Part shown: piece by piece, positions 1 to 64,000 of the stretch | Layout: the number at the start of each line of letters is the position of its first letter | Position numbering within the stretch: the first letter of the stretch is position 1 | Assembly: GCF_011947225.1 (NCBI RefSeq) | Contig: NZ_JAATVW010000003.1 | Location: forward strand, 248,001-312,000 | DNA from: Planosporangium flavigriseum | GTDB lineage: Bacteria > Actinomycetota > Actinomycetes > Mycobacteriales > Micromonosporaceae | Direction: 5' to 3' | DNA: 64,000 bases | Translations under genes and position numbers: made by a program | The notes under the pieces: generated by a model | Database searches by the model: none | The model's input: only the letters and a program-made list of their open reading frames with translations | Told to the model about the DNA's origin: nothing

Positions 1-174
1 GGTTGGGGTACATGCAAGCGTTTACATTGATGACTGTCCAGAGGATCACGTCGGCCTGCGATAACGATTCGGAAACCTGGCCACAACATTGACGCCTACC
101 GTTATCCTTTCGTCCGATGTGCGGCAGTAAAGCCCGTCGGCGGCGCGCCGCCTTGACGAACCGGCACCGGTTCC

Positions 175-1137
175 GTGACCGTCAAGGCCGTGACCGCGCA
201 CCATCGCACCGAGGAGTCGCACGCCAACCTGCCCGAGGCGATGCGGGAGGCGGTCGATGCGTTCGCCCGGCACCTCTCCGTCGAGCGCAACCGGTCGACG
301 CACACCGTCCGGGCGTACGTGAGCGATGTGGTGTCGCTGCTCGACCACGCCGTCCGAATGGGTGGGCGCTCCCCCGCCGACGTGGACCTGGCCGTCCTGC
401 GCAGCTGGCTCGCCCGGCTGCGGACGGCCGGCGCCGCGCGTACCACGCTCGCCAGGCGCGGGGCCGCCGCGCGTACGTTCTGCGCCTGGGCGTACCGGGA
501 GAAGCTCGCGCCGGCCGACGCCGGCCAGCGCCTCGCCAGCCCCAAGGGACGGCGTGAACTGCCCGGCGTTCTGCGCTCCGACGAGGCCACCACGCTCGTG
601 ACCACGCCGACCCGCGAGCCTGACGAGAACCCCGCGCTCGTCCTGCGCGACCGGCTGGTCCTCGAACTGCTCTACGCCACCGGGATCCGCGTCGCCGAGC
701 TGTGCGGGCTCGACCTGGACGACGTCGACCGCGCCCGCCGGGTCGTACGCGTATTCGGCAAAGGCGCCAAGGAGCGCGCCGTACCCTATGGCGCCCCGGC
801 CGAACAGGCTCTCGACGCGTACCTGCGACGCGGGCGGCCGGCCCTGGTCGGCCCGAAGAGCGGATCGGCGCTGCTGCTCGGGGCGCGCGGCGGGCGGCTG
901 GTCGCCACCGCGGCGCGGCGAATCGTTTCCGCCGCCGCGACCGCCGCCGGACTACCGCACATGTCCCCGCACGGCCTGCGCCACTCAGCAGCGACGCACC
1001 TGGTCGAAGGCGGTGCCGACCTGCGCGCCGTCCAGGAGATCCTCGGGCACGCCTCGCTGTCGAGCACCCAGATCTACACCCACGTGTCGGTAGAACGGCT
1101 ACGCGCGGCGTACCGGCAAGCTCACCCGCGTGCCTGA
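175..1137 (+). CDS. xerC: Tyrosine recombinase XerC (dimer resolution)
   Basis: This is a site-specific tyrosine recombinase that, with XerD, resolves chromosome dimers at dif during division. The N-terminal SAM-like core-binding domain covers about residues 22-115 and the catalytic domain about 130-315. All expected active-site residues are visible: Arg172 in ATGIRVAEL, Lys197 in GKGAKE, His266 and Arg269 in HGLRH, His292 in LGHASL and nucleophile Tyr301. The frame opens with GTG at 175, but ATG at 241 (just before REAVDAF) is a credible alternative, since the first 22 residues are not family-conserved. The 320 aa length is normal. It sits alone on the plus strand. XerC rather than XerD is inferred from the actinobacterial neighbourhood. 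Confidence 0.88.
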   Translation: MTVKAVTAHHRTEESHANLPEAMREAVDAFARHLSVERNRSTHTVRAYVSDVVSLLDHAVRMGGRSPADVDLAVLRSWLARLRTAGAARTTLARRGAAARTFCAWAYREKLAPADAGQRLASPKGRRELPGVLRSDEATTLVTTPTREPDENPALVLRDRLVLELLYATGIRVAELCGLDLDDVDRARRVVRVFGKGAKERAVPYGAPAEQALDAYLRRGRPALVGPKSGSALLLGARGGRLVATAARRIVSAAATAAGLPHMSPHGLRHSAATHLVEGGADLRAVQEILGHASLSSTQIYTHVSVERLRAAYRQAHPRA

Positions 1138-1184
1138 GCCACGCACGCCAGCCCGGACCAATCCGTCCACCGCCAGGTGAGAGC

Positions 1185-2489
1185 TCAGCGGCCGGCCAGC
1201 TCGGGCGAGGCGACCGGAGTCTGGTCAGCAGGCGCGGGAGCCGGCGTCGATGTCGAGGGTCCGGTCCGGGAGGGCTCCGGCTGCCCCTCCTCGGAGCCGG
1301 CCGGATTCGGCTCGCCCCGTCCCGGTTCAGGCTCGCGCAGCGACCGCGGCGTCCAGTTTCTCCACCGCAGGGCGGGCTTCTCCACCAGGTGCCATGAGGC
1401 ATACGCACAGGCGAACGCCGCGGCGGCGGTGACAGCGAAGAAGCCCCAGAGCCCGAGCACTGTCACGCCGAACTTCGCCATCGTCTGTTGCACCGGAAAG
1501 GCATAGATGTAGACGCCGTACGAGTAGTCGTTGGTACGGCCGACCCGGTGCAGTGCCCGGGGCAGCCGCACGGCGAGCCACAGGATCGTGTATTCGTAGA
1601 AGAGCAGGCCCGGCCCGAACAGCCCGCCGTTGACGACGAACCCTGCGAGGACGGCGAGAGACGCCACACCCAGCAGGTCGTTGATCGGCAGCCGGTCACT
1701 GTACAGCTCGGCGGCGGCGCCCATCAGGAACATGAAGCCGTACCACAGGAACCAGGCCTTCGCGAAGGAACCGAGCAGGGGGAACGGCCCGAACAAGCCC
1801 TCCGTCCAGAGCGGGGCGTGTCCGAAGCGGAGCTGCTCAAAGTGGTTCCAGACCAGCACCCCGAAAACGAGGACGCCGGAGAGCAGGACAAGCAGTCGCG
1901 CCCGGTGCAGCACCATGAGCGCGGCGAGCGCGGCGACGATCAGGTAGCAGGCGATCTCGTAGCTGAGGGTCCACAGCGAGCCGTTTACCAGGGCGACGTG
2001 CGTGAACTGCCCGTACGGCGTGTCGAGCAGCAGGTCCAGGATGCCCCCCTGCCGCATTCCGCCCCACCAGTTGTTCCGGAGGTAGTCGACGACCCCGCCG
2101 TTGCTGCGCCACAGGCCGTCGAGTGTGTGGTGCTTGAGGTACCACAGCGACGGCGCCAGGACCAGGCCGGTGACCAGCAGACACCCCCAAAGGCCAGGCA
2201 GGATCCGCAGCGCCCGGTGCCACAGGTAGCGCGGCAGGGTGCTGCGCCGGGCACTACGCGTGATGAGGAAGCCGGAGATACCGAAGAAGCCGGCGACCGC
2301 CAGGCCGGGGACGTCGAACCTGTTGGTCAACGGTTGGGTGAAGCCGAGGACCGCGGCGTGCGCAAGGACCACGGCGAAGGCGAAGCACAACCGTAGGAAT
2401 CCGAAGCTGTTGGCGCGGCCGGTGTACGCCTTGGCCAGCGGCACGGTGTTGAGCGCACGGCGGCGGAGGTGCGGCACTACAGAGATCAA
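1185..2489 (-). CDS. Acyltransferase-3 family membrane protein (OafA/YrhL-like)
   Basis: This is an integral membrane O-acyltransferase of the acyltransferase-3 fold, the family that acetylates or acylates surface polysaccharides, peptidoglycan or secondary metabolites. It has about ten hydrophobic segments from residue 25 to 385. The family opening is clear: GFLRLCFAFAVVLAHA, with the conserved His, then a second helix containing FFGISGFLIT. The C-terminal 50 residues are polar, rich in Pro, Glu and Ser, and probably cytosolic. The substrate cannot be told from sequence. The start is uncertain: the frame opens at a TTG (2489), with GTG codons at 2477 and further in, and none has a strong ribosome-binding site. 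It is transcribed divergently from the aminotransferase gene. Confidence 0.82.
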   Translation of the reverse strand: MISVVPHLRRRALNTVPLAKAYTGRANSFGFLRLCFAFAVVLAHAAVLGFTQPLTNRFDVPGLAVAGFFGISGFLITRSARRSTLPRYLWHRALRILPGLWGCLLVTGLVLAPSLWYLKHHTLDGLWRSNGGVVDYLRNNWWGGMRQGGILDLLLDTPYGQFTHVALVNGSLWTLSYEIACYLIVAALAALMVLHRARLLVLLSGVLVFGVLVWNHFEQLRFGHAPLWTEGLFGPFPLLGSFAKAWFLWYGFMFLMGAAAELYSDRLPINDLLGVASLAVLAGFVVNGGLFGPGLLFYEYTILWLAVRLPRALHRVGRTNDYSYGVYIYAFPVQQTMAKFGVTVLGLWGFFAVTAAAAFACAYASWHLVEKPALRWRNWTPRSLREPEPGRGEPNPAGSEEGQPEPSRTGPSTSTPAPAPADQTPVASPELAGR

Positions 2490-2704
2490 TCGGAACCACC
2501 AGGTGTCATGAGACGACCATCGTCACAGCTGAAGAACGACAGTCGCAGGCAGACAGACACGGTTACGAGAACCAGCCGGACGCCAAGAAATTACCTGATC
2601 ATCGAGACCACGTCGAGTAACCGGTAACCAAGGCTTGGCTTGCTCACCGGGCGACGCCGAATCGTCATCGTCCGCCGTGACACCGGCTCTATATCGTTGC
2701 CTTC

Positions 2705-3883
2705 GTGTCAGGTCGGATTATCGAGGGCGTAAGCGTCAGCTGGGACAACATTCGGCAGTGCTTCACGCTCGATCCCGCGGTCGCTCACCTCAACCACGGC
2801 TCGTACGGCGCGGTGCCGCTCAGTGTTCAGCGGGCCCAGCAGCGGCTGCACGACGAGATGGAGTCCAACCCGGTGCGCTTCTACTCGGTCGGGCTGACCG
2901 AGCGGATCGCGCACACCCGCCGGCATCTCGCCGCCTTTCTCGGCGCCGACCCGGACGGCAGCGCCCTGGTCGGCAACACCACGATCGGCGTCGCCCTCGT
3001 CCTCGGTTCGCTCGACCTTCGTACCGGCGACGAGATCGTCACGACCGAACACGGGTACGGAGCGGTGCGGCTGGCCGTCGAGGCCGCCTGTGCCCGCACC
3101 GGCGCCGTGCACCGGACCGTTCCGCTGCCCCTGACACCCACCGACAATGAGGTCGTCACCGCGGTCACGGGAGCCGTCACCGGGCGTACCCGCCTCGTGA
3201 TCATCGACCAGATCACCTCGGCCACCGCGCGGCTGTTCCCGGTCGCCCACGTCGTCGCCGCGCTGCGCGCCGGGAACGTCCCGGTGATGGTCGACGCGGC
3301 ACACGTGCCCGGCCACATCCCCGTCGAGGTGGCCGACATCGGTGCCGACTTCTGGGTCGGCAACCTGCACAAGTGGGCGTACGCGCCGCGCGGCACCGCG
3401 CTCTTCGCCGTGGCGCCCGCCTGGCGGGAGCGCGTCCGGCCGCTGGTGGTTTCCTGGGAGCAGGAGGCGGGGTTCCCGGCCCGCATCGAGTGGCAGGGCA
3501 CACTCGACCACACGCCGTGGCTGGCGGCGCCCGCCGGGCTGTTCACCCTGCGCACCCTGGATCTGGAGGCGGTACGGGCCCACAACACCGACCTCGCCGC
3601 CTACGGCCAACGGGTCGTCGCCGCAGCGCTCGGGGCCGACGCACCGGACGGGGCGCCCGGGCTGGCGATGCGGATCGTGCCGCTGCCCCCGGGGCTCGCG
3701 ACGGACCTGGCCGCCGCCAGCGATCTACGCCGACGCATCGCGGACGAGCTGGGCTTCGAAGTGGGCGTGAACCCGTTCCACGGCCGGGGTCTGCTTCGCC
3801 TGTCCGCCCAGGTCTATAACCGGGCCTCCGACTACGATCGGCTCGCCGAGCGGCTGCCGGCCTTCCTCGCAGCCCTCTCATGA
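2705..3883 (+). CDS. Class V PLP-dependent aminotransferase (isopenicillin N epimerase/cysteine desulfurase-like)
   Basis: This is a fold-type I PLP enzyme of 392 aa. The N-terminus carries the family motif LNHGSYGAVP, in which the GSYG segment contacts substrate. The cofactor pocket shows TSATARLFP near residues 171-179, the Asp/His pair VDAAHVPGH (Asp197, His200) and the Schiff-base lysine Lys223 in GNLHKWAYAPRG. This arrangement matches the isopenicillin N epimerase / ergothioneine EgtE-like branch rather than IscS, which has a conserved active-site Cys loop not seen here. No egt genes lie nearby, so the reaction is unassigned. Start is GTG. Its last 6 bases overlap the end of the convergent M23 peptidase gene. 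Confidence 0.85.
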   Translation: MSGRIIEGVSVSWDNIRQCFTLDPAVAHLNHGSYGAVPLSVQRAQQRLHDEMESNPVRFYSVGLTERIAHTRRHLAAFLGADPDGSALVGNTTIGVALVLGSLDLRTGDEIVTTEHGYGAVRLAVEAACARTGAVHRTVPLPLTPTDNEVVTAVTGAVTGRTRLVIIDQITSATARLFPVAHVVAALRAGNVPVMVDAAHVPGHIPVEVADIGADFWVGNLHKWAYAPRGTALFAVAPAWRERVRPLVVSWEQEAGFPARIEWQGTLDHTPWLAAPAGLFTLRTLDLEAVRAHNTDLAAYGQRVVAAALGADAPDGAPGLAMRIVPLPPGLATDLAAASDLRRRIADELGFEVGVNPFHGRGLLRLSAQVYNRASDYDRLAERLPAFLAALS

Positions 3884-4468
3884 GGCTGCTGGTGCCAGCG
3901 GCAACAGGCGGACCCGGGCCCGGCCCACGAGAGCCAGCGGGTCCAGGTAGACCTCGTCGCGCCGTAGGCCCCAGTGCAGGCAGGCCGCGACCGGACAGCC
4001 CGGGTGAGCGGGGTCCAGGGTCCCGATGACGTCCCCGGCGCGCACCGCCCGGCCCGCCACCACGGTCGGTGTGATCGGCTCGTAGGTCGTGCGCAGGCCG
4101 TCGGAATGGTCGATGCTCACCACGCCACGGCCGGCCAGCCGACCGGCGAACCGGACCACGCCGGGACCGGCCGCGTACACCGGAGCTCCCGGGCTCGCAG
4201 CGAGGTCAATGCCCCGGTGTCCGGGCAGCCACGGCTGCGGCGGGGGCTCGAAGCGGCGGGCGGTGGGCGCCGGTCCACTCAGCGGCCAGCGGAAACCCAC
4301 CCCGACGGTTGGCTGGGCGGGCGCCGGGTCGGGTGCGGCCAGGGCGGGCCGGACCCCGGCGCTTGCCCCGATGACCGTCGCGGCGGCGAGCAGCAGAGAT
4401 GCGTACCGGCCTGATCGGGATGCGGTCGGTCGGCCGCTGGACGTTCGGCCGCTGGACGTGAGGGACAT
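3878..4468 (-). CDS. Secreted M23 (LytM-fold) peptidase-like protein
   Basis: This 196 aa exported protein has a signal peptide (basic start, hydrophobic residues about 22-40, Ala-rich cleavage region near 45) and one M23 domain from about residue 58. The first zinc motif is present as HRGID (His84, Asp88). The second, normally His-x-His, reads CLHWGL: the zinc ligand His165 is present but the first His is Cys163. IDHSDGLRTTY is the usual middle strand. M23 enzymes cut peptidoglycan cross-bridges; with one catalytic His replaced, activity is uncertain, although I recall CLHWG in other actinobacterial members. It is the last gene of the minus-strand run from rpsP, 115 bp after DUF2469. Confidence 0.85.
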   Translation of the reverse strand: MSLTSSGRTSSGRPTASRSGRYASLLLAAATVIGASAGVRPALAAPDPAPAQPTVGVGFRWPLSGPAPTARRFEPPPQPWLPGHRGIDLAASPGAPVYAAGPGVVRFAGRLAGRGVVSIDHSDGLRTTYEPITPTVVAGRAVRAGDVIGTLDPAHPGCPVAACLHWGLRRDEVYLDPLALVGRARVRLLPLAPAAS

Positions 4469-4583
4469 GCCCGGCAGCGTCGACCAGCCGGACGGGTACC
4501 CGCAAGGCTGGTATCCGCGCCTGTGGACAGCGAGGGTGGGTGTGGACGGGGTCGCAGTACCCGAGTGGATCTGCTACCGGCCG

Positions 4584-4904
4584 CTAGCCGGCGAATCCAC
4601 CGTCCGGCAGCGCGATGTCCGGCTTCTCCAGCTCTTCCACGTTGACGTCCTTGAAGGTCATCACGCGTACGTTCTTGACGAAGCGGGCCGGCCGGTACAT
4701 GTCCCACACCCACGCGTCGTGCATCTCGACCTCGAAGTAGACCTCGCCGTCAGAGTTGCGCACGTGCAGGTCGACCTGGTTTGCCAGGTAGAAGCGGCGC
4801 TCGGTCTCCACCACGTAGGAGAACTGACGGACGATGTCGCGATACTCCCGATAGAGCTGCAGCTCCATCTCGGTCTCGTACTTTTCGAGATCTTCGGCGC
4901 TCAT
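4584..4904 (-). CDS. DUF2469 family conserved actinobacterial protein
   Basis: This is a 106 aa acidic protein of the DUF2469 family, found next to rnhB throughout Actinobacteria and of unknown function. The start MSAEDLEKYE is chosen because it gives the family's usual length and overlaps the rnhB stop by 4 bases, implying translational coupling. It has no signal peptide or membrane segment. The N-terminal half looks helical (KYETEMELQLYREYRDIVRQ, the recognisable family signature) and the middle contains alternating strands. Identity is firm; function is unknown. Confidence 0.88.
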   Translation of the reverse strand: MSAEDLEKYETEMELQLYREYRDIVRQFSYVVETERRFYLANQVDLHVRNSDGEVYFEVEMHDAWVWDMYRPARFVKNVRVMTFKDVNVEELEKPDIALPDGGFAG

Positions 4905-5647
4905 CGCACTCCGCCTTCCATGCAGACATTGTCGCCCACCGGCACCGCTCCCGGTGCGGTCACGCCGGACGCCACGCCGACGGTACTCCGCTTTACCTGC
5001 CCGTCCGCCACCGCCGCCACGTTGGCGTACGAGAAACGGTGTGCCCGGCAGGGTCCGTGCTGGCGTAGCGCTGCGGAGTGCTCGGGCGTCGCGTACCCCT
5101 TGTGCACCGCGAAACCGTACGCCGGCCACGCCGCGTCCAACTCCACCATGATCCTGTCCCGGGTGACCTTCGCCACCACGCTCGCGGCCGCCACACACGC
5201 GGCCACCTGGTCGCCCTTCCAGACCGCCAGCCCTGGGACGTCCAGCCCGTCGACCCGGAAGCCGTCGGTGAGCACGTACTCCGGCCGCTGCGGCAACCGG
5301 GCAAGGGCACGGCGCATCCCCGCCAGGTTGCACACATGCAGCCCCATGCTGTCGATCTCACCCGAAGGGATTACCACGACCGAGTACGCCACCGCCCGCG
5401 CGACGACAGCGTCGTAGATCCGTTCGCGGGCGGCCGGGGTGAGCAACTTCGAGTCGGTCAGGCCGTCGATCTCGCCGCGCCGGCCGGACGGCAGGACCAC
5501 CGCCGCCACGACGAGCGGCCCGGCGCAGGCGCCCCGGCCGGCCTCGTCTGCTCCGGCGACGTACGCGAAGCCACGCCGCTGCAGCGCCCGCTCGAGCGCG
5601 TACAGCCCGGCACCGCGGTGTACGACGGTACGGGGCGGAGTCAGCAC
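4901..5647 (-). CDS. rnhB: Ribonuclease HII
   Basis: RNase HII removes RNA, including single misincorporated ribonucleotides, from RNA-DNA hybrids in the cytoplasm. The catalytic motif AGADEAGRGACAGPL gives Asp34 and Glu35, followed by the conserved DSKLL with Asp65, and VVAKVTRDR with the substrate-contacting Lys and Arg. The 248 aa length is typical. About 28 residues precede the catalytic strand, as in actinobacterial homologues. It overlaps the upstream Nudix gene by 7 bases and the downstream DUF2469 gene by 4, so these three are very likely co-translated. Confidence 0.95.
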   Translation of the reverse strand: MLTPPRTVVHRGAGLYALERALQRRGFAYVAGADEAGRGACAGPLVVAAVVLPSGRRGEIDGLTDSKLLTPAARERIYDAVVARAVAYSVVVIPSGEIDSMGLHVCNLAGMRRALARLPQRPEYVLTDGFRVDGLDVPGLAVWKGDQVAACVAAASVVAKVTRDRIMVELDAAWPAYGFAVHKGYATPEHSAALRQHGPCRAHRFSYANVAAVADGQVKRSTVGVASGVTAPGAVPVGDNVCMEGGVR

Positions 5648-6114
5648 GGTATCTCCTCCTGGGCCAGCGCGGAGAGCAGCTTCGGCAGGGACGGCGGGTA
5701 GTACCGCTCACCGGTGGCGCGCAGTTCCGCCACGGTCCACCAGCGGTGGGCGTCCACGCTGGCCCGCTCGATCTCGTTGAAGCCGGCGAAGTCAACCTGC
5801 CACGAGTCGACCCGGAGCAGGAAGAAGTCCTGCTCCTGCCGGTACCAGGAGCCGTCGAAGGGGAACTCGACGGTCTCGTGGAAGACGGGCTCGCCGAGGG
5901 CTTCCGGGGCGGCCCGCAGGCCTGTCTCCTCGAACAGTTCCCGGACCGCGCCCTGCGCCGGCGTCTCACCGGCGTCCAGGCCTCCCCCGACCGTGAACCA
6001 GTACATGTAATCCGGGCGGGCCGGATCACGACCGCGAAGCATCAGCACGCGCCAGGATGCGTCGACCAGCAGCACGCGGGCTGCCCGGCGGGGGATCGCG
6101 TCGGGTCGAGTCAT
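5641..6114 (-). CDS. Nudix hydrolase
   Basis: This 157 aa cytosolic protein hydrolyses a nucleoside diphosphate linked to an unknown group. The Nudix box spans Gly44 to Leu66: GGLDAGET followed by the metal-binding REL-FEETG core. The N-terminal part, AARVLLVDASWRVLML, is a normal Nudix strand-turn-strand. Residues 28-37 (GRDPARPDYM) resemble house-cleaning Nudix proteins of Actinobacteria in which a mobile loop precedes the box. The substrate cannot be inferred. It lies between lepB and rnhB and overlaps rnhB by 7 bases. Confidence 0.88.
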   Translation of the reverse strand: MTRPDAIPRRAARVLLVDASWRVLMLRGRDPARPDYMYWFTVGGGLDAGETPAQGAVRELFEETGLRAAPEALGEPVFHETVEFPFDGSWYRQEQDFFLLRVDSWQVDFAGFNEIERASVDAHRWWTVAELRATGERYYPPSLPKLLSALAQEEIPC

Positions 6115-6176
6115 GGCATACCCAGCCTACGACCGGCGTACGTTCCGTACGCGGGCGCACCCGCCAACGGCGCCGG

Positions 6177-6821
6177 TCACGCCTTCGGCGGATCCGGTAT
6201 GCGGTCGAAGGTGTCCGGCACGGTCAGCCACTTAAACCGCTTGAGCGGCCAGAAGACCACGAAGGCCCGCCCGACCACCGACTCGTCCGGAATCGTCGCC
6301 TTGGCTGTGTCACGCGTACGCAGGAACTGCTCGCGGGAGTCGCCGGAGTGGGACCGGTGGTCGCCCATGACCCACAGGCGGTCCTTCGGCACCGTCACGT
6401 CGAACGGCTCTTCACTGGGCAGGTCGGCGGTGCCGTCAGCGTCGTGGAACAGGTAGGGCTCGTCGATGGCCTTCCCGTTGATCACCAGCCGGCGCTGCTG
6501 GTCGCAGCAGACGACGTGGTCTCCACCGACCGCGATGACGCGCTTGATGAAGTCGACCTCGGCCGGGTCGCTGCGCCACGAGGTGGGCGACTTGAAGACA
6601 ATGATCTCGCCGCGCTCGGGCGTACGGAGGTCGTAGATGACCTTGTTGACGAGCACCCGGTCGTTGATGTTGAGCGTGTGCTCCATCGACTCGGATGGGA
6701 TGTAGAACGTCTGCAGCACGAACACGCGAACGAGCAGCGCGACGACGAATGCCACGACGACGAGAATCGGAAGCTCGCGCCAGAAAGAGTTCGCTCGCTT
6801 ATTTGTCTGCTCGTCAATCAC
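6177..6821 (-). CDS. lepB: Signal peptidase I (shorter paralogue)
   Basis: This is a membrane-anchored Ser/Lys signal peptidase that removes signal peptides from exported proteins. One transmembrane helix covers about residues 17-35. The catalytic Ser45 is in PSESMEHTL, the general-base Lys93 in DFIKRVIAVGGD, and the C-terminal box reads MGDHRSHSGDSR. At 214 aa it has no long N-terminal extension. The GTG start overlaps the end of the upstream lepB paralogue by 8 bases, so the pair is co-translated. Both copies look catalytically intact. Confidence 0.93.
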   Translation of the reverse strand: MIDEQTNKRANSFWRELPILVVVAFVVALLVRVFVLQTFYIPSESMEHTLNINDRVLVNKVIYDLRTPERGEIIVFKSPTSWRSDPAEVDFIKRVIAVGGDHVVCCDQQRRLVINGKAIDEPYLFHDADGTADLPSEEPFDVTVPKDRLWVMGDHRSHSGDSREQFLRTRDTAKATIPDESVVGRAFVVFWPLKRFKWLTVPDTFDRIPDPPKA

Positions 6822-7836
6822 GCGAGGAGCCTACGTCCTCGCGCTCACCGTAGACGCCCGGAACGCGCCGTAACGGCCGAAGAAGCGCCATTGGCACCGT
6901 TATCAGCAGTTCGGGCACGCCGTTCGCGGGCGCGGAACGGAGCGGTTCGCGATGGGGCGCCGCTGCCGCGAACGGCCTGGGCACCTTGTCGAAGGTGGGC
7001 GGCACGCCAAGACCCGACCAGTGACTGCCGGGCCAGACGATGACGAATGCGCGCCCGATCACGTTCGCGATCGGAACCGGCCCCTGGCAACGCGAGTCCT
7101 GGGACACCAGGCGGTGGTCGCCCATGACGAACATCTGGCCCTGCTCCACCGTGACGGGCCCGAACCGCCGCGAGTGGCACTCCCTCGCGTTGGGCGGCGC
7201 GTCCACCGGCGAGTTCTCGATGACGTACGGCTCGTCGAGAGGGAATCCGTTGACCGTGACCCGACCGTTGGCATCGCAGCAGGCGACGGTGTCGCCCGGC
7301 AGGCCGATGACGCGCTTGATGAAGTCCTTCTCACCCGGCTGGCTCACGCCGACCAGGTCACCGACCGTGCGCGTGAGCTTGGCGAAGAAGCCGGCGGTGG
7401 TAGCGACCTGGTTTTCGGGCGCCCAGTTATCGGTGCCCCGGAACACCACGATCTCGCCGCGGGAAGGTTGGCGCACGTCATAAACGAGCTTGTTGACGAG
7501 CACCCGGTCACCGACGAGCAGACGGGGCTCCATCGAACCGGAAGGGATGAAGAAAGCCTGTACCAGGAACGTCCGCACCAGCACGGCCAAACAGAAAGCG
7601 ACGATCAGCAGCAGCGGCAACTCTTGCCATAACGGCATTTCCTTGCGGGCACGCCGAGCCCGGGCACCCACCGACTCCCGACCGTCGGGATCCGATTCGA
7701 ACTCGCGTCGAGGGTCGCCATAGCGACCACCCTCCGTGCCATAGACACGGGAGGAGCGCTCGTACTGCGTGTACGGGTCGACGCGGTCGTACGGATCCCG
7801 GCGGTAAGGGGCGTCGTTGGGGTCCCGGTACGTCAC
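6814..7836 (-). CDS. lepB: Signal peptidase I (long paralogue with polar N-terminus)
   Basis: This is a second type I signal peptidase of 340 aa. The first 68 residues are a cytosolic Asp/Arg/Tyr-rich tail, followed by one transmembrane helix (about 70-90). The catalytic Ser101 is in IPSGSMEPRL, Lys174 in DFIKRVIGLPGD, and the MGDHR box is MGDHRLVSQDSR. About 65 residues follow the catalytic core; they include a moderately hydrophobic stretch (PELLITVPMALL) that could be a second membrane contact. A two-residue Cys pair (ACCDANGR) matches the one in the shorter copy, suggesting an old tandem duplication. Streptomyces also has tandem SPase I genes after rplS. Confidence 0.93.
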   Translation of the reverse strand: MTYRDPNDAPYRRDPYDRVDPYTQYERSSRVYGTEGGRYGDPRREFESDPDGRESVGARARRARKEMPLWQELPLLLIVAFCLAVLVRTFLVQAFFIPSGSMEPRLLVGDRVLVNKLVYDVRQPSRGEIVVFRGTDNWAPENQVATTAGFFAKLTRTVGDLVGVSQPGEKDFIKRVIGLPGDTVACCDANGRVTVNGFPLDEPYVIENSPVDAPPNARECHSRRFGPVTVEQGQMFVMGDHRLVSQDSRCQGPVPIANVIGRAFVIVWPGSHWSGLGVPPTFDKVPRPFAAAAPHREPLRSAPANGVPELLITVPMALLRPLRRVPGVYGEREDVGSSRD

Positions 7837-7887
7837 TGCCGCAAGCCTAGAGGGCCGGCGTCGCTTTGGGGAGCCCGCGAACCGGCG

Positions 7888-8244
7888 TCAGCTCGCCTGC
7901 TTCTCGCGCTTTTCCTTGATCTTGGCCTTCTTGCCGCGGAGCTCACGCAGGTAGTAAAGCTTCGCCCGGCGAACATCACCGCGAGTGACAACCTCGACGC
8001 GGTCCAGCGCCGGGCTGTGGACCGGGTAGGTCCGCTCGACACCGACGCCGAAGCTGATCTTGCGGATGGTGAAGGTCTCGCGAAGACCGGCGCCCTGGCG
8101 CCCGATCACAACACCCTGGAAGACCTGGATACGGGAGCGGTTACCCTCGACCACCCGCGCGTGCACCTTGAGCGTGTCACCGGCGCGGAAGGCCGGGACG
8201 TCGGTCCGCTGCGACTGGGCGTCGAGAGCGTCCAGCAAGTTCAT
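7888..8244 (-). CDS. rplS: 50S ribosomal protein L19
   Basis: L19 sits at the 30S-50S interface. The start ATG at 8244 ([10 protein letters not shown]) is preferred over an in-frame TTG at 8268, because it gives the family length (118 aa) and follows a GAGG about 11 bases upstream. Family motifs are [31 protein letters not shown] and [19 protein letters not shown]. The basic tail [18 protein letters not shown] is normal. It follows trmD after 96 bp, the conserved rpsP-rimM-trmD-rplS order. Confidence 0.96.
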
Positions 8245-8340
8245 CGCTGCTACATCCTCATAGCTCAAGGCGCACCGAAATACGGTGCGCGGCTGAGATC
8301 AAACTATTTTCGCGGCGGGCGTTGGCCCGCGGCAACCCCA

Positions 8341-9105
8341 CTACTTTGCCACATCCGAGGCCGGTATCTGAAATCCGGCCTCCCCTAGGAGCGTCATGTC
8401 ACGTTTGTCCAGATCTTCCGGTGACAGGGCGGCCAGCAGATCCGGCCGGCGCGCCGCCGTGCGGAGCAGCGCCTGGTCGCGCCGCCACCGCGCGATCCGG
8501 CCGTGGTCACCGGAGCGCAGGATCTCGGGCACGTCGTGACCGCGCCAGGTCGCCGGCTTGGTGTAGACCGGAGCTTCCAGCAGCCCGTCGGTGTGCGACT
8601 CCTCCAGCAGCGAGTCGGCATTGCCCAGCACGCCCGGCAGTAGCCGCACCACGGCCTCGAGGATGACGAGGACCGCAACCTCGCCACCGAAGAGCACATA
8701 GTCGCCGAGCGACACCTCGGAGACGGGCATCCGGGTGGCGGCGTGGTCGAGTACCCGTTGGTCGATGCCCTCGTACCGGCCGCAGGCGAACACCAGGTGC
8801 TCGGCGTTGGCCAGCTCCCGCGCGGCGGCCTGGGTGAACGGGGCCCCCGTCGGCGTCGGGACGACCAACCGGGCACCGGAAGGCGCCACAGCGTCGAGGG
8901 CCTCCCCCCACGGCTCCGGGCGCATGACCATCCCGGCGCCGCCGCCGTACGGGGTGTCGTCGACCGTACGGTGCACATCGTGGGTCCATGTACGGAGGTC
9001 GTGAAGGGCGACGTCGAGCAGCCCGGACGTACGGGCCCGTCCGATCAACGACAGATCGAGCGGCGCGAAATACTCCGGGAAGATCGTGACGATGTCGACT
9101 TTCAT
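8341..9105 (-). CDS. trmD: tRNA (guanine-N1)-methyltransferase TrmD
   Basis: TrmD methylates G37 of tRNAs using S-adenosylmethionine and so prevents +1 frameshifting. This 254 aa protein starts [13 protein letters not shown], as the family does. The trefoil-knot cofactor site is seen as [12 protein letters not shown], then [13 protein letters not shown]. The C-terminal helical domain contains the tRNA-binding stretch [19 protein letters not shown]. It lies 7 bp after rimM in the conserved ribosome-maturation operon. Confidence 0.96.
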
Positions 9106-9112
9106 GGGGGGC

Positions 9113-9640
9113 TCACAGATCGAACAGGCCCTCGGGCGGAGTCAGCACAACACGGCCGCCGGCCAGATCGACCTCGGGAACGATCGCCTTGACGAACGGC
9201 ACCAACGCGGTGCGCCCGTCCGGACGGCGCAGCACCAGCAACTCCGAGGCGGGGGCGTGTTCGACCCGGATGACCTCGCCGAACTGCTCACCTCGCGGGC
9301 TGACGGCGGCCAGGCCGACCAACTGGTGGTCGCTGAACTCGTCCGGATCGTCACTGACCGGCAGCGATTCGCTGTCGACACACAGCAGTACGCCGCGCAG
9401 CCGTTCGGCCAGGGTGCGGTCATAAATACCGTCGAAGACAACGAGCAGCCGGTTCTGGTGCGGCCGGACGGTCTCGATGGTGAGCGTCGGCGGCACGTCC
9501 GGAGCAACGCGCCTGCCCGGGTCGGTGACCAGCACCGACCCGGGCACGAAGCGTTCGGAGGGCTCGTCGGTGCGGACGCCGACGACGACCTCACCGAGAA
9601 TGCCGTGCGGTCGCAGGATCTGACCTATAACGAGCAGCAT
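9113..9640 (-). CDS. rimM: 16S rRNA processing protein RimM
   Basis: RimM is an assembly factor that binds S19 in the 30S head during 16S rRNA maturation. The N-terminal RimM barrel starts [17 protein letters not shown] with the expected HGxxGE motif. The C-terminal PRC-barrel half covers about residues 95-175 and includes the conserved [18 protein letters not shown]. At 175 aa the length is standard. It follows khpA by 6 bp and precedes trmD by 7 bp. Confidence 0.95.
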
Positions 9641-9646
9641 CAGCGA

Positions 9647-9874
9647 CTAGTACGAATCCACGATCTCGACGCGAAGACCGCGCCCACCGATCGAGGTGAT
9701 CACCTGGCGCAGGGCCTTGGCGGTGCGCCCGCCACGCCCGATGACCGTTCCCAGGTCCTCGGGGTGGACGCGCACCTCCAGGCGCTGACCGCGCCGGGAG
9801 TCGACCATCCGGACGCGTACGTCGTCCGGGTGGTCAACGATGCCCTTCACCAGGTGCTCGAGCGCCGGGCGCAA
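9647..9874 (-). CDS. khpA: KH-domain RNA-binding protein KhpA
   Basis: KhpA is a small single KH-domain RNA-binding protein, usually the partner of KhpB/Jag and encoded between rpsP and rimM. I place the start at TTG 9874, which gives a 75 aa protein beginning (M)RPALEHLVKGIVDHPDDV, matching the family N-terminus. The start is 4 bases after the rpsP stop. The KH signature VIGRGGRTAKALRQVI contains the GxxG-type loop (GRGG). A longer reading through the end of rpsP is possible but has no family support. Confidence 0.9.
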   Translation of the reverse strand: MRPALEHLVKGIVDHPDDVRVRMVDSRRGQRLEVRVHPEDLGTVIGRGGRTAKALRQVITSIGGRGLRVEIVDSY

Positions 9875-9878
9875 CGAG

Positions 9879-10394
9879 TCAGGCCGTCTCGCCGGCGCCG
9901 GCACCAGCCTGCTCCTCCGCCTGCTCGGCCGCAGCCGGTTCCTCCGCCTTCGCGGCCGGCTCCGCCTTCGAGGCCGGCTCCGCCTTCGAGGCCGGCTCCG
10001 TCTTCTTGGCAGCGGCCTTCTTCGCCGGCTTGGTCTCGGCGGCGCTGGCCACACCGGCCGCCGCCTGAGCCTCGGCCTCGTAGAGCGCGCGGCGGTCGGC
10101 ACGGGCGGGCGCGACCTTCAGCGGCTCAGGCGCCGGCAGGCCCTTGAACTTCTGCCAGTCGCCGGTCTTGGAAAGCAGCGCCCGCACCGACTCGCTCGGC
10201 TGCGCGCCGACCGACAGCCAGTGCTGCACACGCTCGGAGTTGACCTCGATCAGCGAGGGCTCCTCCTTCGGGTGGTAGAGCCCGATGAATTCGATCGCCC
10301 GACCGTCGCGCTTGGTGCGCGCGTCGGCCACGACGATGCGGTACTGCGGGTTGCGGATCTTGCCCATCCGCATAAGCCGAATACGTACGGCCAC
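9879..10394 (-). CDS. rpsP: 30S ribosomal protein S16 with long Ala/Lys/Glu tail
   Basis: S16 stabilises the 30S body. Residues 1-85 are the conserved core ([46 protein letters not shown]). The protein then continues for another 85 residues of low-complexity Ala, Lys, Glu and Pro, about twice the length of E. coli S16. Long tails are known in Actinobacteria. The tail includes a repeated six-residue KAEPAS unit, encoded by three 18-bp DNA repeats at 9943-9996. It heads the rpsP-khpA-rimM-trmD-rplS operon. Confidence 0.95.
9943..9996. repeat. Three 18-bp tandem repeats inside rpsP tail
   Basis: The plus-strand unit TCCGCCTTCGAGGCCGGC occurs at 9961-9978 and 9979-9996, with a one-base variant at 9943-9960. 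The repeats keep the reading frame and encode the KAEPAS units of the S16 tail, so copy number may vary between strains. Confidence 0.85.
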
Positions 10395-11224
10395 TGTCAG
10401 CTCGCTCCTGGATTCGTGGAAGCTGAGCGTGCCGAACCGCGCCGTGGGGTTAGCGGGACCGGGCTGCTCGGGTGGACTGGCAACGTGCCCGGGTTAGAGG
10501 GCGCCGAACACGTACCGGATACCAGTGGACCATTGTGCCAGATGTATCGCCGTTACGCCGCCGACCCCCGACCTTGCCGGCATAAAAGTGCACCGATAGC
10601 CACCAGCAGCGCCCCAGGGCGCGAAACCCAACGTCGTACGCGGGTCGATTTCGGACATACCGGACGTGATGCAGGCCGATGCTCCGGTGGGCAACGATCC
10701 TCGATCAGGTCAACCAGGCCCCAGCCGGCCAGCAGCGGACCCACCAACGCAGGCCACCGCCGCCGCGCGGGCAGTGGTCTGCGCCACAGTCAGAACAGAC
10801 CGCGAGTACGGCCAGCCAGGCAAAAGCATGGAACAGCCCGTCGCCAGCCGCGATTCACGCAACCGCCATGCGGTCTCGCGCTGCGCCGGCCCTCCGTCCA
10901 GACCGCTTCCGCGTCGTGCACCCAGTAGTGCTCCGGGAAGCGCAGCCGCTCGGCCAGCTCGTGCTCGTCCTTCCACAGCCACGACCGGTCCGGCTCGACG
11001 CAGATGTCGAGCTCCTGGTCGACGATGTCCACGCCGGCGAGGTCCCCGTCGTCCCAGCGCACCCCGGACTCCTCGAGGTTGACGTACCAGCCGGTGAACC
11101 CGCCCTGATCGTCCCAGCGCCACCACACGGAGTGGGCCGCCCCCGGCCGGAGCAGCTTGAGAACGCCGGTCCCCGCCCAGCTACCCGGCGAAAACCGGCG
11201 CCCCGTGGCCGGGCGCGAAGCGCA
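10395..11224. other. 830-bp region without an intact gene
   Basis: Between rpsP and proS there is no intact gene. The part 10553-11225 holds two decayed minus-strand genes (DUF2243 and DUF402 remnants, listed separately). The part 10395-10552 is the leader of rpsP; I see no clear promoter consensus or riboswitch in it. Open frames in the region on either strand are short and lack family matches. Confidence 0.7.
10553..10850 (-). pseudogene. DUF2243 membrane protein remnant (several frameshifts)
   Basis: Fragments of a DUF2243 four-helix membrane protein can be read in order on the minus strand, but in changing frames: DGLFHAFAWLAVLAV (from about 10845), then PALVGPLLAGWGLVDLIED, then IVAHRSIGLHHVRYVRN with PAYDVGF, then GALLVAIGALLCRQGRG. 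The last two correspond to the family's ...LGxHHVR... and final helix. At least three frameshifts and the loss of the N-terminal third make it non-functional. The match is from memory of the family pattern; a BLASTX search would settle it. Confidence 0.72.
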
Positions 11225-11225
11225 T
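10884..11225 (-). pseudogene. DUF402 (FomD-like) gene remnant, internally deleted
   Basis: An ATG overlaps the proS stop codon (TGATG) and begins MRFAPGHGAPVFAG before TAG at 11181-11183. MRFAPG is the usual opening of actinobacterial DUF402 proteins encoded here. In another frame the C-terminal half of the family follows: PGSWAGTGVLKLL, HSVWWRWDDQGGFTGWYVNL, VDIVDQELDICVEPD, WLWKDEHELAERL. The match stops after EAVWTEGRR near 10884. Thus about 90 central codons and the C-terminus are missing and the frames disagree. DUF402 proteins bind or hydrolyse nucleotides; this copy is almost certainly dead. Confidence 0.75.
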
Positions 11226-12631
11226 CAGTACGCGCGCGCCAGGTAGGCGATCAGGTCCGGTTCGTCCTCGGAGCCGGGCACGGAGCCGTCGGCGCGGGTC
11301 AGGCAGCGCACGGTGACGCCCTGGGCGTTGGCCTTCGCCTCGCCCTCCGCGCCAATGGCCGACCAGGGCACCCGGGCCCAGCCGGTGGCGGCCACCTCGA
11401 TCGCGGCGTCCACGTTCGACACGTCGACGGTGTGCGACTCGCGGCGGGCCAGCGCCTCGTCGTACAGGGCCTGCTGGTCTTCGGCCAGTGCGGCGGTCAC
11501 GGCCGACACCACGCCGGTGACCGGCGTGGGCGTCTTGGTTCCGGCGATCCGCCGGACCACCACGACGTTGCCGGCAGCCAGGTCTCGTGGGCCCACCTCG
11601 ATCCGCACCGGGTAGCCCTTGAGCTCGGCGTCGACCGCGCGGCGGCCGAACGGGGTGTCGACCCGGTCGTCGAAGCCGACCCGGATCCCCGCGTCACGCA
11701 GCGCGTCGCGAATCTTGGCGGCCTCCGCCGCGACGCCCTCGCCGTCCTTGACGATCATCACGTGGGCCTGGATCGGCGCCAGGCGCGGCGGCACCCGCAG
11801 CCCGTTGTCGTCGCCGTGAGCCATGATCAGGCCGCCGAGCATGCGGGTCGAGGTGCCCCACGACGTCGTCCAGGCGTGCTCCTGGCGGCCCTCCGCCGAC
11901 GAGAACACGATGTCGAACGCCTTGGCGAAGTTCTGGCCCAGCTCGTGGCTGGTGCCCATCTGCAGCGCCTTGGCGTCGCCCATCATGCCTTCCAGCGTGT
12001 ACGTGCTGGTGGCGCCAGCGAAGCGCTCCCGGACGGTCTTGCGACCGACGACGACCGGGATCGCCAGCATCTGGCGCATGAAGTCCTCGTACACGTCGTG
12101 CAGGATGCCTCGGGCGTACGCGCGGGCGTCTTCCTCAGTGGCGTGCGCCGTGTGCCCCTCCTGCCAAAGGAACTCACTGGTACGCAGGAACAGTCGCGGC
12201 CGCAGCTCCCAGCGCACGACGTTGGCCCACTGGTTGAGCAGCAGCGGCAGGTCCCGGTACGAGCTGACCCACTTGGCCATGAACTCGCCGATCACCGTCT
12301 CCGACGTGGGGCGGACGACGATCGGCTCGGCGAGCTGCTTGCCGCCGCCGTGCGTGACGACGGCCAGCTCCGGGGAGAAGCCCTCGACGTGCTCGGCCTC
12401 GCGGCGCAGGTAGCTCTCCGGGATGAAGAGCGGGAAGTACGCGTTCTGCGCGCCGGCCGCCTTGATCCGGCCGTCCATGTCGGACTGCATGCGCTCCCAG
12501 ATCGCGTACCCGGCCGGTCGAATGACCATGGTGCCGCGGACCGGACCGTTGTCGGCCAGCTCGGCCTTTGCGATCACGTCCTGGTACCAACGGGGGAAGT
12601 CTTCAGCTCGGGGTGTGAGCACACGCGCCAT
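11225..12631 (-). CDS. proS: Prolyl-tRNA synthetase (archaeal/eukaryotic type)
   Basis: This class II synthetase charges tRNA-Pro. At 468 aa, without the bacterial editing insertion, it is the short archaeal/eukaryote-like (ProS type 3) form. Class II motifs are visible: motif 2 region VVRWELRPRLFLRTSEFLW with WQEGHTAHAT, and motif 3 GGLIMAHGDDNGLRVPP, where the ATP-binding Arg is replaced by the usual GDDxGL pattern. The anticodon domain follows (about 275-380), and the chain ends in Tyr (LARAY), as typical for this type. Its stop overlaps the start of the decayed DUF402 gene, which was probably once its operon partner. Confidence 0.94.
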   Translation of the reverse strand: MARVLTPRAEDFPRWYQDVIAKAELADNGPVRGTMVIRPAGYAIWERMQSDMDGRIKAAGAQNAYFPLFIPESYLRREAEHVEGFSPELAVVTHGGGKQLAEPIVVRPTSETVIGEFMAKWVSSYRDLPLLLNQWANVVRWELRPRLFLRTSEFLWQEGHTAHATEEDARAYARGILHDVYEDFMRQMLAIPVVVGRKTVRERFAGATSTYTLEGMMGDAKALQMGTSHELGQNFAKAFDIVFSSAEGRQEHAWTTSWGTSTRMLGGLIMAHGDDNGLRVPPRLAPIQAHVMIVKDGEGVAAEAAKIRDALRDAGIRVGFDDRVDTPFGRRAVDAELKGYPVRIEVGPRDLAAGNVVVVRRIAGTKTPTPVTGVVSAVTAALAEDQQALYDEALARRESHTVDVSNVDAAIEVAATGWARVPWSAIGAEGEAKANAQGVTVRCLTRADGSVPGSEDEPDLIAYLARAY

Positions 12632-12689
12632 GAGCGCCCATCCTAGGCGCTCGCTTCACCCGGCCGCCTGCCGGGCGCGTGGTAGCCGC

Positions 12690-13769
12690 CTACGCGACGA
12701 CTCGCCCGCGCAGGATGATCCGCCGGGGGGCCACGAGTACCCGCAGGTCACGGCGGGGGTCGGCGTCGTAGACGACCAGGTCGGCGAGGCCTCCCTCGAC
12801 GAGACCGGGGAAGCCCAGCCACTCCCGGGCGCCCCACGATCCGGCGCGCAGCACGTCGTGCGCGGGCATGCCGGCCCGCTCGTGCAGGCGCAGCATCTCC
12901 TGGGCGGCCAGCCCGTGGTTGATGCCGCCACCGGCGTCGGTACCGACGTAGATCGGCACGCCGGCCTCGTACGCGGCGGCGACCACCGTGGGGAACCGGT
13001 CACCCAGTGCGCGCATGTGCCGGGCGTACTCCGGGAACTTCCCGTCCGCCTGGGCGGCGATGGTGCCGAACGTCTCGATATTGATCATCGTGGGCACCAG
13101 CGCGGTGCCGCGGCGCGCCATCTCGGCGATGTCGTCGTCGGACAGGCCCGTGCCGTGCTCGACGGAGTCCACGCCAGCGCGTACCAGGGCCGCGACCGAC
13201 TCCTCGGCGAACGTGTGCACCGCCACCCGGGCACCGGCTTCGTGGGCCGACTTGATCGCCGCCGCCATGTCGGCCGGATCCCAGCCGGGCGCGAGGTCGC
13301 CGGTGTTCCGGTCGATCCAGTCGCCGACCAGCTTGATCCAGCCGTTACCGGCCGCCGCCTGCCGCGCCGCCTCCGTCGGCAGCTCGTCGGCGGTCACCTC
13401 CACGCCGAGGCCGCGCAGGTAGCGGCGCGGCGGGGCGACATGGCGGCCGGCCCGCGCGAGTCGCGGTACGTCGGGGTCGTCGTCCAACTCCGGGTACGGG
13501 TACGGCGAGCCGGCGTCCCGTATCGCGAGCACGCCCGCGTCACGGTCAGCCGAGGCAAGCGCCCGGGCCTCGTCGAGCCCGCCAACCGGGGCACCGCCCC
13601 GCGCGATCCCGATGTGGCAGTGCGCGTCGACCAGCCCCGGCAGCACGAAGCCACCGTCCGCGACGGTCTCCGCCCCGGGTACCGGTTGCAGCGTCACCCG
13701 GTCGCCGACCAGCCACAGGTCGCGTACCTCGTCGTCGGGCAGCACCACGCCACGCACATGAAGCGCCAT
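12690..13769 (-). CDS. Amidohydrolase family protein (imidazolonepropionase-like)
   Basis: This 359 aa cytosolic metal-dependent hydrolase has a TIM-barrel core. The metal ligand motif VDAHCHIGI (HxH) lies near residue 50, a Lys-bearing strand GWIKLVGDW near 145, AVHTFAEE with a ligand His near 178, SVEHGTGL near 200, and the catalytic Asp in GTDAGGGINHG near 290. These fit the imidazolonepropionase/prolidase-like subgroup of the superfamily; the substrate is unknown. ATG 13769 is favoured over an in-frame TTG at 13778. It sits between the PBP gene and proS on the same strand. Confidence 0.85.
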   Translation of the reverse strand: MALHVRGVVLPDDEVRDLWLVGDRVTLQPVPGAETVADGGFVLPGLVDAHCHIGIARGGAPVGGLDEARALASADRDAGVLAIRDAGSPYPYPELDDDPDVPRLARAGRHVAPPRRYLRGLGVEVTADELPTEAARQAAAGNGWIKLVGDWIDRNTGDLAPGWDPADMAAAIKSAHEAGARVAVHTFAEESVAALVRAGVDSVEHGTGLSDDDIAEMARRGTALVPTMINIETFGTIAAQADGKFPEYARHMRALGDRFPTVVAAAYEAGVPIYVGTDAGGGINHGLAAQEMLRLHERAGMPAHDVLRAGSWGAREWLGFPGLVEGGLADLVVYDADPRRDLRVLVAPRRIILRGRVVA

Positions 13770-13811
13770 TCGGCTCAACCTACCGTTTCGATCATGTACC
13801 GGAGGCGGGAC

Positions 13812-15950
13812 TCATTTACCGAAGGCGAGTCGGGAACTCGGCGGTGGGAATTCGATGGCCGCTTTGCCCGCCATCGCGTCCCGGAGCGACTCCGCGACCG
13901 AGACGTCGACGTGGTTGTGGTCGGCGCTCGGGTCCGCGGGCCAGTCCGGATCGGCCTCCATACCGGCGACCGTCACCTGGCGCGTCGACGCGACCAGCGT
14001 CGCCGACTCGTTCGTGTCGGTCGTACCGGTCTTGCCGAACACCGGCTTGCCGACGATCGCGGAGACGCCGGCAGCGGTCGAGGCGCCGCGGCACAGGTTC
14101 AGGCCGCCCTTGTCGCCGACCGGGCAGCGAGCCGCGTCGATCCCGGCGCGCGCGACGTCGGGGCTGACGGCGGTGCTGCACTTGGGCTTACCGGCCTCGA
14201 TCTTGTTGCCCGCGGGGTCGCGGATCTCCACGACCGGGATCGGCTCGCAGTGCACCCCGTCGTTGGCGAGGGTCGCGTACGCCCCGGCGAGGTCGACCGG
14301 GGTGGTGGCCGACACGCCCAGCGTGAACGCGCCCCACTGGTCCGCGCCGTCGGTCGCGAACTTCCGGTCCTGCTCCGCGCGGAACTTGATGCCGAGGCGG
14401 GTCGCCATGTTCACCACGTGATCCGCGCCGGCCCGCTCCTCCAGCGGTACGAAGTACGTGTTGACCGACTTGCCGAAGCCGGTCCACATGTCGAACTTGC
14501 CCTGCTCGGTCTTGCTGGCGTTGCTCGGGCACCAGAAGTTGGTACCCGGGCAGTTGGTCCCCTGGGTGATGTACTTCGACTTGTACGTCACCGGGGCGTC
14601 GATCGTGGTGTTGAGCGGCATTCCCTGCTCCAGCGCGGCGAGCATCGTGAACATCTTGAACGTCGAGCCCGCCTGGTAACCGCTGACACCCCCACCGCCC
14701 GCGATCAGCGGGTTGGTGGTGTTGGGGAAGCTGCCCGGCCCCTTCTTCATCTTGTCCGGGTTGGGCAGGTTGCCGCTGGTGTCGACGCTGAAGTTGCGGT
14801 TGGTCGCCATCGCCAGCACCCGACCGGTGCCCGGCTCCACGGCGGAGAGCATCAGGGCCCGCCGGTCGGTGAGAGCGATCTTGCTGTCGACGTTGCGCTT
14901 CATCGCCTGCTGAATGCCCATGTCGAGGGAGCTGATAATGGTGTACCCGCCGCTGCGCAGCCGGTTCGCCCGCTCGAACTGGTCCACCCCGAACGCCGGC
15001 TGCTCCAGCCACCAGCGGTACAGGTAGTCGCAGAAGAATCCGGCGCCGAGGGCCGGGTACGGCACCGAGACGCACCCCTGCGCCGGGCGCTGGTCGACGA
15101 TCTTCAGCGGCGCCTTGCGCGCTTCGTCGGCCTGCTGCGCGGTGATGTTGCGCGCCCGCACCATCTGGCTGAACACGTGCTCGCGGCGCTTGAGGGCCGC
15201 GTCGCGCTTGTCCGGGTCGGCCGGGTCGTACACCGATGGCGCCTGCACCAGGCCGGCGAGCAGCGCCGCCTCGGGCAGGGTGAGGTCCTTCGGGTCCTTG
15301 CCGAAGTAGACGTGGCTGGCCGCGTAGATGCCCCAGGCGCCGTGACCGAACGGCGCGATGTTGAGGTACCGCTCGAGAATCTGCTGCTTGTTGAGCTTCT
15401 CCTCCAGCGCCATCGCCAACTTCATCTCACGCAGCTTGCGCGCCTTGGTCTTTTCGCTCGCCGCGACGACGTCCTCGGGCGTCTTCGCGGCGTAGATCGC
15501 GCTCTGGCGCACGTACTGCATGGTCAGGGTCGAGGCGCCCTGCGACTCGCCGCCGTTGTTGGCGACCATCGCCCGGAGCAAGCCTTTGTAGTCGACCCCG
15601 TTGTGCTGATAGAAGCGGGTGTCCTCGGAGGCCACGATGGCCTGCTGCATCACCGGCGCGACCTCGGAGAGCGGAACGTCGCGGCGGTTCTCGTCATAGA
15701 GCATCGCCAGCAGCGTCTTGCCGTCGGCGGCGTAGATGAACGAGCTCTGCGGGGCGGGAACCGAGGCGAAGTCGGCGGGGAGCCTGTCGAACGTCGCCAT
15801 GCCGGCCGCCGTCAGCGCCCCGGCCATCGCGGCGGCGGGGAGCGCGGCCGCGGCCACGACCACGCCGGCGATCACCCCGCATCCGATCAAGGACAGGATC
15901 TTCCTGCCCCGGCGATCAGACAGGAACTTCCTGAGCTTGCGCTCGCGCAT
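13812..15950 (-). CDS. Class A penicillin-binding protein (GT51 + transpeptidase)
   Basis: This bifunctional peptidoglycan synthase of 712 aa has a short basic cytosolic start and one membrane anchor (about residues 18-50). The GT51 glycosyltransferase domain includes the catalytic Glu109 in ASEDTRFYQHNGVD, then QGASTLTMQYVRQ and ERYLNIAPFGHGAWGI. The penicillin-binding domain shows STFK (Ser429, Lys432), SVN (495-497) and KTGT (640-643). Extra Cys pairs (for example Cys467/Cys474, Cys609/Cys620) suggest disulfides in the extracellular domain. There is no PASTA domain. The last 70 residues are short and polar. It is preceded by a 214-bp gap with hairpins that end ffh. Confidence 0.94.
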   Translation of the reverse strand: MRERKLRKFLSDRRGRKILSLIGCGVIAGVVVAAAALPAAAMAGALTAAGMATFDRLPADFASVPAPQSSFIYAADGKTLLAMLYDENRRDVPLSEVAPVMQQAIVASEDTRFYQHNGVDYKGLLRAMVANNGGESQGASTLTMQYVRQSAIYAAKTPEDVVAASEKTKARKLREMKLAMALEEKLNKQQILERYLNIAPFGHGAWGIYAASHVYFGKDPKDLTLPEAALLAGLVQAPSVYDPADPDKRDAALKRREHVFSQMVRARNITAQQADEARKAPLKIVDQRPAQGCVSVPYPALGAGFFCDYLYRWWLEQPAFGVDQFERANRLRSGGYTIISSLDMGIQQAMKRNVDSKIALTDRRALMLSAVEPGTGRVLAMATNRNFSVDTSGNLPNPDKMKKGPGSFPNTTNPLIAGGGGVSGYQAGSTFKMFTMLAALEQGMPLNTTIDAPVTYKSKYITQGTNCPGTNFWCPSNASKTEQGKFDMWTGFGKSVNTYFVPLEERAGADHVVNMATRLGIKFRAEQDRKFATDGADQWGAFTLGVSATTPVDLAGAYATLANDGVHCEPIPVVEIRDPAGNKIEAGKPKCSTAVSPDVARAGIDAARCPVGDKGGLNLCRGASTAAGVSAIVGKPVFGKTGTTDTNESATLVASTRQVTVAGMEADPDWPADPSADHNHVDVSVAESLRDAMAGKAAIEFPPPSSRLAFGK

Positions 15951-16104
15951 GTACCGCCCCCAATAGGCACCACTTCGCCGGCCGCCCCCGCTCGGGCGAC
16001 CCGGGCCAGTAGACGCCTTACCCGGTACCGGGGGGCGGGGCGCATATCGAGGCTGTTGCCTACGTCACAATGACGCCCGACGCTTGCATGATTATGGCGG
16101 AAAC

Positions 16105-16155
16105 ACCCCACCTCGGTGGGGTTTGGAGACCTGAGCGACCGTGTGAGGTCGCTCA
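16105..16155. terminator. Two consecutive hairpins after ffh
   Basis: Downstream of ffh on the minus strand are two stem-loops: a 9-bp stem TGAGCGACC/GGTCGCTCA with a 6-base loop (16132-16155), then ACCCCACC/GGTGGGGT (16105-16122), followed in the minus direction by GTTTCC. They probably end ffh transcription before the PBP gene. Confidence 0.7.
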
Positions 16156-16164
16156 ACTGCCTAC

Positions 16165-17709
16165 CTACTTGCCGTCGCGCTTGTTCAGCTTGGAGAAGTC
16201 GAGCTTCGGCGGCTTGAACCCGCCCTGCCCGCCATTGGGGTCGAAGGCGTTCGGGTCGAGGCCGGGCGGCAGCGCCGGCATCCCAGGGAAGCCGCCCGGA
16301 AGCCCGGCGGGCATTCCGCCGACACGGGGCTTGCCGCCACCCTTGGTGCCCTTGCGCTTGTTCTTGGGCGACTTGGTCGCCTTGCGCCGCATGCCGGGCA
16401 GCCCCATCATGCCACCCATCTGCTTCATCATCTTCTGCGCGTCGGCGAAGCGGTTGAGGAGCTGGTTGACCTCCATGACCGTCACGCCCGAGCCGTTGGC
16501 GATGCGCGCCCGCCGCGAGCCGTTGATGATCTTCGGGTTCTCCCGCTCGCCCGGCGTCATCGAGCGGATGATCGCCGTGATGCGGTCGAAGTGCTTGTCA
16601 TCGACCTCGGCGAGCTGATCCTTCATCTGCCCCATGCCGGGCATCATCGACAGGATGTTGGCGATGGGCCCCATCCGCCGCACCGCGACGATCTGCTCCA
16701 GGAAGTCCTCGAGCGTGAACTGCTGGCCGCCGAGCAGCTTGGCGGTCATCCGCTCCTTCTGCTCGTCCTCGAACGCCGCCTCGGCCTGCTCGATGAGGGT
16801 CAGCACGTCGCCCATGCCGAGGATGCGGGAGGCCATCCGGTCGGGATGGAAGACGTCGAAGTCCTCCAGCTTCTCGCCGGTGGACGCGAACATGATCGGC
16901 TGGCCGGTCACGTGCCGCACCGACAGCGCGGCACCACCGCGGGCGTCGCCGTCGAGCTTGGACAGCACCACGCCGGTGATGCCCACGCCGTCGCGGAACG
17001 CCTCGGCCGTCGCGACCGCGTCCTGGCCGACCATCGCGTCAATGACGAACAGGACCTCGTCCGGGTCGACCGCGTCCCGGATCGCCACGGCCTGCGCCAT
17101 CATCTCCGCGTCGATACCGAGCCGGCCGGCCGTGTCGACGATCACGATGTCGCGCATGTGCCGGCGGGCGTGCTCGATCGACTGCCGGGCCACCGACACC
17201 GGGTCGCCGATGCCGTTGCCGGGCTCCGGCGCGAAGACCTCGACCCCGGCCCGACCGCCGAGCACCTGAAGCTGGTTGACGGCGTTGGGCCGCTGAAGGT
17301 CGGCAGCGACCAGCATCGGCTGGTGGCCCTGCGCCTTGAGGTGACGGGCGAGCTTGCCCGCGAGCGTCGTCTTACCGGAGCCCTGCAGACCGGCGAGCAT
17401 GATCACGCTCGGCGGCTGCTTGGCGAACTGCAGCCGGCGCCCTTCGCCGCCGAGGACCTGCACCAGCTCCTCGTGCACGATCTTGATGACCTGCTGCGCC
17501 GGGTTGAGCGCCTCGGAGACCTCCGCGCCCCGCGCCCGCTCCTTCAGCCGGGCGACGAACGCCTTGACGACGGGCAGCGCGACATCCGCCTCCAGCAGCG
17601 CAAGACGGATCTCGCGCGCGGTGGCGTCGATGTCGGCATCGGTGAGCCGCCCCTTGCTTCGCAGCTTGGAGAAGATCCCGGAAAGCCGGTCGCTAAGCGT
17701 GTCAAACAC
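16165..17709 (-). CDS. ffh: Signal recognition particle protein Ffh
   Basis: Ffh (SRP54) binds 4.5S RNA and signal sequences and delivers ribosomes to FtsY, which is also encoded in this window. The N and G domains cover residues 1-295, with the P-loop GLQGSGKTTLAGKLA, the DTAGRLGID switch, the LDGDARGG motif and GEKLEDF. The methionine-rich M domain starts near 325 (MGPIANILSMMPGMGQM), with the RNA-binding IINGSRRARIANGSG helix. The C-terminus is Gly/Pro-rich with basic KNKRKG. The 514 aa length is normal for Actinobacteria. GTG start. Confidence 0.97.
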   Translation of the reverse strand: MFDTLSDRLSGIFSKLRSKGRLTDADIDATAREIRLALLEADVALPVVKAFVARLKERARGAEVSEALNPAQQVIKIVHEELVQVLGGEGRRLQFAKQPPSVIMLAGLQGSGKTTLAGKLARHLKAQGHQPMLVAADLQRPNAVNQLQVLGGRAGVEVFAPEPGNGIGDPVSVARQSIEHARRHMRDIVIVDTAGRLGIDAEMMAQAVAIRDAVDPDEVLFVIDAMVGQDAVATAEAFRDGVGITGVVLSKLDGDARGGAALSVRHVTGQPIMFASTGEKLEDFDVFHPDRMASRILGMGDVLTLIEQAEAAFEDEQKERMTAKLLGGQQFTLEDFLEQIVAVRRMGPIANILSMMPGMGQMKDQLAEVDDKHFDRITAIIRSMTPGERENPKIINGSRRARIANGSGVTVMEVNQLLNRFADAQKMMKQMGGMMGLPGMRRKATKSPKNKRKGTKGGGKPRVGGMPAGLPGGFPGMPALPPGLDPNAFDPNGGQGGFKPPKLDFSKLNKRDGK

Positions 17710-17838
17710 AGCGCTACGTCCCTGAATGTCGGATTTGGTGGTACGCCGGGGCAGCTGCCCCGACGCAAGGGTATAGGGCGCGGGCCGGTTGACGAGAGAT
17801 CACCCGCGTTGAGCCCGTTCCGCTAAACGTGCCAGGGC

Positions 17839-17873
17839 AGCGCCGTGTTCCCGCCGGGCAGCGCCACGGCGCT
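17839..17873 (-). terminator. GC-rich hairpin after glnD
   Basis: The arms AGCGCCGTG (17839-17847) and CACGGCGCT (17865-17873) form a 9-bp stem ending 4 bases after the glnD stop. There is no T-run, so it is only a candidate intrinsic terminator. Confidence 0.45.
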
Positions 17874-17876
17874 CCC

Positions 17877-20096
17877 CTACCCGGCGCGCGAGCCGGCGGC
17901 GGCCAGCACGGCGGCTTCGACGCTCGCCCGCGCGGCCGCGTCGCCCCACTCCCCCACCAGGTAGAACGCGTCGACGGCGTCACCGCCCAGCGTGGAGATC
18001 CGAGCCGCGCGGACCCGCGCACCGGCCACCGCGAGGGCCTGCGCCACCCGGTACAGCAGCCCGGGCGAGTCCATGGCGCGCAGTTCCAGGACGGCCGCGC
18101 CGGTCGCGGGCTGCCAGACGACGCGCGGCGCCGCAGCGTCGGCGGACCGCCGCGCCGCCCGTTCCCGGGCCGCGAGCCGCGCCGCGACGTCCAACCCGCC
18201 CGTAACGGCGCGGCGCAGGTCGCCGGTCAGGGTGCCCGGCGCCGGCTCGCTGCCGTAGCGCGGCTGCACCCCGCACACCACCCGCGCGAGCCCGTCCTGG
18301 GTGGCGACGTCGGCGGCGACGACGTCGAGGCGGTGTAGCGACAGACAGCCGGCCACCGCGGCGAGCAGGCCCGGACGGTCCGTCGCGGTCACCACGACCC
18401 GGTCCTGCGTCACGCGTACGCAGGGAAGCGGGCCGACCGCGATCGGCACGGCGACCGGCGGCGTCCGGGGTATCCGGCCCGTGTCCAGGGCGGTCTCCAC
18501 CCGGTCGACCAACTCGGCGACCAGCCGCCCCTTCCACGACGACCAGGCGGCCGGCCCCGTCGCGGCGGCGTCGGCGCGGGTCAGCGCGTACAGCAGCGCG
18601 AGGGTCCCGGCGTCGCCGACCGCGTCGGCCACCGCTTCGACGGTCACCGGATCCGCCAGGTCCCGGCGGGTCGCGGTCTCCGGCAGGAGCAGGTGCAGGC
18701 GTACGACCCGCTCGACCGTCTGGACGTCGTCGGCCGGTAGCCCGATACGGGCAGCGGCCGTGGCGGCCAGCGGCGCCCCGACCGTGCTGTGGTCACCCGG
18801 CAGGCCCTTGCCGAGGTCGTGCAGCAGCGCGGACAGCATCAGCAGATCCGGGCGGGGCACCTCGCGGGCGTACGCGGCGGCCGCCCGGGCGGTCTCCACG
18901 AGGTGGCGGTCGACGGTGAACCGGTGCACCGGGTTGTGCTGGGGCAGGCTACGTACCCGGGCCCACTCCGGCAGCCACCGGGCGACCAGGCCGTACCGGT
19001 CACACGCCTCCCAGGTCGCCGTCAGCGGATCGCCCGCGCCGAGCAGGGTGAGCAGGGCGTCCCGGGCCGGCGCCGGCCACGGGCTCGGCAGCGGGGAGGA
19101 GAACTCGGCCAGCCATTCCAGGGTCGGCCGGGCGATGGGCAGCCGGGCGCGGGCGGCCGCGGCAGCGACCCGCAGGGCCAGGGTGGGGTCGGGTCGCGGG
19201 GTGACCGCCGCCCGGGCGAGCACGACCTCACCGTTCTGCTCGACGACATCGCGAGCGACGGGAACGCGCTGGACCCGGGCGGGCACGCCCGGCCGCCAGC
19301 GGTCGACCGCCCGCCAGGCGTCGTCGACGGCGTACGCGACGGTCCGGGCGGCGTCCGTCACCCGCCGGAGCGCGTCGTCGCCGTTAGCGAGGTCGAGCAG
19401 GCCGGCCAGTTCGGCCCGGTCCTGGGCGAGCATCCGGTCGGCCCGCCGCCCGGCCACCGTGTGCAACGCGTCGCGGACGTCGAGCAGCCACCGCCGCGCC
19501 GCCCGGACGGCCGGACGGGTCGCGTCAGCCACTCCGGCGTACCCGATCGCACGCAGCACCCCGAGGTCCCGCAGTCCCCCGCGGGCCTCCTTCACGTCGC
19601 CTTCGAGCAGGAAGGCCAGCTCACCGTGGGCGTCCCACCGCTTGTGCGACAGCTCCCGTAGCTCGGGCAGCGCCCGCGCCGCGCCGCGCCGCCACTGCGC
19701 CACGACCCGCTCGCGCAGCCGCGTGAGCAGTCGGGCCTCACCGGCTACCAGCCGCGCGTCCAGCATGCCGAGGGCGGCCTTGAGGTCGGAACCCGCGACG
19801 TCGACCGCCTCGTCGACCGTGCGTACGGAGTGGTCCAACGACAGCCGCGCGTCCCAGATGGGATACCAGAGCTTCTCGGCGACCCGGTCGATCTCGGCGC
19901 TCCCGTCATGCAGCAGGACGAGGTCGAGGTCACCGTGCGGCGCGCACTCCCGGCGGCCGAGCCCGCCCACGGCGACGAGCGCCAGGCCCTCTCCCGTCGG
20001 CAGCAGCGTGGCGAGCCAGTCGTCGAAGGTCGCGGCACGGGCCGCCCGCGCCGCGGCGCCGACGCCGGCGGGCACCTCAATGCCCGCCGACGTCAT
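17877..20096 (-). CDS. glnD: [Protein-PII] nucleotidyltransferase/hydrolase GlnD
   Basis: GlnD modifies the PII protein at Tyr51 according to glutamine level; in Actinobacteria the modification is adenylylation. The start ATG 20096 (MTSAGIEVPA) follows GGGGGAG by about 7 bases. The nucleotidyltransferase motif is GGLGRRECAPHGDLDLVLL, with metal Asp56 and Asp58. The HD domain shows LSALLHDLGKGLPGDHS near residue 430. Two ACT domains follow (about 570-640 and 665-735), the glutamine sensors. At 739 aa it is a little shorter than Proteobacterial GlnD. It lies 20 bp after glnB in the amtB-glnB-glnD operon. Confidence 0.94.
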   Translation of the reverse strand: MTSAGIEVPAGVGAAARAARAATFDDWLATLLPTGEGLALVAVGGLGRRECAPHGDLDLVLLHDGSAEIDRVAEKLWYPIWDARLSLDHSVRTVDEAVDVAGSDLKAALGMLDARLVAGEARLLTRLRERVVAQWRRGAARALPELRELSHKRWDAHGELAFLLEGDVKEARGGLRDLGVLRAIGYAGVADATRPAVRAARRWLLDVRDALHTVAGRRADRMLAQDRAELAGLLDLANGDDALRRVTDAARTVAYAVDDAWRAVDRWRPGVPARVQRVPVARDVVEQNGEVVLARAAVTPRPDPTLALRVAAAAARARLPIARPTLEWLAEFSSPLPSPWPAPARDALLTLLGAGDPLTATWEACDRYGLVARWLPEWARVRSLPQHNPVHRFTVDRHLVETARAAAAYAREVPRPDLLMLSALLHDLGKGLPGDHSTVGAPLAATAAARIGLPADDVQTVERVVRLHLLLPETATRRDLADPVTVEAVADAVGDAGTLALLYALTRADAAATGPAAWSSWKGRLVAELVDRVETALDTGRIPRTPPVAVPIAVGPLPCVRVTQDRVVVTATDRPGLLAAVAGCLSLHRLDVVAADVATQDGLARVVCGVQPRYGSEPAPGTLTGDLRRAVTGGLDVAARLAARERAARRSADAAAPRVVWQPATGAAVLELRAMDSPGLLYRVAQALAVAGARVRAARISTLGGDAVDAFYLVGEWGDAAARASVEAAVLAAAGSRAG

Positions 20097-20116
20097 CACC
20101 ACTCCCCCGGTCTCTT

Positions 20117-20479
<363 letters not shown>

Positions 20480-21844
20480 CTAGCCGGGGATCTTCTCGCC
20501 CGAGCGCTCCGGCTCGGCTTCGTCGACGCGTGGTGCCCTGCTCGCCCCGACACCCGCCAGGGCGAAGGCCCCGCCCGAGCCGGTGGTCGGCGCGAAGTCG
20601 TACGCGCTCTCCGCGTGCTCGGCGGTGTCGATGCCGTCGATCTCGGCCTCCTTCGACACCCGGAACCCGATCGTCTTCTCGATGGCCCAACCGATCGCGT
20701 ACGCGAGGACGAAGGAGTACACCGCGACCGCGGCGACGGCGAGCGCCTGCTTGCCCAACTGCGTGAACCCGCCGCCGTACAGCAGACCCGCGACCCCGCC
20801 GGTGCCGGCGATGAACGGCGCGGCGAGGAAGCCGATGAGCACGGCGCCGAGGGCGCCGCCGACCAGGTGCACGCCGACGACGTCGAGCGAGTCGTCGAAG
20901 CCGAGCCGGTACTTCAGGCCGACGGCCAGGGCACACACGGCACCGGCGATCAGGCCGAGCGCGATGGCGCCGATCGGCTCGACGGTGGCACAGGCCGGGG
21001 TGATCGCGACCAGACCCGCGACGGCGCCGGAGGCACCGCCCAGCGCGGTGGGCCTACCGTCGCGCAGCCACTCCACGATGATCCAGCCAACCAGGGCGGC
21101 ACCGGCAGCGACCTGCGTGTTCATGAATGCGATCGCGGCCAGCCCGTTCGCAGCGAGGGCGGAGCCTGCGTTGAAGCCGAACCAGCCGAACCACAGCAGG
21201 GCGGCACCCAGCAGCACCATCGGTACGTTGTGCGGCTTGAACTTCTCCTTCGGCCAGCCGACCCGCCGGCCGAGCACGAGCACCAGGGCCAGCGCCGCCG
21301 CACCCGCGTTGACGTGCACCGCGGTTCCGCCGGCGAAGTCGAACGCCTTGAGCCCGTCGGCGATCCAGCCGCCGTTGCCACCATCGAAGAAGAAGACCCA
21401 GTGCGCGACCGGGAAGTACACCACCGTGGTCCACACGGCCACGAACAGGATCCACGATCCGAACTTCGCCCGGTCGGCGATGGCGCCGCTGATGAGCGCC
21501 GGCGTGATGATCGCGAACATGAGCTGGAACGCGGCGAACGCCAGCACCGGGATCTTGTCGCCGTCCGCGCCGGTCAGGGCGTCGAACGTGCCCCGCAGGC
21601 CGAACGCGTCGGATCCACCGATCAGACCGTGGAACCTGTCGGTACTGAAGGACAGCGCGTAGCCGTACGCCACCCACAGCACGCTGACCACGCCCATCGC
21701 GGCGAAGTTCATCATGAGCATGTTGAGCACACTCTTGGTTCGCACCATGCCGCCATAGAACAGGGCCAGGCCCGGCGTCATGAGCAGTACGAGCGCGCTC
21801 GAAGCGAGCACCCAGGCGGTGTCGCCGTAGTTGATCGGCGGCAC
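20480..21844 (-). CDS. amtB: Ammonium transporter AmtB
   Basis: This 454 aa membrane channel conducts ammonium/ammonia and has about 11 transmembrane helices. The N-terminus WVLASSALVLLMTPGLALFY and GGMVRTKSVLNMLMMNF are Amt hallmarks. The pore-lining His region reads PVAHWVFFFDGGNGGWI, and the signature DFAGGTAVHVNAGAAALAL follows. The second pore His lies near VGVHLVGGALG. The C-terminal cytosolic tail (about 400-454) would contact PII. GTG start with a strong GAGAGGAGG site. A GlnR-like operator lies 118 bp upstream. Confidence 0.96.
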   Translation of the reverse strand: MPPINYGDTAWVLASSALVLLMTPGLALFYGGMVRTKSVLNMLMMNFAAMGVVSVLWVAYGYALSFSTDRFHGLIGGSDAFGLRGTFDALTGADGDKIPVLAFAAFQLMFAIITPALISGAIADRAKFGSWILFVAVWTTVVYFPVAHWVFFFDGGNGGWIADGLKAFDFAGGTAVHVNAGAAALALVLVLGRRVGWPKEKFKPHNVPMVLLGAALLWFGWFGFNAGSALAANGLAAIAFMNTQVAAGAALVGWIIVEWLRDGRPTALGGASGAVAGLVAITPACATVEPIGAIALGLIAGAVCALAVGLKYRLGFDDSLDVVGVHLVGGALGAVLIGFLAAPFIAGTGGVAGLLYGGGFTQLGKQALAVAAVAVYSFVLAYAIGWAIEKTIGFRVSKEAEIDGIDTAEHAESAYDFAPTTGSGGAFALAGVGASRAPRVDEAEPERSGEKIPG

Positions 21845-21961
21845 GCGGCCTCCTCTCGGTCTGTATTACTGCCTCCCGGCTGGCCTGGGCGACACTGCCC
21901 ACCGTGTTGCCGGATGATCGACAGAATGGCGAACCGCTGTTTCGAGCTTCGGCGCGCTGCA

Positions 21962-21998
21962 GTTTCGGCCAGGTGACCACGTGTTTCGAACGTGTGAA
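21962..21998 (-). promoter_or_regulatory. GlnR-type operator upstream of amtB
   Basis: On the minus strand two copies of the GlnR half-pattern GTnAC-n6-GAAAC lie in tandem: TTCAC-ACGTTC-GAAAC (21998-21983) and GTCAC-CTGGCC-GAAAC (21977-21962), separated by 5 bases. GlnR is the OmpR-type nitrogen regulator of Actinomycetes, and amtB-glnB-glnD is its best-known target. The position 118 bp before the amtB start fits activation. The regulator gene is not in the window. Confidence 0.7.
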
Positions 21999-22015
21999 GG
22001 TTCCGCGCCCGCCGC

Positions 22016-22112
22016 TCCAAGATCCGCGCCCGCCCATCCGCGCCCGCCCGCCCGCCGGCGCGCCCGCCCGCTCGCCCGACAGCGCGCCCGCCCGCTCGCC
22101 CGACGGCGCGCC
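22016..22112. repeat. GC-rich direct repeats
   Basis: Two 14-bp copies of ATCCGCGCCCGCCC (22022-22035 and 22036-22049) are followed by a 24-bp unit (GCGCGCCCGCCCGCTCGCCC plus GACA or GACG) at 22058-22081 and 22082-22105, then a partial third copy. The segment CCAAGATCCGC flanks the array on both sides (22017 and 22111). Confidence 0.75.
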
Positions 22113-22114
22113 AA

Positions 22115-22188
22115 GATCCGCACAGTTTGGGCCAAGTTGCTGCTATCCGCGCCTGGGAAGCAGCAGTTTCCCCAAAACTGCGCGGATC
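22115..22188. repeat. 74-bp imperfect inverted repeat
   Basis: A 30-base left arm (22115-22144, starting GATCCGCACAGTTTGGG) and a 30-base right arm (22159-22188, ending AACTGCGCGGATC) are inverted copies with 24 of 30 positions matching, around a 14-base spacer. It lies 7 bp past the stop of the J-domain gene, so it may act as its terminator, but it lacks a T-run and is much longer than needed. A small non-coding mobile or REP-like element is the alternative. Confidence 0.7.
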
Positions 22189-22195
22189 GAGAGCG

Positions 22196-22876
22196 CTAGA
22201 AGTGCGGCAGGGCGAAGATGTACGCGTCGATGACGACGAAGATCGCCCCGACGGCCACCCCCGCGAGGGCGAGCCGCTTGCCGCGCTGGCCGCGCCGGCG
22301 GATCTGTCCCAGGGCGAGCAGGCCGAGGACGAGCGGAATCGGCGTCCACGTCAGGATCGCCACCACCGAGGCGACGGCCAGGGCGTTCCAGCGTGCAGCG
22401 GGGGCGGGTCCGTCCGCGGCCCCGGCGTACCCGCCGTCGGCAGCGACCGGCGACTGATCCTCGCCGGGCCCACCAGAACCAGGCGCGCCAGAGCTGGACC
22501 CACCAGAGCCGGCCGCACCACGCGGGGTGACGAAGGTCGGGCGGATCGGCTGCGCGGGGCCAGCACCGGCACCGTCCGCCGGATTGGGCGAGGTCGGCTG
22601 GCGCTCCTCACCAGGGAACCCGGCGAACATCGTCCGCCGGGACTCCTCGTCGCGCAGGTCGTAGTAGCCGATCCGGCGCAGCGGGTCGAGCAGGAGGTCC
22701 GCCGCCGCGGTGATCAACTGGGTCCGGCGCAGATCACCGCTGGGCAGATCGGGGTGGTACTTGCGCAGCAGCCGTTTACGGGCGGCGCGGATGTCCGCGT
22801 CGGACGCCCCGGACGGCAGTTCGAGGATCTCGTACGGGTCCCGCCCACCGAGTTCGCCGAAGGAGGGGCGGCTCAC
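22196..22876 (-). CDS. J-domain protein with C-terminal two-helix membrane domain (DUF4190-like)
   Basis: The N-terminal 65 residues form a J domain: DPYEILELPSGASDADIRAA, then KRLLRKYHPDLP with the HPD tripeptide at 41-43 that stimulates Hsp70 ATPase. The middle (about 75-155) is a Gly/Ser/Pro/Ala-rich linker. The C-terminus (about 160-226) has two hydrophobic helices around GLLALGQIRRRGQRGKRLA, the pattern of DUF4190 membrane proteins. The protein would thus place a J domain at the inner face of the membrane. No dnaK is near. It is downstream of the APH-like gene on the same strand. Confidence 0.85.
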   Translation of the reverse strand: MSRPSFGELGGRDPYEILELPSGASDADIRAARKRLLRKYHPDLPSGDLRRTQLITAAADLLLDPLRRIGYYDLRDEESRRTMFAGFPGEERQPTSPNPADGAGAGPAQPIRPTFVTPRGAAGSGGSSSGAPGSGGPGEDQSPVAADGGYAGAADGPAPAARWNALAVASVVAILTWTPIPLVLGLLALGQIRRRGQRGKRLALAGVAVGAIFVVIDAYIFALPHF

Positions 22877-22951
22877 GAACCTTCGACCTCCCTCTCCGGT
22901 GGACTTCCGACCGCGGGCACCCTACCGCAGCCGTACCGGGACGGGGGATAG

Positions 22952-23740
22952 TCAGCGCAGCGCGTGCTCCAGCAGCTGCCACTCCTGATCGATGAGCCGC
23001 AGGTCACGCATGGGCCGGCGAAGGTGGCCCTTGTGCACGATGCGGACGAACGCGGGCTCGCCGGCGGCGGCCATCCGCCGGATGCCCTCGACGTGGTCGA
23101 CGATCCGCTTGCGGACCGTCCGGACCAGCCGCTGGCGGTCCCGCGGGGTCAGGCCGTACGCGTCGGCGAACAGCCGCAGCCGCCGCGGTCGGTTCGGCTG
23201 CTTCCAGCCAAGGGTGTACGAGTCGCGGTCGGAGAAGAGCGGCACCCAGGTCCACGCCGCGTACGCCACGTCGTAGATGCGGGAGCCGGGCGAGGCGAGG
23301 TCGAAATCGATCAGGGCGAGCGTGCCGTCCGGGCGCCAGATGACGTTGTGCGGGGCGGCGTCGTGGTGGCAAATCACCTCGGTGTCGGGCGGCGGTGGCC
23401 CGAACGAGCGCCAGACGGCGCCGGGGGCCGGGCGGAACCCGTACTGCGCGTCGTGGAACATCCGCAGCATCGTCGCGACGGTCACCAGCGCCTGATCGGT
23501 GACCCAGTGCGGGGCCAGCGGGTACTCTCCACACTCTCCGTCGAGGTAGGAGAGCACCTCGCGGCCCCGCTCGTCGATGCCGAGGGCCTGCGGCGAGCCG
23601 GTGAAGCCGACATGCTCCAGGTGGCGCAGCAGGGCGTGCACGGACGGCGTCCACGGCCCGGCGTTGCGGCGGACCGTCGCGCCGACCCGTACGACTGTCG
23701 AGGTGGTCCCGCCCAGGAGCGGGATCTCCTGTTGTGGCAC
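22952..23740 (-). CDS. APH-family phosphotransferase
   Basis: This is a protein-kinase-like phosphotransferase of the aminoglycoside phosphotransferase (APH/choline kinase) superfamily. The catalytic loop is VICHHDAAPHNVIW (Asp, Asn) and the metal-binding DFG equivalent is LALIDFDLA. An N-terminal lobe with TSTVVRVGATVRR replaces the normal glycine loop and Lys strand in reduced form. I prefer GTG 23740 (MPQQEIPLLGG), with GAGGAG 9 bases upstream, over ATGs at 23770 and 23779 that lack one. The length is 262 aa. The substrate is unknown; such genes are often annotated as antibiotic resistance without evidence. Confidence 0.8.
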   Translation of the reverse strand: MPQQEIPLLGGTTSTVVRVGATVRRNAGPWTPSVHALLRHLEHVGFTGSPQALGIDERGREVLSYLDGECGEYPLAPHWVTDQALVTVATMLRMFHDAQYGFRPAPGAVWRSFGPPPPDTEVICHHDAAPHNVIWRPDGTLALIDFDLASPGSRIYDVAYAAWTWVPLFSDRDSYTLGWKQPNRPRRLRLFADAYGLTPRDRQRLVRTVRKRIVDHVEGIRRMAAAGEPAFVRIVHKGHLRRPMRDLRLIDQEWQLLEHALR

Positions 23741-23828
23741 TGCCGCCGACTCCTCGGATGTTCTCCGCATAGCGGTCATTCTGGGACAAAACAGCGCACT
23801 CGTCCACGCCGAAGCGCGCCGAGCGCAG

Positions 23829-25097
23829 CTACGCCTCTCCCCCCAGCAACGCGTCGACAAACTGCGCCGGCTCGAACGGGGCCAGGTCGTCGGCGCCCTC
23901 GCCCAGGCCGACCAGCTTGACCGGGATGCCGAGCTTCTTCTGTACCGCGATCACGATGCCGCCCTTGGCGGTGCCGTCCAGCTTGGTCAGCGCCACCCCG
24001 GTCACGTCCACCACCTCGGTGAACACGCGCGCCTGCTCAAGGCCGTTCTGCCCGGTCGTGGCGTCGAGGATCAGCAGCGTCTCGTCGACCGGCCCGTGCT
24101 TCTCGACGACCCGCTTCACCTTGCCCAGCTCGTCCATCAGCCCGACCTTGTTCTGCAGCCGACCGGCCGTGTCGATCACGACGGTGTCGACGTTGGTCTC
24201 GATGCCCCGCCGGACCGAATCGAACGCGACGGCGGCCGGGTCGCCGCCCTCGGGACCGCGTACGACCTCGGCACCGACCCGACCGGCCCACGTGGCGAGC
24301 TGATCCGCCGCCGCCGCACGGAACGTGTCGGCCGCGCCGAGCAGCACCGAGTGACCATCCGCGACCAGTACCCGCGCAATCTTTCCGCAGGTGGTGGTCT
24401 TACCGGCGCCGTTGACGCCGACGACGAGCACGACGGCTGGCCGGCCGTCGTGCGGGGAGGCCTTCAGCGAGCGATCCATGTCCGGGCTGAGCGCCGTCGT
24501 CAGCTCGTCGGCCAGCAGCTTGCGCAGTTCGCTCGCTGACGACGTACCGAGCACCCGGGCCCGCTCGCGCAGCCGCCCGACGATCTCGGTGGTCGCGGCG
24601 ACGCCCACGTCAGCGCCGATGAGCGTCTCCTCGACCTCCTCCCAGGTGTCGTCGTCGAGCCGATCGCGCGACAGCAGGGCGAGCAGGCTCTTACCGAAGA
24701 CGTTCTGCGAACGGGACAGGCGCCCGCGCAGGCGGACCAGCCGGCCGGCGGTCGGCGCGGGCGTCTCGATCGGGGGCACGACCTCGACCGGCACCTCCAC
24801 CGGCGGTACCGGCGGGGCGGGCGGAGCGGCCTCGACCGGCGGGACGGGCGGAGCGGCCTCGATCGGCGGAGCAGCTTCGACCGGCGGCGCCGGCCGCTCG
24901 ACGGGCGGCGCGGTCTCCACCGGCGGCCCCCGCCGCTCCGGCGGCGCCTCGACGGTCGGTGTCACCGCCGCCGGACGCTGCGGAGCCTCCGGCGGCTGCG
25001 GCGGCGCGGGTGGCCTGCGGAAGCGAGGCGCGAGCAAGACGGCTGCGCCCGCCAGCAGCAGGACGAGCAGGACCAGGCCTATGGCAACGTACTCCAT
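23829..25097 (-). CDS. ftsY: SRP receptor FtsY
   Basis: FtsY is the membrane-associated GTPase receptor for Ffh. The 422 aa protein starts with a membrane-inserting segment (about residues 4-24), then a Pro/Ala/Glu-rich linker (about 30-110) with repeated PPVEAAPP units. The NG domain follows, with P-loop VGVNGAGKTTTCGKIA, DTAGRLQNKVGLMDEL, LTKLDGTAKGGI and the closing GEGADDLAPF. An N-terminal helix is usual for actinobacterial FtsY. It is 88 bp downstream of the APH-like gene's far side and shares strand with smc, the usual smc-ftsY association, here interrupted by phoD. Confidence 0.96.
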   Translation of the reverse strand: MEYVAIGLVLLVLLLAGAAVLLAPRFRRPPAPPQPPEAPQRPAAVTPTVEAPPERRGPPVETAPPVERPAPPVEAAPPIEAAPPVPPVEAAPPAPPVPPVEVPVEVVPPIETPAPTAGRLVRLRGRLSRSQNVFGKSLLALLSRDRLDDDTWEEVEETLIGADVGVAATTEIVGRLRERARVLGTSSASELRKLLADELTTALSPDMDRSLKASPHDGRPAVVLVVGVNGAGKTTTCGKIARVLVADGHSVLLGAADTFRAAAADQLATWAGRVGAEVVRGPEGGDPAAVAFDSVRRGIETNVDTVVIDTAGRLQNKVGLMDELGKVKRVVEKHGPVDETLLILDATTGQNGLEQARVFTEVVDVTGVALTKLDGTAKGGIVIAVQKKLGIPVKLVGLGEGADDLAPFEPAQFVDALLGGEA

Positions 25098-25222
25098 TCG
25101 GAAATCCTGGCAGATGCGCGCCGCCGCGGCCCGCCGGGTCGGCCGGTGACCGCCGGAGACATTTGTCGATCATGGCGTGGCCAGGCATCATCGATGCGCC
25201 ATCTCACCCTTGGAGGCCCCAC

Positions 25223-26872
25223 ATGCCCGAACCCGCCGACACCGGCCTTGTCCTGGGGCCAATCCTGCGGCGGGTCACCGGCTCTCGCGCGACGGTCTGG
25301 GTGCAGACCGCCCAACCGGCCACCGTCGAGGTCCGCACCGCAGCCGGCGCGGGCGGCGCCGGACGGACCTTCACCGCATACGGGCGGCACTACGCGCTCG
25401 TCGTGGTCGAGGGGCTGCGGCCGGCCGGCGTCGACGAGTACCGGGTCCTGCTCGACGGCGAGCAGGTGTGGCCGCCGCCGGAGTACGCCTATCCCGCGCC
25501 GGCGATCCACACCCGTGGCGACCGCGATCCGGTCCGGCTCGTCTACGGCTCGTGCCGGCAGGCCAACCCGCACGTCACCGACAAACACCCGCCGGACGCC
25601 CTGGACGCGTACGCGGTCCGGCTCGCGAAACAAATCCGGGCCGGCGGCCAGGCCGCCGACTGGCCGGACGCGCTGGTGCTCCTGGGTGACCAGGTGTACG
25701 CCGACGAGACCTCGCCGGCGGTCCGGCGCTGGCTGAGTCGTCGTCGTGATCGTCGCCGCCCCGACGCACCGTCGACCCAGGTCGTCAGCTTCGACGAGTA
25801 CACCCGGCTCTATCTGGAGTCGTGGACCGACTCGGACGTGCGCTGGCTGCTGTCGACCGTGCCGAGCATGATGATCTTCGACGACCACGAGATCATCGAC
25901 GACTGGAACACGTCCGAGTCGTGGCGTCGTGACCAGAGCGCGCAGTCGTGGTGGGCCGAGCGGATCGCGGCCGGCCTCTCGTCGTACTGGGTCTACCAGC
26001 ACCTGGGCAATCTGCCGCCCGACGAACTCGGCACAGACCCCGTGTACAGCGCGGTCCGCGCGGCCGAGGACGCGACGGCCGTCCTCGCCGAATTCGGTGC
26101 GCGCGCCGACAGCGAACGGGGCGAGTACCGGTGGAGCTATGCGCTCGACATCGGGCGTACCCGCATCGTGATGCTCGACAACCGGGCCGGGCGGGATCTC
26201 GAGCCGGGGAAGCGGTCCATGCTGCCCGACCACCAGTGGGACTGGCTGGTCAACACCATCAGCGGAGGCGATTTTGACCACCTCGTCATCGGCTCGTCGC
26301 TGCCGTGGTTGCTGGCGCCCGCGGTACACCACGTCGAGGCGATGAACGAGTGGCTGTGCGACTCGCCGCGGCGGTGGGTCGCCGGACCGTCCGAGAAGCT
26401 CCGGCGCGCCCTGGACCTGGAGCACTGGGCTGCGTTCGGGCGCTCGTTCGACGCCCTCGGGGTGCTGCTGGGACAGCTCGGCGCCGGAGCGTGCGCGCCG
26501 GCCACGATCAGCGTGCTCTCCGGCGACGTCCACCACTCGTACGCGGCCCGCGCCCACCTCGGCGGCGACGTGCACAGCGAGGTCTACCAGTTGACCTGTT
26601 CACCCGTACACAACGGGCTACCTGCCGCGATCAAGATGGCGGCCCGGCTTGGCTGGACCCGCGGCGCGGGCCGTTTCGCCCGGGGTCTGGCGAAGCTCGC
26701 CGGCACGCCCGCCCCGAGCGTGCGCTGGGAGCTCACGTCCGGGCCGTTCTTCGGTAACGCGATCAGCACGCTCATTCACCGGGGACGGGAGGCGTACGCG
26801 CTGATCGAGGGGACGGACGCACGGGCGCGGCTGAACCGGCGCGGCGCGGTACGGCTACACCGCCGGTCTTAG
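25223..26872 (+). CDS. PhoD-like alkaline phosphatase family protein
   Basis: This 549 aa metallophosphoesterase belongs to the PhoD family (phosphodiesterase/alkaline phosphatase). ATG 25223 follows TTGGAGG by 6 bases. An N-terminal fibronectin-like domain (about 5-95) precedes the catalytic core. Metal-site motifs are YGSCRQANPH, LVLLGDQVYADE, MIFDDHEIIDDWN and LSGDVHHSYAAR. No Tat signal with twin arginine is visible, unlike secreted PhoD, so this one may be cytosolic. It is the only plus-strand gene between ftsY and smc and overlaps the convergent HAD gene by 4 bases. Confidence 0.87.
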   Translation: MPEPADTGLVLGPILRRVTGSRATVWVQTAQPATVEVRTAAGAGGAGRTFTAYGRHYALVVVEGLRPAGVDEYRVLLDGEQVWPPPEYAYPAPAIHTRGDRDPVRLVYGSCRQANPHVTDKHPPDALDAYAVRLAKQIRAGGQAADWPDALVLLGDQVYADETSPAVRRWLSRRRDRRRPDAPSTQVVSFDEYTRLYLESWTDSDVRWLLSTVPSMMIFDDHEIIDDWNTSESWRRDQSAQSWWAERIAAGLSSYWVYQHLGNLPPDELGTDPVYSAVRAAEDATAVLAEFGARADSERGEYRWSYALDIGRTRIVMLDNRAGRDLEPGKRSMLPDHQWDWLVNTISGGDFDHLVIGSSLPWLLAPAVHHVEAMNEWLCDSPRRWVAGPSEKLRRALDLEHWAAFGRSFDALGVLLGQLGAGACAPATISVLSGDVHHSYAARAHLGGDVHSEVYQLTCSPVHNGLPAAIKMAARLGWTRGAGRFARGLAKLAGTPAPSVRWELTSGPFFGNAISTLIHRGREAYALIEGTDARARLNRRGAVRLHRRS

Positions 26873-27510
26873 AGGCCCAGGGCCGCCCGCAGGTACGGGA
26901 AGTCCTGCGGCCCGTTGTACCGGTAAGCCGACATCCCGACCGCCCGGGCGGCGCGGACGTCCCGATCGTCGTCGTCGACGAACAGGCACCGGTTGGGCGG
27001 GGTCTCGATGGCCATCGACGCCCGCTTGAAGAACTCCGGAGCGGGCTTGTGGATGCCGATCTCCGCGGAGTTCACGATCACGTCGAAGTGGTCGGCCAGG
27101 TCGTACCGGGCGAGCACCTCGGCGAAGTCGTCCATGGCGTTGGCGGCGAGGCCGACCCGCCGGCCGGCGGCGCGCACCTCGTCGACGAACGCGAGCACCT
27201 CCGGGTCGACCGCGCCGTGGTGCTGCTGCGCTTCGGCGACCAGGGCACGGGCCGGCTCGAGGCCGCCGACCCGGTCGGCGAGGGCGTGGGCGATGCCGTC
27301 GAGCCACTCGGCCCGGGAGACCTCCCCGGCGAGGGCCTGCCGCAGCCGGCCCCACTGCGCCCCGATCCCGTTGACCGTGCCGAGCTCCAAGCCGTGGCGC
27401 TCCTCTATCGGCGCGCTCGCCGAGACGTCGCGCCGGTAGACCACCCCTTCGAAGTCGATCAGCAGCGCGCTGGCCGGCTGTTTGGGTGCTCGCATCGCCT
27501 GGGTCGTCAT
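26869..27510 (-). CDS. HAD-superfamily hydrolase
   Basis: This 213 aa protein is a Rossmannoid HAD phosphatase-like enzyme with a helical cap (about 30-90). Motif I reads LLIDFEGVVY: the nucleophile Asp19 is present but the +2 acid is Glu21 rather than Asp. Motif II is VGLAANAMDD, motif III has Lys in IGIHKPAPEFF, and motif IV is CLFVDDDDRDV. This resembles phosphoglycolate/haloacid-type family members of unknown substrate. It starts 4 bases inside the end of smc, so it is probably co-transcribed with smc. Confidence 0.83.
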   Translation of the reverse strand: MTTQAMRAPKQPASALLIDFEGVVYRRDVSASAPIEERHGLELGTVNGIGAQWGRLRQALAGEVSRAEWLDGIAHALADRVGGLEPARALVAEAQQHHGAVDPEVLAFVDEVRAAGRRVGLAANAMDDFAEVLARYDLADHFDVIVNSAEIGIHKPAPEFFKRASMAIETPPNRCLFVDDDDRDVRAARAVGMSAYRYNGPQDFPYLRAALGL

Positions 27511-30500
27511 GCCGCCTCGTCCTGTTTCAGCCGCTGGCTGATCACCTCGGTCACACCGGCGCGCATGGTCACGCCGTACAGGGCGTCGGCGACCTCCATG
27601 GTGCGCTTCTGGTGCGTGATGATGATCAGCTGGCTCTTCTCCCGGAGCTGCTCGAACAGCGTGATCAACCGCCCGAGGTTGACGTCGTCGAGCGCCGCCT
27701 CGACCTCGTCCATGATGTAGAACGGGCTGGGGCGGGCCCGGAAGATCGCGCAGAGCATCGCCACGGCGGTCAGGGACCGCTCACCACCCGACAGCAGCGA
27801 CAACCGCTTGATCTTCTTGCCCGGTGGCCGGGCCTCCACCTCGACGCCGGTGGTGAGCATGTCGTCCGGGTCGGTGAGGACCAGCCGGCCCTCGCCGCCG
27901 GGGAAGAGCACGTTGAAGACCTGCTGGAACTCGCGGGCCGTGTCGTGGTAGGCCTCCGTGAAGACCTCCAGGATCCGGTCGTCGACGTCCTTGACGACGG
28001 TGAGCAGGTCCCGCCGAGTCTTCTTCAGGTCTTCGAGCTGCTCGGAGAGGAACTTGTACCGCTCTTCGAGCGCCGCGAACTCCTCCAGCGCCAGTGGGTT
28101 GACCTTGCCGAGCAGGGTCAGGTCACGCTCGCCCTTGGCGGCCCGCTTCTCCTGCACCGCCCGGTCGTAGGGCACCGGCTGCGGCTCCGGCTTGCCGTCG
28201 GCAGCGGCGGCGGCCAGTTCGGCCTGGGTCGGCGGTACGAGCACGTCCGGCCCGTACTCGCCGATCAGCGTGTCCGGATCGAGCCCGAACTCCTCGGCCG
28301 CTCTGGCCTCCAGCTGTTCGATGCGCAGCCGCTGTTCGGCGCGGGCGACCTCGTCGCGGTGCACCGCACTGGTCAACCGCTCCAGCTCGGCGCGCAGCTC
28401 GCCCGCCTGCTCGCGTACCCCGATCAGCTCTTCCTCGCGCGCGGCCCTGGTCTCGGCGACGGTGTCGCGGTGTTCGGCCGCCTCCCCGAGCGACCGGGCG
28501 ATGGCCGTGAGGGCCTGCTCGGCGCCGACGACGACGGCGCGGGCGATGGCGGCGCCACGTGCCCGGGCCGCTTTCCGGGCCGCCGCCTTTTCCCGGGTCG
28601 CGCGTTCGGCGGCGGCCTGGCGGGCGAGGGCATCGGCCCGACCGGTGATCGCGCCGACCCGCTCCTCGGCGGTACGCACGGCGAGACGTACGTCCATCTC
28701 CCGCTGGCGCGCCTGCGGGACAAGGCCCGCGACCTCGTCGCGCTCCACCGTGGACGGGTCTTCGTCGAGGGGCATGTCCTCGGCCAGCCGCAGCCGCTCC
28801 TCCAGCTCTTCGAGCTTCATGAGGGCCTCTTCACGGGCGGCCTCGGCCTGGGCCTTGCCGGTGGCCAGCCGGTCCGCCTCGGCGCGAGCTGACTTCGCGG
28901 CCGCGCCCAGCTCCGCGAGCTTGCGGGCGGCGACGTTGCGCTCCCCCTCGGCCTGCTTCTTCGCCGCGGCGGCGGCCGCGACGCGCTCCTTGGCCTCGGC
29001 AACCACCTCGCGGGCGGACTCCAGCTCACCGCGCAGCTGCGCCACCCGCGACTCGGCGTCGACCTTCTTCTGCCGGGCCTCCTCGACGGCCGCCTGCACC
29101 TCGATGAAGCTGGGCGCCTTGGCCGAGCCACCGGCCGCCGCGTACGCACCGACCACGTCGCCGTCCGGGGTGACCGCGCGCAGCGCCGGAGCGTACCCGA
29201 CGATCCGCTGCGCGGTCTCCATGTCCGGGGCGAAGACTACGTTGTTGAGCGCCCGCATCAGCGCCGGGCGGAGCTGGTCGGGGGCCTCAACGAGGTCAAG
29301 CGCGAAGTGCGCGCCGGTCGGCAGCGGCGGCCGCTCGGCGCGTAGCCCGTCCTGGTCGGTGTCGGCCGAGGCGACCAGCAGCGCGGCCCGACCGGCATCC
29401 TCGGTCTTGAGCAGGTCGACGGCGACGACCGCGCCGTCGACGCTGGAGACGACGACGGCGTCCGCGAGCGCGCCGAGCGCGGCGGCCAGCGCCGCCTCGT
29501 GTCCGGCCTCCACCGACAGGACCGCGGCGACGCTGCCGAGTAAGCCGGGCACCCGATCGGCGCGGGCCAGCAGCGCCCCGGCACCGTCCTTGCGGCGCAG
29601 GCCCATCGCCAGCGCTTCCTCGCGGGCCTTCCACTGGGTGACCTCGCGCTCGGCGGTCCGTTCGGCGTCGCTGAGCTGCTTGACGGTGGCCGCCGCCGCG
29701 TCGTGGATCCGGACCGCTTCGCTGTGGCGAAGCTCGAGCTCGGCGTCGTCGCGGTCGGCTTCGGTGGCGCCGACGGCCTGCGCGTCGTACGCCTCCTGGG
29801 CGGCCTCCGCCCGGGCCTGCGCCTCGGCGAGGCCCGAGGCGAGCCGGGAGATTTCGTCGCTGGTCGCCGTCGCGCGGCTACGGGCCGATTCGACCTGGCC
29901 AGCCAGCTTCGCCAGGCCCTCGCGCCGGTCGGCGATCGCCTTGTGCGCGGCGACGAGCGCCTTCTCCGCCTCCGCCAGGCGGCGTTCGAGCTGCTGGCGG
30001 TTCTCGACCGCCTCGGCGAGCCGGTCCCGCGTGCTCTCCAGCTCGGCCTGCAGCATCGCCTCCTGTTCGCGGACCCGCTCCGATTCGGCCTCGAGCTGCA
30101 TCGGGTCCCGGCCCGGCCGCTCGTCCTCGGCGCTCGCCGACAGGTTGCGCAGCCGCTCACTGGCCAGCTGGTGGGTGGAGCGGAACCGCTCCTGGAAGGC
30201 GGACAGCCGATACCAGGTCTCCTGCGCCCTGGCGAGCACCGGCGCGTCGGCGGCGTGGGCCGCTTCCAGCGCGGCCAGCCGCCGCCCTACCTCGGCCGCC
30301 TCCCGCTCGATCTGCTCGCGCCGCTCGCGCAGCGCCGTCTCGTCGGCGATCTCCTTGTCGAGGGTCTCGCGCAGCGTCGCGAGGTCGTCGGCGAGCAGCC
30401 GCAGCCGGGCGTCGCGGAGGTCGGACTGGATGGCGGCGGCACGCCGGGCCACTTCCGCCTGCTTGCCCAGCGGCTTGAGCTGGCGGCGCAGCTCTGCGGT

Positions 30501-31082
30501 GAGGTCGGACAGCCGGTTGAGGTTGGTCTGCATCGCGTCGAGCTTGCGCAGCGCCTTTTCCTTGCGCTTGCGGTGCTTCAGGACACCGGCCGCCTCTTCG
30601 ATGAAGGCCCGCCGATCCTCGGGCTTGGCGTGCAGCATGCCGTCGAGCCGGCCCTGGCCCACGATGATGTGCATTTCGCGGCCGATGCCGGAGTCGGACA
30701 GCAGTTCCTGGATGTCGAGCAATCGGCAGTGGTTGCCGTTGATCTCGTACTCGCTCTCGCCGGAGCGGAACATCCGGCGTGTGATCGACACCTCGGTGTA
30801 GTCGATGGGCAGCGCCCCATCGGAGTTGTCGATCGTGAGCGTGACCTCGGCGCGACCCAACGGCGCCCGGCCGGACGTGCCGGCGAAGATCACATCTTCC
30901 ATCTTGCCGCCGCGGAGGGCCTTCGCGCCCTGCTCACCGAGGACCCAGGCGATGGCGTCGACAACATTGGACTTACCCGAGCCGTTGGGGCCGACCACGC
31001 AGGTGATCCCCGGCTCGAGCCGCATTGTCGTCGGGGAGGCGAAGGACTTGAACCCCTTCACCGTCAGGGTCTTGAGGTGCAC
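27507..31082 (-). CDS. smc: Chromosome segregation ATPase SMC
   Basis: SMC is the condensin subunit that organises and segregates the chromosome with ScpAB. The 1191 aa protein has the full architecture: N-terminal ATPase half with CVVGPNGSGKSNVVDAIAW, a first coiled coil (about 165-500), a hinge (about 510-665, including DLLKTEDAGRAALLVAS), a second coiled coil (about 670-1010), and the C-terminal half with signature LSGGERSLTAVAMLCAI and Walker B PFYIMDEVEAALDD. GTG start with GGAG 5 bases upstream. Long open frames on the opposite strand are shadows of its codon bias. Confidence 0.97.
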   Translation of the reverse strand: MHLKTLTVKGFKSFASPTTMRLEPGITCVVGPNGSGKSNVVDAIAWVLGEQGAKALRGGKMEDVIFAGTSGRAPLGRAEVTLTIDNSDGALPIDYTEVSITRRMFRSGESEYEINGNHCRLLDIQELLSDSGIGREMHIIVGQGRLDGMLHAKPEDRRAFIEEAAGVLKHRKRKEKALRKLDAMQTNLNRLSDLTAELRRQLKPLGKQAEVARRAAAIQSDLRDARLRLLADDLATLRETLDKEIADETALRERREQIEREAAEVGRRLAALEAAHAADAPVLARAQETWYRLSAFQERFRSTHQLASERLRNLSASAEDERPGRDPMQLEAESERVREQEAMLQAELESTRDRLAEAVENRQQLERRLAEAEKALVAAHKAIADRREGLAKLAGQVESARSRATATSDEISRLASGLAEAQARAEAAQEAYDAQAVGATEADRDDAELELRHSEAVRIHDAAAATVKQLSDAERTAEREVTQWKAREEALAMGLRRKDGAGALLARADRVPGLLGSVAAVLSVEAGHEAALAAALGALADAVVVSSVDGAVVAVDLLKTEDAGRAALLVASADTDQDGLRAERPPLPTGAHFALDLVEAPDQLRPALMRALNNVVFAPDMETAQRIVGYAPALRAVTPDGDVVGAYAAAGGSAKAPSFIEVQAAVEEARQKKVDAESRVAQLRGELESAREVVAEAKERVAAAAAAKKQAEGERNVAARKLAELGAAAKSARAEADRLATGKAQAEAAREEALMKLEELEERLRLAEDMPLDEDPSTVERDEVAGLVPQARQREMDVRLAVRTAEERVGAITGRADALARQAAAERATREKAAARKAARARGAAIARAVVVGAEQALTAIARSLGEAAEHRDTVAETRAAREEELIGVREQAGELRAELERLTSAVHRDEVARAEQRLRIEQLEARAAEEFGLDPDTLIGEYGPDVLVPPTQAELAAAAADGKPEPQPVPYDRAVQEKRAAKGERDLTLLGKVNPLALEEFAALEERYKFLSEQLEDLKKTRRDLLTVVKDVDDRILEVFTEAYHDTAREFQQVFNVLFPGGEGRLVLTDPDDMLTTGVEVEARPPGKKIKRLSLLSGGERSLTAVAMLCAIFRARPSPFYIMDEVEAALDDVNLGRLITLFEQLREKSQLIIITHQKRTMEVADALYGVTMRAGVTEVISQRLKQDEAA

Positions 31083-31312
31083 GGATCTCCGGTCAATGGC
31101 GGACGGGCGGTTATCCCGCGAGGGTACCGTGCCTGCGCTGCCCGCTCTGGTAGCGGCACAGGTCCGAAGGCTTTCGAGTCATACACACGTTATGTGCCGT
31201 GATGACCATTCGCGGCCGAAACCGTACCCGAACATGGTTGCGCGCCGATCACCTCGGGGGGCGTGTCGGCGCGCTTGTGTGTCAGGGTGCCCGTTCGGGC
31301 TTCGGCACGGGC

Positions 31313-31335
31313 CCCGCCGGTCTGACGCCGGCGGG
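31313..31335 (-). terminator. Hairpin after the small coiled-coil gene
   Basis: CCCGCCGG and CCGGCGGG form an 8-bp stem with loop TCTGACG, 17 bases past the stop of the 62-residue protein gene. There is no T-run; it is a candidate only. Confidence 0.45.
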
Positions 31336-31352
31336 CTCGTCCGTTACGAAGT

Positions 31353-31541
31353 TCAGGCCAGCGCCGGTTCCGGCAGGCGCAGCAGATCGGCCTCAGATGC
31401 GGCGGCGAGCCGGTCGTTTTCCGCTCGCAGCCTCGCTACCTCGAACTCAAGTGCTCGTACCTTGGCACGCAGTTGGGTGACCTCGTCGAGCAGGCGCCGA
31501 TCAGGCGCGCTGCCGACGTGGCCGAAGAGGGCCTTCGCCAT
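31353..31541 (-). CDS. Small conserved coiled-coil protein, function unknown
   Basis: This 62 aa protein begins MAKALFGHVGSAPDRRLLDE at an ATG preceded by AAGGAG 5 bases upstream. Residues 16-50 form a heptad-patterned coiled coil (LLDEVTQLRAKVRALEFEVA, then LRAENDRLAA), and it ends with a short Leu/Pro tail. I recognise the MAKAL(L/F)G...coiled-coil pattern as a widely conserved small actinobacterial protein, but I know no assigned function. It is transcribed from the divergent region shared with the CAP-domain gene and is upstream of smc on the same strand. Confidence 0.8.
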   Translation of the reverse strand: MAKALFGHVGSAPDRRLLDEVTQLRAKVRALEFEVARLRAENDRLAAASEADLLRLPEPALA

Positions 31542-31913
31542 ATCGTCTCCTTGTGATGCGCAGCATAATGCGCAGCCATCGGCCGGCCAAAAGCGCGCGC
31601 CCAGTTTAGTCTCGCGGCCACTGCACAAAGGCAGGAATGGGCGCGACTGGTGACATCCCTATAGTCCGCCGCCAAGGCGCTGTAGTCAAGCGCCGCCTCG
31701 GCCAGCAGAAACGCGCGCTACCGAGCCATTGGGCTGCGCGCGTCATCATACCCGAAACGGTGCACTCACGCATTCCTATTCCTCGATTGCTTGGCGAACG
31801 CTCCGCACACCCATCACCACGACACGTGTTTCGTATCCATACACCGTTGTCACTGCCCCATCCGCGCGCGTACGGTCGGCCGCGTCGGATCCCCTCAGGT
31901 TTGGAGGCGACGC
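31542..31913. other. 372-bp divergent promoter region
   Basis: This gap separates the small coiled-coil gene from the CAP-domain gene. A tentative plus-strand promoter is TTGTCA (31847-31852) and TACGGT (31871-31876) with an 18-base spacer. A direct repeat ATGCGCAG occurs at 31556 and 31568, close to the coiled-coil gene start. A short stem GGCGCT/AGCGCC lies near 31677. No gene is seen. Confidence 0.5.
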
Positions 31914-32762
31914 GTGTTCGGACAGCGCGGCCGCACGCCAGACGACACGGCCCCCATCCGCCCGACGGACCCGTGGGCCCACACCGCCCCCCTCGACCCG
32001 GACCCCGATCTGAACCATCCGGCGCCCTATCTGAACCGCCCCTATCAGAACGACACCTATCCGCACCGTCCCTCCCGGGACGCCGAGACCTATGACGAAG
32101 ATCTCGACGACGGACCTCCCCCCGCACGCCGGAGGCACCCGCTGGCACTGGCCGGCACGTTCTGCGCGATCGTGATCTCCCTTGGCCTCGTGGTCGTGCT
32201 GCTGTCCCCGGTGTTCTCCGACAAACCAGCGCCGTCCACCGCGCCCAACCTGCCCGGCCTACTCGAACAGCCGCCGGCCGCCACGCTCGCGCCGCAGCCC
32301 GCGCCCGAGGTCCCGGTCCCCACCGACTCGCCCGAGCCCACCGCGTCGCCGCAGCCGGTACCCAGCGAGGCCGCGACGGGCAACGCCGCGGTGGAGGACG
32401 CCGTCGTCGCCTTCGTCAACGCGGTGCGGCGCCAGGTCAGATGCGATCCCGTCCAACATGACAGCCGGCTGCGCCAGGCGGCTCGCCGGCACAGCACCGA
32501 CATGGCGGCGGGCAGTTTCCTCAGCCACACCGGCAGCGACGGCAGCTCCGCCGAGGACCGGATGACGGCCGCGGGCTACGACACGCCACTGTCGGAGAAC
32601 CTGGCGCGCGGGTTCCGCTCGGCGCGCGAGGTCGTACAGGGCTGGCTGGGCAGCCGGGAACAGCGGCAGAACATCCTGGACTGCGACGCCCGGGCGATCG
32701 GCGTGGGCGTCGCCGTCGGCGCCGACGGCAGGCCGTACTGGACCCAGGACTTCGGGCGGTGA
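31914..32762 (+). CDS. Membrane-anchored CAP (SCP-like) domain protein
   Basis: This 282 aa protein starts at GTG 31914 with TTTGGAGG upstream. It has a polar Asp/Pro/Arg-rich cytosolic part (1-75), one transmembrane helix (about 78-100), a Pro/Thr/Ala-rich extracellular linker (about 105-155) and a C-terminal CAP domain. The domain shows FVNAVRRQVRCDPVQHDSRL, HSTDMAAGSFLSHTGSDGSS (the CAP His) and LSENLARGF with the Glu of the CAP tetrad. Bacterial CAP proteins are extracellular and of mostly unknown role. It ends 6 bp from the convergent mutM stop. Confidence 0.87.
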   Translation: MFGQRGRTPDDTAPIRPTDPWAHTAPLDPDPDLNHPAPYLNRPYQNDTYPHRPSRDAETYDEDLDDGPPPARRRHPLALAGTFCAIVISLGLVVVLLSPVFSDKPAPSTAPNLPGLLEQPPAATLAPQPAPEVPVPTDSPEPTASPQPVPSEAATGNAAVEDAVVAFVNAVRRQVRCDPVQHDSRLRQAARRHSTDMAAGSFLSHTGSDGSSAEDRMTAAGYDTPLSENLARGFRSAREVVQGWLGSREQRQNILDCDARAIGVGVAVGADGRPYWTQDFGR

Positions 32763-32768
32763 CCGTAC

Positions 32769-33623
32769 CTACAGGCGCGGTTGCCGTGGCATCGGCTGGC
32801 AGCGCGGGCACGAGTACGACGAGCGGTTCATGAACGGGTCGCGCCGCACCGGGGCGCCGCAGCGCGGGCACGGCTCGCCGCCCCGGCCATAGACGGCGAG
32901 CGACCGGTCGAAGTATCCGCTCTCGCCGTTGACGTTGACGTACAGCGAGTCGAAGCTCGTACCGCCCTGGCCGATCGCCTCGTTGAGGACGTCGCGTACG
33001 TGCCCGAGCAGGGTGCGCGCCTGCGGCCTGGTGAGCGCGTCGGTCGGGCGCGCCCAGTGCAGGCGGGCCCGCCACAGCGACTCGTCCGCGTAGATGTTCC
33101 CCACGCCGGAGATGAGCGTCTGGTCCAGCAGCGCCCGCTTCACGCCCGTACGCTTACGCCGCAACGCATCGACGAACTGATCATCTACAAAGGACGGGTC
33201 GACGGGGTCGAGCGCGATGTGCGAGATCTCGCCAGGCAGCTCCGCGCCGCCCGGCGAGAGCGAAAGCCCGCCGAACGTACGCTGATCGACGAAGCGCAAC
33301 TCCGGTCCGTCGTCGTCGAAGCGGAACCGGACCCGAAGGTGGATCTCGTCCGGCGTACCGACCGGCTGCAGGAGCATCTGGCCCGACATGCCGAGGTGGC
33401 CGAGGATCGCCGCGTCGTCGTCGAGCGGCAGCCAGAGGTACTTGCCACGGCGGCGGACCCCGGTGACCGTACGGTCGGCGAGCGCCGCGGCGAAGTCGGC
33501 CGGGCCGGCCACGTGGCGGCGCACCGCGCGGGGGTGCAGCACCTCCACGCTCTTGATCCGCCGATCGGTGACGTGGCGCTCCAGACCCTGGCGTACGGTC
33601 TCGACCTCCGGTAGTTCTGGCAC
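32769..33623 (-). CDS. mutM: Formamidopyrimidine-DNA glycosylase
   Basis: MutM excises 8-oxoguanine and formamidopyrimidines and nicks the abasic site. GTG 33623 gives [18 protein letters not shown], exposing the catalytic Pro2 and Glu3, with AGGAGG upstream. Further motifs are Lys in [33 protein letters not shown] (helix-two-turn-helix) and a C-terminal zinc finger [10 protein letters not shown] ... CPRCQ. The 284 aa length is normal. It follows the PIG-V-like gene by 11 bp in the rnc operon. Confidence 0.96.
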
Positions 33624-33634
33624 TGCTGCCCCTC

Positions 33635-34810
33635 CTAGATGGCGAATCGCCACACAGTGATCAGGTAGGCGCCGTACCACAGCCCGAACAGCCCGTAGCC
33701 GGCCAGGACGAACGCCGCCGTGCGGGTACGGGCCCGGGCCAAGGCCAGCGCCGCGGGCACGAGGATGACCAGCGCGGGTACGAGCAGCCGAGGCTTGGAG
33801 TGGTAGAAGCCGCTCTGCCCCACCGCGAGGGCAAGCGCGATCAGCCCGTACACCAGCAGCGGCGGCCAGATCCGGCGGGCGACCGCGACGACCGCGGCGA
33901 CCACTGCGGCGATGAGCAGCAGCGCGACGCTGACCTGGACCCAGTCCTGTCCCGTCCGCAGCGAGTCCAGGACGAACCTCGACGCGCCCAGTCCGAAGTC
34001 GAACGTCGTGCCCCAGCCCGACGTCTGCACGTCGAACCAGGCGTGCCACGTGCCCGCACGCTGGCCGACCCACCACAGGTAGGCGGGCACACCGAGCAGC
34101 GCCGGCACGGCCGCCGCGACGGCGCGCCAGCGGTCGGCCCGCTTCTCGCGTACCGCGATGAGCGCCGCGACCGCGAGCGCCACGGCGAGCCCCGCGCCGG
34201 TCGGCCGGGTCAGCGCCGCGGCCAGCCCGAGCAGACCGGCGCCCAGCCAGACCCGGCGATGCGCGGCGTACAGCGCGCCGGTCACGAACGCGACGAACAG
34301 GCCCTCGGAGTACCCCATCGACAGCACAACCGACATCGGCTGCGCGAAGAACAGCAGCGTGAGGACCGTCGCCACCCGAGTGTCGTACAGGCTGCGGGCC
34401 AGCGCGAACAGGCCTACGGCAGCGGCTGCTGCCGCGATCCAGGCGACGACCAGGGCGGCCGTGCCGAAGTCCAGCGGGGTGACCGCGTGCAGCCCCCGGA
34501 CCAGCAACGGATAGCCGGGGAAGAACGCCAGGCCGCCGGCGCTGTCGTCACCGAACGTGGAGATGGGGCCGCGCGGGTAACCGTCCCGGGCGACCCGGAT
34601 GAACCATCCCGCGTCCCACGACAGCAGTCGGCGCATGACTCCCGTCTCGCCCGGCGGCAGCATCCACGCGACCAGCGTGAGCTGCAGGATCCGGGTTCCG
34701 GCGAAGATCCCCAGCGGGATCGCGAGCCACCGCAGCGACCGCAGCCGAGCGGCGGTGAGCCCAGCGTCGGTCCTCGTCGCACTGGCGGCCGGCGTCTGGT
34801 CGATCGCCAT
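33635..34810 (-). CDS. Polytopic membrane glycosyltransferase (PIG-V/GT-C-like)
   Basis: This 391 aa protein has about ten transmembrane helices. Landmarks are [18 protein letters not shown] near residue 65, with the WDAxxF motif, [14 protein letters not shown] near 95 and [18 protein letters not shown] near 165. These match bacterial PIG-V/COG5542 mannosyltransferase-like proteins, GT-C enzymes that use polyprenyl-phosphate sugars on the outer face. The substrate is unknown; in Actinobacteria candidates are lipoglycans or protein O-mannosylation. It is inserted between rnc and mutM with 3-bp and 11-bp gaps, so it belongs to that operon. Confidence 0.8.
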
Positions 34811-34813
34811 GGG

Positions 34814-35692
34814 TCAGGAGACCGGGTTCGGATCCGCCGGTGGCGTCGCAGCGCGCTTGGCGGTTTCCTTGACCACGGCTTCCTTGACCGCGGCTTCCTT
34901 GCTCGCTGCGCGCCCGGCTTCGGCTGCCCTGCCCGGTGCCGCGGCGTCCTGCGCGACCGCCGTCGCGGTGTCCCGCTCCGCGCGGGCCGACAGCTCACGC
35001 CACGCCGCCTCGGCGGCCCGCTGCTCGGCCTCCTTCTTGCTGTGGCCTTCGGAGCCGCCGTAGCGCTCGCCCGCCACCACGGCCCACGCGGTGAACGTCT
35101 TGGCGTGGTCGGGCCCGGACTCGTCGATGCGGTACTCGGGCACGCCCAGGCCGAGCCCGGCGGTCAGCTCCTGCAGGCTGGTCTTCCAGTCGAGCGCGGC
35201 GCCCCGGCCGGCGGCGTCGGCCATCAGCGGATCGAACAGCCGATGGATGACCTCGGTCGCGGTCTCCAGCCCGTGCTGCAGATAGATCGCCCCGAGCAGC
35301 GCCTCGAGGGTGTCGGCCAGGATACTGGCCTTGTTCCGGCCGCCGGTCGTCTCCTCGCCCTTGCCCAGCAGCAGGTACGGGCCGAGTCCGGCGGGCCCGA
35401 GGCCGCGCGCCACGTCTGCCAGCGCACGCATGTTGACCACGCTCGCCCGCAGCTTGGCCAGCTGACCCTCAGGTAGGTCAGGGTGGTTGTGGAACAACGC
35501 GGTCGTGATCACCACGCCCAGCACGGAGTCGCCGAGGAACTCCAGGCGCTCATTGGTGGGCAGGCCGCCGTTCTCGTACGCGTACGACCGGTGGGTCAGC
35601 GCCCGGCGCAGGAGCGCATCGTCGAACTCCACACCGAACGCCGTCTCCATCGGGTCGACGGGAGGGCGACCCTCCGTCCGCTCACTGCTCAT
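34814..35692 (-). CDS. rnc: Ribonuclease III
   Basis: RNase III cuts double-stranded RNA, including rRNA precursors. The catalytic domain (about 15-155) has the signature [15 protein letters not shown], with its Glu and Asp, and [15 protein letters not shown] with the second acidic pair. The dsRNA-binding domain covers about 170-240 ([32 protein letters not shown]). A 50-residue Ala/Lys/Glu-rich tail follows and is longer than in most homologues. GTG/ATG start overlaps the plsX end by 4 bases. Confidence 0.96.
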
Positions 35693-36738
35693 GTCGTCAC
35701 CTCACGCAAGCTTGCGGCCGGGCCTTCGCCGACGGCCTGCGCGACCTGGGCAGCCACGCCGGCGCGGTGCAACCGGGCGGCCAACGCGATCCCGGAAGCG
35801 ACGTCCGCCCCGGTGGCCCTGCCGTGACAGATCACGACCGTACCCCGTACGCCCAGCAGCGCAGCGGCGCGCGGGACGGTCAGGTGCTCCTGTCCGCCCG
35901 CCAGGGCGTACGTGCCTTCGATGCCTTTGAGTAGGACGTTGCCGGTGAACCCGTCCGTCACGATCACGTCGGCCGGACCTCCCAGCGGCACGTCGTACCC
36001 CTCCACGGGGCCGACATACGCCGCGTCGCCCGGTAGCGCCCCCGTGCCGAGCGACTCCGCGGCGGCTCGCCGGGCACGGTCACCTTTGTCCGGTTCGGTG
36101 CCGTTGGAGAGCAGCCCGACGCGCGGAGCGGCGATGCCGTGCAGGGCACGGGCGTACGCGGTGCCGAGCACCGCGTGCTGGACCAGCGCCGAGGCGTGAG
36201 CTTCGGTGGCGGCGCCGACGTCGAGCAGCACGACCGGTCCGGACAGCCCGGGCAGGGTTGCGGTCAGCGCCGGCCGGCGGATTCCACGCAGGCGCCCCAG
36301 GGCGTGGACGGCGGCGGTGACGGCTGCGCCGCTGTGACCGGCGGAGACGACGGCGTCGACCCGGCCATCGGCGAGCGCACCGGCGGCCGCCCGTACTGAT
36401 GTGTCGGTCCGCACGGCCCGCAGCGGCGGATCGGCCATCCCCACGACGCCTGCGACGTCATAGACGGTGACCCGACTGCGGTCGGCGTCCGGAAGCATGG
36501 CAATGATCTCGTCGGCGACCGGCTGTGGCCCGACGAGAAGAAGGTGAAGCTGCGGGTCGGCGCTGCAGGCGCGCAGAGCGCCGTCAACCACGACGGCGGG
36601 AGCATGGTCCCCGCCGAGGAGGTCGACGGCGATCCGCGCGACACCGGTCGGGCGGGCGGGATGCAGGGGCTCCGGAGTCGGAGCCCCTTCCCGACCCGGA
36701 GCCGGCTGGACGTGCAGCTGCCTCTCGGATCGCGTCAA
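35689..36738 (-). CDS. plsX: Phosphate acyltransferase PlsX
   Basis: PlsX makes acyl-phosphate from acyl-ACP for phosphatidic acid synthesis. The 349 aa protein has [20 protein letters not shown] near residue 31, [56 protein letters not shown] and [19 protein letters not shown], all family signatures. The first 30 residues are a polar extension that varies between species; a GTG near residue 28 could be the true start. It lies between rpmF and rnc, as in many bacteria. Confidence 0.95.
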
Positions 36739-36753
36739 CCCGATGGCCGTTGG

Positions 36754-36927
36754 TCAGACCTCGACGACCTGGCGGCCGTTGTACGTCCCGCACACAGTGC
36801 AGGCCGCGTGCGGCAGCTTGGGGGAACGGCACTGCGGGCACGCCACGGTCACCACCGGCGTCGCCTTCCACTGCGCCCGGCGCGAGCGGGTGTTGCTGCG
36901 CGACATCTTCCGCTTGGGGACGGCCAC
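36754..36927 (-). CDS. rpmF: 50S ribosomal protein L32
   Basis: This 57 aa protein starts at GTG 36927 ([20 protein letters not shown]) with GAGGAG 8 bases upstream. Two CxxC pairs, Cys30/Cys33 (CPQC) and Cys43/Cys46 (CTVC), show this is the zinc-binding form. In Actinobacteria a zinc-free paralogue often replaces it under zinc starvation. It lies 5 bp after the yceD-like gene and 15 bp before plsX. Confidence 0.96.
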
Positions 36928-36932
36928 GGGTC

Positions 36933-37502
36933 CTACTCCTCGGTCTTTTGCGTAGTTATGTCTGTAAGGGCCGCCCAGCGCGGGTCGACCTGCTGGTGAC
37001 TGTGGTCATCCGGCAGGTCGTCCCAGTGCACCCCACACTCGGGGCACAACCCTGGACAGTCCTCGCGGCATAGCGGGTTGTTCGGCAGTGTGAGCACCAC
37101 CGCGTCCCGCAGAGTCGGCTCCAGGTCGATCAGATCGCCCTGCATCCGGCCCACCTCGTCCTCGTCAGCCGTCTCGTCCGTGGTGCTGTTCTCGTATGCG
37201 AACAGCTCCTGGATCTCGACGTCCAACGTGTCGTTGATCGAGCGCAGACACCGCCCGCACTCCCCCTCGAGCGGACCGGTGACCGTACCCGAGACGAGGA
37301 CGCCTTCGGAAACGGACTCCAGCCGCAGGCTGAGAGAGAGGTCGGCGCGGGGCGGCACCCCGATCAACTCCAGGCCGAGGCCGTCGGGCGCGGGCACCGT
37401 CCGCTCGACCATCCGCATGGCCCCCGGGCGTCGTGGCAAGTCCTTCGTGTCGAGGACGAGCGGCGACCGTGGGTTGAGTTGGTTCGCTGTCTGATGCTGC
37501 AT
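36933..37502 (-). CDS. DUF177/YceD family protein
   Basis: YceD-type proteins are linked to 23S rRNA accumulation and are almost always encoded beside rpmF. This 189 aa member has the central motif [14 protein letters not shown] and a C-terminal [13 protein letters not shown], together forming a likely metal-binding Cys cluster. An acidic stretch ([12 protein letters not shown]) separates them. ATG 37502; the adjacent rpmF start is 5 bp away. Confidence 0.9.
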
Positions 37503-37587
37503 CGTAGGCTCCGGCCAAGGAGAGGCCGTCGGGCAAGGTTACCCGAACGGCGGGGTGAGCGTCGAATCGGGTGCTTACGCTGCGACT

Positions 37588-38082
37588 TTAGAACGGCAGC
37601 GGCCGCTCGTCCTCCTCGACCTGGAAAGATCCGATTTCTCGCAGCGCGTGCATCTTGTCCCGGCCCCGCTCGATCGCGGACAGCGAGCGGGTGAGCAGTT
37701 GCTCGAAGTTGGCCAGGGCGGTGTCGACATAGTCGTCCACCTCCTCGCGTAGCCGCTGTGCCTCGGCGCGCGCTTCGCCGATGATCCGGGCCGCCTCGTG
37801 CTCGGCCGAGACCACGATCTCGTTGATCGAGACCAGCCGCGCGTGCTCGGCCTCCCCCTCGGCGATGATTCGCTCCGCCTCGCGCTGGCCGGCCTCAATG
37901 ATCTTGTCACGCTCTTCCAGCAGCGCGCCAGCGCGGCGCAAATCCGCCGGCAACTCCACGCGCAACTGTTCGAGCGAGCCGATCATCTCGCCTCGATCGA
38001 CCATGCAGTTACGCGACATGGGCACCGAACGGGCGCCTTCAACCAGCGCAATGATCTCGTCGATGCGATCGAGCGGATCCAC
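37588..38082 (-). CDS. SepIVA-like coiled-coil protein (DivIVA family)
   Basis: The 164 aa protein opens DPLDRIDEIIALVEGARSVP, then MSRNCMVDRGEMIGSLEQLR, the conserved N-terminal region of mycobacterial SepIVA, a DivIVA-domain division factor. The rest is a long charged coiled coil (IIEAGQREAERIIAEGEAEH and SAEHEAARIIGEARAEAQR) ending in a short acidic tail. It is about 80 residues shorter than mycobacterial SepIVA, lacking the middle coiled-coil repeats. It lies upstream of the yceD-rpmF genes. An F0F1 subunit-b annotation would be misleading: there is no membrane helix. Confidence 0.75.
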   Translation of the reverse strand: MDPLDRIDEIIALVEGARSVPMSRNCMVDRGEMIGSLEQLRVELPADLRRAGALLEERDKIIEAGQREAERIIAEGEAEHARLVSINEIVVSAEHEAARIIGEARAEAQRLREEVDDYVDTALANFEQLLTRSLSAIERGRDKMHALREIGSFQVEEDERPLPF

Positions 38083-38395
38083 CTAGGTCACTCCTGTCAG
38101 CGATCGACCGCGGAGGGCGATGCGGTCGCACACCATGATGCCGTTCTCGCGCCAGCGACACGCAGTAGGCGTGCCGCCGTCCGGATCATGCGACCTGGCC
38201 GACCGGTCAGATCGCCTCACCCGATAAGCCGCCTTGGTGGCGTACATCACCAAGATCGGCCAGCTTGCCGCCGAGTTTGCCTCCCCTGCGCCTTCACCGC
38301 CACGATTCGCAGGAAATACCCCCGCACGGCACTTACCCTCGGCCCGCCCGTGCCAACCGAGCGCCGGCGCGCCGACGCTCGAGCGCCGAGCCACG
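38083..38395. other. 313-bp gap between sepIVA-like gene and coaD
   Basis: This gap holds the promoter of the sepIVA-like gene and the terminator of coaD. A stem CTTGGTG/CACCAAG with an 8-base loop lies near 38232-38255, and a stronger hairpin at 38358-38381. No gene is seen. Confidence 0.5.
38358..38381 (-). terminator. Hairpin after coaD
   Basis: CGAGCG (38358-38363) and CGCTCG (38376-38381) enclose a further self-complementary GC core. It lies 14 bases after the coaD stop. No T-run follows, so this is a candidate. Confidence 0.45.
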
Positions 38396-38881
38396 CTACG
38401 CCGACTTCTGCGCCAACCGCTCATGCAGTCGGGCGGCGACGAGTTCGGGCACGTGCTGTGTCACGTCCCCGCCCCACTTCGCCACGTCCTTGATGAGACT
38501 CGAGGACACGAAGGAGTACAAGGGGTTGGTCGCCATGAACAACGTCTCCACCCCGGCCAGGCCCACATTCATCTGGGCCATCTGCAATTCGTAGTCGAAA
38601 TCGCTGGCGGCACGGATGCCCTTTATCACCGCGTCGATGTCGTTGGCCTTGCAGAAATCCACCAACAAACCCTGAAATGCCTCCACTCGGACATTCGGGT
38701 ACTGCTTGGTTACCTCGCGCAGCATCTCCAATCGCTCTTCGATGCTGAACAGGCCGGTCTTCGACTGGTTGACCAGCACGGCGACGACGACCTCTTCATA
38801 CAGTCGCGCGACGCGACTGATGATGTCGAGGTGACCGTTGGTGACCGGGTCGAAGGAGCCCGGACAGACCACACGTCTCAT
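38396..38881 (-). CDS. coaD: Phosphopantetheine adenylyltransferase
   Basis: CoaD catalyses the fourth step of coenzyme A synthesis. ATG 38881 gives MRRVVCPGSFDPVTNGHLDI with the nucleotidyl-transferase TxGH motif (TNGH). Other signatures are FSIEERLEML, RAASDFDYELQMAQMN and FVSSSLIKDVAKWGGDV. The 161 aa length is typical. The start overlaps the rsmD stop by 4 bases, the common rsmD-coaD pair. Confidence 0.96.
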   Translation of the reverse strand: MRRVVCPGSFDPVTNGHLDIISRVARLYEEVVVAVLVNQSKTGLFSIEERLEMLREVTKQYPNVRVEAFQGLLVDFCKANDIDAVIKGIRAASDFDYELQMAQMNVGLAGVETLFMATNPLYSFVSSSLIKDVAKWGGDVTQHVPELVAARLHERLAQKSA

Positions 38882-39438
38882 GATCGGCGACCGTACCAAA
38901 GAGTTGTTTCGCCGTAGCGCCGACTTCGCTCGCCAGTGATGCCCTCCACCCATTGCACCGGCGCGTCCCGGGTCGACCGCTCCACCACGACCACCGCCTC
39001 CTCCGCCAGCCAGCCATTTTGCACAAGTTTGGTCAGCATCGCATCGATCGCGTCGTCCGGGAGCGAGTACGGCGGATCGGCGAAGATGACATCGAACGGC
39101 TCATCCGGCGGATTGGTCAGCATCTGCTCCACCTTCGCCGCCGCCACCCGGGCGACGTCCCGCATGCCGAGCGTCGCGACATTCTCGCGCGCCGTACGCG
39201 CGGCCCGGGGATCCGCCTCGACCAGGAGTACGTGCGCGGCCCCGCGCGAGGCCGCCTCCAGGCCGACGGCGCCCGACCCGGCGTACAGATCGGCGACCCG
39301 GGCCCCGGACAGGTCGACCATCGTGTCCAGGGCGCTGAAGAGCGCCTCCCGTACGCGGTCGGAGGTCGGGCGGGTACCACGCCCCGGCGGCATGGTCAGG
39401 CGTCGGCCGCCGAGGATGCCCGCGACGATCCGACTCAC
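38878..39438 (-). CDS. rsmD: 16S rRNA (guanine966-N2)-methyltransferase RsmD
   Basis: RsmD methylates G966 of 16S rRNA. I place the start at GTG 39438, giving (M)SRIVAGILGGRRLTMPPG, the normal family start and a 186 aa length; the frame stays open 29 codons further up but only with a TTG. Motifs are TRPTSDRVREALFSAL, VADLYAGSGAVGLEAASRGA for S-adenosylmethionine binding, and the catalytic FADPPY (DPPY). It overlaps coaD by 4 bases. Confidence 0.93.
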   Translation of the reverse strand: MSRIVAGILGGRRLTMPPGRGTRPTSDRVREALFSALDTMVDLSGARVADLYAGSGAVGLEAASRGAAHVLLVEADPRAARTARENVATLGMRDVARVAAAKVEQMLTNPPDEPFDVIFADPPYSLPDDAIDAMLTKLVQNGWLAEEAVVVVERSTRDAPVQWVEGITGERSRRYGETTLWYGRRS

Positions 39439-40156
39439 CGGGTCCGCCAGATCCCTGGCCAGCCCAGCTGTGGCCGGCCCTGCTGAGACCGGCGCACGAC
39501 CGCCGGGGTCGACGTTGCGCGGCAATACGGATTGCGCATGCCGGTGACGGTACCTCCAGGGATTTCCGGCTGGCCCACTGACGTCACCCCGCCAATCAAG
39601 GTCACCACCAGACCTCGATCAGGCGCCGGGCGACCGACCGGGATGGAGCCGGGCGACCGATCGGGGCCGGCCGCGTCCAGCACGGCCAATCCACAGTGGA
39701 TGAGCACCAGATCGAGACCCGACGGCTGCGGCCGGCGGCATCCTGCGCCACCCGTTTATCCATAGTGGACTTTTTGCCGTCATGTGCAACCACACTCTGG
39801 CCGAAACCTCGGAATCGGCCAGCAACAACGGATATAAGCGACATTCTGCCGACGGCCGGATTGGCACACCAAGAGCCGCCACAATATCGAGCGGAGCCGT
39901 TTAACTACTCCTCGTCGGTGACCACGAATTATGTCAATGAGTGATTGGAGAGTCACGCAAAATTGTTGCAGTCCTTAGGCTTCTCTTAACGTTGGATCGC
40001 GCCTTATGCTTCGCTCCGGCACCACCAAGGTCACCGCATTGACGCCGTGCGCCAAAAGCGCGCATCGAGTCACGTCATTGCGTGGCCATTGTTGTGGCGC
40101 CGAAAACTCGGCACCCCTAATGCCCCTCCACCCCGATCCGAGTTTGGGAGTACCCC
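39439..40156. other. 718-bp non-coding region before the LPXTG gene
   Basis: The base composition falls towards the right half (AT-rich 39840-40010). It contains two related dyads (39689-39701 and 39758-39771), a direct repeat GCCGGGCGACCGA near 39624 and 39647, and the 5' region of the LPXTG gene with GGAG 6 bases before its TTG start. Small open frames here have no recognisable features. I see no tRNA or known riboswitch. Confidence 0.55.
39689..39771. promoter_or_regulatory. Two related dyads, candidate operators
   Basis: ATCCACAGTGGAT (39689-39701) is a perfect odd palindrome. ATCCATAGTGGACT (39758-39771) is a close variant, 69 bp further on. The pair suggests a dimeric regulator site, but no regulator or target is assigned; rsmD (leftward) and the LPXTG gene (rightward) are both possible. 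Confidence 0.4.
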
Positions 40157-40888
40157 TTGCGACGCTTCATGCCGTCCGCCCGAAGGTTGATCACTCTCGC
40201 TGGCGCCGCGTTCGTCGGACTCGCCGCCACCGCCACGTTCGCCGCCCCGGCGAGCGCCCACGCCACCATGGTCAAGGCCACCGCGTGCAAGACGACGACC
40301 GGTCAGTGGCAGGTCGCCTGGTGGGTCAACAACGACTACCCGGCCGAGGTCACGCTGACCAGCCTGGTCGCCAAGCCGTCCGCGATCGTCGGCATCGCCG
40401 ACAACGCACCCGTGTCGGCCTCCAAGTCCATCACCGGCAGCCAGCTGCTGGACGCCCAGGGGATCGATGCCGCGTCCCTGAGCTTCAAGCCCGTATGGGC
40501 CGACAAGTTCTCGCCGCCGCTGCCGGTGACGGGCAGGCCCACGAAGGTCGGCGACTGCAAGCCGTGCCCGCCGGCTGCCGGCACGAACAACAACGATGAC
40601 AAGGACAAGAACGGTCGCACCGACGAGCAGTACGGCCAGTGGGACAAGGACAAGAAGGACGGCCACGGCAACGGCAACTGGCCGCCGGTCTGCGAGAAGC
40701 CGCCGGCCGGTGGTGGCGGTTCCGGTGCGGGCGCCCCGCCCGTGGCGAAGCCCCCGGCTGCCGCGCCGACTCTGCCGGTGACCGGCGCGGAGGCCGGCCT
40801 GTACGGCGCTGGCGCGGCTGTGCTGCTGGGCGCCGGTGCCGGGCTGTTCCTGATGGCCCGCCGCCGCCGCGTCAAGTTCCAGGCCTGA
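40157..40888 (+). CDS. LPXTG-anchored secreted surface protein with two LPVTG motifs
   Basis: The 243 aa protein has a signal peptide (residues 1-34, cleavage near PASA-HA). A compact extracellular domain (about 36-138) has Cys44, Cys134 and Cys137; then an Asn/Asp/Lys-rich linker (143-178) and a Gly/Pro/Ala stretch. It ends with LPVTG at 206-210, a hydrophobic helix and the basic tail RRRRVKFQA, the full sortase sorting signal. A second LPVTG lies at 122-126 without a following helix. The start is TTG 40157, with GGAG 6 bases upstream; ATG 40169 would be too far from it. No sortase gene is in the window, and the ligand is unknown. Confidence 0.85.
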   Translation: MRRFMPSARRLITLAGAAFVGLAATATFAAPASAHATMVKATACKTTTGQWQVAWWVNNDYPAEVTLTSLVAKPSAIVGIADNAPVSASKSITGSQLLDAQGIDAASLSFKPVWADKFSPPLPVTGRPTKVGDCKPCPPAAGTNNNDDKDKNGRTDEQYGQWDKDKKDGHGNGNWPPVCEKPPAGGGGSGAGAPPVAKPPAAAPTLPVTGAEAGLYGAGAAVLLGAGAGLFLMARRRRVKFQA

Positions 40889-40913
40889 TCGCTCAAGACC
40901 GCACGGGTGCAGC

Positions 40914-40947
40914 GGTGCGGGTCGACCACCCCTGGTCGACCCGCACC
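40914..40947. terminator. Bidirectional hairpin between LPXTG gene and recG
   Basis: A perfect 14-bp stem, GGTGCGGGTCGACC (40914-40927) and GGTCGACCCGCACC (40934-40947), with loop ACCCCT. It sits between two convergent genes, one base before the recG stop. Confidence 0.8.
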
Positions 40948-40948
40948 G

Positions 40949-43126
40949 TCAGCCTTTCTCGAGGTACTCGGCGCGCTCCTCGTCGACGAACTGCGCGATC
41001 GTGGCCGCCAGCTCCGGGTGCTCGGCCAGCTCCGGGTCCGCCTCGATGAGGGCGATCGCGTCGGCCCGGGCGTCCCGGATCAGATCCGCGTCCCGCAGGA
41101 GCGACAGCAGCCGCAGGTGCGAACGCCGGCCGGACTGGGCCGCGCCGAGCACGTCCCCTTCCCGCCGCTGCTCCAGATCCAGCTCGGCCAACCGGAACCC
41201 GTCGGTCGTGGACGCCACGGAAGCGAGCCGCTCCCGCGCCGGGGTGCCCTCCTGCGCCTCCGAGACGAGCAGGCACAGGCCGGGAGCGCTGCCCCGGCCG
41301 ACACGTCCACGCAGCTGGTGCAGCTGTGAGACGCCGAAGCGGTCGGCGTCCAGGATGATCATCACCGTGGAGTTTGGCACGTCGACGCCCACCTCGATGA
41401 CCGTCGTCGCGACCAGTACATCCAGCTTGCCGGCGGCGAACTCCCGCATCACGGAGTCCTTCTCGTCGGCGGGAAGCTTGCCGTGCAGCACGCCGATCCG
41501 CAGGCCCTTCAGCGGCCCCTCGGCGAGCAGCGGCGCCACCTCCAGCACCGCCAGGGGCGGCCGACGCTCCTGGCCGTCCTCGGGTGGCGGCGCGTCCTCC
41601 TCCTCGGTCGCCGCCTCACCGATGCGCGGGCAGACGACGTACGCCTGATGGCCGGCCGCCACCTCCTCGCGCAACCGTCGCCACGCCCGGTCGAGGAACG
41701 CCGGCTTCTCGGCGGCGGGTACGACATGGGAGGCGATCGGCGACCGGCCCCGCGGCAACTGCGACAGCACGGAGATCTCCAGGTCGCCGTAGACGGTCAT
41801 CGCGACCGTACGCGGGATCGGGGTCGCCGTCATGACCAGGACGTGTGGCGGCTGATCGGCCTTGGCCCGCAGAGCATCGCGCTGCTCGACACCGAACCGG
41901 TGCTGCTCGTCGACGACGACGAGACCCAGGTCGGCGAAGTCCACGCCCTCGTACAGGAGGGCGTGCGTACCGACGACAACGCCGGCTTCACCCGACGCGA
42001 TCTCGGCCAGGGCGGCACGCTTGGCGGCGGCCCCCATCGAACCGGTCACGAGCGCGACCCTCGTGGCGTCGGGCGCGGAGTCCAGCTCGCCCGCGCGCCC
42101 CATGGGCCCCAGCAGGTCGAGCACGTTGCGGTAGTGCTGCGCGGCGAGCACCTCGGTCGGTGCCAGCATCGCCGCCTGGCCGCCGGCATCGACCACCTGC
42201 AGCATGGCCCGCAGCGCGCACAGCGTCTTGCCCGAGCCGACCTCGCCCTGCAGCAGCCGGTGCATCGGGTGGGACATGGCCAGGTCGGCCGCGACCTCGT
42301 CGCCGACCCGCCGCTGGCCGTCGGTCAGCTCGTACGGCAGGGAGGCGTCGAAGGTGGACAGCAGCCCGTCGTCGCGGCGCGGCCGGGGCTTGGCCGGCCA
42401 GTCGGCGGCGCGGTGCTTGCGCTGCGCGAGGGTGAGCTGGACGGCGAACGCCTCGTCCCACTTCAGCCGCCGGCGAGCCTTCGCCAGCGACTCGCGCGAG
42501 GACGGCCGGTGGATCTCGCGGAGCGCCCCGTCCAGCCCGACCAGGCCGCGCTCGGCCCGCACCGCCGGCGGCAGCGGGTCTGGCGACACCGTGAGCGTGT
42601 CCAGCACCACCCGGACGCACCGCGCGATCACCCAGGTCGGGACGGCCGCGGCCGCCGGGTACACCGGGATCAGCGCACCCGCGAACTCCTCCACCTCGCT
42701 GGTGGCCGTCTCGTCGTCCAGCAACACGTAGTCCGGGCTGTTGAGCTGCCGCTTGCCCCGGAACTCGGTCACCTTGCCGGCGAACAGGCCCCACCGCCCC
42801 GGCTTGAGGTCCCGCTCGCGCCACGGCTGGCTGAAGAACGTCAACGTCAGCGTCCCGCCGCTGTCGTCGCCGACCGTCACCTCCAGCAACTGGCCGCGGC
42901 GCTGGCGCATCGGGCGCACGTTCGTCCGCTGCACCTGGGCCATGACGGTCACCTGCTCGCCCACCTCCAGCGCTCGGATGTCGGTGTGCTCGCCGCGCTC
43001 GTCGTAACGGCGGGGGAAGTGGTAGATCAGGTCACCGGCGGTGTGCAGGTCGAGGTGCGTCGCCAGCGCCTTCGCCGTCTTGTCCCCCACCAGGCCCTTG
43101 AGCGGTGTCTCCAGCGTCGTTGTCAC
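40949..43126 (-). CDS. recG: ATP-dependent DNA helicase RecG
   Basis: RecG remodels stalled replication forks and Holliday junctions. GTG 43126 gives MTTTLETPLKGLVGDKTAKA and a 725 aa protein. The wedge/OB domain covers about 60-160 (DLIYHFPRRYDERGEHTDI, VTVMAQVQR). Helicase motifs include HRLLQGEVGSGKT (Walker A), VVDEQHRFGVEQR (DEQH box), TATPIPRT and the RecG helix region QLHQLRGRVGRG. A short insertion rich in Glu and Asp (EEEDAPPPEDGQ) sits before the second RecA domain. Its start overlaps the fakA-like stop as GTGA. Confidence 0.96.
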   Translation of the reverse strand: MTTTLETPLKGLVGDKTAKALATHLDLHTAGDLIYHFPRRYDERGEHTDIRALEVGEQVTVMAQVQRTNVRPMRQRRGQLLEVTVGDDSGGTLTLTFFSQPWRERDLKPGRWGLFAGKVTEFRGKRQLNSPDYVLLDDETATSEVEEFAGALIPVYPAAAAVPTWVIARCVRVVLDTLTVSPDPLPPAVRAERGLVGLDGALREIHRPSSRESLAKARRRLKWDEAFAVQLTLAQRKHRAADWPAKPRPRRDDGLLSTFDASLPYELTDGQRRVGDEVAADLAMSHPMHRLLQGEVGSGKTLCALRAMLQVVDAGGQAAMLAPTEVLAAQHYRNVLDLLGPMGRAGELDSAPDATRVALVTGSMGAAAKRAALAEIASGEAGVVVGTHALLYEGVDFADLGLVVVDEQHRFGVEQRDALRAKADQPPHVLVMTATPIPRTVAMTVYGDLEISVLSQLPRGRSPIASHVVPAAEKPAFLDRAWRRLREEVAAGHQAYVVCPRIGEAATEEEDAPPPEDGQERRPPLAVLEVAPLLAEGPLKGLRIGVLHGKLPADEKDSVMREFAAGKLDVLVATTVIEVGVDVPNSTVMIILDADRFGVSQLHQLRGRVGRGSAPGLCLLVSEAQEGTPARERLASVASTTDGFRLAELDLEQRREGDVLGAAQSGRRSHLRLLSLLRDADLIRDARADAIALIEADPELAEHPELAATIAQFVDEERAEYLEKG

Positions 43127-44820
43127 TCGATCCCCACCAACAGCGGATAGTGCGGCTGGCCGCCGCGGTAGCAATGCACCTCGACGAACGGCCACTCCCG
43201 GCCCACGTGCTCGGTGAGACTGTCGACCAGCTCGTCGGGTGCCTGGTCGCCGGTCAACAGGGTGACCATCTCCCCGCCGGCGGCGAGCAACCGGTCGAGA
43301 AGCTGCCGGCACGTCTCGACGAGGTCCTGTCCGATCAGCGTGACCTCGCCTTGGACCAGCGCGAGCACGTCGCCGCGGCGGCAGAGGCCGGCGACGGTCA
43401 GCGCGTCCCGGCTCGCGGTCGTGACCTCGGCGTACCGGCAGGCCCCGGCCGACTCGGCCATGGCGATGATGTCGTCTTCAAAACGCCGGGCCGAGTCCCG
43501 CACGGCGAGCGCGGCCAGCGCCTGGACCGGGGAACGGGTGGGCACCACCCCGGCCCGGATCCCCTCCGCCCGCGCCTCCTCCGCCGCTGCCGTGGCCGCG
43601 GCGGCCACGTCCGGGTCGTTGGGCATGACGACGACGTTGCCAGCCCCAGTGGCGCGGATCACGCCCAGGATCTCCCCGGTCGACGGCGGGGCACCGTCCG
43701 GGTGCGGCCGGACGACGGTGGCGCCCTCGCCCACGAGCAGTTCGGCGATGCCGTCGCCGTCGCAGACCACCACGACCGCCCGGCCGTCGGGCGCCGGCAG
43801 CGCGCCGCCCGGCTCGATCAGCTCGATCAACTCGGCCGGGACAGCCATGGAAGTGGCCGGCGGGGTGTGCGCGGGCAGGCGCTGTACCTGGTCGGCGAAG
43901 CGGACCACCGATATCCGGTGCGGGCGGCCGGCCTCGACGCCCGCCTCGATCGCGGCGCCGACGTCGTTGACGTGCACGTGCACGTTCCAGGTCCGCGGCG
44001 CATCGCCGATCCTGGGTGCGCCGACCACCACCAGGGAGTCGCCGAGCCGCCCGAGGACCTGACGCAGCCGGTCGACCGCGTCGTCCGGCGCGTCGAGCAG
44101 GTACTGCACCTCGTAGTCGTACTCGTCGGAGCCGGTCTCCCGCGCGCGCGTCACCGCCGCCCGCCGGGGCGCCGGCGCGGCGTCAGCGGGCGGCGCACTC
44201 CCGGTCACCACCTCGACCAACGCGTCGAGCAGGACGACCAGACCGCGCCCGCCGGCGTCCACCACACCGGCGCGGGCAAGCGCGGGCAGTTGCTGCGGGG
44301 TTCGGGCCAGCGCCGCTCGGGCCGCGTCCGACGCGGCGCAGACCACGGCCGCCACGTCGTCGCCGTCCACGGCCAGGGCCGCGTCGGCCGCGGCCCGTGC
44401 CACCGTGAGGACCGTGCCTTCCACCGGCTCGGCGACCGCTTCCCGGGCCGACACCGCCGCCCGGTCGAGCGCCGCGGCCAGCGCCGCCCCACCCGCGGCA
44501 GGCACCTCCGCCAGCGCCTGTGCCATCCCGGCGAACATTTGCGCCAGGATGACTCCCGAGTTGCCCCGGGCGCCGAGCAGCGCACCCCGGGCCAGCGTCC
44601 GCAGGACCCGCCCGAGCGACTGCGGGTCGGCGGCCTCGGCGGGCTCGGCCGCCAGTGCCTCGCTCGCGGCCGTCACGGTGAGCACAAGGTTGGTGCCCGT
44701 GTCGCCGTCCGGCACCGGGTAGACGTTGAGCTCGTCGATCTCGTGCTGATGCCGGCGCAGCCGCTCAAGACCAGCGGCGCACCAGTCACGTACGACCGTG
44801 GCATTGAGGGTGTCCAGCAC
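43123..44820 (-). CDS. fakA: DAK2-domain protein, fatty acid kinase subunit A-like (YloV)
   Basis: FakA is the ATP-binding subunit that phosphorylates FakB-bound fatty acids. The N-terminal DhaL-like (DAK2) domain shows ELNVYPVPDGDTGTNLVLT, whose aspartates bind Mg-ATP, and GALLGARGNSGVILAQMFAG near residue 100. A middle linker domain and a C-terminal domain (about 330-565) with VVMPNDPDVAAAATAAAEEA complete the 565 aa. The GTG start at 44820 (MLDTLNATVVRDWC) is chosen from family length. No fakB is in the window. It is operonic with recG and divergent from rpmB, as in many Gram-positives. Confidence 0.87.
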   Translation of the reverse strand: MLDTLNATVVRDWCAAGLERLRRHQHEIDELNVYPVPDGDTGTNLVLTVTAASEALAAEPAEAADPQSLGRVLRTLARGALLGARGNSGVILAQMFAGMAQALAEVPAAGGAALAAALDRAAVSAREAVAEPVEGTVLTVARAAADAALAVDGDDVAAVVCAASDAARAALARTPQQLPALARAGVVDAGGRGLVVLLDALVEVVTGSAPPADAAPAPRRAAVTRARETGSDEYDYEVQYLLDAPDDAVDRLRQVLGRLGDSLVVVGAPRIGDAPRTWNVHVHVNDVGAAIEAGVEAGRPHRISVVRFADQVQRLPAHTPPATSMAVPAELIELIEPGGALPAPDGRAVVVVCDGDGIAELLVGEGATVVRPHPDGAPPSTGEILGVIRATGAGNVVVMPNDPDVAAAATAAAEEARAEGIRAGVVPTRSPVQALAALAVRDSARRFEDDIIAMAESAGACRYAEVTTASRDALTVAGLCRRGDVLALVQGEVTLIGQDLVETCRQLLDRLLAAGGEMVTLLTGDQAPDELVDSLTEHVGREWPFVEVHCYRGGQPHYPLLVGIE

Positions 44821-45011
44821 GTCCGGAAAGCCTAGTGCCGACCTATGACATTCGCCCCGATGGGAGACTGGACGGTGGGGCGGGACTCCGGGGACCCTCG
44901 GCCGGTTGGCCCGCATTCATCGCATCAGGTACTCTCGTCAGGTTGCCCGCAGCGTTCAGCGGGCACGCAATCAACGGGTGAACAACCCAGTGATCAAACC
45001 AGGAGACTGCA

Positions 45012-45203
45012 GTGGCTAGCGTGTGCGACGTCTGTGGCAAGAGGCCGGGCTTCGGCCACAACGTATCCCACTCGCACCGGCGGACCAACCGCCGCTGGAA
45101 CCCCAACATCCAGACGGTGCGCACCCCGGCCGGTGGCGGCACGACCCGTCGCGTTCAGGTTTGCACGTCCTGCCTGAAGGCCGGCAAGGTCGCCCGGGCC
45201 TGA
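45012..45203 (+). CDS. rpmB: 50S ribosomal protein L28
   Basis: This 63 aa protein ([20 protein letters not shown] start) has the zinc-binding type signature with CDVC near the N-terminus and CTSC near the C-terminus. GTG start with AGGAG 7 bases upstream. It is single-gene and ended by a strong hairpin. The zinc form matches the zinc form of L32 in this window. Confidence 0.96.
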
Positions 45204-45222
45204 CCTAAGCTTGAACGCTTCC

Positions 45223-45251
45223 CGCCGGGACGCCTACTAGGCGTCCCGGCG
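45223..45251. terminator. rpmB terminator
   Basis: A 12-bp perfect stem, CGCCGGGACGCC (45223-45234) and GGCGTCCCGGCG (45240-45251), with loop TACTA and TTATT following. It lies 19 bp after rpmB and can also serve the convergent GNAT gene. Confidence 0.85.
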
Positions 45252-45276
45252 TTATTCGTACCCAGGAAAAGGCCGC

Positions 45277-45771
45277 TCAGAGCACCCGGCCGAACGAGAG
45301 ACAGTCCGGGTAGTCCTTGTAGAAGCCGAAGTTGGGAATCCGCTCGTACCCGAGCTTGCGGTAGAGCGCGATCGCTTCCGGCTGCCGGTCGCCGGTCTCC
45401 AGTACGGCCCGCTTCTTGCCCGCGTCGCGGGCGCTGGACTCGATCGCCCGCAGTACGGCGGACGCCACGCCCCGGCCGCGCCAGTCGGGCGCGGTGTACA
45501 TCCGCTTGATCTCGGCCGCGGTGTCGTCCCCGGCGAGGGTGCGCCAGCCGCCACAGCCGGCCGGCGCGCCGTCGATCCAGGCGACCAGGAAATGGCCCGC
45601 CGGCGGCTCGAACTCACCCGCGTCGACCGGGGTCTCGTCACCGCTGCCACCGTAGCGGGCACCGAGGTCGGCTAACGCCGCCTTGATCATCGTACGGGCA
45701 ACGGGGTCGTCGAGGCGGGTCGTCCTGATCTCAATTGCGGTCACGAGTAAAGGGTACGGGGCATTTAGCAC
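45277..45771 (-). CDS. GNAT family N-acetyltransferase
   Basis: This 164 aa acetyl-CoA-dependent acyltransferase has the cofactor motif MYTAPDWRGRGVASAVL (Q/RxxGxG/A as RGRGVA), a preceding strand EIKRMY and a closing ALYRKLGYERIP. These are standard GNAT motifs; the substrate is unknown. The start is ATG 45771 (with AAGGTG 5 bases upstream) or GTG 45744 (MTAIEIRTTRLDD). It is 16 bp downstream of thiL on the same strand. Confidence 0.87.
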   Translation of the reverse strand: MLNAPYPLLVTAIEIRTTRLDDPVARTMIKAALADLGARYGGSGDETPVDAGEFEPPAGHFLVAWIDGAPAGCGGWRTLAGDDTAAEIKRMYTAPDWRGRGVASAVLRAIESSARDAGKKRAVLETGDRQPEAIALYRKLGYERIPNFGFYKDYPDCLSFGRVL

Positions 45772-45787
45772 CTTACCGGAAAGACCG

Positions 45788-46729
45788 CTACTTGAAGTGG
45801 TCCCAGCCGCCGGCCCCCCGGTACGGCCGACCGTCGACGGTCACGCCGGCCGGGCCGTCGCTGACCGTACCGATGACGACCCAGCCGGCCGGCAGCGCCA
45901 CATCGGCCGGGAACGTCGCCGCGAGCGCGTGGTCGTCGCCGCCACCGAGGATCCAGTCGAACGGATTGACGCTGAGCGCCAGCGCCGCGTCGCGGATCTG
46001 ACCGGGCACGGTGAACAGCTCGCGCTGCACGTCGATCACCACGTCGCTCGCCGCCGCGATGTGACCGAGATCGGCGAGCAGCCCGTCCGAAATGTCGATC
46101 ATCGACGTGGCGCCGAACCGGGCCGCTTCCGGGCCGGCGAAGTAGGGCACCTCGGGCCGCCGGAACGCCTCCACGAGCAACTTGGGCGTACGGAAGCCGC
46201 GGCTCAGTACGGTGTAACCGGCGGCCGCGAACCCGAGCCGGCCATTGACCGCCACGACGTCGCCGGGGCGCGCGCCGGACCGGACGACCGGTGCGCGACC
46301 GCCGAGATCGCCGAGCGCCGTGACCGCGATGGTGAGCGTCGGGCTCGCCGACATGTCCCCGCCCACGACGCTCGCGTCGACCAGGGCGGCCTCGGCGGCG
46401 AGCCCGTCAGCCAACTCCTCGGCCCAGCGCACGTCGAGGTTTGGCGGCGCGCAGAACGCCACCAGCAGGGCGGTGGGGACGGCGCCCATGGCGGCGATGT
46501 CGGCGAGGTTCGCCGCGGCGGCCCGATGGCCCACGTCACGGGCGCTCGACCAGTCCCGCCGGAAGTGGCGACCCTCGACGAGCACGTCCGTCGAGGCGGC
46601 CACCCGGCCATCGGGCGCGGCGACGACAGCCGCGTCGTCACCCGGGCCCAGCAGACAGGCGCGGCCACCCGGCAGCCGAGCGGTCACTCGGGCGATCAGG
46701 CCGAACTCGCCCGTGTCCGCCACCCTCAT
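45788..46729 (-). CDS. thiL: Thiamine-monophosphate kinase
   Basis: ThiL phosphorylates thiamine monophosphate to the active diphosphate. ATG 46729 (MRVADTGEFGLIARV), with GGAGGAG upstream, gives 313 aa. The PurM-like fold motifs are LLGPGDDAAVV, ASTDVLVEGRHFRRDWSS, ANLADIAAMGA, VVGGDMSASPTLTI, DISDGLLADLGHI and GGGDDHALAAT. It is divergent from the Lrp-like gene. Confidence 0.95.
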   Translation of the reverse strand: MRVADTGEFGLIARVTARLPGGRACLLGPGDDAAVVAAPDGRVAASTDVLVEGRHFRRDWSSARDVGHRAAAANLADIAAMGAVPTALLVAFCAPPNLDVRWAEELADGLAAEAALVDASVVGGDMSASPTLTIAVTALGDLGGRAPVVRSGARPGDVVAVNGRLGFAAAGYTVLSRGFRTPKLLVEAFRRPEVPYFAGPEAARFGATSMIDISDGLLADLGHIAAASDVVIDVQRELFTVPGQIRDAALALSVNPFDWILGGGDDHALAATFPADVALPAGWVVIGTVSDGPAGVTVDGRPYRGAGGWDHFK

Positions 46730-46897
46730 CGTGCTCCTCCCCACTCCCTCCCGTACATTGCTCCGCTTTGCCCCCGGAAAGCCAGCATCAACACTGTTGC
46801 CTATCCGGCAGCCGAGCAAAGCACACTTCACCTTCCACCTGGATCGTGCGGTAGTTTCACCTGCAAGCCGCGCGAGCGGCGTGGAAGGAGTCGTGTC

Positions 46898-47131
46898 GTG
46901 GTCCAGGCGTACATCCTCATCCAGACCGAGGTCGGAAAGGCGCGCGAGGTGGCCACGACGATCGGTGGCATCACCGGGGTCGTGCGCGTGGACGCGGTGA
47001 CTGGGCCCTACGACGTCATTGTGCTCACTGAAGCGCACAACGTTGATGAACTTGGAAAAATGATCGTGAGCAAGGTTCAACTCGTGCCCGGCATCACACG
47101 TACCCTCACCTGTTCGGTGGTGCACCTCTAG
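46898..47131 (+). CDS. Lrp/AsnC ligand-binding (RAM) domain protein
   Basis: This 77 aa stand-alone dimeric alpha-beta barrel begins (M)VQAYILIQTEVGKAREVA at GTG 46898 with AAGGAG 8 bases upstream. The core VVRVDAVTGPYDVIVLTEA and the end VQLVPGITRTLTCSVVHL match the effector domain of Lrp/AsnC regulators without the DNA-binding part. Such proteins bind amino acids and modulate full-length regulators, or act alone. The next gene (DUF3515) starts 2 bp after its stop. Confidence 0.88.
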   Translation: MVQAYILIQTEVGKAREVATTIGGITGVVRVDAVTGPYDVIVLTEAHNVDELGKMIVSKVQLVPGITRTLTCSVVHL

Positions 47132-47133
47132 CG

Positions 47134-47676
47134 ATGGCTCAAGGCACCACTGCCACTCGGCTGGCGACACTGATCGCCGTGCCGGTGGCCATCATCGTCG
47201 GGATCGCGTCGTTCTGGTTTCTCGGAGGTTTTCGCACCAACGAACCCGCGCGGCCCCGGCCGCAGTCGACCGCGCCCGTGCAGACCTCTGCCCGCCCCCT
47301 GGACCCGGCGCAGGCCGCCGCGTGCCGGGAACTGCTGACAAAGCTGCCCGGGGCGCTGCGTGACCGGCCCCGACGGCCGGTCACGGCCGGAGAAGAGCAG
47401 AACGCGGCGTACGGGGACCCCGCCATCGTGCTGGCCTGTGGCGTGCCGCCCATCTCCGTGCCGCCGACCGCGGACGTATACGTCCTGTCCGGGGTGTGCT
47501 GGTACTCGCAGCCCGGCGGCGGAACCACCGAGTGGACGACGGTGGACCGGACGATCCCGGTACGGGTGACGGTGCCGAGCACCTACTCCGCACCCGGGCA
47601 GTGGGTCATCGAGTTCTCCCCGCCGGTCGCCGCCACGCTGCCCCGAGCGGCGACCGTGCCAGCCGGCTGCCAGTGA
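47134..47676 (+). CDS. DUF3515 family membrane-anchored protein
   Basis: This 180 aa protein has an N-terminal transmembrane helix (about 12-32: LIAVPVAIIVGIASFWFLGG) and an extracellular domain with Cys63, Cys101 and Cys121 (approximate). The motifs LPGALRDRPRR, YGDPAIVLACGV and WVIEFSPPVA are those of DUF3515, a conserved actinobacterial family of unknown function almost always next to thiL or ddl. It ends 1 bp from the convergent ddl stop. Confidence 0.85.
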   Translation: MAQGTTATRLATLIAVPVAIIVGIASFWFLGGFRTNEPARPRPQSTAPVQTSARPLDPAQAAACRELLTKLPGALRDRPRRPVTAGEEQNAAYGDPAIVLACGVPPISVPPTADVYVLSGVCWYSQPGGGTTEWTTVDRTIPVRVTVPSTYSAPGQWVIEFSPPVAATLPRAATVPAGCQ

Positions 47677-47677
47677 C

Positions 47678-48769
<1,092 letters not shown>

Positions 48770-48822
48770 GCGGCTGACCTTACCGTGCGTGCACCACGGA
48801 CGCTTCCCTGCCGTTGGCGGGA

Positions 48823-49497
48823 TCACGCCCAGCGAATCGGTGCGAGGCCGGCCTCGGCGAGCGCGGCGTCGATCTTGCTGAACGGGCGGCTGCCGAGGAA
48901 GCCGCGCGGATTCATCGGACTGGGGTGGCCGGCTTCCAGTACGACGTGGTGCGCACCGGTCACCAGCCCGGCCTTCTTGCGCGCGTACCCGCCCCACAGC
49001 ACAAACACGACGCGGCTGTCCTTGGCGTCGAGCGCTCTGATCGCCGCGTCGGTGAAGTGCTCCCAGCCCTTGCCCGCGTGCGCGGTCGGCGTTCCACTTC
49101 GGACGGTCAGCACCGCGTTGAGCAACAGCACGCCCTGCTCGGCCCAGCCGGTCAGCTCACCGTGTGCCGGCGGCTGCACGCCGAGGTCGTCGCGGAGCTC
49201 CTTGAAGACGTTGCGCAGCGACGGCGGCACCGTGACGCCCCGCCGCACGCTGAAGCTGAGCCCGTGCGCCTGGCCGGCCTTGTGGTACGGGTCCTGACCG
49301 AGGATCAGCACCCGCGCCGCGTCGTACGGGCACAGTCGGAACGCGCTGAACAGGTCGCGCAGCGGCGGGTAGACCGGGTGCGCCGCATACTCCCCTTCGA
49401 CGAACGCGCTGAGCGACGCCACCGTGTCGGGGTCGAGGTGCGGCTTCATCGCGTCACGCCAGTCGGGGGGCAGCAGTTGCATCAGGTCCAGGGCCAT
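48823..49497 (-). CDS. ung: Uracil-DNA glycosylase (family 1)
   Basis: Ung removes uracil from DNA. ATG 49497 ([17 protein letters not shown]) gives 224 aa. Family 1 motifs are present: the water-activating loop [20 protein letters not shown] with Asp69, the uracil-binding [12 protein letters not shown] (Asn), and the Leu-intercalation loop [13 protein letters not shown] with its catalytic His. It follows the cystathionine lyase-like gene by 10 bp. Confidence 0.96.
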
Positions 49498-49507
49498 GCC
49501 CCCGACC

Positions 49508-50626
49508 CTATGCAGCGGTTCTGGCAGCCGCGTCGAGCGCCGCTGTGACATCGGCGACCAGGTCTTGCGTGTCTTCGATCCCGCACGACAGGCGTACCAG
49601 ACCCTCCGGCGCGTCGTCGCCCCACTGGGCGCGCCGGTCCGCGCTGCTGTGCAGCCCGCCGAACGAGGTCGCGGCGGCGATCAGCTCCGACGTCGTCAGG
49701 AACGCGTCGACGTGCGCCTTCGACGGCAGGGTGAACGTGACGATGCCCGGTATCCGCCGCATCTGGCGGCTGGCGATCCGGTACGCGGGGTCTGCGGGCC
49801 GGCCGGGCCAGCGGACCGAGGACACCTCCGGCCGGCCGGCGAGGAGTTCGGCGACCGCCGCGGCGTTCTCCGACTGGCGGCGAAGGCGCAGATCCAGGGT
49901 GCCCAGCGACCGGTGCGCGAGCCACGCCTCGAACGGACCGGGCACCCCGCCCGTACGCGCCCGCCAGGTGCGCAGCCGCCCGGCGAGCTCCGATGAGGTG
50001 GCGCAGACGTACCCGAGGACCAGGTCCGAGTGCCCGGTGAGCGCCTTGCTCGCGGAGGCGACGGACAGGTCGGCGCCCAATTCCAGCGGGCGCTGCCCCA
50101 GCGGCGTGGGCGTGGTGTTGTCGACGGCGACGAGCGCGCCGGCCTCGTGCGCCTGAGCGGCCAACGACGCGATGTCACAGACGTCGAGGCCCGGGTTGGC
50201 CGGCGTCTCCAGCAGCACCAGTTGCACGCCGTCGAACGACGGGTACGGCCCCGCGGTGGGTGCGAGGAGGACCCTCACCCCCGGCAGCGACTCCTGCGCG
50301 AAGGCGCGGGCCAGGAAGTACCCGTCAGCGGGCACGACGACGGTGTCCCCGGGGCGCAGCAGCGCCAGCAGCACCGCCGACACGGCCGCCATGCCGGACG
50401 AGAACGCGACGCACTCGCCGCCCTCCAGATCACCGATGGCGGATTCGAGGGCCCGCAGGGTGGGGTTGTCGGTACGCCCGTACCCGTCGACCCCGGGCTG
50501 CGGGCCGGCCACCGGGTCCAGGTGGTAGGGCGCCGCGAAGACCGGTCCGGGCAGGAAGGGCTGACCCGGCTGGCCCGGCGACGCGCTCCCGGCACGTACG
50601 GAACGGGTGCTGTCTCCAAAGGTCAT
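49508..50626 (-). CDS. Cystathionine gamma-lyase/synthase-like PLP enzyme
   Basis: This 372 aa enzyme belongs to the Cys/Met metabolism PLP family (cystathionine gamma-lyase, gamma-synthase, methionine gamma-lyase). The N-terminus has [20 protein letters not shown]; the cofactor pocket shows [28 protein letters not shown], and Lys in [18 protein letters not shown]. The segment [15 protein letters not shown] replaces the usual S(L)GG..SLIxxPA motif, including a Tyr-poor variant. The reaction is therefore left open. The start ATG 50626 overlaps the gpsA stop by 4 bases. Confidence 0.87.
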
Positions 50627-51618
50627 TCCGACTTCGGCTCCCTGCTCATCAGTGCCCGGACCGCCACGCGCGGATCGAGTCCTTCGTGGCAGACCCGTTC
50701 GACCTGCTCGGTGATCGGCATCTCGACGCCGTACTTGATGGCCAGGTCGCGGATCGCGAGGCAGCTCTTGACGCCCTCGGCGGTGTACCGGGTGGCGGCC
50801 TGCGCCTGCTCCAGGCTCTCGCCCCGGCCCAGGTGCTCGCCGAACGTGCGGTTGCGCGACAGCGGCGACGAGCACGTGGCGACGAGGTCACCCAGTCCGG
50901 CCAGGCCGGCGAAGGTCATCGGGTCGGCGCCGAGCGCCACACCCAGCCGGGCCGTCTCGGCCAGGCCGCGCGTCATCAACGTGGCCTTGGTGTTTTCGCC
51001 GAACCCCATGCCGTGCGCCATCCCGCACGCCAGCGCGATCACGTTCTTCACGGCGCCGCCCAGCTCACAGCCGATGACATCGTCATTGGTGTACGGGCGC
51101 AGGTACCGCGTCGCGATGGCCCGCTGCACCCGGGCGGCCCGGTCGGTGTCGGTGCAGGCGACCACCGTCGCGGCCGGCTGCTCGGCGGCGATCTCGGCCG
51201 CCAGGTTCGGGCCGGTCACCACCGCGACCCGGTCTGGCTCGACCCCGGCCGCCTCCACGATCAGCTCGCTCATCCGCTTGAGCGTGCCCAGTTCGATGCC
51301 CTTCATCAGGCTGACGACGGTCGCGTCCGGGGTGAAGTGGGTTGCCCAGTCGCCGAGGTTGTCCCGCAGCGTCTGGGACGGGATGGCGATGACGACGAGG
51401 TCGGCGCCGTCGAGGGCGTCGGCCGGGTCGACGGTGGCCGTCACGGCGGTGGGCAACCGGAGCTCGGGAAGGTAGTCGGGGTTGACGTGCTGCTCCCGGA
51501 TCGCTGTCGCCACGTCCGGTCGGCGCGCCCACAGCGTCACGTCGTTTCCGGCATCGGCGAGCACCTTCGCGAACGCGGTGCCCCAGGATCCCGCGCCGAG
51601 CACGGCGGCCCGCTTCAC
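50623..51618 (-). CDS. gpsA: Glycerol-3-phosphate dehydrogenase (NAD(P)+)
   Basis: GpsA makes sn-glycerol-3-phosphate for phospholipids. The 331 aa protein opens with [20 protein letters not shown] (Rossmann GxGxxG). Other motifs are [42 protein letters not shown] with the catalytic Lys, [20 protein letters not shown] and [15 protein letters not shown]. It is flanked by plsC (4-base overlap) and the PLP enzyme (4-base overlap). Confidence 0.96.
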
Positions 51619-52340
51619 CGGTTATTCCTGATCTGCGCGCGCTTGGGCGTGTTGGGGTACAGCGGGGGCGGTGTTTCGCCCCGGATCTCGGCCAGCATGT
51701 CCCGCAGGTGCAGCATGATCGCCTCGGTGATCTCGTTCAGCGTCGCGGCGGTCGGTTCCGCGCTCCGCCATTTCGACAGGTCCACCGGCCGGCCCGCGAC
51801 CACGGTCACCGGCGTCCGCGGGCGCAGCCGCAGCTTGGCCGTACGCGGGTCGAAGATTTTCTCCGGGCCCCACATCACGATCGGGATGACGGGCGCGTCC
51901 GTGGCCAGCCACAGCCGGGCCACGCCCGTCTTGCCTTGCATGGGCCACAGGTCCGGCTCGTGGGTGGTGGTGCCCTCAGGGTAGATGATGACGGTGTCGC
52001 CGTCCTTGACAGCGGCCACCGCCGAATCGAGCGCCTTGACCGCGTCGGCGGTGCCCCGGTGGACCGGGATCTGGCGCACGGCGGACAGGAACGGCCCGAG
52101 GATCGGCAGCCGGAAGAGGCTGGCCTTCCCGAGGAACTGCGGCCACCGCCCGGCGTCGTACACGAAATGCCCCGCCACCAACGGATCGGCGTGGGAAATG
52201 TGGTTGGCCGCGAAGATCACGCCGCCGCTCGCGGGCACGTTTTCCATGCCCAACCACGTCCGGTGCGTGAAGAGCGTCAGAAACGGTTTGAGGAGAGCCA
52301 CTGCCAGCCGGCGCCAAAAACCCAGTCTTCGTCGTGCCAC
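51615..52340 (-). CDS. plsC: 1-acyl-sn-glycerol-3-phosphate acyltransferase (PlsC-like)
   Basis: This 241 aa membrane-associated acyltransferase starts at GTG 52340 ([19 protein letters not shown]), with GAGGAGG upstream. The catalytic HX4D motif is [15 protein letters not shown]; the glycerophosphate-binding block includes [20 protein letters not shown] with the PEGT motif. The [17 protein letters not shown] strand follows. It converts lysophosphatidic to phosphatidic acid by family inference, consistent with gpsA as its operon partner. It is divergent from cofC. Confidence 0.92.
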
Positions 52341-52468
52341 GGCCCCTCCTCGCTGCCCCTGGCGTAGCCGTTTCGCTCCCGCATCATGCCTGGCCTGTCC
52401 CCCTCTGGGCCAGCGAGGGTAGCCCCCGGCCGGAGCGGCGAGCACTCAGGTACGCAAGGATGCCGAGT

Positions 52469-53101
52469 GTGCGCAGGACGGAATGGGTCGCGGTGATGCC
52501 GGTCAAACGGCTGGCCATGGCCAAGACGCGACTGCGCGGGGCCGTCCCCGCGGCCGACCATGCCCGGCTCGTGGTGGCGATGGCCAAGGACACCCTCACC
52601 GCCGTGCTCGCCTGCCCGATCGTGCACCACGCGCTGATCGTCACCGACGAACCCACCATGGTGGCCGCAATCGCCGACCTGGGCGCGCAGCACGTACCCG
52701 ATCGCCCCGACACGGGGCTCAACGCCGCGCTGGAGCGCGGCGCGGCACTGGCGGCGGGCTCGCCGGTGGTCGCGCTCACCGCCGACCTGCCGGCGCTGCG
52801 CCCGCAGGACCTGGCCGCGGCCCTGACCGCGCTGTCGTACCACCCCCGCGGCTACGTTCCGGATGCCGCGGGTACCGGCACCGCGATGCTCGCGGCAGCG
52901 GCCGGGGTGGCGCTGGATCCCCGGTTCGGACCGGGTTCGGCCCGGGCCCACGCCGCCTCCGGAGCGGTACGCCTCGACGGGGACTGGCCGTCGCTTCGCC
53001 AGGACGTGGACACCCCCGCCGACCTCGCCGCAGCGGCCGACCTCGGCCTCGGGCGGTACACCGCCGAGTTCGTCGGCGCCACCCGCTACGGTGGCGCGTA
53101 A
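52469..53101 (+). CDS. cofC: 2-phospho-L-lactate/phosphoenolpyruvate guanylyltransferase CofC/FbiD
   Basis: CofC/FbiD activates 2-phospholactate or PEP with GTP in coenzyme F420 synthesis. The start GTG 52469 (MRRTEWVAVMPVKRL) has AAGGA 8 bases upstream; ATG 52460 is the alternative. The 210 aa nucleotidyltransferase shows VMPVKRLAMAKTRLRG near the start (substrate loop), TDEPTMVAAI, DTGLNAALERGA, ALTADLPALRPQDL with the metal Asp, and FGPGSARAHAASGA. Other F420 genes (fbiAB, fbiC) are not in the window. Confidence 0.92.
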   Translation: MRRTEWVAVMPVKRLAMAKTRLRGAVPAADHARLVVAMAKDTLTAVLACPIVHHALIVTDEPTMVAAIADLGAQHVPDRPDTGLNAALERGAALAAGSPVVALTADLPALRPQDLAAALTALSYHPRGYVPDAAGTGTAMLAAAAGVALDPRFGPGSARAHAASGAVRLDGDWPSLRQDVDTPADLAAAADLGLGRYTAEFVGATRYGGA

Positions 53102-53140
53102 GCGGCCGCGTCGGAAGGCCGACTCGTGAAGGACGGGTAC

Positions 53141-53338
53141 ATGCAGGGAACGGTGGCGACGTTCGATGAGCAAACCCAGGTGGGCACGGTGCTACTCGAC
53201 GACGGATCCGAGCTGGCGTTCCCGGCCGCGGCCTTCGCGGCGTCCGGCCTCCGGCTGCTTCGGGTGGGCCAGCGGGTGCGCCTCGACCGGGACGCCACCG
53301 GCAATATCACCCGGGTTACTCTCCCCACGCTCCCGTGA
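53141..53338 (+). CDS. Small cold-shock-domain-like protein
   Basis: This 65 aa beta-barrel-like protein begins MQGTVATFDEQTQVGTVLLD at ATG 53141, with AAGGA 7 bases upstream; GTG 53126 is an alternative. The pattern GTVxxFDxxxxxGxVxLDDG, ELAFPAAAF, GQRVRLDRD resembles a cold-shock domain, but the aromatic RNP1/RNP2 residues of true CspA (KGFGFI, FVH) are absent. RNA binding is therefore doubtful. It lies between cofC (39 bp upstream) and ppk, and could be co-transcribed with cofC. Confidence 0.72.
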   Translation: MQGTVATFDEQTQVGTVLLDDGSELAFPAAAFAASGLRLLRVGQRVRLDRDATGNITRVTLPTLP

Positions 53339-53380
53339 TGCCTCTAGCGATTTGTTGGCCGTCAACCTTTTTCGGGTCAT

Positions 53381-53386
53381 TATGAT
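53381..53386 (+). promoter_or_regulatory. Candidate -10 element for a leaderless ppk mRNA
   Basis: TATGAT at 53381-53386 ends 4 bases before the GTG start of ppk, so transcription would begin at or next to the start codon. No Shine-Dalgarno sequence is present between them. The -35 is weak (TTGGCC 53355-53360, spacer 20). A leaderless transcript is inference. Confidence 0.45.
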
Positions 53387-53389
53387 GTA

Positions 53390-55765
53390 GTGACTGCCAG
53401 CCCGAGCCCGCGTTCCCCCCGCCGCGCCGGGTCTGCGCACTCCGCCGACGCGCCAGCGGCCGACCAGGTCAACGGCGCGAAGCGAGCCAGGCGTAGCACC
53501 CGAGTCACCAGGCACGCCGACGGCCGTCAGACCGCCGAGGCCCGACCGGAGGCCAACGGTCGACCGGCGACCCCGGCGGTCGCCGCCGCGACCAGATCGA
53601 ATGCCGCCGCCTCCGCTGTCGACGCGCTCCCCCACGACCGGTACCTCAACCGAGAGCTGTCCTGGCTCGACTTCAACGCGCGGGTGCTGGCCCTGGCCGA
53701 GGATCCGCGCACCCCGCTGCTGGAGCGCGCGAAGTTCCTAGCGATCTTCGCCAGCAACCTCGACGAGTTCTACATGGTCCGGGTGGCGGGGCTGAAGCGC
53801 CGCCAGCAGACCGGCCTCGCGATCCGCGGCATGGACGGGCTCTTCCCCCGCGAGCAGTTGCAGCGGATCGCCGAACGGGCCGCCGCGCTGGTGGCGCGGC
53901 ACGCCCGCTGCTTCGCCCAGGACGTCCAGCCCGCGCTCGCGGACGCGAACATCAAGGTCGTGCACTGGCCGGAGCTGTCGGCCCCGGAGCGCGAGCGGAT
54001 GCGGGCGTACTTCCGCGAGCAGGTCTTTCCGGTCCTCACGCCGCTCGCCGTCGACCCGGCGCACCCGTTCCCGTACATCTCGGGGCTGTCGCTCAATCTC
54101 GCGGTGGTCGTGCGGGACCCCGACGGCGGGCCGGAGCTCTTCGCCCGCGTGAAGGTGCCCAACAACGTGCCGCGGTTCGTGGCCGTTGAGCGCGAACGCG
54201 CCGCGTCCGGTGAGGGCGGCCAGCCGGCCTCCTTCCTGCCGGTCGAGGACCTGATCGCCGCACACCTCGGCCAGCTGTTCTCCGGTATGCAGGTGGTCGA
54301 GCACCACCTGTTCCGGGTGACCCGCAACGCCGACTTCGAACTGGACGAGGACCGCGACGAAGATCTCCTTCAGGCGCTCGAACGCGAACTGGCGCGCCGC
54401 CGGTTCGGCCCAGCGGTACGCCTGGAGGTCGCCGCCTCCATCTCCGACCACGTGCTCGACCTGCTCGTACGCGAACTGGACATGGACGACCAGGACGTGA
54501 TGCGGATACCGGGCCTGCTCGACCTGTCGTCGCTGTGGCAGGTGTACACCGACACCGACCGGCCGGATCTCAAGGATCCCCCTTTTGTTCCGGCCACCCA
54601 CCCGCAGTTCGCCGAGGGTGAGGTCCCGCGCAGCGTCTTCAACCGGCTCCGCGACGGCGACATCCTGGTGCACCACCCGTACCACTCGTTCTCCACCAGC
54701 GTGCAGCGCTTCATCGAGCAGGCCGCGGCCGACCCGAACGTGCTGGCGATCAAGCAGACGCTCTACCGCACCAGCGGTGACTCCCCGATCGTCGACGCGC
54801 TCATCTCCGCCGCCGAGGCGGGCAAGCAGGTCGTGGTCCTCGTCGAGGTGAAGGCGCGCTTCGACGAACAGGCCAACATCGGCTGGGCGCGGATGCTGGA
54901 GCGCGCCGGCTGCCACGTGGTGTACGGCCTGGTGGGCCTGAAGACGCACTGCAAGACCGCGCTGGTGGTGCGCCAGGAGGGCAGCCAGATCCGGCGGTAT
55001 TGCCACATCGGCACCGGCAACTACCACCCGAAGACCGCGAGAATGTACGAGGACTTCGGTCTGCTCACGGCCGACCCCGAGGTGGGCGCCGACCTGACCG
55101 ACCTGTTCAACGTGCTCACCGGGTACAGCCGGCAGACCGCGTACCGGCGCCTGCTGGTTGCGCCGCACGGGGTGCGCAGCGGCATCATCGAGCGGATCGA
55201 GCGCGAGATCGAGCACGTCCGGGCGGGCCGGCCGGGGCTGGTACAGATCAAGGCGAACTCGCTGGTCGACGAGGCGATCGTGGACGCGCTCTACCGGGCC
55301 AGCCGGGCAGGTGTCGACGTCGACCTCGTCATCCGCGGAATCTGCACGCTCAAGCCCGGCGTACCGGGGCTGTCCGAACGCATCCGGGTGCGCTCGATCG
55401 TGGGGCGATTCCTGGAGCACTCGCGGGTCTTCCGCTTCGGTGACGGCCAGGTTCCGCCCCGGGAGAACGCGAGCGGCGACGGCGCGGCATTGGAGCCTTC
55501 GGTCCCGGGGGGCGAGTTCTGGATCGGGTCGGCGGACCTGATGCACCGCAACCTCGACCGGCGGGTCGAGGCGCTGGTGCGGGTCGTCGACCCGGCTGCG
55601 AAGGTGGAGCTCGACCGGGTGATGCGGCTGATCTTCACGGAGAAGACGACCGCGTTCGAACTGGCCGCCGACGGCACCTGGCAACGGTGCGTCATCGACG
55701 GGGACGAGTCCCTGATCAATCCGCAGCAGGCCCTCCTCCGGCGCATCGTGAACAAGGTTGATTGA
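53390..55765 (+). CDS. ppk: Polyphosphate kinase 1
   Basis: PPK1 reversibly polymerises ATP gamma-phosphate into polyphosphate. The 791 aa protein has a 75-residue Ala/Arg-rich N-terminal extension. Then the family starts: [40 protein letters not shown]. The catalytic region includes [40 protein letters not shown] and the phospho-His motif [11 protein letters not shown], then [22 protein letters not shown] start without an RBS (see promoter). The last codons ...NKVD and the TGA coincide with the right end of an IS605-type remnant. Confidence 0.95.
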
Positions 55766-56110
55766 GCTCCTCCACCGCCCTGAAGTGCGGGGATTCCCAC
55801 GGTTGCCCGTGCGGGTTCCTGCTTCATCGGGCCATGCCGTCCCCGCCGTGGCGGATAGGTCTTAGCGGCCCTCGACCGGCGTTTCACCTCTCGACCAGCC
55901 CGGCCACGAGGAGGCCCGCTTGACCACCCTCGCCATGCCCCGGATGCTGCCATGAGGGTCCGTCAATTTCGCGAAGGGAGGGAGCGGCGTTTCCTCCCTT
56001 GCCCGACAGCACGGGTCTCCACGCCGCCACTTCGATGAACGTGTGCCTGAGCGAGCGGATGAGCACGAGGTCGGACGGTCGCCTCCGGCCGGCGCGGGCC
56101 GGCATCCCAT
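55762..56110 (-). mobile_element. IS200/IS605 (TnpB-type) right-end remnant
   Basis: On the minus strand the sequence reads ATGAAGCAGGAACCC, then GGGAATCCCCGCACTTCAGG, GCGGTGGAGGAGCTCAA. This is the typical 3' end of actinobacterial IS605-type elements, where the tnpB 3' end overlaps the guide RNA scaffold and the element ends in TCAA. A short imperfect stem CCGCCC/GTGCGG with loop TGAA is seen. No intact tnpB or tnpA remains; upstream coding-like fragments are broken and the left boundary near 56110 is a guess. The TCAA end lies in the ppk stop codon region. Confidence 0.58.
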
Positions 56111-56291
56111 TGCACCGTGATATTTGCCGAATTTTCGGGTACGAGGGGCGAGTGCTCCTGCGTGAACCCCTGCCCCACAAGACCACTGCGGTCTCGCCGG
56201 AACGCTTGTTAGCTACCGCGCGCGCCTCCCGTACGGCGCAACAACCCGCCCGGACGACGACCGACCGGTCCCCCGACCACCTGCCGTCGTC
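55766..56291. other. 526-bp region without an intact gene after ppk
   Basis: The left part is the IS605-type remnant. The right part (about 56110-56291) has a lower-GC segment (near 56115-56145) and leads into mutT1; I see no clear promoter or gene in it. Minus-strand open frames of up to 160 codons here lack domain signatures. Confidence 0.55.
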
Positions 56292-57170
56292 ATGACGCGG
56301 GTCGTCAGGGCCGCCGGCGGGGTGGTCGCGCGGGACGGCGCGGCCGGCAAAGAGGTCGTGCTGGTCCACCGGCCGCGCTACGACGACTGGTCACTGCCGA
56401 AGGGCAAGCTGGAGCCCGGCGAACATCCCCTCCTCGGCGCGGTGCGGGAGGTGGGCGAGGAGACCTCGGTACGCGCGGCGCCGCGGCTCCGGCTGCCCTC
56501 GACGCATTACCTGACCGGCAATCCCGACGTGGAGAAGTCCGTCGACTACTGGTCGATGGTCTGCCTCCAGGCCGCCGAGTTCGTGCCGAACGACGAGGTC
56601 GACGAGGTGCGGTGGGTACCGGTGTCGCAGGCGGCCAAGTTGTTGACGTACGCGCACGACCGCGGGGTCCTGGCGGCGTACCCGCCGCTGTCTCGCGTGG
56701 ACGGGCTCGTGATGCTGCTGCGGCACGCGTACGCCGGGGAGCGCGAGGAGTGGGAGGGCGACGACGACGACCGCCCGCTCGACGACGGCGGCCGGGCCAC
56801 CGCGCGGGCGCTGGCGCCGCTGCTCGCCGTGTACGGACCGACGCGGATCATCAGTGCCGGGCGGTCCCGATGCGTCCAGACAGTGGAACCGCTCGCGGCC
56901 ATGACGGGCCTACCTATCGAGGTGGACGACCGCTTCGACGAGTCGGCCGACGCCAAGTCGGCCGCCGGTCTCATCCGCGAATTGGCCGCCTCCGACGGGG
57001 TAATCGTCGTGTGCAGCCAGGGCGGCCTGATCCCGGGTGTGGTGGGGACGATTTCCGGGCGCGATCCCGGTTCGTACCGCACCCCCAAGGGATCGGGCTG
57101 GGTGCTGGGTTTCGCAGGGACCGAGTTCGTTGCGGCGGACCGATTCGACCTCGAACCCCTGTCAATGTAG
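56292..57170 (+). CDS. mutT1: Nudix + histidine phosphatase protein (MutT1-like)
   Basis: This 292 aa fusion matches mycobacterial MutT1, which hydrolyses 8-oxo-(d)GTP and related dinucleotides. The N-terminal Nudix domain has LPKGKLEPGEHPLLGAV then REVGEETSV (Nudix box about 38-60). The C-terminal histidine phosphatase domain starts at about 135 with VMLLRHAYAGER, the RHG-type catalytic site, and includes ISAGRSRCVQTVEPL and VVCSQGGLIPG, in which the second catalytic His (usually SHG) is Gln: CSQGG. This substitution is noted also for other MutT1-type proteins, as I recall. Confidence 0.88.
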   Translation: MTRVVRAAGGVVARDGAAGKEVVLVHRPRYDDWSLPKGKLEPGEHPLLGAVREVGEETSVRAAPRLRLPSTHYLTGNPDVEKSVDYWSMVCLQAAEFVPNDEVDEVRWVPVSQAAKLLTYAHDRGVLAAYPPLSRVDGLVMLLRHAYAGEREEWEGDDDDRPLDDGGRATARALAPLLAVYGPTRIISAGRSRCVQTVEPLAAMTGLPIEVDDRFDESADAKSAAGLIRELAASDGVIVVCSQGGLIPGVVGTISGRDPGSYRTPKGSGWVLGFAGTEFVAADRFDLEPLSM

Positions 57171-57194
57171 GAAAGCGGCTCGAAGCAACAAACG

Positions 57195-57224
57195 AAAGAG
57201 GGCCGGGCATGCCCGGCCCTCTTT
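57195..57224. terminator. Bidirectional terminator between mutT1 and hup
   Basis: A perfect 30-base inverted repeat: AAAGAGGGCCGGGCA followed by its complement, giving A-run and T-run flanks in both directions. It lies between the convergent mutT1 and hup genes. Confidence 0.9.
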
Positions 57225-57235
57225 TCGCTATAGCG

Positions 57236-58006
57236 TCAGCGCTTCTTCGCGACGGCCTTCTTGGCCGGCGCCGCCTTCGCGGTGGTCGCCTTCGCGGTGG
57301 TCGCCTTCGCGGTGGTCGCCTTCGCGGTGGTCGCCTTCGCGGTGGCCCGAGCGGTCGTCGTCTTACGCGCCGTCGTCGCCGTCGCGGCCTTGGTGACCTT
57401 GGTCGCGGTCGCCTTGGTAGCAGCCGTCTTGGTGGCCGCCTTCTTGGCCGGAGCCGCCTTGGCCGTCGTCTTGGCGGCGGTCTTGGCGGGAGCGACCTTG
57501 GTGGCCGCCTTCTTGGCCGGAGCCGCCTTGGCCGTCGTCTTGGCGGCGGTCTTGGCGGGAGCGACCTTGGTGGCCGCCTTCTTGGCCGGAGCCGCCTTGG
57601 CCGTCGTCTTGGCGGCGGTCTTGGCGGGAGCAGCCTTGGTGGCCGCCTTCTTGGCCGGAGCCGCCTTGGCAACGGTCTTGGCCGGAGCGGCCTTGGCAAC
57701 GGTCTTCTTGGCAGCGGCGGCCTTCGGCAGCTTGCCGCTGGCAACCAGCTCCTTGAAGCCAGCGCCCGGACGGAAGGCCGGAACCGAGGTCTTCTTGACC
57801 TTCACAGCCTCACCGGTACGCGGGTTACGAGCGGTTCTGGCGGCCCGGACCTTCTTTTCGAAGACACCGAAACCGGTGATGGCAACCTTGTCGCCCTTGG
57901 TCACGGCGTTCTGGATTTCCGACAACACGGCATCGAGCGCCTGCGTCGCCGCCCGCTTGTCACCCAGACGGGCCGACAGCGCGTCGATGAGCTCCGCCTT
58001 GTTCAC
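57236..58006 (-). CDS. hupB: HU-family DNA-binding protein with long Lys/Ala tail (HupB)
   Basis: HupB is an actinobacterial nucleoid protein. Residues 1-90 form the HU fold ([55 protein letters not shown]). The remaining 165 residues are a histone-H1-like tail of PAKKA, TAAKTTA and TTAKA repeats that binds DNA non-specifically. GTG 58006 with AGGAGG upstream. The tail is encoded by tandem DNA repeats, and copy number is likely variable. It ends 11 bp from a strong bidirectional terminator. Confidence 0.96.
57276..57347. repeat. 15-bp tandem repeats in hupB
   Basis: Four full copies of TTCGCGGTGGTCGCC (57276-57335) plus a partial copy encode TTAKA units in the HupB tail, in frame. Confidence 0.9.
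57431..57637. repeat. 69-bp tandem repeats in hupB
   Basis: The plus-strand segment starting GGTGGCCGCCTTCTTGGCC recurs at 57431, 57500, 57569 and 57638, exactly 69 bp apart. Each encodes a 23-residue block containing [11 protein letters not shown] and TAAKTTA. Near-identity of the copies implies recent amplification. Confidence 0.9.
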
Positions 58007-58116
58007 GATTTCCTCCTGTACGTGGAGACTGCGCGACTCCATCCACGCGCAACATCGGTCTCAACTGCCAGGATACAAATACTTTTTGAAAAAGAAATCG
58101 TTGCGGTACAACAGAA

Positions 58117-58148
58117 TTGGCCGGTGGCCCAAATGGACCACCGGCCAA
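58117..58148 (-). terminator. leuCD terminator
   Basis: An 11-bp perfect stem, TTGGCCGGTGG (58117-58127) and CCACCGGCCAA (58138-58148), with a 10-base loop, lies 14 bases after the leuD stop and is followed on the minus strand by ATTCTGTT. Confidence 0.8.
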
Positions 58149-58162
58149 ACTCCCTGCAAGAG

Positions 58163-58750
58163 CTAGATGACAGCCGGCTTCCACTGCGGACGGCGCTCTT
58201 CAAAAGCGGTCACAGCGGCTTCGTGGCGAAGCGTCAGGCTGATGTCGTCGAGCCCTTCGAGTAGGCGCCAACGGCTGAAATCGTCGAGCGGGAACGCCCA
58301 TACATTCGCGCCGGCGCGAACTTCCCGGGCTTCCAGGTCGACGGTCACCGCGAGGGTCGGATCGGCTTCCACCGCGTCCCAGAGCGCTTCCACCGCAGGC
58401 TGTTCGAGCTCGACCGGCAGCAGGCCGTCCTTGAGTGCGTTACCCCGGAAGATGTCCCCGAATCGCGGCGAGATGACCGCCCGGAATCCCCAGTCGCGCA
58501 GCGCCCAAACCGCGTGCTCACGCGATGATCCGGTGCCGAACTCGGGTCCGGCGATGAGGACCGAGGCCCCGGAGTAAGCCGGATTGTTGAGCACGAAATC
58601 AGGATCGGCCCGCCAGGCGTTGAAGAGCCCGTCGGCGAAACCCGTCTTGGTCACCCGCTTCAGGTACACAGCCGGGATGATCTGGTCGGTGTCCACATTG
58701 GATCGGCGCAGCGGCACGGCGGTGCCGGTGTGAACGGTGAACTTGTCCAT
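58163..58750 (-). CDS. leuD: 3-isopropylmalate dehydratase small subunit
   Basis: LeuD with LeuC isomerises 2- to 3-isopropylmalate in leucine synthesis. This 195 aa subunit starts [20 protein letters not shown] and has the swivelling-domain motifs [32 protein letters not shown] and [19 protein letters not shown]. It follows leuC by 11 bp and ends before a good terminator. Confidence 0.96.
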
Positions 58751-58761
58751 CTGTCCTTACC

Positions 58762-60171
58762 TCAGCTCAGATCTGCGGGCGCGGCGAGGCGTCCCGTGAT
58801 CGCGGTCGCGGCCGCGACCGGCGGTGACACCAGGTGCGTACGGCCGCCGCGGCCCTGCCGGCCCTCGAAGTTGCGGTTCGAGGTCGACGCCGAACGCTGG
58901 CCGGGCTTGAGCGTGTCCGGGTTCATACCCAGACACATCGAGCAGCCGGCGAAGCGCCACTCGGCGCCAGCGGCGGTGAAGACCTCGTGCAGGCCCTCCT
59001 CCTCCGCTGCCGCGCGCACGGCGGCCGATCCGGGGACGACCATCATCCGTACGCCGTCGGCGACCTTGCGACCGCGCAGCACCTCGGCAGCCGCCCGAAG
59101 GTCCTCGATGCGCCCATTGGTGCAGGAGCCGAGGAACACCACGTCCACGCCGATGTCCCGCAGCGCCGTTCCGGGCTTCAGGTCCATGTACTCGAGCGCC
59201 TTCCGGGCCGCCGTGCGCTCGACGTCGGCCTCGAAGCTCTCCGGGTCCGGGACGACCGCGTCGAGCGGCACGCCCTGCCCCGGGTTGGTGCCCCACGTGA
59301 CAAACGGCGTGATCGAGCTCGCGTCGATCGTCACCTCGGTGTCGAACGTGGCACCTTCGTCGGTGCGCAGGCTGCGCCAGTACTCCACCGCGCGGTCCCA
59401 GTCGTCGCCCTTGGGCGCGTACTCGCGGCCCTTGAGGTAGGCGAACGTGGTCTCATCCGGCGCGATGAGACCGGCCTTGGCACCCCACTCGATGGACATG
59501 TTCGAGATGGTCATCCGGCCTTCCATCGACAGCTTCTCGATGGCCGGCCCCCGGTACTCGACGATGTGCCCGCGCCCGCCGCCGGTGCCCAGCTTGGCGA
59601 TGAGCGCCAGGATCAGGTCCTTGGCGGTGACGCCGGCGGGGAGTTCCCCGGTGACGTTGACTGCCATGGTCTTCGGCTTGTGCTGCGGCAGCGTCTGGGT
59701 CGCCAGAACATGCTCGACCTCGCTGGTGCCGATGCCGAAAGCGATCGAGCCGAAGGCGCCGTGGGTCGCGGTGTGTGAATCGCCACAGACGATCGTCATG
59801 CCCGGCTGGGTGACCCCGAGCTGCGGGCCGATCACGTGCACGATGCCCTGCTGGGCGTGGCCCAGCGAGTGGAGCCGGACGCCGAACTCCGCGCAGTTCT
59901 TGCGCAGGGTCTCGATCTGGGTACGGCTGATCGGGTCCGCGATCGTGATCAGGTTATCGGTCGGCGTGTTGTGGTCTTCGGTTGCGAGCGTGAGATCAGG
60001 GCGCCTGACCTGGCGTCCCGCCATCCGCAGGCCGTCGAAGGCCTGCGGGCTCGTCACCTCGTGGAGCAGGTGTAGATCGATGTACAGAAGATCTGGCTCG
60101 CCCTCGGCGGAGCGGACGACATGTGCGTCCCAGACCTTCTCGGACAGGGTGCGTGGTGCTTCTCCCAGCAT
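58762..60171 (-). CDS. leuC: 3-isopropylmalate dehydratase large subunit
   Basis: LeuC is the [4Fe-4S] aconitase-like subunit. Of 469 aa, motifs include [53 protein letters not shown] (cluster Cys) and [13 protein letters not shown] (two cluster Cys). [19 protein letters not shown] closes the domain. It is expressed divergently from ndgR across a 49-bp gap holding a palindrome, suggesting autoregulated control by NdgR. Confidence 0.97.
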
Positions 60172-60178
60172 CTGGACA

Positions 60179-60193
60179 TCCTAAAGTTTGGGA
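60179..60193. promoter_or_regulatory. Candidate NdgR operator between leuC and ndgR
   Basis: TCCTAAAGTTTGGGA is a 15-bp interrupted palindrome (TCC-n-AAA-n-TTT-n-GGA) in the 49-bp gap between the divergent leuC and ndgR genes. IclR-type NdgR is known to bind upstream of leuCD in Streptomyces; assigning this dyad as the site is inference. Confidence 0.5.
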
Positions 60194-60220
60194 GGTAAGT
60201 TTCGGTTCGTGGGACACAGT

Positions 60221-60907
60221 ATGAGCGGTGTTGGCGTACTCGACAAGGCGGTGGTCATCCTTTCCGCTTGCGTGGACGGCGCCAGCCTGGCCGAACTCGT
60301 CGAGCGCACCAAACTTCCGCGCGCCACCGCACACCGGTTGGCGCAGGCGCTGGAGATCCATCGGATGCTCGTCCGCGACGCGCAGGGACGGTGGCGGCCC
60401 GGCCCGCGTCTCGGTGAGTTCGCCAACGCCGCCCCCGACGTCCTGCTGACCGCCGCCGAGCCGATGCTGGCGGCACTGCGGGACAACACCGGCGAAAGCG
60501 CCCAGCTGTACCTACGCCGCGCCGACGAACGGCTCTGCGTGGCCGCAGCGGAGCGCTCCAGCGGCCTGCGGGACACCGTTCCGATCGGATCGGCACTCCC
60601 GATGACCGCGGGGTCCGCGGCGCAGGTCCTGCTCGCCTGGGAGCCCCCGGAAGCCGTGATGCCGCTCCTGCCCCGCAGCAAGTTCACCGGCCGCACCCTC
60701 GCCGAGGTCCGCCGCCGCGGATGGGCGCAGAGCGTCGCCGAGCGAGAGGCCGGTGTGGCAAGCGTCTCAGCGCCGGTCCGGGACCGTACGGGCCGGGTAA
60801 TCGCGGCGATCAGCATCTCCGGCCCGATCGAGCGCCTGGGCCGGCGCCCGGGCGACCGGCACGCAATGGCCGTGGTTCGCGCCGGACAGCGCCTGTCGGG
60901 GCTGTAG
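60221..60907 (+). CDS. ndgR: IclR-family regulator NdgR-like
   Basis: NdgR controls leucine and other amino acid genes in Streptomyces and Corynebacterium (LtbR). ATG 60221 (MSGVGVLDKAVVILSACVDG) is preferred to GTG 60209 and gives 228 aa. The winged helix-turn-helix covers about 5-65 (LAELVERTKLPRATAHRLAQ), and the IclR effector domain about 75-225 with TAAEPMLAALRDNTGESAQL, DTVPIGSALPMTAGSAAQVL and ISISGPIERLGRRPG. Divergent from leuC, consistent with its known role. Confidence 0.9.
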   Translation: MSGVGVLDKAVVILSACVDGASLAELVERTKLPRATAHRLAQALEIHRMLVRDAQGRWRPGPRLGEFANAAPDVLLTAAEPMLAALRDNTGESAQLYLRRADERLCVAAAERSSGLRDTVPIGSALPMTAGSAAQVLLAWEPPEAVMPLLPRSKFTGRTLAEVRRRGWAQSVAEREAGVASVSAPVRDRTGRVIAAISISGPIERLGRRPGDRHAMAVVRAGQRLSGL

Positions 60908-60943
60908 GAACGCCGCGCACGGCGGATCCTGAGTGGTCGAGAA

Positions 60944-61351
60944 TCAGCCGCCCGGACTCGCGGTTGGCAGCCCGATCGCCGCCGCCGCGTCGAGCAGTCG
61001 CTTGTCGTACGTGACGAACGCCTCGAACGCGTTGCCCGCCTGGCCGGCGAGCATCTGCGCCGTCGCCAGGTGGATGGCGTCGAGACTGCGCAGGGTCGGC
61101 TCTGTGTACGCAGCAGCCGTCCCGCGTACGGTGGCGTCGATCTCCAGACGGTAGAGGCGAGCCATAGCCGAGGGCACGCCGACGAGCGCTTGCGGCGCAG
61201 CGCGACGCAGGGCGCGGGGAACCTCGACCTCGACCAGTGCGGACGACACCAACGGCACCTCAGGCCGCGCGTTAAGCCAGGTAACCAGTTCAGCCGTTCC
61301 CGCTTCCGACCGCACGAGCTTCACGACCGCCGCCGAGTCGAGGTAGATCAC
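60944..61351 (-). CDS. PIN-domain toxin (VapC-like)
   Basis: This 135 aa PIN-domain ribonuclease starts MIYLDSAAVVKLVRSEAGTA, with Asp5 as the first acidic ligand. Glu42 (SSALVEVEVPRAL) and the late Asp in SLDAIHLATAQML plus Asp in FVTYDKRLLDAAA complete the PIN set. The start overlaps the antitoxin end by 4 bases. VapC toxins cleave specific RNAs, often tRNAs; the target is not inferable. Confidence 0.88.
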   Translation of the reverse strand: MIYLDSAAVVKLVRSEAGTAELVTWLNARPEVPLVSSALVEVEVPRALRRAAPQALVGVPSAMARLYRLEIDATVRGTAAAYTEPTLRSLDAIHLATAQMLAGQAGNAFEAFVTYDKRLLDAAAAIGLPTASPGG

Positions 61352-61626
61352 CAGCGTTCATCCTCGCGAGCTGCCGCAAGGTGTTCGGCGGCGTTGATGT
61401 CCGGCGCGCCAAGCACCGGCGGGACTGGGATCGGGCCGGTGTTCGTCGGCCCCGCCGCCCGCCCCTCCGCCACCAGGCGATCCAGCAGCGACAGGCCGTC
61501 GTCAACGGGCACGAGACGGGCGATCGGACGCCCGCGGTCGGTCACCTCGAGCGTCTCGCCACCGGCAACTCGTGCCAGCACCTGGCTGGTGTTCTGATTG
61601 AGCTCGCGTACCCCGATCCGCTCCAT
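61348..61626 (-). CDS. Phd/YefM-type antitoxin
   Basis: This 92 aa antitoxin starts at ATG 61626 (MERIGVRELNQNTSQVLARV), the usual Phd/YefM opening; an upstream in-frame ATG at 61644 is possible. The DNA-binding part (1-50, with GETLEVTDRGRPIARLVP) is followed by a toxin-binding tail (LLDRLVAEGRA ... EHLAAAREDERW). It likely represses its own operon through the dyad just upstream. Confidence 0.87.
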   Translation of the reverse strand: MERIGVRELNQNTSQVLARVAGGETLEVTDRGRPIARLVPVDDGLSLLDRLVAEGRAAGPTNTGPIPVPPVLGAPDINAAEHLAAAREDERW

Positions 61627-61633
61627 GGGAAAA

Positions 61634-61656
61634 ATGTAGAACATAAAGTCCTACAT
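61634..61656 (-). promoter_or_regulatory. Candidate autoregulatory operator of the toxin-antitoxin pair
   Basis: ATGTAG (61634-61639) and CTACAT (61651-61656) form an inverted repeat separated by 11 bases, immediately upstream of the antitoxin ATG at 61626 and covering the alternative ATG 61644. Phd-type antitoxins bind such sites. Confidence 0.5.
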
Positions 61657-61685
61657 AACCACCGAAGCGAGGCGCAGAAACGGAA

Positions 61686-61715
61686 AAGCGCCCTGAAGTT
61701 TCCTTCAGAGCGCTT
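61686..61715 (-). terminator. Terminator of the tRNA transcript
   Basis: A 13-base stem with one mismatch (AAGCGCCCTGAAG at 61686-61698 against CTTCAGAGCGCTT at 61703-61715) has a GAAA loop on the minus strand and is followed by TTTTCC. It lies 7 bases after tRNA-Glu. Confidence 0.85.
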
Positions 61716-61721
61716 CCGCTG

Positions 61722-61794
61722 TAGCCCCGACCGGATTCGAACCGGCGCTACCGCCTTGAGAGGGCGGCGTCCTGGGCCGCTAGACGACGGGGCC
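61722..61794 (-). tRNA. tRNA-Glu (CUC anticodon)
   Basis: The 73-base minus-strand gene folds as a standard cloverleaf: acceptor GGCCCCG/CGGGGCT, anticodon stem CCGCC/GGCGG around loop CTCTCAA (anticodon CUC), T arm GCCGG-TTCGAAT-CCGGT, discriminator A. No CCA is encoded. It lies 28 bp after tRNA-Gln on the same strand. Confidence 0.95.
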
Positions 61795-61822
61795 AGGCAC
61801 CGATGCCTGAGCATCGATGTAG

Positions 61823-61894
61823 CTGGGGTACCAGGACTCGAACCTAGACTAACTGAACCAGAATCAGTTGGGCTGCCAATTACCCCATACCCCA
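61823..61894 (-). tRNA. tRNA-Gln (CUG anticodon)
   Basis: The 72-base minus-strand gene has acceptor TGGGGTA/TACCCCA, anticodon stem ACTGA/TCAGT around loop TTCTGGT (anticodon CUG), T arm CTAGG-TTCGAGT-CCTGG and discriminator G. It is upstream of tRNA-Glu and shares its terminator. Confidence 0.95.
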
Positions 61895-61980
61895 TCGGTG
61901 CTCGCTGCACCGGGGATGAACTGTACATGAGCCGCCCTGCCGCGCCAAATCCGATCCCCCTCCCGGCGTGGCGCGCCCCG

Positions 61981-62796
61981 CTAGTCCAGGGCCACGACGC
62001 GGTTCGTCAGTGCCCCGACCTGCTCAATCCGCACGGTGACGGTGTCTCCGTCCGCCATCGGCCCCACTCCGGCGGGCGTGCCGGTCAGGATGACGTCACC
62101 CGGCAGCAGCGTCATCACGTGTGACACATACGACACAAGAGTCACCGGGTCGAAGATCATGTCCCGGGTACGGCCGAGCTGGCGCACCTCCGCCTCGGCG
62201 CCGGGCGGAGAGCCCGCCGGCAGCACCTCGCAGCGGACCTCGAGATCGGCCGGGTCGACGCCGGTGACGATCCAGGGGCCGAGCGGGCAGAACGAGTCGA
62301 ACCCCTTGGCCCGGGTGAACTGGACGTCCTTGCGCTGCAGATCCCGCGCGGTCACGTCGTTTGCGACCGTGTACCCGAAGATGGCCTTCGCGGCGGCCGC
62401 CTTGTCCGCGCGGCGCGCACCTGACGCCCCGATCACCACGGCCAGCTCGGCCTCGTGCTCAACCTGCTTGGACTGCGGTGGGAGCCGTACAACGTCGCCG
62501 TGGCCGATCACGGACGTCGTCGGCTTGAGGAACATCAGCGGCTCGGCGGGGACGTCATTGCCCATCTCCGCGGCGTGCTCGGCGTAGTTACGGCCGATTC
62601 CGACGACCTTGCTGGGCAGGATTGGCGAGAGCAGTCGCACGTCGGCGAGCGCCCACCGGTCACCGGTGAAACGGATCTCTCCGAACGGGTGCCCCTCGAT
62701 CTGGGCCACGGTCAGCGCCTCCGCGCCAGCCTCGGGCTCCCCTTCGACGACTCCGAACGACATCCCACCGCTGTGGACGAAACGAGCAATACGCAT
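61981..62796 (-). CDS. Fumarylacetoacetate hydrolase (FAH) family protein
   Basis: This 271 aa FAH-superfamily enzyme is similar to 2-hydroxyhepta-2,4-diene-1,7-dioate isomerases/acylpyruvases. The core begins VVGIGRNYAEHAAEMGNDVP; metal ligands lie in KQVEHEAELAVVIG (two Glu) and TVANDVTARDLQRKDVQFTR (Asp). GDVILTGTPAGVGPM is the C-terminal signature. The substrate is unknown. It is the gene just downstream of where gltX usually lies in Actinobacteria. Confidence 0.9.
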   Translation of the reverse strand: MRIARFVHSGGMSFGVVEGEPEAGAEALTVAQIEGHPFGEIRFTGDRWALADVRLLSPILPSKVVGIGRNYAEHAAEMGNDVPAEPLMFLKPTTSVIGHGDVVRLPPQSKQVEHEAELAVVIGASGARRADKAAAAKAIFGYTVANDVTARDLQRKDVQFTRAKGFDSFCPLGPWIVTGVDPADLEVRCEVLPAGSPPGAEAEVRQLGRTRDMIFDPVTLVSYVSHVMTLLPGDVILTGTPAGVGPMADGDTVTVRIEQVGALTNRVVALD

Positions 62797-62888
62797 CAGG
62801 CAAATCTAGCCCGCGTCATGATCGGCAGGTACCGCGCGCCGGCACCACCAAGAGGAGCCCCGCCGGAGGGGCTGCCACACTGGAACCC

Positions 62889-63809
62889 GTGAAAATCGCC
62901 GTCGAGATCCTGCCCGCTGATGTCTGGCGGCGCCGAAGGACGGCCTACGAACAGCGCATAGACGAGTGGATCACGCCGCACCTGACCCGCCGCCGGGCCC
63001 GGCTCAAACATCCGGTCGAGGACTTCCTGTTCACGTACTACTCGTACCGACCGGCGCAGTTGCGCCGCTGGCATCCCGGAGCGGGCGTACTCCTGGAGGG
63101 CGCGGGCGATCTCGGCCCCGGCTACCGGGACACGCCGGACGGCGTCACCGTGGACGTCGACGCGTTCATGGCGCGGCGCGGCGAGTCCGTCACGTGGATC
63201 CACGACCTGTTGACGGCCACCGCCTCCCGTACGCCGCACCTGGGCTGCTTCGGGCTGCACGAGTGGGCCATGGTCTACGGGCAGTCGGGCGACGAGATCC
63301 GCCACAACGCCTGGCCCCTGCGCCTGTCCCCCGCCGACACCGCCGCGGTGGTCGAGGAACGTGGCGTGAAGTGCAGCCACTTCGACGCCTTCCGGTTCTT
63401 CACGGCCCCGGCCCGGCCGCTGAACATACTCCAACCCTCGCGGGACACGCAGCGCGACAACGAACAGCCCGGCTGTCTGCACGCCAACATGGATCTTTAC
63501 AAATGGGCGTACAAGCTCAGCCCGCTCACGCCCAGCGAACTCGTCACCGACTGCTTCGCCCTGGCCCGCGACATCCGCGCCCTCGACATGCGGGCCAGCC
63601 CGTACGACCTGGCCGATCTCGGCTACCCGCCGGTCCGGATCGAGACCGCCGAGGGCCGCGCGGAGTACGCGGCGGCGCAGCGCGCGTTCGCGAGGCGCGC
63701 CGAGCCGCTGCGCGGCCGCCTGATCGAACTCACCAGCGCGCTCCTCGGCCAACCGGTAGCGGACGCGACAACCGCCGCGGCACCCGACGCGGCTAACGCA
63801 GGATGTTGA
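62889..63809 (+). CDS. Conserved protein, annotated elsewhere as 3-methyladenine DNA glycosylase
   Basis: I recognise this 306 aa family from Actinobacteria, where it is called 3-methyladenine DNA glycosylase, but no HhH-GPD or AAG motif is visible, so that name is not supported by sequence. Features are an N-terminal VDVWRRRRTAYEQRID-like helix, HPVEDFLFTYYSYRPAQLRR, the His/Trp-rich TPHLGCFGLHEWAMVYGQ, and VKCSHFDAFRFFT. His and Asp conservation suggests an enzyme. GTG start. It overlaps the convergent final gene by 17 bases. Confidence 0.72.
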   Translation: MKIAVEILPADVWRRRRTAYEQRIDEWITPHLTRRRARLKHPVEDFLFTYYSYRPAQLRRWHPGAGVLLEGAGDLGPGYRDTPDGVTVDVDAFMARRGESVTWIHDLLTATASRTPHLGCFGLHEWAMVYGQSGDEIRHNAWPLRLSPADTAAVVEERGVKCSHFDAFRFFTAPARPLNILQPSRDTQRDNEQPGCLHANMDLYKWAYKLSPLTPSELVTDCFALARDIRALDMRASPYDLADLGYPPVRIETAEGRAEYAAAQRAFARRAEPLRGRLIELTSALLGQPVADATTAAAPDAANAGC

Positions 63810-64000
63810 TCGCCCTCGCCACCACGAGCGCGACGGTCGCCAGCGAGACCATCGACTGCCCCATCATCGTGAGCTTCGCCCAGCGCGACATCGGCAACGT
63901 GTCGGTCGGGCTGAACGCGGTGGAGTTGGTGAACGACAGGTACAGGTAGTCGACGAAGTGCGGCTCCCAGTCGCGGTGCGCCGCGTGCGGCGACGTCATC
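63793..64000 (-). CDS. Membrane protein, C-terminal part only (cut by window end)
   Basis: The visible 68 residues contain FVDYLYLSFTNSTAFSPTDT, resembling a re-entrant or pore-like loop, and one transmembrane helix (SMVSLATVALVVARAINIL) at the C-terminus. The ATG at 63999 is probably internal, so the gene extends beyond the window. It resembles the C-terminal end of DUF1345-type or two-helix ion-channel-like proteins, but this cannot be decided from the fragment. Confidence 0.7.
   Translation of the reverse strand, partial: MTSPHAAHRDWEPHFVDYLYLSFTNSTAFSPTDTLPMSRWAKLTMMGQSMVSLATVALVVARAINILR

Follow-up and report, generated by a model that had tools for sequence, protein, structure and literature searches.

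The ERIC sequences of enterobacteria are imperfect palindromes of about 100 bp with conserved sequence, which occur between genes in many copies and for which we know of no transposase. The Correia and RUP elements are named as MITEs derived from insertion sequences (IS) (PMC2817692), and REP sequences are known as targets of IS (PMC1525189). At the transcript level, the 3′ ends mapped in S. clavuligerus include a class that lacks U (PMC8269248). Here we analyzed a hairpin in a stretch of 64,000 nucleotides of Planosporangium flavigriseum DNA, in the following called the window. The repeat family to which it belongs was not described in the literature covered by our search, including the accessible parts of PMC5765111, PMC4182475, and PMC3364876; subscription titles were mostly outside the scope of this search, and the repeat may be in print elsewhere.

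The hairpin between the J-domain gene and amtB

The genome containing the window comprises 5.72 Mb in 85 contigs. The local genes are all located on the minus strand and encode P-II, the ammonium transporter AmtB, a J-domain/DUF4190 protein, and a phosphotransferase-like protein. The region between the J-domain gene and amtB contains a hairpin and a GC-rich array, with the following features:

22196 to 22876, minus strand: J-domain gene (DnaJ domain and DUF4190; ORF and Pfam)
22112 to 22192, no strand assigned: copy of the dispersed palindromic element (CAAGATCC...GGATC, 81 model positions; cmsearch and fold)
about 22113 to 22145 and about 22158 to 22190: arms of the element, with the loop at about 22146 to 22157
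22018 to 22111, no strand assigned: GC tandem array between two CCAAGATCCGC copies (14-bp unit twice, 24-bp unit about three times)
22017 to 22029, plus strand: extra copy of the terminal motif of the element, CCAAGATCCGCGC (from the sequence)
21845 to 22013, minus strand: amtB upstream region, outside the element
20480 to 21844, minus strand: amtB (ammonium transporter; ORF; Pfam PF00909, E 4e-124)

The element is separated by 3 bp from the stop codon of the J-domain gene and by 267 bp from the start codon of amtB, and both flanking genes point in the same direction. As read from the sequences, the amtB upstream region contains a TTCACACG..GAAACA block 3′ of the array on the minus strand. The same block is present 3′ of the gene-end hairpin in all three genus mates (3/3), where it served as boundary.

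An inverted repeat had been predicted at this site, and its arms (22115–22144 and 22159–22188) indeed agree at 24 of 30 positions. Its extent had to be slightly enlarged beyond the arms first marked, as the family alignment sets the element at 22112–22192. Searches with cmsearch gave two matches at this copy, 22112–22192 with 88.8 bits and 22113–22190 with 63.4 bits. The 81-nt hairpin had a predicted RNA folding energy of -49.5 kcal/mol compared to -32.0 kcal/mol (sd 3.2) in dinucleotide shuffles (n = 200), corresponding to a z-score of -5.4, and the opposite strand folded as DNA had a z-score of -4.6. The structure of the region exceeds chance, as none of the 200 shuffles folded as well and none of 1000 first-order Markov surrogates of the array reached its period-24 score of 32. 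No Rfam 15 family matched positions 20000–24000 at the gathering score, and a simple terminator scan of positions 21800–22400 found no terminator-like site, the hairpin being without a T-run after the stem.

A repeat family with paired arms

The original prediction considered a dispersed element, and BLASTN of positions 22010–22190 did reveal multiple copies, with 15 rows at 9 distinct places in the same genome. A first covariance model built from 9 copies gave 32 rows in this genome at 16 places, of which 14 were strong and 2 weak. The element occurs in every genome of the genus (4/4), with 20, 17, and 48 rows, both strands counted, in the genus mates G001, G002, and G003, respectively. For the analysis of gene context, 57 copies were retrieved from the genus, with some weaker matches left out. 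In the alignments the element ends with CAAGATCC...GGATCTTG, and its first and last 12 bp are conserved and form inverted repeats, as do the terminal inverted repeats of MITEs. In the genome containing the window, we counted the end motif CAAGATCCGCGC 26 times and the reversed word not once. The length was 78 nt in 86 of 98 listed copies, a value somewhat favored by the search patterns and the model. The element is a non-coding palindromic repeat of Planosporangium and Micromonospora of about 78–81 bp with the ends CAAGATCCGCGCA...TGCGCGGATCTTG. It is present in many copies per genome and outside genes, as is characteristic of dispersed intergenic palindromic repeats, and the window hairpin is best read as an ERIC/REP-like repeat in the broad sense.

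Various other forms were seen beside the listed copies. Among 20 places with CAAGATCCGCGC outside these copies in two genomes, some were coding as judged by eye, some were shortened or altered elements, and five belonged to another type of hairpin. This second type, GATCTTGGACAC...GTGTCCAAGATCCGCGC, was found at L184, L187, L193, L199, and L200, is intergenic by eye, and has the word CCAAGATC in common with the element. Mini forms of 40 nt consisting only of the outer arms occur at L076:2471-2510, L116:2547-2586, and L250, and two hairpins of G002 (L100:2559-2638 and L106:2477-2556) have similar CAAGATC...GATC ends and an unrelated interior (GGTCTGCGTTACTGAGG).

To define the distribution of the element, we used sequence patterns and a further model. 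A GTDB-wide scan with AAGATCCGCGCA-N43-60-TGCGCGGATCTT, which may leave out the own genome of the window or very near ones, found 57 stretches, all in records of Micromonospora, Planosporangium, or a MAG labeled Dactylosporangium. With an exact pattern for the subtype of the window genome, no stretch was found in the species genomes, from which the own or very near genomes are possibly left out. A looser exact-end pattern was present in 54 of 354 Micromonosporaceae genomes, all belonging to Planosporangium or Micromonospora (2 of 44 genera), and the reversed pattern in none. A second covariance model, built from 82 copies, was run on 80 genomes selected so that each of the 44 genera was represented; at E 1e-5 it matched in 24 of these genomes, which belong to 12 genera. 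The copy number varies between genomes, and the counts per genome with this model are lower bounds, because at most 59 candidates were scored in each. In genera other than these two, the hairpins of 67–81 nt have different interiors and often agree in an AAGATC- or ATGATC-like end, an agreement that is partly selected for because the model includes the ends; in two genera (G104 and G086) the model matches are without these ends. No element was found in viral contigs with the exact pattern or in plasmids and phages by blastn of the window copy. In a genome of another genus, G078, we observed near-perfect 81-nt palindromes with AAGATC ends and matching arm variants at gene ends (L307–L313, L286, L296, and L302).

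Pairing of the arms was analyzed in an alignment of 82 copies, obtained from the 98 listed copies after 16 had been left out; the list itself omits 13 odd Planosporangium copies with other interiors or of mini or distorted form and 9 Micromonospora copies of L174–L181. In total, 84.2% of the cells were paired. We counted 294 double-change cells compared to a mean of 141 in shuffles and 71–98 in slid controls, a total that does not equal the number of independent events because the copies are related and fall into subfamilies. The covariation score was 0.258 versus 0.132 in shuffles, and in none of 500 shuffles was either the score or the number of double changes reached. At a single orthologous Micromonospora locus, for which only the 12 elements of exactly 78 nt were counted after 22 loci had been tried, the outer and inner blocks were nearly invariant and compensatory changes were few. 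Mismatches persisted here, namely C-T at pair 13/66 and C-C at pair 25/54, each in 8 of the 12 elements. Covariation is strong across the family and weak at this one locus; the family has preserved its overall stem, whether or not by stepwise compensation.

Quasi-palindrome template switching during replication yields matched changes on both arms, and this process rather than selection for an RNA stem might have caused the covariation. Such an origin concerns the covariation only and is compatible with all readings of function considered below. It would account for the near-perfect G078 palindromes with their matched arm variants and for the persistent mismatches at the orthologous locus, but leaves the gene-end bias and the near-fixed length of 78 nt in 86/98 copies unexplained. 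We regard template switching within the palindrome as a fair alternative for the source of the arm matching, possible rather than probable.

Gene ends, turnover of sites, and a probable role in transcripts

The position of the copies was determined relative to genes called with a simple and crude codon-score caller. None of the 57 Planosporangium copies from four genomes was called inside a gene, and a few extended by at most 25 nt into the called end of a gene. Convergent genes flanked 28 copies, tandem genes 22, and divergent genes 5, with 2 copies left unassigned, whereas the other gaps in the same loci (n = 164) comprised 23 convergent, 98 tandem, and 43 divergent ones; for those of ≥ 80 bp (n = 89), the numbers were 4, 47, and 38, respectively. 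The convergent excess of 28/55 assigned copies versus 23/164 for all other gaps corresponds to a Fisher p of 1.5e-7. A gene 3′ end adjoins 51 of the 57 copies, at a distance of ≤ 50 nt in 45 cases, and in Micromonospora 54 of 63 copies, with ≤ 50 nt in 31 cases. The 63 Micromonospora copies were convergent (20), tandem (21), divergent (3), or lacked a called neighbor on one side (19). Among the copies retrieved from other genomes, 28 were viewed: 7 of 10 in G078 were convergent with both stop codons 4–18 nt away and the other 3 tandem, and of the 18 copies viewed in additional genera and in other Micromonospora, 11 were convergent, 4 tandem, and 3 unassigned. On reading of the 57 copies, without a formal test, the orientation of the element relative to the genes followed no consistent pattern.

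Apart from the window copy, the copies adjoin many different genes. As a separate observation, genes for an AbiEi_1/REase_MTES_1575-like protein, with the REase_MTES_1575 match scoring under its cut-off, are found next to 13 copies of the element (L151:324-1292, L180, L016, L082, L099, L137, and L149). With this query, 13 of 219 neighbor entries matched, 12 strongly and one weakly, compared to 1 of 466 background proteins; the 13 entries correspond to 11 genes, because two genes located between two copies were counted twice. Several of these neighbors represent orthologous Micromonospora loci, and in L151 and L180 a single gene of this type is flanked by two copies.

The J-domain-to-amtB interval of G001, G002, and G003 is without the element, and each of the three genomes has a different hairpin directly after the same stop codon. 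According to raw, unshuffled minimum free energies, the hairpin is short in G003 (-14.9 kcal/mol), long with ATGATC...GATCAT ends in G002 (-52.6 kcal/mol; L206:210-310), and begins in the stop codon in G001 (-38.4 kcal/mol). At the window site, a hairpin appears to persist while its sequence family changes. A plain terminator, conserved as a single copy at this locus in all relatives, had been named in the original prediction as the opposite outcome, and an element specific for amtB regulation is a related explanation. A location 3 bp behind a stop codon and in front of amtB would fit both, but the element is multi-copy, adjoins many different genes, and is missing at this locus in the three genus mates. 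The plain single-copy terminator was ruled out on these grounds, and an explanation of this kind is almost certainly wrong.

Presence and absence of the element were also followed at an orthologous locus of M. saelicesensis, which was compared over 160 Micromonospora genomes. Fifty loci were read, and since these were the 30 best matches plus 20 chosen by hand, the shares are not those of the genus. The element was present in full or diverged form in 19, and one locus each had a 40-nt mini form, a single end, and a copy split in the loop. Another GC-rich hairpin was found in 10 loci and a repeat-rich spacer in one, and the remaining 17 had only a short spacer of ≤ 58 nt between the aligned flanks. 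Because so many relatives have only the short spacer, the element is dispensable at this locus. The copy split in the loop (L282:503-1627, G200) is interrupted by an IS of the IS30 family (transposase NF033563, E 4e-72).

With respect to function, the element resembles an intrinsic terminator in being a GC-rich stem-loop at gene 3′ ends, but lacks the U-rich tract after the stem. The repeat is situated mostly at gene 3′ ends, and there most often between convergent genes. In the mechanism we propose, it would form a long stem-loop that ends or protects transcripts arriving from either side in the manner of an I-shaped terminator without U-tract. The window copy is the present occupant of the site behind the J-domain gene, with another hairpin in each genus mate. 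The element most probably works as such a U-less I-shaped terminator or as a 3′-end stabilizer usable from both sides. The earlier idea of a long hairpin acting in both transcripts agrees with the location of the family at gene ends and between convergent genes; the two neighbors of the window copy, however, are transcribed in the same direction.

Alternatively, the element might be a neutral or selfish dispersed repeat that inserts anywhere outside genes and whose promoter-near copies are lost by selection, in which case the gene-end bias would be uninformative on termination. This would be consistent with its dispensability at the Micromonospora locus (only a short spacer in 17 of 50 loci viewed), its absence from the window locus in three genus mates, and the variable copy number. 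However, convergent copies exceed the share of convergent gaps (28/55 versus 23/164, p 1.5e-7), the G078 hairpin lies within 4–18 nt of both stops in 7/10 copies, and a different hairpin occupies the window site in each genus mate, which makes a neutral or selfish repeat doubtful, although worth serious consideration. As proposed for some BIMEs, the element might also act at the DNA level rather than as an RNA signal, either as a cruciform or, between convergent genes, as a site for a protein or for topology. The palindromic nature, the lack of a consistent orientation to genes on reading, and the folding of single-stranded DNA are in line with this explanation, as is the frequent location at places where supercoiling driven by transcription is expected to converge. 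For the conserved ends, however, a known binder would be needed, and tandem pairs are also common (22/57); we consider a DNA-level site quite improbable.

Possible mobility, adjacent arrays, and comparison with known repeats

Visual inspection of the flanks of 67 listed copies and of 10 G078 copies, and of filled and empty sites at one locus, revealed no target-site duplication. When Y1 transposases were searched for, the genome containing the window gave one match; since the gene adjoins a tnpB with OrfB_IS605 and Cas12f1-like TNB domains, it looks like an IS605-type tnpA and not a RAYT gene. In 10 other element-bearing genomes, two Y1 transposases were present in G002 and none in the other nine, and none was found in the seven Micromonospora carriers searched (0/7), three of which are single contigs. 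For the Micromonospora carriers tested, which have no Y1 transposase, we rejected mobility by RAYT/REPIN. Because no target duplication was seen and 7/7 Micromonospora carriers lack Y1, the element is not a RAYT-linked REP. The GTAG/GTGG head that precedes the hairpin in REPs is absent, the ends being CAAGATCC...GGATCTTG, and when 20 end motifs lying apart from the listed copies of two genomes were inspected by eye, none belonged to a parent IS with the same ends. The assumption that the element had hopped by means of a transposase was not borne out, given the missing target duplications, the lack of Y1 in 9 of 10 other carriers, and the lack of an autonomous partner in these searches. The designation REP/MITE-like holds broadly, for a palindromic repeat that is dispersed between genes, has conserved ends, and is missing at the orthologous site of three genus mates, but not in the sense of REP/RAYT or, as far as seen, of target duplication. 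We infer that the copies were spread by a dedicated mechanism.

The GC array is located on the amtB side of the hairpin. The repeats originally noticed here were recovered: the 14-bp repeat ATCCGCGCCCGCCC is present twice (22022–22035 and 22036–22049), the 24-bp repeat as an exact 23-bp repeat with period 24 (22058–22080 and 22082–22104), and CCAAGATCCGC flanks the array (22017–22027 and 22111–22121), its second copy overlapping the left end of the element except for its first base. TRF reported 3.0 copies of a 24-bp unit at 22041–22112. The copy of the element's own end starts 94 nt outside the element and is followed by two kinds of repeat unit. In the family, a copy of the element's own 12-bp end was present outside the element in 25 of 219 flanks and missing from 194, compared to 4 of 219 flanks for the reverse-complement word and 2 of 203 for sequence 400–550 nt away, with six loci skipped in the flank count. 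Deviant letters of the element end were repeated in the flank copy at L009, L104, and L083, and overall 20 of 31 variant positions were common to both. Tandem arrays were present in 35 of 99 spacers beside copies versus 27 of 204 control gaps (Fisher p 1.6e-5).

The window array follows this family-wide pattern. It looks like a local by-product and not like part of a mobile unit, and it probably consists of local duplications adjoining the end of the element. Replication might stall at the hairpin, and slippage or re-priming might then duplicate the outer element end together with its flank and so generate the array; slippage or re-priming at stalled replication is the most likely origin. In our preferred joint reading, to which we assign a probability of roughly 0.6, a dispersed repeat supplies bidirectional 3′-end hairpins, and the adjacent array arose by slippage or re-priming. 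More speculatively, a superfamily of hairpins of 67–81 nt with AAGATC-like ends might serve the Micromonosporaceae as plug-in terminators, which would spread between gene ends without a RAYT-type transposase or target duplication, replace older 3′-end hairpins at the same site, keep their arms matched while copying, and seed adjacent tandem arrays; this extension is tentative.

If the terminator role is true, a dispersed repeat shapes the 3′ ends of many genes in a family of antibiotic-producing bacteria, the turnover of terminators between species can be followed directly, site by site, and actinomycete engineering gains a set of bidirectional terminators ready for use. How a hairpin repeat spreads without a recognized transposase is a testable question, and arrays seeded by hairpin ends would be a natural record of replication slippage at palindromes.

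Among the described systems, REP/BIME sequences with RAYT resemble the element as extragenic palindromes in many copies (PMC2817692), and the role of REPs as IS targets has a counterpart in the IS30 insertion in one loop; in contrast to the REP heads described in PMC2817692, the element has no GTAG-type head, and 9/10 other carriers have no Y1 transposase. With MITEs such as Correia and RUP it shares the short, non-coding, and intergenic nature and the inverted-repeat ends, but here no target-site duplication was seen and no parent IS with these ends was present in the places inspected. The U-less I-shaped terminators of GC-rich actinobacteria likewise are GC-rich stems at 3′ ends without U-tract; these, however, are described by structure (PMC8269248), whereas the element is a family of repeats defined by sequence, has conserved ends, and exceeds in length the stretches of 40 nt that were folded in that study. 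ERIC is similar in being an imperfect palindrome that is intergenic, multi-copy, conserved in sequence, and without known transposase. The element differs from ERIC in host group and sequence, in its length of about 78 bp, in its very variable middle stems and genus-specific interiors, and in the frequent arrays beside its ends.
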